Assembly (NCBI RefSeq): GCF_000787815.1 | Contig: NZ_BBPO01000044.1 | Location: 1 to 32,958 of the forward strand | Source of the DNA: Streptacidiphilus neutrinimicus | GTDB taxonomy: Bacteria; Actinomycetota; Actinomycetes; Streptomycetales; Streptomycetaceae | Length of the DNA: 32,958 bases | Reading direction: 5' to 3' | Shown here: positions 1 through 32,958 of the stretch, one piece after another | Layout of the letters: every line of letters begins with the position of its first letter | Numbering within the stretch: position 1 is the stretch's first letter | Translations under genes and position numbers: made by a program | Notes under the pieces: model-generated | Told to the model about the DNA's origin: nothing | The model's input: the letters and a program-made list of their open reading frames with translations, nothing else | The model's database searches: none

Positions 1-604
1 GTTCCGGGGCAGGCGGAAGCGTGCCCTTGAGGGGGCCCCACTCGTTCGGGTCGGGGACGCCCGGCGGCAGCATGCGGCGGCGCGCACCCTCCGCGGGAGC
101 GTGATCGGACTCGCCCGGCTCCTTCGCGCCCGGCCAGGCCTTGGCGACGCGCGCGGCCAGCACGAACTCCTTGCGCAGCGGGTGGCCCTCGAAGCCGTCC
201 GGCAGCAGCAGCGGCACCAGGTGCGGGTGGCCCTCGAAGCCGACGCCGAACATCTCGTACGTCTCGCGTTCGTGCCAGGCCGCGCCGGCGTAGACGGGGA
301 CGGCCGTCGGCAGCGTCGCGGCGTCACGCGGGACGCGGGTGCGCAGCAGCAGGCGGCGCGTGGGGCCGGCGCCAGCGTGGACAAGGTGGGCGCAGACGGA
401 GAAGCCCTCGGCCAGCTCGTCCACGGCGGAGAGCCAGTCGAGGTAGGCGAGGCCGAGGCCGTCGCGGCAGGCGGTCAGCGCCTCGATCCAGTGCTCGGCG
501 GGCACGTCCACCGTCAGCAGCTCGTAGGCATCGCTGGCGGTGGCCCACGGGCCGATCGCGGCGGCGGTCTCCTCGGGCGGGAGAGGAGCGGAGGAGGTGC
601 TCAC
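1..604 (-). CDS. nuoC: NADH-quinone oxidoreductase subunit C (partial, 3' end cut by window edge)
   Basis: This subunit of the peripheral arm of respiratory complex I helps join the iron-sulfur module to the membrane arm on the cytoplasmic side. Translating the minus strand from GTG at 604 gives about 201 residues before the edge. It carries the 30-kDa-subunit signature: a segment reading [17 protein letters not shown] followed by the end motif GHPLRKEF. The GTG overlaps the nuoB stop as GTGA, so the two are translationally coupled. The part after the LRKEF motif is rich in Pro, Glu and Arg and is still open at position 1, so the true C-terminus is not visible. The family call is secure from the motif. 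Assignment to a second nuo-type cluster rather than the main 14-gene operon is inference from the odd NuoA. Confidence 0.93.
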
Positions 605-1218
605 GAGGCCTCGCCCCCGTCGACCGCGGGCGCCTGCACGAGCGGGCGGGACAGCACCGAGGCCGACGGCGCGGCCGCCGGGTACTGCGCGGCGAGCGAC
701 TCGCGGGCGATCTTCTCCTGCAGCTTGAGGATGCCCTGGAGCAGCGCCTCCGGCCGCGGCGGGCAGCCGGGGACGTAGACGTCGACGGGGATGATCTGGT
801 CGACGCCCTTGGTCACCGAGTAGGAGTCCCAGTAGGGGCCGCCCGAGTTCGAGCAGGCGCCGAAGGAGATGACGTACTTCGGCTCCGGCATCTGCTCGTA
901 GAGCCGCTTGACGGCCGGGGCCATCTTGTCCGTCACCGTGCCGGAGACGATCATCAGGTCCGCCTGGCGCGGGCCGGGCGCGAAGGGGATGACGCCGAGG
1001 CGGATGAAGTCGTGCTTGGCCATGGACGCCGCGATGAACTCGATGGCGCAGCAGGCCAGGCCGAAGTTGAAGCACCACAGGCTGTAGCGGCGGCCCCAGT
1101 TCAGCACGACCTTGATCGGGTCGGGCGCCATCCGGGCCAGCGGGCCGAGCTTGCGGACTTCGAGAGCACCGCCGGGGCCGGGGCGTGAGGGGTCGGGGGT
1201 TCCGAGGTTCACGACCAT
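601..1218 (-). CDS. nuoB: NADH-quinone oxidoreductase subunit B
   Basis: This complex I subunit holds the terminal 4Fe-4S cluster N2, which passes electrons to quinone. The 205-residue product has the four expected cysteines: the adjacent pair C56-C57 in [10 protein letters not shown]122 in FGACSNSGG and C152 in [12 protein letters not shown]. The PRQAD motif near residue 83 is present. I chose ATG 1218 because it overlaps the nuoA stop; a GTG two codons later (1212) is possible. The reading frame stays open far upstream (to about 2316), but that extension crosses nuoA and the intergenic region in other frames and is not coding. Residues after about 165 form an Ala/Pro-rich tail longer than a minimal NuoB. 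It is the middle gene of a tightly overlapping nuoABC operon. Confidence 0.96.
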
Positions 1219-1610
1219 TCCAGGACGCCCTTCTTCCAGGCGTAGAGCAGACCCACCGCGAGGAAGCCGATGAAGACGCCCATCTCCACCAGCGTCCCCG
1301 TCCCGTAACCGGGCGCGGAGAAGACCGTCGCCCAGGGGAAGAGGTAGATCGCGTCCACCGCGAAGATCACATACAGGAAGGCGTAGACGTAGTACCGGAC
1401 CTGGGTCTGCGCCCAGCCCTCCCCCACCGGGTCCACGCCGCACTCGTAGGCCAGCAGCTTCTCCGGCGTGGGCGCGAAGGGCCGCAGCAGCCGGTTGGCG
1501 GTGAAGGCCGTGCCGACGAACAGGACCCCGATCAGCGCCATCAGGCCGACGACGGAATAGGCGTGGAAGTATCCCGTACGAGATGCCGCCAGTGCCTGCA
1601 CGGCCTGCAT
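1209..1610 (-). CDS. nuoA: NADH-quinone oxidoreductase subunit A, atypical
   Basis: This is the small membrane subunit of complex I (ND3 homologue), with three transmembrane helices near residues 17-40, 72-95 and 105-126. The diagnostic loop YECGVDPVG (Cys57) and the FPWA motif (residues 91-94) are present. In typical NuoA proteins the second helix carries an acidic pair in an FDxE motif; here it reads FAVD (residues 83-86), so the first acid is Ala84 and the second is Asp86. The start is ATG 1610, with a strong GGAGGAG ribosome site about 8 nt upstream. It is the first gene of the operon and is divergent from the sensor kinase at 1979. The family call is certain; whether this variant still couples to proton pumping is open. 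Confidence 0.95.
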
Positions 1611-1783
1611 GGTCGGTCTCCTCCGTCTGGGTCACCCGCGGTCGGTGGGTCGTGCGGGTCTTAACGCAATCCTTGCCTTTACGGGGCAGGAGTCTAGGTC
1701 CCAGCGGCTTCGACCTGTGAACCGCGCCCACCCTATGGGCGGTCCCGGCCTGCGCGGCGGGCCGCGGAGAAGGCTTCGGCCGG

Positions 1784-1884
1784 GGTTCGACGCGGGTTCG
1801 ACGGAGGTTCGACGCGAGGGTGGCGAACCGGGGCGGAACCGGGGCGGAACCGGCGCGAGGCAGGCCCGGGACGGCCCGGGACGG
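1784..1884. repeat. Helically phased 11-bp tandem repeats in the nuoA/kinase divergent region
   Basis: Within the 368-bp gap between nuoA and the sensor kinase there are three copies of an 11-bp unit beginning GGTTCGACG at 1784, 1795 and 1806. Three copies of GAACCGGGGCG, the last slightly changed, start at 1825, 1836 and 1847. Two copies of the 10-mer CCCGGGACGG follow at 1865 and 1875. The period is close to one helical turn, so repeated sequences face the same side of the DNA. Apart from these repeats and the element at 1903-1922, I see no gene in the gap; a TAGACT hexamer on the minus strand near 1690 could be a nuoA -10. Confidence 0.75.
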
Positions 1885-1902
1885 GCTCGAGGCGGTCAGG
1901 AG

Positions 1903-1922
1903 GGTAGGGCTGTCCCCACCCC
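1903..1922 (+). promoter_or_regulatory. 20-bp dyad element upstream of the sensor kinase (copy 1)
   Basis: The sequence GGTAGGGCTGTCCCCACCCC is repeated without a mismatch at 4144-4163, upstream of the paralogous sensor-domain gene. It is an imperfect inverted repeat (GGTAGGG, 4-nt spacer, CCCCACC) ending 56 bp before ATG 1979. A shared symmetric element before two related genes suggests a common regulator, perhaps the response regulator of this kinase; the identity of the binder is inference. Confidence 0.65.
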
Positions 1923-1978
1923 GGCCCTCCCCCCTTCCCCATGGCGTGCGGGCCACGCGAGCCGTCAGGCTTGGAGCC

Positions 1979-3139
1979 ATGAATGAGCCGAACCGCCCCG
2001 CGCGACGCCCCCGCTTCGACGGGCGACTGGGACGCCAGGTCGTCCACCTGCTGACCGACCTCCCGATCGGCGTCCTCGCCTTCGCGCTCACGGTGGCGCT
2101 GCTGTCGCTCGGCATCGGTCTGCTCTTCACCGTCGTCGGCTTCTGGCTGCTCTTCGGCGTGCTGGTGACGCTGCGCGGGTTCTCCCGGGTGGAGCGGGCG
2201 CGCGCCCGCGCGCTGCTGGGCGAGGACGTGCCGGAGCCCCCGCCGGTGGAGCCGAGCAAGCCGGGCGCCATGCAGCGCGTCTTCGCGACCCTGGGGGACG
2301 GGCTGGCCTGGCGCACCGCGCTCTACAGCCTGGTCATGCTGCCCTGGGGCATCCTCGCCTTCACCGTGACCGTGGTCGCCTCGGTGGTGCTCTTCCCGCT
2401 GCTGCCGTGGATCGTCCACGGCCTCTCCTCCGTCGACCGGGCGCTGGTGAGCTCGCTGCTCTCCCCCGGACGGCTGACGGAGCGGGTCCGCGAGCTGGAG
2501 GACGACCGCGGCACGGTGGTCGACTCGGCGGCGGCCGACCTGCGGCGGATCGAGCGCGACCTGCACGACGGCGCGCAGGCGCGGCTGGTGACCCTCGCCA
2601 TGGACCTGGGCCTCGCCAAGGAGAAGCTGACGGAGGATCCGGAGGCGGCCGCGCGCATGGTCGAGGGCGCGCACAACGAGGTGAAGCTGGCTCTGCGGGA
2701 GCTGCGCGACCTCGCCCGCGGCATCCACCCGGCCGTGCTCACCGACCGCGGCCTGGACGCCGCGCTGTCCTCGGTCGCGGCCCGCACCCCGCTGCCCGGC
2801 GGCGTCCGCGTGGACGTGGAGCTGGACCAGCGCCCGGCCTCGGCGATCGAGGGCATCGCCTACTTCACCGTCAGCGAGCTGCTCACCAACGCCGCCAAGC
2901 ACTCCGGTGCGGACAGCGCGAGCGTGGAGATCTGGCGCGCCGAGGACCGGCTGATGCTCCAGGTCCGCGACGACGGCACCGGTGGCGCGAAGGAACTGCC
3001 GGGCGGCGGCCTGGCCGGCCTCGCGGAGCGCGTCCGGGCCGTCGACGGCGTCTTCGTGGTACGCAGCCCCATCGGCGGACCGACCGCCGTCACCGCGGAA
3101 CTGCCCTGGCATACCCGTAAGGCGTCAGATTCCGCCTGA
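1979..3139 (+). CDS. Two-component sensor histidine kinase, NarL-type, with PF13796-like membrane sensor domain
   Basis: This membrane histidine kinase of 386 residues has an N-terminal sensor region of hydrophobic helix pairs (residues ~20-65 and ~105-145) separated by a short segment reading [18 protein letters not shown] HisKA_3 dimerisation domain follows with the phospho-acceptor His196 in [12 protein letters not shown]. The C-terminal ATPase domain shows an N box ([12 protein letters not shown]), a G1-like box (VRDDGTGG) and a G2 box ([11 protein letters not shown]). I chose ATG 1979 because GGAG lies 6 nt upstream and the sensor helices begin just after it; the frame is open to 1820 but unsupported there. 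No response regulator gene is adjacent, so the partner is elsewhere. It is divergent from nuoA, which hints at a respiratory signal, but that is inference. The kinase-less paralogue lies at 4264-4884. Confidence 0.93.
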
Positions 3140-3205
3140 ATCGCCGACTTTGAGCAGATGTTCATCACGGTTAAGGAGCTGTACAGCGACGGTTGGGTCT
3201 CTTCC

Positions 3206-3264
3206 CCCGTACGGGTCGCCCCGTGATCATCGCGGATCACTAGGCTGCGGCGTTCGTATCGAAC
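3206..3264 (+). promoter_or_regulatory. Cluster of three small dyads before the proline-rich membrane protein gene
   Basis: Three perfect inverted repeats lie in the 156-bp gap before ATG 3296. CCCGTACGGG is at 3206-3215. GTGATC and GATCAC, separated by 6 nt, are at 3223-3240. GTTCG and CGAAC, separated by 3 nt, are at 3252-3264. A TAGGCT hexamer at 3241-3246 fits a -10 (TAnnnT), but I see no good -35 at 17-18 bp. A regulated promoter is plausible, perhaps read by an alternative sigma factor; the regulator is unknown. Confidence 0.4.
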
Positions 3265-3295
3265 AGACGCGCCACCGATTCCGGGGAACCCAACC

Positions 3296-3832
3296 ATGAC
3301 CACGCCGCAGAACCCGTACCAGACCCCGCAGGGCGGCCAGGCCCCGCAGAACCCCTACGGCGCGCCCAGCGCGACCGTCCCGCCCCAGGGTTACCCCGCC
3401 CAGCCGGGCGCCAACCCGGGCATCCCCCCGCAGGGCACCCCGCCGCAGGGCTACCCGGCCCCGCCGGCCGCCGGCTACGCCACCCCGCCGGCCCCCCAGA
3501 AGACCAAGCGCGGCGGCGGCTTCGGCAAGAAGCTGCTGATCCGCCTCGGCGTCGTGGTCCTGCTGTTCGGCGCCTGGTTCGTCTATGACCAGGTCACCGG
3601 AGCGCCCGACACCGCCAAGGTCGGTGACTGTGTGCAGAACTCGGGCACCGACGCCAACCCGGACGTCCATGTCGTCGGCTGCTCGAACTCGGCCGCGAAG
3701 TTCAAGGTGCTGAAGGTGATCGACGGAACCGACTACCAGCAGTGCGCGGCGCTCCCCGGCTACGAGGCGGCCTACACCGAGACCGGCGGCAACAGCTCCG
3801 ACCTGGTCCTCTGCCTCGGCGCGAACAAGTAG
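3296..3832 (+). CDS. Proline/glutamine-rich single-pass membrane protein with extracellular cysteine domain (LppU/SCO3897-like)
   Basis: The 178-residue product has a low-complexity N-terminus (residues 1-70, rich in Pro, Gln, Gly and Tyr with PPQGYP-type repeats). A basic stretch TKRGGGFGKK and a single transmembrane helix (residues ~82-98) follow, then an extracytoplasmic domain of about 80 residues. That domain has four cysteines (in VGDCVQN, VVGCSNS, YQQCAAL and LVLCLG), likely forming two disulfides. This architecture is common in actinobacteria for LppU-like proteins of unknown function, so I do not assign one. ATG 3296 is the natural start. It sits between the two sensor genes but has its own intergenic spaces, and it ends at a strong hairpin at 3851-3882. 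Confidence 0.85.
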   Translation: MTTPQNPYQTPQGGQAPQNPYGAPSATVPPQGYPAQPGANPGIPPQGTPPQGYPAPPAAGYATPPAPQKTKRGGGFGKKLLIRLGVVVLLFGAWFVYDQVTGAPDTAKVGDCVQNSGTDANPDVHVVGCSNSAAKFKVLKVIDGTDYQQCAALPGYEAAYTETGGNSSDLVLCLGANK

Positions 3833-3850
3833 TGGACTGACCCCCGGTCA

Positions 3851-3882
3851 CCATGCCTCCGCCGGAGCCGGTGGAGGCATGG
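3851..3882. terminator. Hairpin between convergent genes, probably bidirectional terminator
   Basis: Arms of 15 bp (3851-3865 and 3868-3882, starting CCATGCCTCC and ending GGAGGCATGG) pair with one G-U wobble. The hairpin lies 18 bp after the stop of the proline-rich protein and 23 bp after the stop of the minus-strand ORF ending at 3906. There is no clear U tract, as is usual in high-GC actinobacteria. Confidence 0.7.
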
Positions 3883-3905
3883 CTGATTCCCCGAGCAGCG
3901 CCGGC

Positions 3906-4184
3906 TCAGTACCTGCTCGTGGAGCCGAAGTAACCGAACGCGCCATGGATGGCCTGGACGCAGATCCTGGCCTTGAACCCCGGCCCGTCCCCGATGCAGG
4001 GCGACCATTCGCCACCGAGGCCGTTGTGGTGACCCGGCAGGCCGTGGGTCCTGTCGACGAACATGCCCTGCACGGCGTCGTGAGCGCTGCCCTGGTAGTG
4101 GTGCGTCACCAGCGGCTCCGTCCGGGGGCCACCAGCGTGCTCCGGTAGGGCTGTCCCCACCCCCAGGACACCGAGTCGCCCCAT
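3906..4184 (-). CDS. Unrecognised small protein or 5'-degraded gene remnant
   Basis: A minus-strand frame from ATG 4184 gives 92 residues. I do not recognise the product. Its last ~65 residues (from about THHYQGSAHDAVQG to the end YFGSTSRY) look protein-like: mixed composition, two cysteines (SPCIGDG and RICVQA), several His and Gly, and strong G/C at third codon positions across 3906-4110. The first ~28 residues are less convincing and overlap the 20-bp dyad at 4144-4163, which serves the opposite gene. The stop is followed by the hairpin at 3851-3882, as expected for a real transcription unit. Either this is a short exported protein whose start I cannot fix, or the front was lost when the sensor paralogue arose beside it. 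The frame is open on to 4286, overlapping the start of the plus-strand gene. Confidence 0.4.
   Translation of the reverse strand: MGRLGVLGVGTALPEHAGGPRTEPLVTHHYQGSAHDAVQGMFVDRTHGLPGHHNGLGGEWSPCIGDGPGFKARICVQAIHGAFGYFGSTSRY
4144..4163 (+). promoter_or_regulatory. 20-bp dyad element upstream of the sensor-only gene (copy 2)
   Basis: This is identical over 20 bp to 1903-1922 and ends 100 bp before ATG 4264. The flanking bases differ after a few positions, so this is a conserved site rather than one end of a long duplication. Confidence 0.65.
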
Positions 4185-4263
4185 GTTCCGCGCGAGGCGT
4201 CCCCGGCAGGCTGGAAGCAGCAAGCCCACCGGACGAGCGCGACGAGCGAAAGGCAGCTGCGGC

Positions 4264-4884
4264 ATGAGCACCCCCGCGATCCTCACAGGCCGGACCTGGC
4301 GGGAGACCCTCCACCTGATACTGGACCTGCCGCTGGGAATCCTCTCCTTCAGCTACGTGGTCGCGCTGTTCTGCTTCGGCGTCGGCACCGCGATGACGTT
4401 TCTCGGTCTGCCCGTCCTCGTCGCCTGCGTCGGCGGGGCGCGCGGGTTCGCCGCGATGGAGCGGGCGCGGGCCCGCGCGCTGCTCGGTGAGGACGTGCCC
4501 GCGCCGGCGCCGGTCGCGGCGTCGCGACCCGGGTTCCTGGGCTGGATCCGCGGCATGCTGGGCGACGGCGCCAACTGGCGTGCCGCGCTCTACGCGTTCC
4601 TGCTGCTGCCGATGGGCGTGCTGGGCTTCACCCTCGCCGTGACGCTGTGGAGCGTCGGCATCTGCGCCGCGCTGTATCCCCTGTACCACTGGGTCTTCCC
4701 GACCTACGTGGGCTGGCCGGGCTACAAGCTGTGGGAGAACAACGGCCACAGCCACTACATCTCGTCCGTGCCGGAGATCGCCGCGACCTGCGTGGCCGGG
4801 ATCCTGCTGGTGCTGCTGACCACGCAGGTGGTCAAGGGCCTGGCGGCGGTGCGCCGTGGGATGGCCCGCGGCCTGCTCCGCTGA
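4264..4884 (+). CDS. Kinase-less PF13796-like sensor-domain membrane protein
   Basis: This 206-residue integral membrane protein is paralogous to the N-terminal half of the kinase at 1979. Both share [15 protein letters not shown] ([15 protein letters not shown] in the kinase), the preceding hydrophobic pair and the pattern LGDGxxWRxALY followed by LPxGxLxFT. It has about four to five transmembrane helices (residues ~15-60, ~100-140 and ~165-190), with an extracytoplasmic loop near 140-165 rich in aromatic residues. The product stops right after the membrane region, with no HisKA or ATPase domain and no frameshifted remnant downstream (the next gene converges 25 bp later). ATG 4264 has a GAAAGG-like site upstream. 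It could modulate the full kinase by heterodimerisation or bind the same signal; this is inference. Confidence 0.82.
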   Translation: MSTPAILTGRTWRETLHLILDLPLGILSFSYVVALFCFGVGTAMTFLGLPVLVACVGGARGFAAMERARARALLGEDVPAPAPVAASRPGFLGWIRGMLGDGANWRAALYAFLLLPMGVLGFTLAVTLWSVGICAALYPLYHWVFPTYVGWPGYKLWENNGHSHYISSVPEIAATCVAGILLVLLTTQVVKGLAAVRRGMARGLLR

Positions 4885-4909
4885 CGGACGCTGACCGGGC
4901 TGACGGTGG

Positions 4910-6649
4910 CTACCGCGTGGCCACCGTCCGGGTGTCCCGGCCCGACCGCAGCAGCGTTCCAGGGACCGCGCCGGTCAGCTTGCCCTCGCGGACCGTCTCG
5001 ACGCCGTTGACCCGCACCGCGATCACGCCCTCGGGGCGCGCGTCCAGACGCGGGCTCTCGCCGGGGAGGTCGTGGACCAGCGTCGCCGGGCCGGCGTCGA
5101 TCGTCTCCGGGTCGAACAGAACCAGGTCGGCATGGTTGCCGACGGCGACCGTGCCCCGGCCGCGCAGGCCGAACAGCTCCGCCGGGTCGGCCGTCAGCAT
5201 CCGCACGGCCTGCTCCACCGGCACCAGCCGACGCCGCCGCAGGCAGTCGCCGAGGAAGCGGGTGGTGTACGGCGCGCCGCACATCCGGTCCAGGTGGGCC
5301 CCTGCGTCCGAGCCTCCCAGCAGGACGTCCTCGTGCTGCCAGGTCTCCTGGCGCAGCCGCCAGCTGGCGGGGTCGTTGTCGGTCGGCATCGGCCACAGCA
5401 CGGTCCGCAGCTCGTCGTTGACGCAGATCTCGACCAGGGTCGCGAAGGGGTCCTGACCCCGTTCGGCGGCGATGTCGCGGACGACCCGGCCGGTCAACCC
5501 GGCGTTCGCCGCGGAGTAGGTGTCGCCGATGACGTAACGGGAGAAGTCGGCGAGGCGGCGGAAGACGCCCGCCTCGGGGCTGTCGGCGCGGCGCAGCATC
5601 TCCTCGCGCACCTCCGGGCGCCGCAGTCGCTCGATGCGCTCCGGCACCGGGAGCCCGAGGACCGGTCCCCAGCCGGGGATCAGGTTGAGCGCGCAGAAGG
5701 TGCCGAGGCTCATGTTCATCGGCGTGAGGATCGGCATCGTCAGCGCGACGATCCGGCCGCCCGCAGCGCGGGCCCGCTCGGAGGCGAGGAGCTGGCGCGG
5801 GACGCGGCCGGGGACGGCGGCGTCGACCGTCAGCACGTTCCAGTTGAGCGGGCGTCCGGCGACCGCGCTCATCTGCACCAGCAGGTCGATCTCCTCGTCC
5901 GCGAAGGTGTCCAGGCACCCGGCGACGATCGCCTCGATCTGCGTGCCCGGCGCCTCGCCGACCGCGCGGCACAGGGCGAGCAGTTCCTCGCTCCCCGCGT
6001 GCCGGGAGGCGACGGGCTGCCCGTCCCCGTCGGAGTGCGTCGAGGACTGGGTGGTGGACAGGCCCCACGCGCCTTCCGCCATGGCCTGCCTGAGCAGCGC
6101 GACCATCTGCGCCAACTGCTCCGGCGTAGGCTGTCCGCCGACGGCGTCCGGGCCCATGACGTGCCGCCGCAGCGCGCAGTGGCCCACCATGAAGCCCGCG
6201 TTGACCGCGATCCGCCCCTCCAGCGCGCCGAGGTACTCGCCGAAGCTCGACCAGCTCCAGGGCACACCCTTCTCGAGCGCGGCGAGCGACATGCCCTCGA
6301 CCCGGGCCATCATCCGCCGCGTGTAGTCGGCGTCCCCGGGCCGCGCCGGGTTGAGCGGCGCGAGGGTGAACCCGCAGTTGCCTCCGGCGACGGTGGTGAC
6401 GCCGTGGCCGAGCGAGGGCGTGGCGAACGGGTCCCAGAACAGTTGGGCGTCGTAGTGGGTGTGCGGGTCGACGAACCCGGGGGTGAGCATGAGCCCGGTC
6501 GCGTCCTCCGTCTGGACCGCGGGCTCGCCGCAGGCGCCGGCGGCCGCGATGACGGCGACCTTCCCGTCCTTGATGCCGACGTCCGCCGCGCGCGCCGGGG
6601 CGCCGGTGCCGTCGACGAGGGTCGCTCCCTTGATGAGATGGTCGAGCAT
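4910..6649 (-). CDS. N-acyl-D-amino-acid deacylase family amidohydrolase
   Basis: This metal-dependent amidohydrolase of 579 residues belongs to the Amidohydro_3/D-aminoacylase family, which hydrolyses N-acyl amides or related C-N bonds. The HxH metal motif is H63 and H65 in GFVDPHTHYDAQ. The family cysteine, a metal ligand in D-aminoacylases, is C92 in AGGNCGF. The late catalytic Asp is D448 in GGSDAGAHLD. The end of the protein, VAVGNHADLVLFDPETI, is the usual C-terminal beta-sandwich signature. ATG 6649 follows a GAAGGGG site. It begins 23 bp after the stop of the luciferase-like gene, so the two form one operon behind the operator at 7813-7831. The true substrate is unknown; in this oxidoreductase cluster it need not be a D-amino acid derivative. 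Confidence 0.88.
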   Translation of the reverse strand: MLDHLIKGATLVDGTGAPARAADVGIKDGKVAVIAAAGACGEPAVQTEDATGLMLTPGFVDPHTHYDAQLFWDPFATPSLGHGVTTVAGGNCGFTLAPLNPARPGDADYTRRMMARVEGMSLAALEKGVPWSWSSFGEYLGALEGRIAVNAGFMVGHCALRRHVMGPDAVGGQPTPEQLAQMVALLRQAMAEGAWGLSTTQSSTHSDGDGQPVASRHAGSEELLALCRAVGEAPGTQIEAIVAGCLDTFADEEIDLLVQMSAVAGRPLNWNVLTVDAAVPGRVPRQLLASERARAAGGRIVALTMPILTPMNMSLGTFCALNLIPGWGPVLGLPVPERIERLRRPEVREEMLRRADSPEAGVFRRLADFSRYVIGDTYSAANAGLTGRVVRDIAAERGQDPFATLVEICVNDELRTVLWPMPTDNDPASWRLRQETWQHEDVLLGGSDAGAHLDRMCGAPYTTRFLGDCLRRRRLVPVEQAVRMLTADPAELFGLRGRGTVAVGNHADLVLFDPETIDAGPATLVHDLPGESPRLDARPEGVIAVRVNGVETVREGKLTGAVPGTLLRSGRDTRTVATR

Positions 6650-6672
6650 GGTGTCAGTGCCCCTTCGGAGGT

Positions 6673-7797
6673 TCAGGAAGCCGCCTGCCGGAAACGGGTG
6701 GTCCGGTGCACCGGATCGGTGTCGATCTTCGGGATGACGTGCTCGCCGATCAGGCGGATCGTCTGCGCCGTCTGCTCCGGCGAGAGTCCGACCGGCAGCC
6801 CGAAGACCAACTGGTCCGCCCCCGCGGACTCCCAGCGCTTGCACTGCCGCAGCACGTCGTCCGGGTCGCCGCAGATCAGCAGTTCCTCGGCGACGAGGAG
6901 GTCGATCAGCTCCTCGCTGTACTCCGGCAGCAGCTCGGGCCACTCCGGGATGCCCTCCGGCCGCGGGAAGGTGTCGTGGTAGCGGAAGAGCAGCGACTGG
7001 AGGTAGTTGAGCCCGCCCCGGGCGGCCAGGCGCCGGGCCTCCTCGCGCGTCTCCGCGCAGACGGCGGTGGAGGTGACCATCACGTTGTCGTTGACGAAGG
7101 CCCCGACCGGCTCGGCCTCGCCGACCGCGTGCTTGTAGCTCTCGACGACCCACTCCATGTCGGAGACCTTCTGCACGCTGAAGCCGAGCACGCCGAGGCC
7201 CTTGCGCGCGGCCATCTCGTAGGAGGCCGGGCTGCCCGCCGCGTACCACATGGCCGGGTGCGCCTTGCCGTACGGCTTGGGCAGCACCTTGCGCGGCGGC
7301 AGCGACCAGTGCTTGCCGGAGAAGCCCGGATACTCGTCGTGGAGCCACATTCTCGGGAACTCGCCGATGGTCTCCTCCCACATCTCCTTCGTGGCGTTCA
7401 TGTCCGTCACGTCGGGGAGGAAGCCGAGGATCTCGTGGCTGCCGGCGCCGCGGCCGGTGCCGAACTCGAAGCGGCCGCCGGAGAGATGGTCCAGCATGGC
7501 GACGCGTTCGGCGACCTTGACCGGGTGGTTGACCCGGGGCAGCGGGTTGAAGATGCCGGAGCCGACGTGGATGCGCTCGGTGGCGTGGGCGAGGTAGCCG
7601 ATGGCCACGTCGTTGGCGGAGAGGTGGGAGTACTCCTCCAGGAAGTGGTGCTCGGTGAGCCAGGCGTACTTGAAGCCCGCCCGGTCGGCCCGGACGACGT
7701 AGTCCATCTCCTCCATCAGGGCCTTGTGCTCCGCCTCCGGGTCGGCCTGGGAGCGACTTCCGGGCACGTAGCCCTGGATGAAGACACCGAACTCCAT
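6673..7797 (-). CDS. LLM-class flavin-dependent oxidoreductase (bacterial luciferase-like)
   Basis: This TIM-barrel oxidoreductase of 374 residues belongs to the luciferase-like superfamily, which uses FMN or F420. Family features are the N-terminal strand MEFGVFIQGY, the segment WLTEHHFLEEYS (residues ~46-57), the substrate/flavin region GIFNPLPRVNHPVKVAERVAMLDHLSGGRFEFGTGRG (residues ~80-116) and the C-terminal GADQLVFGLP. This HHF-type subgroup usually contains FMN-dependent monooxygenases; the cofactor is inferred. ATG 7797 has a weak GGTGA site and lies only 15 bp from the operator dyad at 7813-7831, so the transcript leader must be short. It is the first gene of a two-gene operon with the D-aminoacylase-like enzyme. 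Confidence 0.9.
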   Translation of the reverse strand: MEFGVFIQGYVPGSRSQADPEAEHKALMEEMDYVVRADRAGFKYAWLTEHHFLEEYSHLSANDVAIGYLAHATERIHVGSGIFNPLPRVNHPVKVAERVAMLDHLSGGRFEFGTGRGAGSHEILGFLPDVTDMNATKEMWEETIGEFPRMWLHDEYPGFSGKHWSLPPRKVLPKPYGKAHPAMWYAAGSPASYEMAARKGLGVLGFSVQKVSDMEWVVESYKHAVGEAEPVGAFVNDNVMVTSTAVCAETREEARRLAARGGLNYLQSLLFRYHDTFPRPEGIPEWPELLPEYSEELIDLLVAEELLICGDPDDVLRQCKRWESAGADQLVFGLPVGLSPEQTAQTIRLIGEHVIPKIDTDPVHRTTRFRQAAS

Positions 7798-7812
7798 GGG
7801 TCACCAATCCAT

Positions 7813-7831
7813 ATCTGACGATCCATCAGAT
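7813..7831. promoter_or_regulatory. Operator dyad 1 of the catabolic cluster
   Basis: ATCTGACGATCCATCAGAT has perfect 6-bp outer arms (ATCTGA/TCAGAT) and lies 15 bp before the luciferase-like gene start. Its reverse complement matches 17 of 19 positions at 8746-8764, and 16 of 19 positions match directly at 10978-10996. The size and symmetry fit a TetR-type repressor site; no such regulator gene is in the window. Confidence 0.8.
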
Positions 7832-7873
7832 TGCGAGTCCGACTTTCGCACCCGCGCCCACAGGGGTCAAGGG

Positions 7874-8710
7874 TCAGCCGATGGAGACGCCGCTCATCCA
7901 GCCGCCGTCGGCGACCAGCGGCTGGCCGGTGATGTAGGACGAGTCCGCCGAGGTCAGGAAGAGCGCCAGCCGTGCCATCTCCTCCGGGCGGCCGATGCGG
8001 CCGAGCGGCACCGCCTTGCCGTACAGCTCCGCCGTGGCCGCCGCGATCGCGGCGGCGTCCTCCGGGCTCAGCGCGGGCGCGCCGTCCACGCCCGCGAAGG
8101 CGTTCGCCGGATCGGACATCGGCGTGTCCACCGCCCCCGGGCAGATCGCGTTGACGCGGATGCCCTTGGGCGCCAGTTCCAGCGCGGCCACCCGCGTCAT
8201 CGCGACGATGGCGCCCTTGGTCGCCGCGTACGAGGTCAGCAGCGCCATGCCGGTCAGCGCGGTGTAGGAGGCGGTGTTGACGATCGTCCCGCCGCCCGCG
8301 GCCTCGATCGCGGGCGCGGCGGCGCGCATGCCGAGGAAGCAACCCACCTGGTTGACCCGGACCACCGCCAGGTACTCGTCCAACGGCGTGCTCACCAGCT
8401 CGTTGAAGCGCAGGATGCCGGCGTTGTTGAGCAGGCCGTCGAGCTTGCCGAACGCGGAGACCGCCGTCTCCACGGCCGTCATCCAGTCCTCCTCGCAGCC
8501 GACGTCGAGGTGCTGGTAGCGGACCCGGTCCCCGCCGAGCTCGAGCTGGAGCTGCTTGGCCAGCGCCTCGCCCAGGTCGTCCAGGACGTCGCCGAGCACT
8601 ACCTGCGCGCCCTCGGCGGCGAAGAGGCGGGCCTCCGCCTCGCCCTGGCCGCGGGCGGCGCCGGTGATCAGGACGGTGCGGCCGGCCAGTCGGCCACCGG
8701 TCAAGGTCAT
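7874..8710 (-). CDS. Short-chain dehydrogenase/reductase (SDR)
   Basis: This classical SDR of 278 residues oxidises or reduces an alcohol/ketone with NAD(P). The cofactor motif is TGAARGQG (residues 16-23), the structural motif NNAG is at 95-98, and the catalytic set is Ser148, Tyr161 and Lys165 (YAATK). The C-terminal GRIGRPEEMA...YITGQPLVADGG pattern is typical of 3-oxoacyl-ACP-reductase and hydroxysteroid-dehydrogenase-like members. An acidic residue at the end of strand 2 (GDVLDD) favours NAD over NADP. I chose ATG 8710, which has GAGGGGAG upstream, over a GTG at 8728. It forms its own transcription unit, with an operator at 8746-8764 and a separate operator between it and the next gene. 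Confidence 0.9.
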   Translation of the reverse strand: MTLTGGRLAGRTVLITGAARGQGEAEARLFAAEGAQVVLGDVLDDLGEALAKQLQLELGGDRVRYQHLDVGCEEDWMTAVETAVSAFGKLDGLLNNAGILRFNELVSTPLDEYLAVVRVNQVGCFLGMRAAAPAIEAAGGGTIVNTASYTALTGMALLTSYAATKGAIVAMTRVAALELAPKGIRVNAICPGAVDTPMSDPANAFAGVDGAPALSPEDAAAIAAATAELYGKAVPLGRIGRPEEMARLALFLTSADSSYITGQPLVADGGWMSGVSIG

Positions 8711-8745
8711 GGTGCGGGCTCCCCTCACGCAAGCGGATCCATCTG

Positions 8746-8764
8746 ATCTGATGGATCGTCAGTT
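8746..8764. promoter_or_regulatory. Operator dyad 2 of the catabolic cluster
   Basis: ATCTGATGGATCGTCAGTT is the reverse complement of the site at 7813-7831 except for two bases at one end. It lies 35 bp before the SDR start, in the 93-bp gap after the F420-type luciferase-like gene, so the SDR appears to have its own regulated promoter. Confidence 0.8.
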
Positions 8765-8803
8765 TCTTTGGTGAACCCGCACAAGGGAAGACCTCGCACG
8801 ACC

Positions 8804-9724
8804 TCACACCAGCGGCAGCACGTCCCTCGCGACCAGCTCCAGCTGCGCCAGGTACTCCTGCACGTCCCGGCCGCGCGGCCGCAGCTGCAGATGGGTGACG
8901 CCGACCGCCACGTAGCGGCGCAGCAGCTCGGCCAACTGTTCGGGCTTGCCCGCGACGGAGCGCCGCCCGATCTCCCAGCCCGGCTCCCCGACGTACAGCG
9001 GCGGGGCGATCGCGTTGACGACGAACCCGTCCGCCGACCGGCCCTCCCGTTCCCGCACCGAGCGGATCAGCTCCAGCTGGGCGGGCAGCGTCTCCAGGCT
9101 GTCGCCCTGGGAGAGCCAGCCCTCGGCGTGCGCGGCCGCGCGCCGCACGGCCGCGACCGAGGAGCCGCCCACCCAGATCGGCGGACGCGGCGTCTGCGCC
9201 GGACGCGGGCTCAGCGCGAGCTCCCGGAACGGGAAACGCGGGCCCGGGTGCTCCGGGTACTCCTCCCGCAGCGCGACGTCCAGGGCCGCGATGGTCTCGG
9301 TGAGGATCTCGCCGCGCCGGTGGAAGTCGACGCCGAGCGTCTCGAACTCCTCCTGCACGTGCCCGGCCCCGACGCCGAGGACCAGCCGTCCGCCGCTCAG
9401 CAGGTCGAGCGTCGCGTACTGCTTGGCGCTCAGCAGCGGATGCCGCAGCGGTGCGACGGCGACGTGCGAGAGCAGCCTGGTCCGCGAGGTCAGCCCGGCC
9501 AGGTAGCCGAGCGTGGAGACGGGGTCGTACCAGGTCGCGCCCATCGGGCCGGCCAGCCGGCGCGGGATGGCGACGTGGTCGCAGCAGGCCACGTAGGCGT
9601 AGCCGAGCCGGTCGGCGGCCTGCGCGACGGCGGTCAGCTCGACCGGGCCCGCCCGCCCCTCCCAGGGCTCGACGAACATCGTGCTCTGGGCCTGGACGGG
9701 CAGCTGGATCCCGAACTCAGCCAC
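8804..9724 (-). CDS. F420-dependent LLM-class oxidoreductase (TIGR03619-like)
   Basis: This luciferase-like TIM-barrel protein of 306 residues probably uses reduced F420, because it resembles the TIGR03619 group common in actinobacteria. Recognisable blocks are GIQLPVQ at the N-terminus, YAYVACCDHVAIPRR (residues ~43-57), KQYATLDLLSGGRLVLGVGAGHVQEEFETLGVDF (residues ~101-134) and PPIWVGGSSVAAVRRAA (residues ~180-196). The start is GTG 9724, inside the end of the upstream gene (8-bp overlap) with GAGGGGG just before, so it is translationally coupled to the amidohydrolase. The substrate is unknown. The two luciferase-like enzymes of the cluster belong to different subgroups and probably act at different steps. 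Confidence 0.89.
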   Translation of the reverse strand: MAEFGIQLPVQAQSTMFVEPWEGRAGPVELTAVAQAADRLGYAYVACCDHVAIPRRLAGPMGATWYDPVSTLGYLAGLTSRTRLLSHVAVAPLRHPLLSAKQYATLDLLSGGRLVLGVGAGHVQEEFETLGVDFHRRGEILTETIAALDVALREEYPEHPGPRFPFRELALSPRPAQTPRPPIWVGGSSVAAVRRAAAHAEGWLSQGDSLETLPAQLELIRSVREREGRSADGFVVNAIAPPLYVGEPGWEIGRRSVAGKPEQLAELLRRYVAVGVTHLQLRPRGRDVQEYLAQLELVARDVLPLV

Positions 9725-10958
9725 CGTGCGTCACCCCCTCGGCCCCGGCCCACAGCCCCTGCGGCGTCAGGCCCAGCAGCTCGATCGCGTTGCCGCGCAC
9801 CAACTGCTCGACCACGGGGGCCTCCAGGTGGCCCATCTGCTCCTCGGCGACCTCGCGGCTGCGCGGCCAGGTGGAGTCGGAGTGGGGGTAGTCCGTCTCG
9901 TACAGGACGTTGGCGGCGCCGATGGCGTCGAGGTTGCGCAGGCCGTGCGGGTCGTCGAAGAAGCAGCCGTAGACGTGCCCGGCGAACAGCTCGCTGGGAC
10001 GGGTCAGCACCTTGTCGGCGACGCCGCCCCAGGCGCGGTTCTCCTCCCAGACCACGTCGGCGCGGCCCAGGATGTAGGGGATCCAGCCGATCTGCCCCTC
10101 GGCGTACATGATCTTCAGCCCGGGGAAGCGGTCGAACGTGCCGCTCATCAGCCAGTCGACCATGGAGAAGCAGCAGTTGGCGAAGGTGATGGTGGAGCCG
10201 ACCGCCGGCGGGGCGTCCGCCGAGGTGGAGGGCATCCGCGAGGAGCTGCCGATGTGCATGGCGATGACCGTCCCGGTCTCCTCGCAGGCGCGCAGGAACG
10301 GGTCCCAGGCGTCGGTGTGGACGCTGGGCAGCCCCAGGTGCGGGGGTATCTCGCTGAAGCAGACGGCCCGCACGCCGCGCGCGGCGTTGCGCCGCACCTC
10401 GGCGGCGGCCAGCTCCGCGTCCCACAGCGGCACGATCCCGAGCGGGATCATCCGGCCCCGGGCGGCCGGGCCGCACCACTCCTCGACCATCCAGTCGTTG
10501 TAGGCGCGGACGCAGAGCAGTCCCAGCTCGTGGTCCTCGGCCTCGGTGAACGTCTGGCCGCAGAACCGCGGGAAGGTCGGGAAGCAGAGCGCCGACTGGA
10601 CGTGGTTGACGTCCATGTCGGCGAGCCGCTCGGGTATGGAGAACGAGCCGGGGCGCATCTGCTCGTAGGTGATCGCCTCCAGCCGCACCTCCTCGCGGGG
10701 GTAGCCGACGGCGGTGTCGAGACGGGTGAGCGGGCGGCGCAGATCCTCGTAGACCCACCAGTCGGCGAGCGGTCCGCCGCTACCCGGCTCGCCCATCCTG
10801 GGCGCGAACCGGCCGCCGACGAAGGTCATCTCGGCGAGCGGGGCCCGGACGATGCGCGGGCCGAGCTCGCGGTACCGGGCGGGCAGCCGGTCCTGCCACA
10901 CGTGCGGCGGCTCGACGGTGTGGTCGTCCACCGAAATGATCCAGGGGAAGCTCTCCAT
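9717..10958 (-). CDS. Amidohydrolase 2 family (ACMSD-like) metal-dependent hydrolase or decarboxylase
   Basis: The 413-residue protein is of the PF04909 type, the family of aminocarboxymuconate-semialdehyde decarboxylase and related aromatic-acid decarboxylases and hydrolases. A D-x-H-like metal motif lies near the N-terminus (SVDDHTVEPP, residues 9-18), a conserved His is in VIAMHIGSSS, and the late acidic metal/catalytic residue is in VLYETDYPHSDSTWP, a strong signature of this family. ATG 10958 has only a weak ribosome site and lies 19 bp from the operator at 10978-10996. Its stop overlaps the next luciferase-like gene, so these two are one operon. It may cleave a ring-opened or acidic intermediate; that is inference. 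Confidence 0.9.
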   Translation of the reverse strand: MESFPWIISVDDHTVEPPHVWQDRLPARYRELGPRIVRAPLAEMTFVGGRFAPRMGEPGSGGPLADWWVYEDLRRPLTRLDTAVGYPREEVRLEAITYEQMRPGSFSIPERLADMDVNHVQSALCFPTFPRFCGQTFTEAEDHELGLLCVRAYNDWMVEEWCGPAARGRMIPLGIVPLWDAELAAAEVRRNAARGVRAVCFSEIPPHLGLPSVHTDAWDPFLRACEETGTVIAMHIGSSSRMPSTSADAPPAVGSTITFANCCFSMVDWLMSGTFDRFPGLKIMYAEGQIGWIPYILGRADVVWEENRAWGGVADKVLTRPSELFAGHVYGCFFDDPHGLRNLDAIGAANVLYETDYPHSDSTWPRSREVAEEQMGHLEAPVVEQLVRGNAIELLGLTPQGLWAGAEGVTHGG

Positions 10959-10977
10959 GCCGGTCAGGCTACGCGTA

Positions 10978-10996
10978 ATCTGACGATCCGTCAGGA
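10978..10996. promoter_or_regulatory. Operator dyad 3 of the catabolic cluster
   Basis: ATCTGACGATCCGTCAGGA lies 19 bp upstream of the amidohydrolase start. It matches the first operator in 16 of 19 bases, and its core TGACG/CGTCA is symmetric. Confidence 0.8.
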
Positions 10997-11036
10997 CTCG
11001 TGCACGTCATCGCCGGGCGCAGCCCGACCGCCGCCG

Positions 11037-12113
11037 CTACTGCAGCGTCCCGAGGGTGACCTGGACCGTCTTGGACGCTCCGTCGCGGAGGAAGACGACC
11101 GGGACCTGCTGGCCCGGCTTGAGCGTGGCCAGCACCGTCGACAGCGCCTGCGAGCTGTCCACCGTCTCGCCGTTGACCTGCGTGATCACGTCGCCCGCCT
11201 GGATGCCCGCCTTGTCCGCCGGCCCGCCGCTGGTCACCGTCACCACGCCGGCCCCGGAGGTCTGACTGCCGTTGCTGTTGGTGACGATCACCGTCCGGAC
11301 GCTGACGCCGAGTGCGGCGCGGCCGGAGTCGACGACCTTGCCGTACTTGATCATCTGGTCCGCGAGGTCGGTCACCGACGAGGCGGGGATCGCGAAGCCG
11401 ATGCCGGGCGCCTGCGCCCCGCTCTCGCCGTTGCTCACGGCGGCCAGCGTGTTGACCCCGATCACCTGGTTGGAGAGGTTCACCAGCGCGCCGCCGCTGT
11501 TGCCCGGGTTGATGGCGGCGCTCGTCTGCACCATGTTCGGGATCGTCGTGCCCTGCGGGTTCTCCTCGGACTTGCCCTCGCTGACGGTCCGCCCGGTCGC
11601 GGAGACGATGCCCTGGGTGACGCTGGACGACAGCCCAAGCGGGCTGCCCATGGCCAGCACGATCTGTCCGACGTCCACCTTGGAGGTGTCGCCGAACACC
11701 GCGGGTGTGAGCTTGGCCGGCGGGTTGCTGAGCTTGATCACCGCCAGGTCGTTGGCCGGATAACTGGCCACCAGAGTGGCCGCCAGCGCCTTGGACTGGT
11801 CCGACAGCAGCACCTGGAAGCTGGTGGCGGTGCCGACGACGTGGGCGTTGGTGACGATGTCGCCCTTGGTGTCGTAGACGATGCCGGTGCCGAGGCTGTT
11901 CTCCGCGTTGATCTGGACGATCGACGGCAGCACCGCCCTGACGGTGTTCTCGTAGTCGGTCTGCAGGTCGTTGCTGACGCTCGGGGCCGGGGCCGCGGTG
12001 CCCTGGTCCGAGGACGCCGCGCTCCCGCCGCCGCTGCTGCCGGTGCACGCGGAGAGCGCCAGCAGGGCAGCGGCGACGACGACGGGAACGAGGCGGCGGG
12101 CCGGAAACTCCAT
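11037..12113 (-). CDS. HtrA/DegP-like S1C serine protease, predicted lipoprotein
   Basis: This secreted trypsin-like protease has a C-terminal PDZ domain (358 residues). A signal peptide with lipobox LSAC puts the lipidated cysteine at C23, so the mature enzyme is anchored outside the membrane. A Ser/Ala/Pro linker runs to about residue 48. The catalytic triad is His91 (TNAHVV), Asp122 (PANDLAVIKL) and Ser206 (NPGNSGGAL). The PDZ domain covers about residues 250-350 (AGIQAGDVITQVNG). I chose ATG 12113, which has AAGG upstream; GTG 12128 is an alternative. It is the last gene of a run regulator-kinase-glycosyltransferase-protease. That context and the family point to envelope protein quality control, with the two-component system as probable regulator (inference). 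Confidence 0.94.
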   Translation of the reverse strand: MEFPARRLVPVVVAAALLALSACTGSSGGGSAASSDQGTAAPAPSVSNDLQTDYENTVRAVLPSIVQINAENSLGTGIVYDTKGDIVTNAHVVGTATSFQVLLSDQSKALAATLVASYPANDLAVIKLSNPPAKLTPAVFGDTSKVDVGQIVLAMGSPLGLSSSVTQGIVSATGRTVSEGKSEENPQGTTIPNMVQTSAAINPGNSGGALVNLSNQVIGVNTLAAVSNGESGAQAPGIGFAIPASSVTDLADQMIKYGKVVDSGRAALGVSVRTVIVTNSNGSQTSGAGVVTVTSGGPADKAGIQAGDVITQVNGETVDSSQALSTVLATLKPGQQVPVVFLRDGASKTVQVTLGTLQ

Positions 12114-12193
12114 GACGGCGACCTTCACTGTGGACGGCGATCGGCTTCTGTCCGCATTGTCGCGTTTGTCATCAAAGATTCCGGACAGGCGCG

Positions 12194-14317
12194 CTAGCTT
12201 TTCGCCTTCGTCAGGTCGTAGACGGTCACCCCGTTCACGGTCGTGGAACTGTAGGTCTTGGCGACCCACGAGGCGATCTGCGCCGAGTCGGACGAGCCGC
12301 CGGTGCTGCTGCCGCCGCCACCGCCGGCTCCGCCCCCGCCGCCCATGGTCAGCGCGCCGCCGAGGAAGTAGTGGACCTTTCCGGCCCGGACCAGGCTCTC
12401 GAACTGCGCGAGCGTCGGCGCCGGGTCGGTGCCGTTGAAGCCGCCGATCGCCATGACCGGCGCGTCGCTGGCGAGCTGGTACCCGGCCGCGTTCTGCGAG
12501 CCGACCGCCGCGGCCACCCAGGTGTAGCCGGAGGCGCCCTGCTTGAGCAGCGCCGTCAGCGCGGATCCCGGCTTGCTGCCGTCCAGCAGTCCGCCCGCGC
12601 CACCGCCGCCGCCCATGCCACCCCTGCCGCCGCCGGGCACGCCACCGAGCCGGGCGCCGCCGCCGGGGAAGCCGCCCTGACCACCCGTGAGGCCCTGACC
12701 GCCCCCGAAGCCCTGACCTCCCGGCATCCCGCTCGGCATCCCGCCGGAGAGGCCACCGCGCGTGCCACTGCGTGCTCCGCCGGGGAAGCCGCCGCCCCCC
12801 GGCCCGCCGCCGGGTCCGCCGAAGCCCGCGCCTTGCACGGACGGTCCGGCCGACGGCAGCGAACCGCCGTGCGCCGTGCCCGCCGTCTCGACGCTGTACG
12901 CCGCCGGGCCCGCCAGCGAGGCCAGCACCGCCGCGGCGGCCACGGCCGCCCAGAGCCGACGGCCGATCAGCGGCCCGAACGCCAGCGCCAGCGCCGCCGC
13001 CAGGCCGACCAGCAGCACCGTCCAGCGCAGCCAGGGCAGCCAGTCCGCGCTCCGCGCCAGCAGCACGTACGCCCACACGCACGTCACCGCGACGACCCCC
13101 GCCGCGATCCCGGACGCGGCCCACTGCCCGCGCCGCTCCCACACCAGCCCGGCCCCGAGGCCCACCAGCACCGCCAGATACGGCGCCAGCGCCACGTTGT
13201 AGTACGGGTGGAAGATCCCCTGCATGAAGCTGAAGGTCAGGAAGGTGGTGACCAGCGCGCCGCCCCACAGCACCAGCGCGGCCCGGAGCGCCTCCGCGCG
13301 CGGCGCGCGACGCGTCCACCACAGCCCGACGGCGAGCAGCAGGAACGCCGCCGGGAGCAGCCAGGCGATCTGACCGCCCATCTCCGCGCCGAACAGGCGG
13401 GTGATGCCCGTCGCGCCCCACATGCCGCCACCGCCCGGACCGCCCCCGCCGCCGACGCTGCCGGTCTCCGAGCCGGTGATCCGGCCGAAGCCGTTGTAGC
13501 CGAAGGTCAGCTCCAGGAAGTCGTCGTGCTGGCTGCCGCCGATGTACGGCCGGTACTGGGCGGGCGTCAGCTCGACGACCGCCACCCACCAGCCGGAGCT
13601 GACCACCAGCACCACCAGTGCCAGCAGCAGCTGCCGCACCCGCCGCCACAGCCCCGTCGGCGCGAACAGCAGGTACGTCAGCCCGAAGGCGGGCAGCACC
13701 AGGAACGCCTGCAGGGTCTTGGTCAGGAAGGCGAAGCCGACGCAGGCCGCGGCCAGCACCAGCCACCGCGTGCGCGCCTGCTCCTGCGCCCGCTGCACCG
13801 CGTAGCCGGCCAGCGCGAGCAGCAGCGCCAGCAGCGCGTCGGGGTTGTCGAAGCGGAACATCAGCGCCGCGACGGGCGTCAGCGCCAGCGCCGCGCCCGC
13901 GAGCAGCGCGGCCCCGGCCGAGAGGCGGCGCCTGACCGCCGCGTACACCACGGCGACGGCGGCGACGCCCTCCAGCGCCTGCGGCACCAGGATCGACCAC
14001 GCGTTGACGCCGAAGAGCCGCGCGGACAGCTCCATCACCCACAGCGACGCGGGCGGCTTGTCGACGGTGATGAAGTTCGCCGAGTCCGAGGAGCCGAAGA
14101 ACATCGCCTTCCAGCTGTGCGCGCCCGCCTGGACGGCCGCCGAGTAGAACTGGTTGGCCCAGCCGGACGCGCCCAGGTTCCACAGGTAGAGCAGCGCGGT
14201 CAGGCCCAGCAGGCACAGGAACGCCGGCCTGGCCCAGCGTGGGTCACGCGCGGCAGGCCGCGCGGACGGCGGCCGGCCGGGCTGGTCGACGGTCGGTTCG
14301 GGGAGCGTAGCGGTCAT
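12194..14317 (-). CDS. ArnT/PMT-like membrane glycosyltransferase (family 39 type) with glycine-rich insert
   Basis: This polytopic membrane protein of 707 residues resembles glycosyltransferases that move a sugar from a polyprenyl-phosphate carrier to an extracytoplasmic acceptor. The first loop has the expected pattern (YSAAVQAGAHSWKAMFFGSSDSANFITVDKPP, residues ~58-89) with acidic residues and the KPP motif. About ten or more membrane helices follow up to residue ~475. Residues ~482-577 are an extreme Gly-rich, low-complexity segment. A compact C-terminal domain of about 110 residues, interrupted by a second Gly run near 665, ends YSSTTVNGVTVYDLTKAKS. ATG 14317 has GGGGAG almost touching it, so the start could be a GTG slightly upstream. 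It starts 59 bp after the kinase stop, probably in the same operon. The acceptor and donor are unknown. Confidence 0.88.
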   Translation of the reverse strand: MTATLPEPTVDQPGRPPSARPAARDPRWARPAFLCLLGLTALLYLWNLGASGWANQFYSAAVQAGAHSWKAMFFGSSDSANFITVDKPPASLWVMELSARLFGVNAWSILVPQALEGVAAVAVVYAAVRRRLSAGAALLAGAALALTPVAALMFRFDNPDALLALLLALAGYAVQRAQEQARTRWLVLAAACVGFAFLTKTLQAFLVLPAFGLTYLLFAPTGLWRRVRQLLLALVVLVVSSGWWVAVVELTPAQYRPYIGGSQHDDFLELTFGYNGFGRITGSETGSVGGGGGPGGGGMWGATGITRLFGAEMGGQIAWLLPAAFLLLAVGLWWTRRAPRAEALRAALVLWGGALVTTFLTFSFMQGIFHPYYNVALAPYLAVLVGLGAGLVWERRGQWAASGIAAGVVAVTCVWAYVLLARSADWLPWLRWTVLLVGLAAALALAFGPLIGRRLWAAVAAAAVLASLAGPAAYSVETAGTAHGGSLPSAGPSVQGAGFGGPGGGPGGGGFPGGARSGTRGGLSGGMPSGMPGGQGFGGGQGLTGGQGGFPGGGARLGGVPGGGRGGMGGGGGAGGLLDGSKPGSALTALLKQGASGYTWVAAAVGSQNAAGYQLASDAPVMAIGGFNGTDPAPTLAQFESLVRAGKVHYFLGGALTMGGGGGAGGGGGSSTGGSSDSAQIASWVAKTYSSTTVNGVTVYDLTKAKS

Positions 14318-14376
14318 GCTCCCCACCGTCGCCGAGCACACTGTCGGCCGCGTGTGCCGTTCCTGTGGTCCCGCCG

Positions 14377-15858
14377 TCAGCCCGTCACGGCGACGGCGAC
14401 GGCGGGGAGCGCGGAGGTCTCCAGCGGCAGCCGCACGGTGAAGACCGTCTCGCCGGGCTCGCTGGTGACCCACACCTGCCCGCCGTGCGAGGCGACGACG
14501 GCCGCGACGATGGCGAGCCCCAGCCCCGTGCTGCCCGCCTTGCGCGACCGCGAGCCGTCACCGCGCGCGAAGCGTTCGAAGACCGTGGGCAGCAGCTCCT
14601 GCGGGATCCCCGGCCCGTCGTCGGCGACGGCCAGCACCGCCCACCGGTCCTCGCAGGTCAGCGAGGCCGTGACGGTGGTCCCCGCGGGCGTGTGCTTGCC
14701 CGCGTTGGCCAGCAGGTTCACCAGCACCTGCCGCAGCCGGTTCTCGTCCCCGACGACCTCGGCGGCGGCGTCCTCCGGGAGCCGCACCTCCCACCGGTGG
14801 TCCGGCACGGCCGCGTGGGCGTCCTGCACGGCGTCCACGACCAGCGGCGCGAGATCCACCGGCTCCCGCTCCAGCGGGCGGCCGGCGTCCAGCCGGGCGA
14901 GCAGCAGCAGGTCCTCGACGAGCGCGGTCATCCGCGTCGCCTCCGACTCCACGCGCCCGAGCGCGTACGCGGCGTCCGGCGGCACGCTCTCCCGGCTGCG
15001 CCGGGTCAGCTCGGCATAGCCCTTGATCGACGCGAGCGGCGTCCGCAGCTCGTGCGAGGCGTCGGCGACGAACTGCCGCACCCGCGTCTCACTGGCGTGA
15101 CGCGCCTCCAGCGCGGCGGAGACATGGTCGATCATCCGGTTCAGCGAGGCCCCCACCAGCCCGGACTCGGTCCGCGGGTCGGTGTCCTGTGCGGGCACCC
15201 GGTTCAGCCGCCCGACCTCGCCCTCGTGCAGCGGCAGCTTCGAGATCCGCGCGGCGGTCGCCGCGACGCGGTCCAGCGGCCGCAGCGAGACCCGGATCAA
15301 CCCGAATCCCACGAACCCCACCAGGATCACCCCGGCGACGCCCAGTACCGCCTCGGTGGCGATCAGGTCGTCGACCGGACTGGTGACATAGGACTCCGAC
15401 AGCCCCACCACGACCGGGCTGTGCGGCCCCGGCCCAGGCATGCCGAGCGCACCGGCATCGCTCCTGACGAGGTAGCTGCCCAGCCCGGGCAGCTCGACCA
15501 CGTGCGCGGAGCCGTCGGCCGGCACGGACCGCAGCGCGTCGATCTGCTTCTGCGTCAGGCTGCCGCTGCGGCCGAAGCTTCCGCTGGTCACGTTGCCGTT
15601 CGCATCCGTGGCGACGCCGACGGCGTTGACGATGCCGGACATCTGCATGAAGTTCCGGCCGGCCGGATCCGGACGCATCAGGCTGGCGTGCGCCCGGCCG
15701 ATCGCGTCGTCGAGCTGGTCGCTCAGCGTTCCCTGCAGGTGGCTGCGCAACTGGACCGTCGTCACCGTGGCCATGGCCGCGAAGACCGTCCCGAGCAGCA
15801 GGGTGACGACGACGACCAGGCGGACCCGGAGGGGCCAGGTCGACCAGCTGCGGATCAT
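14377..15858 (-). CDS. Two-component sensor histidine kinase (EnvZ/BaeS type)
   Basis: This membrane kinase of 493 residues has transmembrane helix 1 near residues 13-33, an extracytoplasmic sensor region at ~35-165, helix 2 at ~168-190 and a HAMP domain after it (RPLDRVAATAARISK). The HisKA domain carries the phospho-acceptor His269 (DASHELRTPLASIKGY). The ATPase domain has an N box (NLLANAGKHTPAG), a G1 box (VADDGPGIP) and a G2 box (GSTGLGLAIV). The sensor region has no cysteine, so a CutS-like disulfide sensing mechanism is excluded. ATG 15858 overlaps the regulator stop as ATGA. Downstream lie the glycosyltransferase and the HtrA-like protease. Confidence 0.95.
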   Translation of the reverse strand: MIRSWSTWPLRVRLVVVVTLLLGTVFAAMATVTTVQLRSHLQGTLSDQLDDAIGRAHASLMRPDPAGRNFMQMSGIVNAVGVATDANGNVTSGSFGRSGSLTQKQIDALRSVPADGSAHVVELPGLGSYLVRSDAGALGMPGPGPHSPVVVGLSESYVTSPVDDLIATEAVLGVAGVILVGFVGFGLIRVSLRPLDRVAATAARISKLPLHEGEVGRLNRVPAQDTDPRTESGLVGASLNRMIDHVSAALEARHASETRVRQFVADASHELRTPLASIKGYAELTRRSRESVPPDAAYALGRVESEATRMTALVEDLLLLARLDAGRPLEREPVDLAPLVVDAVQDAHAAVPDHRWEVRLPEDAAAEVVGDENRLRQVLVNLLANAGKHTPAGTTVTASLTCEDRWAVLAVADDGPGIPQELLPTVFERFARGDGSRSRKAGSTGLGLAIVAAVVASHGGQVWVTSEPGETVFTVRLPLETSALPAVAVAVTG

Positions 15859-16616
15859 GACGCGGTCGCGGCGGTCTCCACCGGGGCCGGCTTGAGGACG
15901 TAGCCCGCGCCACGCATGGTGTGGATCATGGGAGTGCGACCGGCGTCGATCTTGCGGCGGAGGTAGGAGATGTACAGCTCCACGACGTTGCCCTGGCCGC
16001 CGAAGTCGTAGTTCCAGACCCGGTCCAGGATCTGCGGCTTGCTCAGCACCCGGCGCGGGTTGCGCATCAGGAAGCGCAGCAGCTCGAACTCGGTCGCCGT
16101 CAGGCGGATGGACGTGCCCGCACGGTGGACCTCGCGGCTGTCCTCGTCCAGCGTCAGGTCGCCGACGACCAGCAGCGACTCGCTGCGCGTCGCGGCCGCG
16201 CCGCTGCGGCGCAGCAGGCCGCGCAGGCGGGCGACGACCTCCTCCAGGCTGAACGGCTTGGTGACGTAGTCGTCGCCGCCGGCCGTCAGGCCGGCGATGC
16301 GGTCCTCGACGGCGTCCTTCGCGGTCAGGAACAGCACCGGGATGTCGTGCTGCTCCGCGCGGAGGCGGCGCATCACCTCCAGGCCGTTCAGATCGGGCAG
16401 CATCACGTCGAGGATCACCGCGTCGGGGCGGAAGTCGCGGGCGGCGCGGATCGCGGACGCGCCGTCGCCGGCGGTGCTGGTGTGCCAGCCCTCGTAGCGC
16501 AGGGCCATGGAGAGCAGGTCGGCGAGGGGCGCCTCGTCGTCGACGACCAGCACCCGCACGGGGGTGCCGTCGGGACGGCGGAGCTCGGAGGAGGCATCGG
16601 CCGGAGTGGTGGTCAT
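15855..16616 (-). CDS. OmpR/PhoB-family response regulator
   Basis: This DNA-binding response regulator (253 residues) has a receiver domain with acidic pocket D26-D27, phosphorylation site D70 (AVILDVMLPD) and conserved Lys120 (YVTKPF). The C-terminal winged helix carries the OmpR signature (LTATEFELLRFLMRNPRRVLSKPQIL and VVELYISYLRRKID). The start is ATG 16616 or GTG 16625, three codons upstream; neither has a strong ribosome site. It overlaps the kinase gene by 4 bp and is the first gene of the operon. Two direct repeats 11 bp apart (16639-16655) immediately upstream are the kind of site OmpR-family dimers bind, suggesting autoregulation. Confidence 0.95.
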   Translation of the reverse strand: MTTTPADASSELRRPDGTPVRVLVVDDEAPLADLLSMALRYEGWHTSTAGDGASAIRAARDFRPDAVILDVMLPDLNGLEVMRRLRAEQHDIPVLFLTAKDAVEDRIAGLTAGGDDYVTKPFSLEEVVARLRGLLRRSGAAATRSESLLVVGDLTLDEDSREVHRAGTSIRLTATEFELLRFLMRNPRRVLSKPQILDRVWNYDFGGQGNVVELYISYLRRKIDAGRTPMIHTMRGAGYVLKPAPVETAATAS

Positions 16617-16638
16617 GCGGAACACCGTGCCGAGGCTG

Positions 16639-16655
16639 GATGAGAAATCGATGAG
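16639..16655 (-). promoter_or_regulatory. OmpR-type tandem direct repeat upstream of the response regulator
   Basis: On the minus strand CTCATC-GATTT-CTCATC gives two 6-bp direct repeats with an 11-bp period, 22 bp before ATG 16616. The geometry fits head-to-tail binding of an OmpR-family dimer. The short distance to the start suggests either repression or a short leader. The rest of the 133-bp gap to the rhomboid gene shows no other clear signal. Confidence 0.55.
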
Positions 16656-16749
16656 GTGGCGCTACGCCATCGCTGTGAGTTCCCTGGGAGTTTTCCTCAG
16701 CGGGCTCATCGGAGCCTCACCGCGAGCCCACCGCCGCCTCCCAGCGAAC

Positions 16750-17505
16750 TCACAGCAAGCCCAGGTCGCCGAGCTCCTTGTGCAGGTCGGCGCGGTCGCC
16801 AGGCAGCGCGGGCTGCCCTCCAGGGGACGCGGACAGGCCCGGACCCGCCACGGCCGGAGCCCCGCCGACCGAAGCGCCCCCCGCCGACGCGACGGCCTTC
16901 GGCCGCCGGTCGCGCAGCAGCCACGCGCCGGCGACGCCGCCGACCAGGCCGCCGAGGTGGGCCAGCCAGCTGACGCCCGGCGTGCCGGGGACGACGATGG
17001 TGACCAGGTAGGCGAAGGAGGCCGCCATGACCAGCCCGATCAGGGTGTCGATCAGGTGCCGGTCGAAGATCCCGCGCAGCACCACGTAGCCGAAGTAGCC
17101 GAAGATCACTCCGCTCGCACCGACGCCGACCGTGTCGCCGCCCTGGAAGAACCAGACCGCGAGCCCGCTGGTGACGGTGACCAGCAGGGTCAGCCACAGG
17201 AACCGCACCACGCCCCGGTACGCGGCCAGGAAGCCGAAGACGAACAGCGGGCCCGAGTTGGACTCGATGTGCGCCCAGCTGAAGTGCAGGAACGGCGCCG
17301 CGAAGATGTCCTGCAGGCGGCCGACGTCGTGCGGGATCACGCCGTACTCGAAGGAGAGGCGCTGGCTGTCCACCCAGTTGAGGATCTGCAGCGCCCAGAT
17401 GACCACCAGGAACGCGAACATGACGAAGAACGCCTTGCGCGCCTCCGCGATCATCTTCTCCGGCGTGTCCAGCTCCTGCGGCGCCCACAGCGGTCGCTCG
17501 GCCAT
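16750..17505 (-). CDS. Rhomboid-family intramembrane serine protease
   Basis: This polytopic protease (251 residues) cleaves transmembrane helices of substrate proteins within the bilayer. The loop with H79 and N83 (WAHIESNSGPL), the catalytic Ser131 in GVGASGVIFGYFGY and the catalytic His183 in SWLAHLGGLVGG match the family. About six membrane helices lie between residues 25 and 200. The last 50 residues are a cytoplasmic, Ala/Gly/Pro-rich tail ending LGDLGLL. I chose ATG 17505 because GGGGAGGGG lies just upstream; the frame extends to 17523. It follows the epimerase-like gene on the same strand after 66 bp; no functional link is apparent. Confidence 0.92.
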   Translation of the reverse strand: MAERPLWAPQELDTPEKMIAEARKAFFVMFAFLVVIWALQILNWVDSQRLSFEYGVIPHDVGRLQDIFAAPFLHFSWAHIESNSGPLFVFGFLAAYRGVVRFLWLTLLVTVTSGLAVWFFQGGDTVGVGASGVIFGYFGYVVLRGIFDRHLIDTLIGLVMAASFAYLVTIVVPGTPGVSWLAHLGGLVGGVAGAWLLRDRRPKAVASAGGASVGGAPAVAGPGLSASPGGQPALPGDRADLHKELGDLGLL

Positions 17506-17571
17506 CGGGCCCCTCCCCCTCAACGTGCCTGTGCGCCCACTGTAGGACGACGGCGGCCCGCCGCGACGTCG

Positions 17572-18525
17572 TCAGACGGCGCCGATACCGAATCGGTGCG
17601 CGACCCGCGCGCCCGGCTCGATCGCGAGCACGTCCTCGCCGGTCGCGAAGGCGTTCGGCGGGCAGCTCATCGGCTCGACGGCGACGCCCGCACGGCGGTG
17701 GGCGGCCGACAGGGTGTCGCCGGTGTAGAGCTGCACCCAGTCCAGGCCCGCGCCGAGCCGCAGCTCGACGCCCCGACCGGCCTCGGGGTCGGTCAGCCGA
17801 ACCCGGGCCAGGCCGTCCGCACCGCGGGTCAGCCCGGTGCAGGCGGTGTCCAGCCGGGTGTCGCCGATCAGGCGCGGCGTACGGAAGTCGTACTGCGTGC
17901 CCGCCACCGCCTCGCGCGCCCCGGTCGGGATCATGCGGTCGTCCACGGGCAGCCAGGTGTCGGCCGGGACCTCCAGCAGCGCGTCCCCGATGCTGCCGGG
18001 GCCGCGACCGAGCGTCAGGTACGGGTGCGCGCCGAGGCCGTAGGGGGCGACGCGGTCGCCCATGTTGCGGGCCGCGATCTCGACGGTCAGCCCGGCCTCG
18101 TTCAGCTCGTAGTGGGCGGTGAGCTCCAGGATGTGCGGATAGCCGTGCATCGGGTAGAGCCGCAGGCCGAAGCGGACGTAGGCGCTCTCGTGCCCGGCGT
18201 CCTCGGCGACCACGCGCCAGGGCAGGACCCGGGTGAAGCCGTGGCTGGCGTTGCCGGCGGCGGGCTCGCTCAGGTCCAGCTGGCGGTCCTCGCCCTCCCA
18301 GCGGTAGCGGCCGTCGCGGATCCGGTTCGGCCACGGGATCAGCAGCTGCCCGGCCGCCCCCGGCGGCTGGGTCTCCGCCGGGTACTTGACCACCAGCGGC
18401 CGCCCGCGGTGGCTCAACCCGCGCAACCCGGCGCCGACGCCGCTGATCACGGCGCGGTAGTCGCCGGCCTCGAGCACCTGCTGCGGCCCGTTCGGGGACA
18501 GGGGGGAGAGGTTCGCATCCGCCAT
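17572..18525 (-). CDS. Aldose 1-epimerase family protein
   Basis: This mutarotase-fold protein (317 residues) interconverts the anomers of hexoses. Family residues are visible: N67-R68 in PWPNRIRDG, H95 in NASHGF, H167 in GLGAHPY and the likely catalytic base E284 in VAVEPMSCPPNAF. The PWPNR and EPMSCPPNAF patterns are typical of actinobacterial members rather than of E. coli GalM, so the exact sugar is not certain and I give no symbol. ATG 18525 is preceded by an in-frame GTG at 18531. It is divergent from the secreted amidase-like gene at 18734 with about 208 bp between them. Confidence 0.9.
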   Translation of the reverse strand: MADANLSPLSPNGPQQVLEAGDYRAVISGVGAGLRGLSHRGRPLVVKYPAETQPPGAAGQLLIPWPNRIRDGRYRWEGEDRQLDLSEPAAGNASHGFTRVLPWRVVAEDAGHESAYVRFGLRLYPMHGYPHILELTAHYELNEAGLTVEIAARNMGDRVAPYGLGAHPYLTLGRGPGSIGDALLEVPADTWLPVDDRMIPTGAREAVAGTQYDFRTPRLIGDTRLDTACTGLTRGADGLARVRLTDPEAGRGVELRLGAGLDWVQLYTGDTLSAAHRRAGVAVEPMSCPPNAFATGEDVLAIEPGARVAHRFGIGAV

Positions 18526-18733
18526 GGGCACATCCTCGCACCCGCGGGCCCCACGCGTCGGCCCGGCGCGATCCCGTCTCACCCCCCGAACCTGTCCCCG
18601 CCCCACCAGTGCTAACCTCACGCTCACTTGCGACCGATACTTCTCACGAACCATCAGGTCCACTGCTGCACCCCCGCACGCACGGCCGCGCGGGTTCCCC
18701 CCGGCGGCATCGACAGACTTGCAGAGGCACGCG

Positions 18734-20977
18734 TTGACGGCTCGACACGTCCGCAGACGGTCACGGCGCTGGATCGGCATGGGCGTCGTGCTCGCCGTCG
18801 GCGCGCTGGTGGTCGGTGCGGTCGCCGAGGCCGCCCCGAACCGCGGCGGCGTCAAGGGACCCACCCCGACCGCGGCGCCGGCTGTCGGCTCACTCGCCTG
18901 GCCCGGCGTCCCCGCCCGACCCTCCACGGCGCTGCAGCACGACTTCACCGAGGCCGCAGCCGAGTTCCACGTGCCGGTGCAGATCCTGCTGGCGGTCTCC
19001 TACGAGGAGACGCTGTGGGAGTCCCACGGCGGACGTCCGAGCACCACCGGCAACTACAACGTGATGGGCCTGACCCAGGTCTCCCCCGGCGACCTGGCCA
19101 CCTCCGTCCAGCCGGACGTCGACGGCGGGGGCGCCGGCCCGGCCGGGCGGCTGCCCTCGACCCGGTCCCTCACCGAGCTGCGCCGGATCGACATGGCCTC
19201 GCCCGCGCTGCACACCCTGCAGACCGCCGCGGCGCTGGCCGGGGTCTCGGCCAAACGGCTGCGGACGGACATGCGGCAGAGCGTGCGCGGCGGCGCGGCG
19301 CTGCTCGCCGCCTACGAGCGCGGACTGCACCCGCAGGCGGGCGCCCAGACGCCCCTGCCCGCCGATCCGGCGCAGTGGTGGCCCGCCGTCGTGGCCTACG
19401 CGCAGGCCGAAACACCGTCCGCCGGACAGCAGTTCGCGGCGCGCGTCTACGACGTCGTGCAGTACGGCGCGACCCGGCTCACCGACGACAACCAGCAGGT
19501 GACGCTCCCGGCAGCGCCGTCCGTCCGCCCGGCGCAGCTGGCAGGCGCGCTCGCCGCGCTGGCCGCACCGGCCGACGGCGGCGGGGCCACGCCGGAGTGC
19601 CCGTCCGGCCTCGCCTGCACCTTCACGCCCGCCGTCTACCGGCAGAACCACAAGGGCAGCACGACGGACTACGGCGACTACGCGCAGGCCGACCGACCGA
19701 CCGACGGCGACGGCGTCCAGTACCTGGTGCTGCACGACAGCGACGGCGCGCGCGAGGGCGCGATCGCCTTCGCCCAGGACCCGACCTCCTACGCGAGCGC
19801 CCACTACTTCGTCGGCAGCGACGGTTCGGTGACGCAGCTGGTCCCCACCAAGGACATCGCCTGGCACAGCGGCAGCAGGACCGTCGACGCGCACTCGATC
19901 GGCATCGAGCATGAGGGCTTCGCGCTGCGCACCGGCACCTGGTACACCGAGGCCGCGTACGAGTCCACCGCCGACCTGGTGCGCTACCTGGCCGCGCGTT
20001 TCGGCATCCCGCTGGACCGCGAGCACCTGCTCGGCCAGGACGACGTCCCTGCGTCGGCGCAGTCCGCCGCGGCTGCCGCTTCTCCGGGATCCGCGGACTC
20101 CGCGGGCACCCCGGACGGCGCGGATTCCGCGGACGTCGTGGCCGACCCGACGAACGCGGAGACCGGCCCCTACTGGGACTGGAGCCACCTGCTCGACCTG
20201 GTCGGCGCGCCGCTGACCGGCCTGCACGCGGAGCCGGTGGTCGGCGGCGCGGTCACCGTCGCCCCGCCGTACGACCGCACCACGCTGCCGGACCTGACCG
20301 GCTGCGGCGGCGCGGACCACGCCTGCCCCTCGCACCCGGCCGACTTCGTCTACCTGCGCGAGGCCCCCTCCGCGAATGCGCCGCTGCTGGGCGGCGGCAC
20401 GACCGCGGCCTCGGACGACAGCGACAAGGCCGCGTACGGCCAGACCTTCGTGGTCGCCGGGGTGGCCTCGGAAGCCGACGGCGGGGGCGACTGGGTCGGC
20501 ATCTGGTACGGCGGCCAGGAGGCCTGGTTCGAGGACCCCCAGTGGCACGACACCCTGGTGCCCGACCCGGCGGCCGGCGCCGCGCTGACGCTGGTCACCC
20601 CGACCGGCGACCAGCCGATCCCGGTCTTCGACCGGGCCCTGCCGGAGTCCTCCGCGTACCCGTCCCCGCTGGCCTCGCTCGCCGCCTCGCCCGCCCAGCA
20701 GCTGACGCCGCTGGGCGACACCATCGCCCCTGGCCAGGCCTACCTGGCGAGCTCCCAGGTGAGCGGCGACTTCGCCACCGCGGGCTTCGGCTGCGCGGCG
20801 ACGGCCGGCCCGGCGGGCTGCACCGTGGTGATCGGGACGACGCAGTACTACCCCATCCGGTTCGACCACCGGATCGCCTTCGTCCGCGCCTCGGACGTGC
20901 AGATGATCGCCCCCGCCGCGCTGCCGACGGCCTCTCGCGCCGCCGTCTCCGCATCCTCGGCCTCCCCGACGCGCTGA
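18734..20977 (+). CDS. Secreted N-acetylmuramoyl-L-alanine amidase-like peptidoglycan hydrolase
   Basis: I propose TTG 18734, because AGAGG lies 6 nt upstream and the resulting N-terminus (ARHVRRRSRR, then a 20-residue hydrophobic stretch ending VAEAAPN) is a good signal peptide. The 747-residue product has a lysozyme-like, Glu-containing region (residues ~55-110, SYEETLWE). An Amidase_2 domain follows (~325-445), then a low-complexity Ala/Ser/Asp insert (~440-470) and a C-terminal region with SH3-like features (FVYLREAPSANAPLL and WVGIWYGGQEAWFED). In the amidase domain His334 (LVLHDSDGA) and His357 (SAHYFVG) are present, but the expected second zinc-ligand His in LLGHDD is Gln435 (LLGQDD). 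The enzyme may therefore be weak, altered or only a peptidoglycan binder. The hairpin at 20991-21020 ends it. Confidence 0.85.
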   Translation: MTARHVRRRSRRWIGMGVVLAVGALVVGAVAEAAPNRGGVKGPTPTAAPAVGSLAWPGVPARPSTALQHDFTEAAAEFHVPVQILLAVSYEETLWESHGGRPSTTGNYNVMGLTQVSPGDLATSVQPDVDGGGAGPAGRLPSTRSLTELRRIDMASPALHTLQTAAALAGVSAKRLRTDMRQSVRGGAALLAAYERGLHPQAGAQTPLPADPAQWWPAVVAYAQAETPSAGQQFAARVYDVVQYGATRLTDDNQQVTLPAAPSVRPAQLAGALAALAAPADGGGATPECPSGLACTFTPAVYRQNHKGSTTDYGDYAQADRPTDGDGVQYLVLHDSDGAREGAIAFAQDPTSYASAHYFVGSDGSVTQLVPTKDIAWHSGSRTVDAHSIGIEHEGFALRTGTWYTEAAYESTADLVRYLAARFGIPLDREHLLGQDDVPASAQSAAAAASPGSADSAGTPDGADSADVVADPTNAETGPYWDWSHLLDLVGAPLTGLHAEPVVGGAVTVAPPYDRTTLPDLTGCGGADHACPSHPADFVYLREAPSANAPLLGGGTTAASDDSDKAAYGQTFVVAGVASEADGGGDWVGIWYGGQEAWFEDPQWHDTLVPDPAAGAALTLVTPTGDQPIPVFDRALPESSAYPSPLASLAASPAQQLTPLGDTIAPGQAYLASSQVSGDFATAGFGCAATAGPAGCTVVIGTTQYYPIRFDHRIAFVRASDVQMIAPAALPTASRAAVSASSASPTR

Positions 20978-20990
20978 GCGCTCGTTCAGT

Positions 20991-21020
20991 CCCGGTCGCG
21001 CCCCCGTCGGCGCGGCCGGG
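20991..21020 (+). terminator. Terminator-like hairpin after the amidase-like gene
   Basis: Arms of 12 bp (CCCGGTCGCGCC and GGCGCGGCCGGG) with one G-U wobble and a 6-nt loop start 13 bp after the stop at 20977. Confidence 0.6.
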
Positions 21021-21075
21021 CTTCGGCGTGCGCCCGTCCTCGCCGAATAGCGCGCAGGCTCACATCGCGGCAGTC

Positions 21076-21114
21076 TGGACAGGAGGGCTACTCCTCATTA
21101 ACTTAACGTTCGTT
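21076..21114 (+). promoter_or_regulatory. Promoter with overlapping dyad for the acyl-CoA dehydrogenase gene
   Basis: A -35-like TGGACA (21076-21081) and a -10 TAACTT (21099-21104) are separated by exactly 17 bp, close to the main sigma-factor consensus. Overlapping the -10 and the predicted start of transcription is TTAACGTTCGTT (21103-21114), with AACG/CGTT arms around TT. A repressor bound there would block transcription. A TetR-type fatty-acid regulator is the likely class, by analogy only. Confidence 0.65.
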
Positions 21115-21144
21115 CGACAAGCTTTCCAGGGGAGGAGCGCCGTC

Positions 21145-22302
21145 GTGCGCCGCACCGTTTTCACCGAGGACCACGAGGCGTTCCGGGAGACCATCCGCGA
21201 CTTCATCGCCAAGGAGGTCGTCCCGGTCTACCCGGAATGGGAGCAGGCGGGCCACGCGCCCAAGGACTTCTACCTCAAGCTCGGCGAGCTGGGCGTCTTC
21301 GGCATCGAGGTGCCCGAGGAGTTCGGCGGCGCGGGCATGACCGGCTTCAAGTACCAGGCCATCGTGACCGAGGAGTGCGCCCGCGCGGGCGTCAGCTTCG
21401 GCTCCGCCGGCGTCCACACCGGCCTCTGTCTGCCGTACATCATGGAGTACGCGAACGCGGAGCAGAAGAAGCGCTGGCTCCCCAAGTTCGTCTCCGGCGA
21501 GATGATGACCGCCATCGCCATGACCGAGCCGGGCACCGGCTCCGACCTGGCCGGCATGACCACCACCGCCAAGCTCTCCGAGGACGGCGCCCACTACGTC
21601 CTCAACGGCGCCAAGACCTTCATCACCGGTGGCGTGCAGGCCGACCTGGTCCTGGTCATCGCCCGCACCTCCCCGGCCACGCCGGAGGACCGCCGCGCCG
21701 GCCTCTCCATCCTCTGCGTCGACACGACCCTCCCGGGCTACTCCGTGGGCCGCAAGCTCGACAAGATCGGCCTGCGCACCTCCGACACCGGTGAGCTCGC
21801 CTTCGTCGACGTCAAGGTCCCCGTCGAGGACCTCCTCGGCGAGGAGGGCAAGGCCTTCTCCTACCTGGCCCACAACCTCGTCCAGGAGCGCCTCGCCATC
21901 GCCGTCGGCGCCTACGCCGCCGCCCGCGCGGCGGTCGACCTGGCCGTCGCCTACACCAAGGACCGCAAGGTCTTCGGGCAGTCCGTCGCCTCGTTCCAGA
22001 ACACCAAGTTCGAGCTGGCGGCCTGCGAGGCCGAGGTCGACGCGGCGCAGGCCGTCGTGGACCGCGCCCTGGAGGCCTTCGAGACCGGCGACCTGACCCC
22101 GGCCGACGTCGCCAAGGCCAAGCTGTTCACCACCGAGGTCTGCAGCCGCGTCGTCGACCGCTGCCTCCAGCTCCACGGCGGCTACGGCTACATCCTCGAG
22201 TACCCGATCGCCCGCCTCTACGCGGACAACCGCGTCTTCCGGATCTACGGCGGCACCAGCGAGGTCATGAAGATGGTCATCGCCAAGTCGCTCGGCCTGT
22301 AG
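21145..22302 (+). CDS. Acyl-CoA dehydrogenase, long-chain (LCAD-like) type
   Basis: This FAD-dependent dehydrogenase of 385 residues catalyses the first step of beta-oxidation or a related acyl-CoA oxidation. The start is GTG 21145, with GGAGGAG about 8 nt upstream; the frame extends far upstream only as a shadow of the amidase-like gene. Family motifs are AIAMTEPGTGSDLAGM (flavin/substrate region, ~129-144), the middle-domain segment FITGGVQADLVLVIART and the C-terminal LHGGYGYILEYPIARLYAD. The tail reads IYGGTSEVMK, lacking Glu at the MCAD catalytic position. The base is therefore probably Glu248 in VQERLAIA, as in long-chain and isovaleryl-CoA dehydrogenases. No other beta-oxidation gene is adjacent. 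Confidence 0.94.
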   Translation: MRRTVFTEDHEAFRETIRDFIAKEVVPVYPEWEQAGHAPKDFYLKLGELGVFGIEVPEEFGGAGMTGFKYQAIVTEECARAGVSFGSAGVHTGLCLPYIMEYANAEQKKRWLPKFVSGEMMTAIAMTEPGTGSDLAGMTTTAKLSEDGAHYVLNGAKTFITGGVQADLVLVIARTSPATPEDRRAGLSILCVDTTLPGYSVGRKLDKIGLRTSDTGELAFVDVKVPVEDLLGEEGKAFSYLAHNLVQERLAIAVGAYAAARAAVDLAVAYTKDRKVFGQSVASFQNTKFELAACEAEVDAAQAVVDRALEAFETGDLTPADVAKAKLFTTEVCSRVVDRCLQLHGGYGYILEYPIARLYADNRVFRIYGGTSEVMKMVIAKSLGL

Positions 22303-22321
22303 TCCTCAGGTTCGCAGTCGT

Positions 22322-22359
22322 GAGGAGGGGCGCGGGGATCACTCCCCGCGCCCCTCCTC
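22322..22359. terminator. Strong bidirectional terminator hairpin
   Basis: Perfect 17-bp arms (GAGGAGGGGCGCGGGGA at 22322-22338 and its complement at 22343-22359) with a TCAC loop lie between the convergent acyl-CoA dehydrogenase (ends 22302) and MerR-PP2C gene (ends 22391). Confidence 0.88.
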
Positions 22360-22390
22360 GCTTGCGCGGCCTTCGCGCGCCCTACCCGCC

Positions 22391-23437
22391 CTACCCGCCC
22401 TGCGCGACGTCCGCGACGTCCGCGACGGCGGCCGCGATGTTGTCCGGCGCGCCGACCCTGCGCGTGAGCGCGACGAGCTCGCGCACCGCCGCCTCCGGAT
22501 CCTCCGCCGCCACCAGCGCCCGGCGGATCTCCGCCTCCGGCAGCACCGCCGAGAGGCCGTCGGAGCAGAGCAGGTACCGGTCCCCCGGTCGGGCCTGACG
22601 CGCCGACACGTCCACGCCGCTGTCCTCCCGACCGTCGAGCGCCCTGGTCAGCAGAGCCCGCTGCGGATGCGCCGAGGCCTCCTCCTCGGTGAGGCGGCCC
22701 TCGTCGACCAGCGTGCGGACGTAGGAGTGGTCCGTCGTCAGACGCAGCAGCTCGCCGTCGCGCAGCAGGTACGCGCGCGAGTCGCCGACGTGCGCCAGGA
22801 CGAGCTCGGATCCGGCCCACACGAGCGCGGTGAGCGTCGTCCCCGACCCGTCCAGCCCGGCGATGCCGCGGTTCGCCGCCTCCACGGCGGCCGGCACAGC
22901 CTGGTCCGGCGGACCCGACAGAGCCTTCAGCGCGTCGACGGCGAGGGTGCTCGCCCGCGCGCCCGCGGGGCCGTAGCCGTCGGCGACGGCCAGCAGGCCG
23001 GGGCCCGCGTACGCGGTGTCCTGGTTCGTCTCCCGGGCCAGGCCGCTGTCGGACGCGGCGGCGCCGCTCAGGCGGAGGAGAGTGCTGTTCATCGTGGCGG
23101 GTTCCTTCCCCCTCAGGTGGTCCGCGAGGAGGCGGGCCAGCCGGCGCCGGGCGTCGGTGTCGTGCTCGACCTGCGCCCAGTACGCGGCGACCTCGTCGGC
23201 CGCCGCCGCGGGCGGCAGCGTGCAGACCGCGGTGATCCGCGCCAGCGGCATGCCCAGCAGGCGCAGCCGGGCGACCAGTCGGGCCCGCTCCAGTTGGAGC
23301 GGCTCGTAGTACCGGTAGCCGGACGCGGGGTCGACGTGCGCGGGCCGCAGCAGGCCGAGCTCGTCGTAGAGCCGCAGCGCCTTCGGCGTGAGCTCGGCCG
23401 TCCGTGCGAAGGCGCCGATGGTCAACAGCTCCGCCAT
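22391..23437 (-). CDS. MerR-family regulator fused to a PP2C-type serine/threonine phosphatase
   Basis: This 348-residue fusion has a MerR winged helix-turn-helix at residues 3-70 (TIGAFARTAELTPKALRLYDELGLLRPAHVDPASGYRYY) and a dimerisation helix to about 112. A complete PP2C domain covers 118-347. Phosphatase metal motifs are RETNQD (Asp140), VADGYG (Asp152), SGTTLTALVW, LAHVGDSRAYLL, LLCSDGLS and the terminal DNIAAAV. In usual MerR proteins this position holds a ligand-binding domain. ATG 23437 has GGAGG 8 nt upstream. An internal ATG at residue 116 (23092) follows a GGAAGGA sequence and could make a free phosphatase. The promoter upstream has MerR architecture, so the protein probably controls itself. 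What it senses or dephosphorylates is unknown. Confidence 0.92.
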   Translation of the reverse strand: MAELLTIGAFARTAELTPKALRLYDELGLLRPAHVDPASGYRYYEPLQLERARLVARLRLLGMPLARITAVCTLPPAAAADEVAAYWAQVEHDTDARRRLARLLADHLRGKEPATMNSTLLRLSGAAASDSGLARETNQDTAYAGPGLLAVADGYGPAGARASTLAVDALKALSGPPDQAVPAAVEAANRGIAGLDGSGTTLTALVWAGSELVLAHVGDSRAYLLRDGELLRLTTDHSYVRTLVDEGRLTEEEASAHPQRALLTRALDGREDSGVDVSARQARPGDRYLLCSDGLSAVLPEAEIRRALVAAEDPEAAVRELVALTRRVGAPDNIAAAVADVADVAQGG

Positions 23438-23483
23438 GTCCCGTCCTCCTCGCACCGGGCCCGCTGCGGACCCGGTGCGCACG

Positions 23484-23514
23484 ATGCTGGGCCTTGTCCC
23501 AGGGTGAAGGTCAA
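23484..23514 (-). promoter_or_regulatory. MerR-type promoter with 19-bp spacer and dyad, upstream of MerR-PP2C
   Basis: On the minus strand a -35 TTGACC (23514-23509) and a -10-like CAGCAT (23489-23484) are 19 bp apart, the overlong spacing typical of MerR-activated promoters. The dyad at 23492-23510 has arms CCTT/AAGG and CCC/GGG around one central base and nearly fills the spacer. The fit to autoregulation by the gene's own MerR domain is good; the weak -10 match lowers confidence. Confidence 0.7.
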
Positions 23515-23530
23515 CAACCGTGCGGCGCCG

Positions 23531-24277
23531 CTACGCCGACGGCTCCAGCAGGACGTCCCGCAGGCGGCCGACGAGGGCGTCGTCCACGCCGAGACGCTGC
23601 TCCGCGTAGCCGCGCACCGAGCCGTAGTCGGCGGTGATGGCGGCCAGGAAGCGTTCCATCACCTCGGCCGGGGCGGCGCCGTAGTCCGGCCAGGTCGGCT
23701 CGCTGCCGTGGTTGGCCACGTGGGAGGCGCGCAGCAGCGCGCGCACGCGGTCGGTGAGCGCGAAGTCGGCGACGATGTCGGCCTCGTCGACGCCCAGCAG
23801 GGCGAGGACCGTCGCGGCGAGCTGCCCGGTACGGTCCTTGCCGGAGGCGCAGTGGAAGACGAGCGGGCCGGAGTCCTGGTCCGCGATGACCTCCAGCGCC
23901 TGCCGGATCTCCGCCACACCGTCCTCGGCGACCTCCCTGAACCGCTCGGCCAGGTAGGGGCCCGCCTTGACTTCCGGACCCAACGTCGCCTGGTCGTAAG
24001 GACGGTGCTCGATGCTGAGGTGGTGCCAGGTCACGCCGGTCCGCTCGGGCACGCGGCCGCGCGCCTCGATCTCGAAGCCGTGGCGCAGGTCGATCACCGT
24101 GCGGACGCCGAGCGCGGCGAACGCCGACAGATCGGCCTCACTCGTCAACTTGCCGAGCGAGTCGGAACGGTAGAGCCGCCCCCAGCGCAGCGGCCGCCCG
24201 TCCGCGGCGCGATAGCCGCCCAGATCACGGAAGTTGTGCAGGGCCTCGAACGTGATGTGCCGGTTGGGTGTGGACAT
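23531..24277 (-). CDS. Tyrosine-protein phosphatase (Y_phosphatase3 type)
   Basis: This soluble phosphatase of 248 residues belongs to the CX5R superfamily, with the active-site loop HCASGKDRTG giving nucleophile Cys143 and phosphate-binding Arg149. The N-terminal NFRDLGGYRAADGRPLRWGRLYRS block (residues ~15-38) and the FVIDLR-like strand are typical of the PF13350 group, related to enzymes acting on phosphotyrosine or phosphoinositides. ATG 24277 is preceded by GGGTGGCGGG. It lies 94 bp upstream of MerR-PP2C on the same strand, with the MerR promoter between them, so two phosphatases of different chemistry are neighbours. A gene 31 bp upstream may be in the same transcript. Confidence 0.92.
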   Translation of the reverse strand: MSTPNRHITFEALHNFRDLGGYRAADGRPLRWGRLYRSDSLGKLTSEADLSAFAALGVRTVIDLRHGFEIEARGRVPERTGVTWHHLSIEHRPYDQATLGPEVKAGPYLAERFREVAEDGVAEIRQALEVIADQDSGPLVFHCASGKDRTGQLAATVLALLGVDEADIVADFALTDRVRALLRASHVANHGSEPTWPDYGAAPAEVMERFLAAITADYGSVRGYAEQRLGVDDALVGRLRDVLLEPSA

Positions 24278-24308
24278 CCCGCCACCCTAGCCAGCGTGAT
24301 CACCGCCG

Positions 24309-24860
24309 TCAGCCGGCCCTGCGCCCGGTGAAGGCGAGCAGCCGCTCCAGTGCGGTGGCGTCGGCCGGGGCGGGCCGCTCCGGGCCGAAGCGGCCGTCGA
24401 CGCGAGCCCGCGGCGCGATCCGCTCCGCGGCCGCCGCCGCGGTGGCGACGACGTCGTCCGCCGCCTTGAAGCCCTGGCCGGTGGCCTGCGCCAGGTCCCA
24501 GCCGTGGACGGTCAGCTCCAGGACCGTGAGGCCGCCCTCGGCGACCCCGTCGCCCTCCCAGGCCGCCGGCTTCGACCAGGCGGCGACAAGCCGGTCGACG
24601 ACCGGCGGATACACCCGCCAGGGCGCGTCCGTCAGCGTGACGGGCGCGCCCTGCGGGACGGGCTTCCGCGCGGCGGCGTAGGTGCTGCGGACCATCGTCG
24701 CGAGCAGGTGCTCGCACAGCCGGTGGACGTCGAGGCGCCCGCACGGCGTCGGCCGCCCGCGCTTCCCCGCGAGGTCGCGCTCGGTGGCCAGGGCCTGCAG
24801 GCCGCGGGCGGCACGGGTGAGCTGGTCGGCCAGCTCCACAGGAGTGGGTTCGGACAGCAT
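24309..24860 (-). CDS. DinB/MDMPI-fold protein (TIGR03086-like, maleylpyruvate isomerase-like)
   Basis: This predicted four-helix-bundle protein of 183 residues belongs to the mycothiol-dependent maleylpyruvate isomerase/DinB superfamily. Its pattern is LADQLTRAARGLQAL near the start, CGRLDVHRLCEHLLATMVRSTYAAAR (residues ~40-65), VLELTVHGWDLAQATGQ (residues ~113-129) and the end LERLLAFTGRRAG. The His residues at HRLCEH and VHGWD are the likely metal ligands. Members often use mycothiol, but function cannot be assigned here. ATG 24860 has GGAGGAG upstream. It is divergent from the SRPBCC gene at 25021 and probably leads into the tyrosine phosphatase gene. Confidence 0.85.
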   Translation of the reverse strand: MLSEPTPVELADQLTRAARGLQALATERDLAGKRGRPTPCGRLDVHRLCEHLLATMVRSTYAAARKPVPQGAPVTLTDAPWRVYPPVVDRLVAAWSKPAAWEGDGVAEGGLTVLELTVHGWDLAQATGQGFKAADDVVATAAAAAERIAPRARVDGRFGPERPAPADATALERLLAFTGRRAG

Positions 24861-24901
24861 GGGACGGTTCTCCTCCGGCGAAGAGCGATGGTGCGCACGC
24901 C

Positions 24902-24922
24902 GCAGCCCAGTGTGTGGGCTGC
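24902..24922. promoter_or_regulatory. Dyad in the divergent promoter region of the MDMPI-like and SRPBCC genes
   Basis: Perfect 8-bp arms GCAGCCCA (24902-24909) and TGGGCTGC (24915-24922) with a 5-nt spacer lie in the 160-bp divergent intergenic region. This could be a shared operator; a GGGGG/CCCCC pair at 24943-24958 is a weaker second dyad. Confidence 0.4.
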
Positions 24923-25020
24923 CGTCCGAAGCCGCCTCGCGAGGGGGTGCCGTCCCCCGCCATCCGTGGTGGGATGGGAGCGAGTCGAGGAGGAGGCCGC
25001 GGAGCCGAGGAGGCGCAGTC

Positions 25021-25494
25021 GTGACGATCACCCCCGAGGGCGCCGTCGTCGTCAAGCGTCGGATCAAGGCACCGCCCGAGGCGGTGTTCACCTGTTTCAC
25101 CGAGCACGACCGCCGGCTCTCCTGGCAGGGCGTCGAGGGCTACTTCGAGGCCCGTCCCGGCGGCGTCTACCGGATCCGCGTGGTCGGCGACGCGATCGCC
25201 GCGGGCGCCTTCACCACGGTCGAGCCCTACCGGCGGGTCGTCTTCTCCTGGGGCTGGGAGAACGAGGGCGACCCGGTGCCGCCGGGCAGCAGTCAGGTCA
25301 AGGTCGACCTCGCGCCGGACGCCGAGGGGACCGCGCTCACGCTCACCCACTCCGCGCTGCCCGAGGCGGCCCGCCAGCCGCACCAGGACGGCTGGGAGCA
25401 CTACCTGGCTCGTCTCGCCGTCCTCGCCGAAGGCGGCAACCCGGGCCCGGATCCCTGGGCGGAGGAGGCCGAGGAGGCGGAGGAGAGCGACTGA
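25021..25494 (+). CDS. SRPBCC (AHSA1/START-like) ligand-binding protein
   Basis: This 157-residue helix-grip protein has the AHSA1 pattern: VVKRRIKAPPEAVFTCFTEHDRRLSWQG at the N-terminus, then GGVYRIRV, VVFSWGWENEGD and the terminal helix HQDGWEHYLARLAVLAEGG. This fold makes a deep hydrophobic cavity for small ligands; members act as binding proteins, cyclases or chaperone cofactors, so no function is claimed. GTG 25021 has GGAGG about 8 nt upstream; the frame extends upstream only across the divergent promoter. The end is a very acidic tail (EEAEEAEESD). Divergence from an MDMPI-like gene is a pairing often seen in actinobacteria (from memory). Confidence 0.87.
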   Translation: MTITPEGAVVVKRRIKAPPEAVFTCFTEHDRRLSWQGVEGYFEARPGGVYRIRVVGDAIAAGAFTTVEPYRRVVFSWGWENEGDPVPPGSSQVKVDLAPDAEGTALTLTHSALPEAARQPHQDGWEHYLARLAVLAEGGNPGPDPWAEEAEEAEESD

Positions 25495-25547
25495 GCCGCG
25501 CGCTAATTCGCTCGCGCTCCGGCGCCGAGGTCACGGAGACTGCGGAC

Positions 25548-26360
25548 ATGCCCGCCCACCAGCCTTTCCCGGCAGACCAGCCCGTCCCGACCGACCGGCC
25601 CTCCCCCGCAGACCGGCACTCCCCTGCAGACGGGCACTCCCCCGCAGACCGGCACTCCGACGCCTTCAGTGCGCACTTCGACGCCCGCGGGTACCCGGTG
25701 GTGGACGTCCGCACCGGCTACGCCGGCTGGGTGGACAGCTACGAGGACACCGTCGAGGACCTGATGGACGTCGACGTGCTCGCCTCCCTCGCCGTCCCGC
25801 GCTGGCCGGACCTGCCGCGCGCGGCCGACCTGGGCTGCGGTACCGGCCGCACGGGCGCGTGGCTGCGCGCACGGGGCGTGGGCGCGGTGGACGGCGTGGA
25901 CCTCACCCCGCAGATGCTCGACCGGGCCCGTGCCCGGGGCGCGCACGAGAAGCTCGTCGAGGCCGACCTCGCGGACACCGGCCTGCCCGGCGACGCCTAC
26001 CCGCTGGTGATCACGTCCCTGGTCGACGAGCACCTGCCGGACCTGCGCCCGCTCTACCGCGAGGCGTTCCGGCTGGCCGCGCCGGACGGGCTGTTCGTGC
26101 TGGTCGGGCTGCACCCGCAGTTCATCATGACTGCCGGGATGCCGACCCACTACACCGCCGCCGACGGCACCGAGACGGCGATCTCCACGCATCTGCACTA
26201 CGTCAGCGACCACGTCGCGGCCGCTCTCGGAGCCGGCTGGACGCTGGCCGAACTGCGTGAGGAGCCGGTCGGCGACGCGTGGGTGGCGCGCAAGCCCAAG
26301 TGGGAGCGCTTCCGTGGCATCCCGGTTTCGGCCGCCTACGTCTGGCGCAAACTTGTCTAG
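25548..26360 (+). CDS. Class I SAM-dependent methyltransferase with repeat-bearing N-terminus
   Basis: The product has 270 residues. The Rossmann-fold SAM site is motif I AADLGCGTGRTGAWL (residues ~91-105), followed by the acidic end of strand 2 (VDGVDLTPQMLDRA, ~112-125) and the motif near VEADLADTGLP. The substrate is unknown. The first 40 residues are an unusual hexapeptide repeat of the form xxPADR (from PFPADQ to HSPADR), encoded by five 18-bp tandem units, and are probably disordered. ATG 25548 has GGAG upstream. If the repeat is not translated, a downstream start would still leave a full methyltransferase domain, beginning near FSAHFDARGYP. The stop codon lies inside a GntR-like dyad at 26351-26366. 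Confidence 0.85.
   Translation: MPAHQPFPADQPVPTDRPSPADRHSPADGHSPADRHSDAFSAHFDARGYPVVDVRTGYAGWVDSYEDTVEDLMDVDVLASLAVPRWPDLPRAADLGCGTGRTGAWLRARGVGAVDGVDLTPQMLDRARARGAHEKLVEADLADTGLPGDAYPLVITSLVDEHLPDLRPLYREAFRLAAPDGLFVLVGLHPQFIMTAGMPTHYTAADGTETAISTHLHYVSDHVAAALGAGWTLAELREEPVGDAWVARKPKWERFRGIPVSAAYVWRKLV
25563..25652 (+). repeat. Five 18-bp tandem repeats in the methyltransferase N-terminus
   Basis: Five successive 18-bp units run from 25563 to 25652. The last three (from 25599) are nearly identical, for example CACTCCCCCGCAGACCGG at 25635. Because 18 is a multiple of three, copy-number changes keep the frame and add or remove a hexapeptide. Confidence 0.85.
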
Positions 26361-26401
26361 TCAAGTGCAAGCCACCTGTCTCCACACTTGTCCAATCAAG
26401 T
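26351..26401. promoter_or_regulatory. Two GntR/HutC-like operator dyads upstream of the phosphoesterase gene
   Basis: ACTTGTCTAGTCAAGT (26351-26366) and ACTTGTCCAATCAAGT (26386-26401) share identical outer arms ACTTG/CAAGT and are 35 bp apart centre to centre. The first has a CTAG centre and resembles DasR-type (HutC subfamily) sites, for which the remembered consensus is ACTGGTCTAGACCACT, but differs at four positions. They probably bind a related GntR-family regulator of the secreted phosphoesterase. The region has lower GC than its neighbours. Confidence 0.65.
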
Positions 26402-26497
26402 TTGGTCGGCATTCTTCCGAATGACAACGTCGGCCTGTACTTATGTCCCGTCCATGACGCACAGCCAGCACCACCTCACGACGGGACGAGGTACACC

Positions 26498-28306
26498 ATG
26501 CGACTGCGCCGGAGCGCTCTTGGCGGGCTGACCGCCCTCCTCGGCACACTGATCTTCGCCGCCCCCGCCCCCGCCCAGGCGGCGGGGACGAGCGGCAACC
26601 TGATCGTCAACGGCGACGCCGAAGCCGGCGGCTACTGCACCAACGACTGGAGCGCGGCCACCACCGTGCCAGGCTGGACCGTCCAGTCCGGCGGCGTCAA
26701 CGTGATGTGCCAGTCGGTCGGCTCCTTCGGCTACCCGAGCGACGGCAGCACCCCCGGCAGGGCGTTCTTCGCGCCGGGCAACTTCGGCGACGGCTCGATG
26801 AGCCAGACCGTCGACGTCTCCTCGGCGGCCTCCGCGATCGACGGCGGCGGCGTGCACTACAACCTGTCCGGCTGGCTCGGCGGCTGGACCACCTACGGCG
26901 GCTACGTCGCGGTGAGCCTGCACTTCCAGGACGCGAACGGCAACCCCGTCGGTGCGACCGCCAAGCTGCCGACCGTCTCCGCCACCGACCGGGGCCTGTC
27001 CAGCAAGTTCCTCTCGCGCAGCGCCACCGGCTCCGTGCTGGCCGGGACCCGCAGCATCCAGGTCGAGGTGCAGTTCCTGGACACCTCCAGCGAGACCGGC
27101 TACCTGGACAACCTGTCGCTGACCCTCGACACCCCGGTCACGACCCCGCCGGCGCTGACCGCACCCGTCTCGAAGGTGCCCGGCTACGACCACGTGTTCA
27201 CCGTCATGATGGAGAACACGGACTACTCCGAGATCATGAACGACCCGACGGACACGCCGTTCATCCACAGCCTGATGGCCAAGGGTGCGACGATGACCGA
27301 CTCCCACGCGGTCTACCACCCGAGCGACGAGAACTACCTGGCCATCGCGGGCGGCGACGCCTACGCCCAGGGCGCCACCTACTTCCCGAACATCAACTCG
27401 CCCGAGCGCAACCTGGGCGACACCGTCGAGGCCGCCGGCAAGACCTGGAAGGCCTACGAGCAGGGCATGGTCACCCCCTGCAACCTCACCAAGGGCGGCT
27501 CCGACAGCTACTACGAGCCCGACGACGCGCCGTTCGTCAACTACACCGACATCAGCGGCAACAAGGCCCGCTGCGCGGCGCACCTGTTCGACACCACCCA
27601 GCTGACCACCGACCTCAAGTCGGCCGCGACCACGCCGAACTACTCCTGGATCGCCGCGGACGACTACTACGACGGCGAGTCCTCCGGCAACGGCAGCTCC
27701 ACCAGCCTGAAGACGCAGGACGGCTGGCTGCAGCAGACGCTCGCGCCGATCATGTCCTCCCCCGCCTGGACCCAGCAGCGTTCGCTGATCCTGCTCACCT
27801 GGGACGAGAGCGAGAACGAGGGCTACGACCACGTGGCCACCATCGCGGTCGGCTCGCAGGGCACGGTCCCGGCCGGCACCACCAGCCCGACCCACTACGA
27901 CCACTACAGCGTCGGCCGCACCATCGAGGCCGCCCTGGGCCTGCCGGGCCTGACCGCCAACGACACCTACGCGACGCCGCTGAACGACGCGTTCGCCCCG
28001 TCCACGGCGTCCTCCCCGACGCTGACCGGCGACCTCAACGCGGTGAGCAACGGCGGCAACGTGACCTTCCGCTACGCGCTGCCGCCCACCGCGCAGGTGA
28101 GCGCGAAGAACTGGATCGGCATCTACCCGGCGGGCGTCAAGCCCGGCGCGCAGTCCTCGCTCACCTGGGCCTACACCCCCAACCAGAGCGGCGCGGCCAC
28201 CTTCTCCACGAGCAAGCTGAACGGAGCGGGCAGCTACGACGTGTACTACCTGGCGAACGACGGCTACGGCGTGCTGGCCGGTCCGTTCCGCCTGACCGTC
28301 GGCTGA
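26498..28306 (+). CDS. Secreted phosphoesterase (PF04185 type) with N-terminal beta-sandwich and C-terminal SKICH-like domain
   Basis: The product has 602 residues. A signal peptide (RLRRSALGGLTALLG..., cleavage near AQAA at ~30) directs export. Residues ~32-215 look like a carbohydrate-binding or DUF642-type beta-sandwich (NLIVNGDAEAGG... and GYLDNLSLTL). The phosphoesterase domain (~225-505) has the family opener HVFTVMMENTDYSEI, the metal-site segments DSHAVYHPSDENY and LTWDESENEGYDH, and YDHYSVGRTIEAALGLPG near its end. This family holds acid phosphatases and phospholipase C-like enzymes. The last ~90 residues (NWIGIYPAG... to YYLANDGYGVLAGP) form a SKICH-like domain. The start is ATG 26498 with GAGG upstream. 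The gene follows two GntR-type dyads and precedes a secreted GH27 enzyme. Confidence 0.9.
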   Translation: MRLRRSALGGLTALLGTLIFAAPAPAQAAGTSGNLIVNGDAEAGGYCTNDWSAATTVPGWTVQSGGVNVMCQSVGSFGYPSDGSTPGRAFFAPGNFGDGSMSQTVDVSSAASAIDGGGVHYNLSGWLGGWTTYGGYVAVSLHFQDANGNPVGATAKLPTVSATDRGLSSKFLSRSATGSVLAGTRSIQVEVQFLDTSSETGYLDNLSLTLDTPVTTPPALTAPVSKVPGYDHVFTVMMENTDYSEIMNDPTDTPFIHSLMAKGATMTDSHAVYHPSDENYLAIAGGDAYAQGATYFPNINSPERNLGDTVEAAGKTWKAYEQGMVTPCNLTKGGSDSYYEPDDAPFVNYTDISGNKARCAAHLFDTTQLTTDLKSAATTPNYSWIAADDYYDGESSGNGSSTSLKTQDGWLQQTLAPIMSSPAWTQQRSLILLTWDESENEGYDHVATIAVGSQGTVPAGTTSPTHYDHYSVGRTIEAALGLPGLTANDTYATPLNDAFAPSTASSPTLTGDLNAVSNGGNVTFRYALPPTAQVSAKNWIGIYPAGVKPGAQSSLTWAYTPNQSGAATFSTSKLNGAGSYDVYYLANDGYGVLAGPFRLTVG

Positions 28307-28356
28307 ACCTGCTGAACCTGCTGAACCTGACCTGACGCTGCGTCAACTATTGACGC
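28303..28356 (+). repeat. 9-bp tandem repeat and 17-bp perfect inverted repeat before the GH27 gene
   Basis: CTGAACCTG occurs three times in a row at 28303-28329, starting inside the stop codon of the phosphoesterase gene. Eleven bases later GCGTCAA and TTGACGC, separated by CTA (28340-28356), form a perfect inverted repeat 78 bp before ATG 28435. The inverted repeat looks like an operator for the GH27 gene and itself contains a TTGACG that could be a -35. Confidence 0.6.
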
Positions 28357-28434
28357 GCCCGCGCGGACCCTGTGAAATGCCCATGGCGTTGAACTTCGTT
28401 TGGTCCTGTTGCCTTCTGTCAGGGAAGAGACACC

Positions 28435-30606
28435 ATGCACCGGAGGGTCCGCACTGTACTGGCCGGCTGCACTGTGCTGGCATCGGCGCTGCTCGGAATG
28501 GTTCCGGGCAGCGCCGGTGCGGCGCATGCCGAGTCGAACGGCGTCGCGCTGACGCCCCCCATGGGGTGGAGCAGCTGGAGCTTCATCCGCAAGAATCCCA
28601 CTGAAGCGAACATCGAGGCACAGGCGCTGGCGCTGAAGAACAGCGGCCTGCTGGCCCACGGCTACCAGTACGTCAACGTGGACGACTTCTGGTACCTCGA
28701 CCCAGCGAACTCCGTTGACTCCTACGGCCGCTGGGTCACCGACAGCAGCCGCTTCCCGGACGGCATGGGCGCGCTGGGCTCGTATGTCCACAGCCTTGGG
28801 GAGAAGTTCGGGATGTACCTCACCCCCGGCATCCCGGTCGCCGCGTACAACCAGAACACGCCCATCCAGGGCACGAGTTGGCACGCCCGGGACATCGTCT
28901 CCGACACCACGGACCACGAGACCAACTACAACTACGGCTCCGGGTCGATGTACTACATCGACTACAACAAGAACCCCGCCGCCGCACAGGCCTATCTCAA
29001 CTCCTGGGCCGACCAGTTGGCTTCCTACGGCGTCGACTACCTGAAGATCGACGGCGTCGGCGACTGGGACGTCGCCGACATCCAGCACTGGTCCCAGGCG
29101 CTGAACCAGAGCGGTCGCCCCATCCATCTGGAGCTGTCCAACAGCCTCGACCCGGCGAACGCCGCCACCTGGCGTCAGTACGCCAACGGCTGGCGCGTCG
29201 AGGGTGACGTGGAGTGCTACTGCGGCAGCGGCTCCTATCCGCTGACGGACTGGAACAACGTCTCCTCCCGCTTCTCCGACGTGCCCAAGTGGATCCCCTT
29301 CGCCGGCCCCGGCGGCTGGAACGACCTCGACTCGGTCGAGGTCGGCAACGGGTCCAACGACGGCCTGACGGTGGACGAACGCCGGACGCAGCTGACCCTG
29401 TGGGCGATCGAGGGCGCACCGCTGCTGCTCGGCACCGACCTCACCGCCCTCGACCCGACCGACCTCTCGCTGCTGACCAACGACCGCGTCATCGCCGTCG
29501 ACCAGTCCGGCGTCCCCGCCCACCCGGTGGACCAGGTCGCCCAGCAGCAGGTCTGGAGCGCGGCCGACACGGACGGCAGCTACACCGTCGCCCTGTTCAA
29601 CCTCGGCTCCGGGACCGCGACGGCCACCGCGCACTTCGCCGACCTCGGCTTCGGCGGCTCGGCCGACGTCCAGGACCTGTGGAGCGGCGCCGACCTCGGC
29701 AGCTCGACCGGCTCCTTCTCCGCCTCGCTGGCCGCCCACGCCTCGCGCCTGCTGCGGATCACCCCGGCGTCGGGCTCCACGTTCACGACACCGCACTACA
29801 ACCTGGTCAACGCCGCCACCGGCCAGTACCTGGACACCAGCGGCTCCTCACTGGTCACCGCGGCCGCGAACGGCGGCACGGACCAGCAGTGGCAGCTCGC
29901 CCCGGCCGGGGACAACGGCTACCGGATCGCGAACGTCGCCAGCGGGGAGCTCGCCAACATCCCCGGCGGGAGCGGCACCGCGGGCACCCAGCTCATCCAG
30001 TACCCGGACGACCACGGCGCCAACTCCCAGTGGACGTTCACCCCGAACGGCTCCGGCGGCTACACCGTCGCCGCCAGGTCGGACGGCCAGGTCCTGGACG
30101 TCAGCGGCGCCGCCGTCGTGCAGCAGCCGGCGAGCGGCGCGGCCACCCAGACGTGGAAGCTGGTGCCCGTGCTCGTACCCGGCCAGCAGTACCGCATCGT
30201 CAACGGCGCGACCGGCGGCCGGATGGACGTCGACAACGACTCCACCTCCGACAACGCCGCGATCCTGCAGTGGCAGGACAACGGCGCGGCGGACCAGCGC
30301 TGGTCCTTCGTCGCCCAGTCCGGCGGAACCGTCACCATCGTCAACGCGAACAGCGGCAAGCTGCTCAACGTCCCCGGGCCGACCACGATCCAGGGCACGC
30401 AGCTGATCCAGTACCACGACGACGGCAACAGCAACTCCCGCTGGACGGTGCTGGACGCGGGCCCCAACCTGGTGCAGTTCCGCAGCTCCTACGACGGGCA
30501 ACTGATCGACCTGAACAACAGCGGCCGGTCGAACGGCACCTCGATCCTGCAGTGGCCCGCCGACGGCGGCTCCAACCAGACCTGGAGCCTGCTCGCACCG
30601 GAGTGA
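28435..30606 (+). CDS. Secreted GH27 alpha-galactosidase-like enzyme with ricin-type lectin tail
   Basis: The product has 723 residues. A signal peptide (MHRRVRTVLAGCTVLASALLG, cleavage near AHA at ~32) precedes a (beta/alpha)8 GH27 domain (~36-345) opening PPMGWSSWSF and containing YVNVDDFWYL. The predicted nucleophile is Asp206 in YLKIDGVGD and the acid/base Asp258 in WRVEGDVECYCG. Both motifs differ slightly from the common KYDNC and RxSxDI forms. A C-terminal antiparallel beta domain follows (~350-445). Residues ~453-722 hold two ricin-B-like trefoils with repeated Q-x-W motifs (DQQWQL, NSQWTF, TQTWKL, DQRWSF, NSRWTV, NQTWSL). The enzyme probably releases terminal alpha-galactose or a similar sugar from plant polymers; the lectin tail should hold it to the substrate. 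ATG 28435 has AGGGAAGAGA upstream. Confidence 0.92.
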   Translation: MHRRVRTVLAGCTVLASALLGMVPGSAGAAHAESNGVALTPPMGWSSWSFIRKNPTEANIEAQALALKNSGLLAHGYQYVNVDDFWYLDPANSVDSYGRWVTDSSRFPDGMGALGSYVHSLGEKFGMYLTPGIPVAAYNQNTPIQGTSWHARDIVSDTTDHETNYNYGSGSMYYIDYNKNPAAAQAYLNSWADQLASYGVDYLKIDGVGDWDVADIQHWSQALNQSGRPIHLELSNSLDPANAATWRQYANGWRVEGDVECYCGSGSYPLTDWNNVSSRFSDVPKWIPFAGPGGWNDLDSVEVGNGSNDGLTVDERRTQLTLWAIEGAPLLLGTDLTALDPTDLSLLTNDRVIAVDQSGVPAHPVDQVAQQQVWSAADTDGSYTVALFNLGSGTATATAHFADLGFGGSADVQDLWSGADLGSSTGSFSASLAAHASRLLRITPASGSTFTTPHYNLVNAATGQYLDTSGSSLVTAAANGGTDQQWQLAPAGDNGYRIANVASGELANIPGGSGTAGTQLIQYPDDHGANSQWTFTPNGSGGYTVAARSDGQVLDVSGAAVVQQPASGAATQTWKLVPVLVPGQQYRIVNGATGGRMDVDNDSTSDNAAILQWQDNGAADQRWSFVAQSGGTVTIVNANSGKLLNVPGPTTIQGTQLIQYHDDGNSNSRWTVLDAGPNLVQFRSSYDGQLIDLNNSGRSNGTSILQWPADGGSNQTWSLLAPE

Positions 30607-30651
30607 TCCGGGGCGCCCGGGCGAGGCGGGTGAGGCAGGCGAGGTGATTGC

Positions 30652-31146
30652 ATGGGGGCCGTGACGATCGACGACGCCATCCTCACGGCCCTCCGTGCGC
30701 ACACCACGCTGACCCTCGCCTACACCGACGCGGACGGCCCGCAGGCCTGCGCCGTGCTGTACGCGGTCACCGGCGAGGGCTCGCTGGTGTTCGTCACCTC
30801 GCCCACCACCCGCCACGGCCGCGGGCTCGCCGCCGACCCACGCGCCGCGTTCACCGTCCAGGCGGACGGCCAGCGCTGGACCGAGCTCACCGGCGTCCAG
30901 GGCCGCGGCCTGGTCCGCCGCCTCCCGGACCAGAGCCGCGAGCCGAGCCCCGAGCGCGCGGCCGCCTGGGCCGCGTACACGCAGAGTTTCCCCTTCGTCA
31001 CCGCCGACGAACGCCTCGGCGCGGCCCTGGCCGCGACCGCCCTGTGGGAGCTGCGGCCGAGTTGGCTGCGGCTGATCGACAACGCCCGTGGCTTCGGGGC
31101 GAAAACGGAATGGTCGACTCCTGTCGACCCCCTCCGCAAGGGTTGA
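30652..31146 (+). CDS. Pyridoxamine-5'-phosphate-oxidase-like FMN-binding split-barrel protein (YhbP-like)
   Basis: This 164-residue protein resembles the split beta-barrel flavoproteins of the PNPOx superfamily, closest in pattern to E. coli YhbP (UPF0306). Matching blocks are LTLAYTDADGPQACAVLYAV (residues ~20-39), LVFVTSPTTRHGRGLAADPRAAFTV (residues ~45-69) and TGVQGRGLVRRL. The family binds FMN or F420, but YhbP-like members have no settled function. ATG 30652 has GAGGTG 7 nt upstream. It begins 45 bp after the GH27 gene on the same strand and might be cotranscribed, though the products have no obvious common role. Confidence 0.82.
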   Translation: MGAVTIDDAILTALRAHTTLTLAYTDADGPQACAVLYAVTGEGSLVFVTSPTTRHGRGLAADPRAAFTVQADGQRWTELTGVQGRGLVRRLPDQSREPSPERAAAWAAYTQSFPFVTADERLGAALAATALWELRPSWLRLIDNARGFGAKTEWSTPVDPLRKG

Positions 31147-31251
31147 AACACTGGCCCCAGGGCATGACCATAGAACCGGATGCAGTCGGGTGCGTCCGGT
31201 GTCCCCGCTGCATATGGACGTACCTGGACGTAGCGGTTGGGAGGCGGTGGG

Positions 31252-31824
31252 ATGACCGCGCCGTCAGTCGCACCACAACCGAAGGCGCCGGTGCCGCGTC
31301 GTCGTAATCCGCTGCACCGCCGCACGGACTCGCTGCGCTTCTGGGTGAGGGTGCTGTTCGCCCTGGCTCTGGCCCTCGCCGCCGCGCTCACGGTCCTGCT
31401 CGGCTTCCATCTCTACGCCGACGGCCGCGCCGATGCCGCCAGACAGGCCGCGGGCCTGCACCAGGTCGACGCCGTCGCCACGACCCAGCCGATCTCCGCG
31501 GGCATCGACACCTGGGTCGCGACGCTGAGCTGGACCGACGCCGGCCATGCCTATCACCAGCAGGCCCCCGTCCCACCCGCGACCGCCCCGGGCGACCACG
31601 TCAGCATCTGGGTCAACGCCCAGGAGGTCCCCCAGCCCAACCCGATCCCGGCCGTGCAGAGCGCGGGCAGCGCAGCGACCTACTCCCTGGCCGTCTTCTC
31701 GGGCGCGGTCCTGCTGCTCTCCGGCGGCTACGCCTACTCCCGGCACCGCATAGACGCCTGCGCGTGGAAGTCCTGGGAGAACGAGTGGGCCAAGGTCGAG
31801 CCGGAATGGACCCACCGCTCGTGA
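31252..31824 (+). CDS. Rv1733c-like membrane protein
   Basis: The 190-residue protein has the layout of the actinobacterial Rv1733c family: a basic, proline-rich cytoplasmic N-terminus (residues 1-30, with RRRNPLHRRTDSLRFW), a first transmembrane helix (~33-53), an extracytoplasmic loop of about 85 residues with the signature VATLSWTDAGHAYHQQAPVP, and a second helix (~143-160). A short tail ends WENEWAKVEPEWTHRS. The function of the family is unknown; the mycobacterial member belongs to the dormancy regulon. ATG 31252 follows GGGAGGCGG. The preceding 105 bp hold no gene. It converges on the next gene with a hairpin at the junction. Confidence 0.9.
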   Translation: MTAPSVAPQPKAPVPRRRNPLHRRTDSLRFWVRVLFALALALAAALTVLLGFHLYADGRADAARQAAGLHQVDAVATTQPISAGIDTWVATLSWTDAGHAYHQQAPVPPATAPGDHVSIWVNAQEVPQPNPIPAVQSAGSAATYSLAVFSGAVLLLSGGYAYSRHRIDACAWKSWENEWAKVEPEWTHRS

Positions 31825-31843
31825 GCCGCCGAGCTCACGACCG

Positions 31844-31870
31844 AGCTCACGCCCGCGACAGGCGTGAGCT
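31844..31870. terminator. Hairpin at a convergent gene junction
   Basis: Perfect 10-bp arms AGCTCACGCC and GGCGTGAGCT with a 7-nt loop overlap the last codons of the minus-strand gene (stop at 31847) and lie 20 bp after the plus-strand stop. A terminator for the plus-strand gene is likely; for the minus-strand gene it lies inside the coding end. Confidence 0.5.
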
Positions 31871-32497
31871 GTAAGCCGCCAGCCCGTCCCCGGCCAGATC
31901 GTCCAGATGCGCGGAGCGGCCCGTCATCGTCATCACCAGCGACAGCATCGGCCCACGCACCTCGGGCCCCTCACCGTGCGTCCAGCCCACGTCCTCGGCC
32001 CGAAGCCGGACCCCGGCGATCCGGTTCTTCGAACCGATCAGCAGGTTCGACCCCTTGAAGAAGTCCGCGACGCGCACCAGCGCCTCCTCCGGGTACACCC
32101 GCCGCAGTCCCAAGGGCCGCCGGATGTCCTCGGAGTGCACGACCGCCTCCCCCAGCATGGCCTCCGTCGGCCCGGGCGGCGCCGTCGTGCGCCCCTGCGC
32201 CGCACGGAACGCGGCGATCGTCTCCTCGGGGGTCGCCTTCGTCCACTCCGCGACCCCGGCCGCGGAGAACTTGGGGAACCTGAACCCGGCCTTCGCCATC
32301 TCGCGCAGGAAGCGCGGCGGCGTCATCATCGCCGTCGACAGCATGTGCCCCAGCACCTGGTGCACGCTCCACTCCCCGCACAGCGACCGCGTCCCCCACA
32401 CCCCGGGCGTCCGCCCGACCCCCTCCAGGTCGCTCAGCAACGCCTCCCGCTCCGCGTGAATCAGCGACCACGGACTCCCGGCAGCACCCACCACCAT
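31847..32497 (-). CDS. DinB/MDMPI-fold protein (maleylpyruvate isomerase-like N-terminal domain)
   Basis: From ATG 32497 the product has 216 residues. The four-helix DinB-type domain shows the mycothiol-dependent isomerase pattern: LIHAEREALLSDLEGV at the start, WGTRSLCGEWSVHQVLGHM (residues ~34-52, with a likely metal His) and EAMLGEAVVHSEDIRRPLG (residues ~120-138, with the second metal His motif). A C-terminal part near RLRAEDVGWTHGEGPEVRGPMLSLVMTMTGR resembles the SCP-2/MDMPI C-terminal region. GTG codons at 32518 and 32533 are alternative starts, but their codons look less biased. It is not a close copy of the similar gene at 24309. The reaction is unknown. Confidence 0.82.
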   Translation of the reverse strand: MVVGAAGSPWSLIHAEREALLSDLEGVGRTPGVWGTRSLCGEWSVHQVLGHMLSTAMMTPPRFLREMAKAGFRFPKFSAAGVAEWTKATPEETIAAFRAAQGRTTAPPGPTEAMLGEAVVHSEDIRRPLGLRRVYPEEALVRVADFFKGSNLLIGSKNRIAGVRLRAEDVGWTHGEGPEVRGPMLSLVMTMTGRSAHLDDLAGDGLAAYSSRLSRA

Positions 32498-32699
32498 CAC
32501 CTCATCGGGCCGTACCACGGGGTTCCCCCACACCTAGCACCGCCCGGCCCCACCCGCGACCCGAAGCCGGGGACGCCAGAGCACTCGACCTGCGTCGTTC
32601 CGGCCGATCGGCGAGCTGGGCGCGCCCCGGAAGCAACCGCAGCCCAGAACGACGCCGCCTGCTCTCCCGGCCCTCGCTGGCCCGCGAACGGCACGAAGA

Positions 32700-32724
32700 C
32701 CCCCGGACCGACACGGTCCGGGGG
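32700..32724 (-). terminator. Terminator hairpin of the tRNA gene
   Basis: Perfect 11-bp arms CCCCCGGACCG and CGGTCCGGGGG with a 3-nt loop, followed on the minus strand by TCTTCG, lie 20 bp after the tRNA 3' end. The 166 bp between this and the coding gene hold nothing recognisable. Confidence 0.85.
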
Positions 32725-32744
32725 CCTTCAGCTGGTCACGCTCG

Positions 32745-32817
32745 TGCCCCATGCAGGATTCGAACCTGCGACACCGGCTTTAGGAGAGCCGTGCTCTATC
32801 CCCTGAGCTAATGAGGC
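32745..32817 (-). tRNA. tRNA-Arg, anticodon CCU
   Basis: The minus strand folds as a complete 73-nt tRNA. The acceptor stem GCCTCAT pairs with ATGGGGC with one U-G wobble. The D arm GCTC/GAGC, anticodon stem CGGCT/AGCCG with loop CTCCTAA (anticodon CCT in the DNA), and T arm GCAGG/CCTGC with loop TTCGAAT are all intact. The discriminator base is A, and CCA is not encoded. It reads the AGG arginine codon. Confidence 0.95.
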
Positions 32818-32913
32818 GGGGGGCGGGTAGCCCCTGACAGCGTAGCGGATCACCGGGCGGTGCGGACGCGGAGTGGAGGGGCGGTGGGCGCAGCGTGGTC
32901 GCGGGTCAGTGGC

Positions 32914-32958
32914 GGGGGGGGGGGGGGGGGGTTTGGTGTGGGGGGGGGGGGGGGGGGG
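32914..32958. other. Poly-G runs at the window end, probable sequencing artefact
   Basis: A run of 18 G (32914-32931) and a run of 19 G (32940-32958) are separated by TTTGGTGT. Such pure G tracts at a sequence end are typical of no-signal base calls in two-colour sequencing, so the last ~45 bases should not be trusted as genomic. Confidence 0.8.

Follow-up and report, generated by a model that had tools for sequence, protein, structure and literature searches.

The window analysed here, a stretch of 32,958 nucleotides from Streptacidiphilus neutrinimicus, contains a gene cluster read from the minus strand. Its most upstream gene (9717..10958) encodes a metal-dependent hydrolase of the Amidohydro_2 family (413 aa; PF04909, E 2.4e-42), and its end is overlapped by the gene for LLM2 (8804..9724), a TIGR03619-family F420-dependent luciferase-like oxidoreductase (TIGR03619 above cut-off; PF00296). 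Next comes a gene for an SDR oxidoreductase (7874..8710; PF13561/PF00106), which has 278 aa when counted from the ATG at 8710, a start picked by its GAGGGGA Shine-Dalgarno sequence. It is followed by LLM1 (6673..7797), a luciferase-like monooxygenase of 374 aa (PF00296, E 6.6e-50), and by a gene for an Amidohydro_3 family hydrolase (4910..6649; PF07969, E 9.4e-56), which begins 23 bp past the end of LLM1 and is presumed to share its transcript. Judged by the overlaps and short gaps between them, these genes seem to form three transcripts: amidohydrolase-LLM2, SDR and LLM1-Amidohydro_3.

Each of these units is preceded by a dyad. The dyad before the LLM1 unit lies at 7813..7831 (matching on the plus strand, the operator being listed on the minus strand), a poorly conserved one before the SDR gene at 8746..8764 (best read on the minus strand), and the third, before the amidohydrolase-LLM2 unit, at 10978..10996 (matching on the plus strand, operator listed on the minus strand). 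A scan of the window with up to three mismatches found these three dyads, against 0 expected from 100 shuffles, at distances of 15, 35 and 19 bp from the starts at 7797, 8710 and 10958, as the original prediction had said. That prediction had also described one dyad as the reverse complement of another at 17 of 19 positions; the figure is in fact 18 of 19, the second site on the other strand differing from the first by one mismatch, and the third site equals the first at 16 of 19. The core of the dyads in the window is CTGAYG-N3-CRTCAG. The analysis supports the view that they are predicted operators common to the three transcription units, with a repressor that is most likely TetR-type and encoded outside the window.

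At the amidohydrolase promoter, the operator appears to be part of the promoter itself. A -10 box, TAGCCT, occupies 10966..10971 on the minus strand, 7 nt upstream of the ATG, and the left half of the operator, CTGACG when read on that strand, sits 17 bp before it, in a position to double as the predicted -35 box. The arrangement CTGACG-N17-TAnnnT is present in 29 of 30 orthologue promoters, and the remaining one has a spacer of 18 bp. The ATG follows 6-7 bases after the end of the -10 box in these promoters, so that a leaderless amidohydrolase transcript is predicted. No overlap between operator and -35 box was seen at the other two operators of the window, and the idea that the operator serves as a -35 box as a general rule was dropped, since this held for only 1 of the 28 own-genome site orientations tested.

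In the survey of relatives, no more than one mismatch was allowed in the 15-bp core of a site. Of 81 family genomes, 40 gave a match to the amidohydrolase at E <= 1e-60, several of these being a paralogue of 40-59% identity only; the footprint set consists of the best 30 matches (81-100% identity, own genome included; G018 and the fragmentary G354 are not in the set). All 30 orthologues carry the site (29 with the exact core, one with a single mismatch), starting 36-87 bp upstream of where the match begins, and none was found within the coding sequence of the same 30 loci (36.7 kb). The six-base arms are constant at 97-100%, the three centre bases at 57-77% and the upstream flank at 37-70%. 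For LLM1, which has a match in 40 of the 81 genomes, 30 loci were read; a site lies within 120 bp in 29 of them (25 exact cores, four with one core mismatch), the locus of G321 having none within this distance, and many of these promoters carry a second site. The distances between paired operators cluster near 50, 60, 71 and 105 bp. Helical phasing was considered as a reading of this clustering and dropped; the 93 pairs within 130 bp amount to only five homologous groups, two of them large, and thus provide no independent test of phasing.

The SDR gene behaves differently. It has a match in 29 of the 81 genomes, and all 29 loci were read, yet only nine have the site (five with the exact core), eight among the 14 loci of the own genus and one among the 15 others. 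This scarcity outside the own genus suggests that the SDR operator was acquired late, or else that the other genomes have lost it. The claim of a site well conserved at all three promoters thus stands for the amidohydrolase and LLM1 but not for the SDR, and relatives that keep the gene without the site, which were named beforehand as evidence against a regulon, exist for the SDR and otherwise for LLM1 in G321 alone.

The sites extend well beyond the window. Across the 8.4-Mb genome there are 34 copies of the exact core, CTGAYGNNNCRTCAG, compared with one copy of the reversed control, so that the regulon is not the small one first envisaged and the window cluster appears as one arm of a larger regulon. 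According to a rough gene caller, on which the split into coding and non-coding rests, 25 of the 34 sites are non-coding, compared with 17% of positions drawn at random from these loci (p 7e-13). Random copies inside coding regions had been proposed as a refutation: the nine sites called coding do exceed the one or so expected from the control. One of the nine (L068 10904) owes its call to an over-long start, the amidohydrolase homology match beginning 60 bp after the site, and correction leaves eight coding sites.

On contig C179, sites are dense over 37 kb (120.9-157.5 kb) and precede genes of the Amidohydro_2, ACAD (acyl-CoA dehydrogenase), thiolase-like, acyl-CoA ligase and ADP-forming acyl-CoA synthetase types, with ChsH2-like OB-fold genes nearby. 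Elsewhere, sites precede a cholesterol oxidase gene, a thiolase/P450 pair, ACADs, an LLM and an SDR. Some site-bearing genes look non-catabolic, including those for a sortase E, an NlpC/P60 protein, an amino-acid permease, a tyrosine phosphatase and a terpene synthase.

The original prediction had placed the regulator outside the window, and the genome indeed encodes its one PF19352 (TetR_C_38) protein elsewhere, at C179:147906-148553, inside the main site-rich catabolic locus. This candidate, which is 100% identical to proteins encoded by three Streptacidiphilus species, carries PF00440 TetR_N (E 5e-06) together with PF19352 (E 1.1e-69). Its predicted structure (mean pLDDT 90) is nearly all helix and matches EthR, and in this model it has the architecture of the TetR family, a TetR_N helix-turn-helix followed by an all-helical ligand and dimer domain. 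A search at E <= 1e-20 gave 3516 relatives; among the 120 matches listed, they are named as generic TetR/AcrR family regulators, as hypothetical, or, in many cases, not at all.

The own genome has the TetR gene and the window genes on separate contigs. In genus g2, both the TetR gene and the amidohydrolase orthologue were located in nine genomes, always 12.9-23.7 kb apart, and the SDR and LLM1 genes share the contig in eight of these nine. One such locus (L328) contains Amidohydro_3-like, LLM1, SDR, LLM2, Amidohydro_2, acyl-CoA ligase, thiolase-like, OB-fold and enoyl-CoA-hydratase-like genes and, two genes further on, the TetR gene, as well as an unrelated-looking large gene in between; the amidohydrolase, LLM1 and SDR were named by homology searches, the rest by position and sequence starts.

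The number of sites follows the presence of PF19352 across the class. The sample comprised 296 genomes, 49 of them with PF19352 at E <= 1e-9, or 44 when the five genomes of family f13, discussed below, are left out of the final statistics. The median number of sites is 15 in genomes with PF19352 (n=44) and 1 in those without it (n=247; AUC 0.94, f13 left out), where the E-value line was set after the table had been seen and the 247 include 13 weaker matches among the 62 genomes positive at E <= 1e-3. Outside the own family the medians are 10 (n=16) and 1 (AUC 0.91, f13 again left out), and with f13 included in the full comparison the AUC is 0.95. There are exceptions on both sides, as 8 of the 247 genomes counted as lacking PF19352 hold 6-11 sites, and two positives (G022 and G031) hold 0-1. 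The gene is present in all 28 own-family genomes of the class sample, 27 of which belong to one genus, and five of the 28 have 1-4 sites.

Taken together, these observations make it probable (roughly 0.8) that the three dyads serve as operators for a TetR repressor, the only PF19352 protein encoded in the genome. This repressor would control a large regulon by which a hydrophobic compound, probably alicyclic or sterol/terpenoid-like, is broken down in a CoA-dependent way. We infer binding, repression, effector and substrate alike, the binding, repression and ligand from what is known of the family. A TetR dimer would bind CTGAYG-N3-CRTCAG, and on the amidohydrolase operator it would mask the -35 box together with the spacer, keeping RNA polymerase off. 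A pathway intermediate, perhaps an acyl-CoA, would then bind the repressor and cause the DNA to be released. One TetR dimer could in this way repress dispersed operons for CoA-dependent catabolism. The tentative suggestion of a sterol- or terpenoid-like substrate is based on the cholesterol oxidase, ChsH2-like and thiolase-like genes.

The alternative that survives best, though unlikely, is that another regulator, be it a different TetR or some other dimeric protein, owns the sites and that the PF19352 protein is merely a co-inherited neighbour. The own family lends this view some weight: none of the six loci read there has a site at the TetR gene itself, and the gene is kept in genomes with few sites, two features from which the protein may be suspected of having another role too. 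Against mere co-inheritance, the number of sites tracks PF19352 in families beyond the own one, and a site does accompany the TetR gene in families f12, f14 and f18, at -30 to +23 of the assigned start, in all nine loci read, where 0.02 would be expected per locus. These nine loci come from 14 positive genomes of the three families and were scanned with up to two mismatches in 17; the core is exact in two of the sites and has one mismatch in seven. The same scan found no own site in f13 (0 of 4 loci) or in others (0 of 2). A TetR gene with the same site in its own promoter, as originally anticipated, is thus found in f12, f14 and f18 but not in the own family. Also against co-inheritance, the segment TS.ATFYQYF is invariant in 18 aligned PF19352 members, two of them from genomes with 0-1 sites.

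Family f13 differs from this pattern, with 171-276 exact sites per genome in all five genomes sampled. Of 58 sites in three of these genomes, 27 lie outside coding sequence, 14 of them between convergent genes, and at 16 of the 58 the neighbouring gene ends on the site's own TGA; by these counts, site placement differs from that in the own genome. Two of seven distinct alignable site positions are common to G012 and G035. One may imagine that in f13 the PF19352-site pair was turned to chromosome-wide use at gene 3' ends, where the TGA of the site provides the stop codon and the pair might act as a protein roadblock, say, or insulate convergent genes from each other. In the family of the window the site would still be an ordinary catabolic operator. 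We consider this improbable. A nucleoid role like that of SlmA was rejected for the f13 sites. When genes were called on 3-kb loci, 18 of 30 sites of G012 fell in coding sequence, and the spacing of the first 100 of 193 sites showed no difference from random. In a longer f13 stretch, six of seven sites are non-coding, mostly at 3' ends.

The repressor reading also has to be weighed against the view that the PF19352 protein is an activator, or a dual regulator at some promoters, rather than a plain repressor. Operator distances vary and many LLM1 promoters have two sites, as might be expected of such a protein, but the amidohydrolase site covers the -35 box (29/30), which suits repression, and most TetR-family members investigated are repressors according to one published account (PMC3511530); we therefore regard this view as quite improbable. 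That the dyads are chance or general palindromes (hairpin or terminator-like) with no regulator is scarcely credible, in spite of the f13 palindromes, whose TGA often forms the stop codon at the 3' end of a gene (at 16 of the 58 sites read), given 34 cores against one in the control, fixed arms around a free centre, positions before gene starts, and own-family footprints (30/30 for the amidohydrolase, 29/30 for LLM1) that already contradict it.

The predicted repressor and its operators resemble a known mycobacterial system. KstR (Rv3574) is described as a repressor of the TetR type whose short palindromic site lies before many catabolic genes of the lipid/sterol type; it represses its own gene, and its motif, with 16 and 31 other intergenic instances in two genomes, overlaps promoter elements (PMC1995591). 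Measured against that account, the present system likewise combines a predicted single TetR repressor with many catabolic genes, its 34 sites are similar in number to the KstR motifs, and at the amidohydrolase -35 box its motif overlaps a promoter element. Sites here also precede cholesterol oxidase, ACAD and thiolase-like genes, whose part in sterol or lipid catabolism is conjectural. Unlike KstR as described there, however, the own-family PF19352 gene has no own site, and the operator is CTGAYGNNNCRTCAG where that of KstR is TnnAACnnGTTnnA; on account of this difference, the regulon described here is not the KstR regulon. The regulator here falls in PF19352, a family assignment given for this protein only.

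No paper with the PF19352 name or accession was found in the openly accessible literature, although an earlier description in a subscription journal is possible, and the titles and abstract openings of the literature matches listed contain no pointer to this regulator or site. The PF19352 TetR subfamily thus appears to be unstudied so far, and the present analysis offers a predicted operator, a predicted set of targets and a test bed for it. It also assigns scattered genes of the LLM, amidohydrolase, SDR, ACAD and thiolase-like types to a single predicted pathway.

The nearest solved fold to the candidate regulator is EthR of M. tuberculosis, which controls one monooxygenase gene. The two have the TetR fold in common (TM 0.78/0.87, Foldseek E 6e-07), but they are not close in sequence, with 18% identity and a sequence match (E 1.7e-05) confined to residues 15-77.

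The amidohydrolase promoter (window positions 10959-10971, minus strand) is predicted from its sequence to give rise to a leaderless transcript, and in the orthologues read only 6-7 nt lie between the end of the -10 box (TAGCCT, 10966..10971 in the window) and the ATG.

Many regulated promoters contain two operators spaced approximately 50-62 bp apart, including the upstream regions of loci L276-L298, L069 (positions 15752 and 15813) and L070 (7393 and 7454), with independent promoters too few for a phasing test. Five genomes of the Streptomycetaceae-like family of the window have only 1-4 exact operator sites and still retain the PF19352 TetR gene (G234, G277 and G243, at loci L123, L124 and L125; also G153 and G285), and this retention hints at a second role.

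In the actinobacterial family f13, genomes contain 171-276 copies each of the palindrome CTGAYGNNNCRTCAG (loci L333-L347 in G012 and G035, L239-L268 and L348-L362). At 16 of the 58 sites read, from three genomes, the TGA of the palindrome is the stop codon at the 3′ end of a gene, and convergent genes flank 14 of the 27 non-coding sites.

Finally, the 17-mer TCTGACGAGCCATCAGT is identical on two contigs of the window's own genome, C90 and C140 (locus L046, position 1150, and L054, position 4011); one copy precedes a gene for a histidine-kinase-ATPase domain, and a gene of glycosyl hydrolase family 15 lies close to the other.
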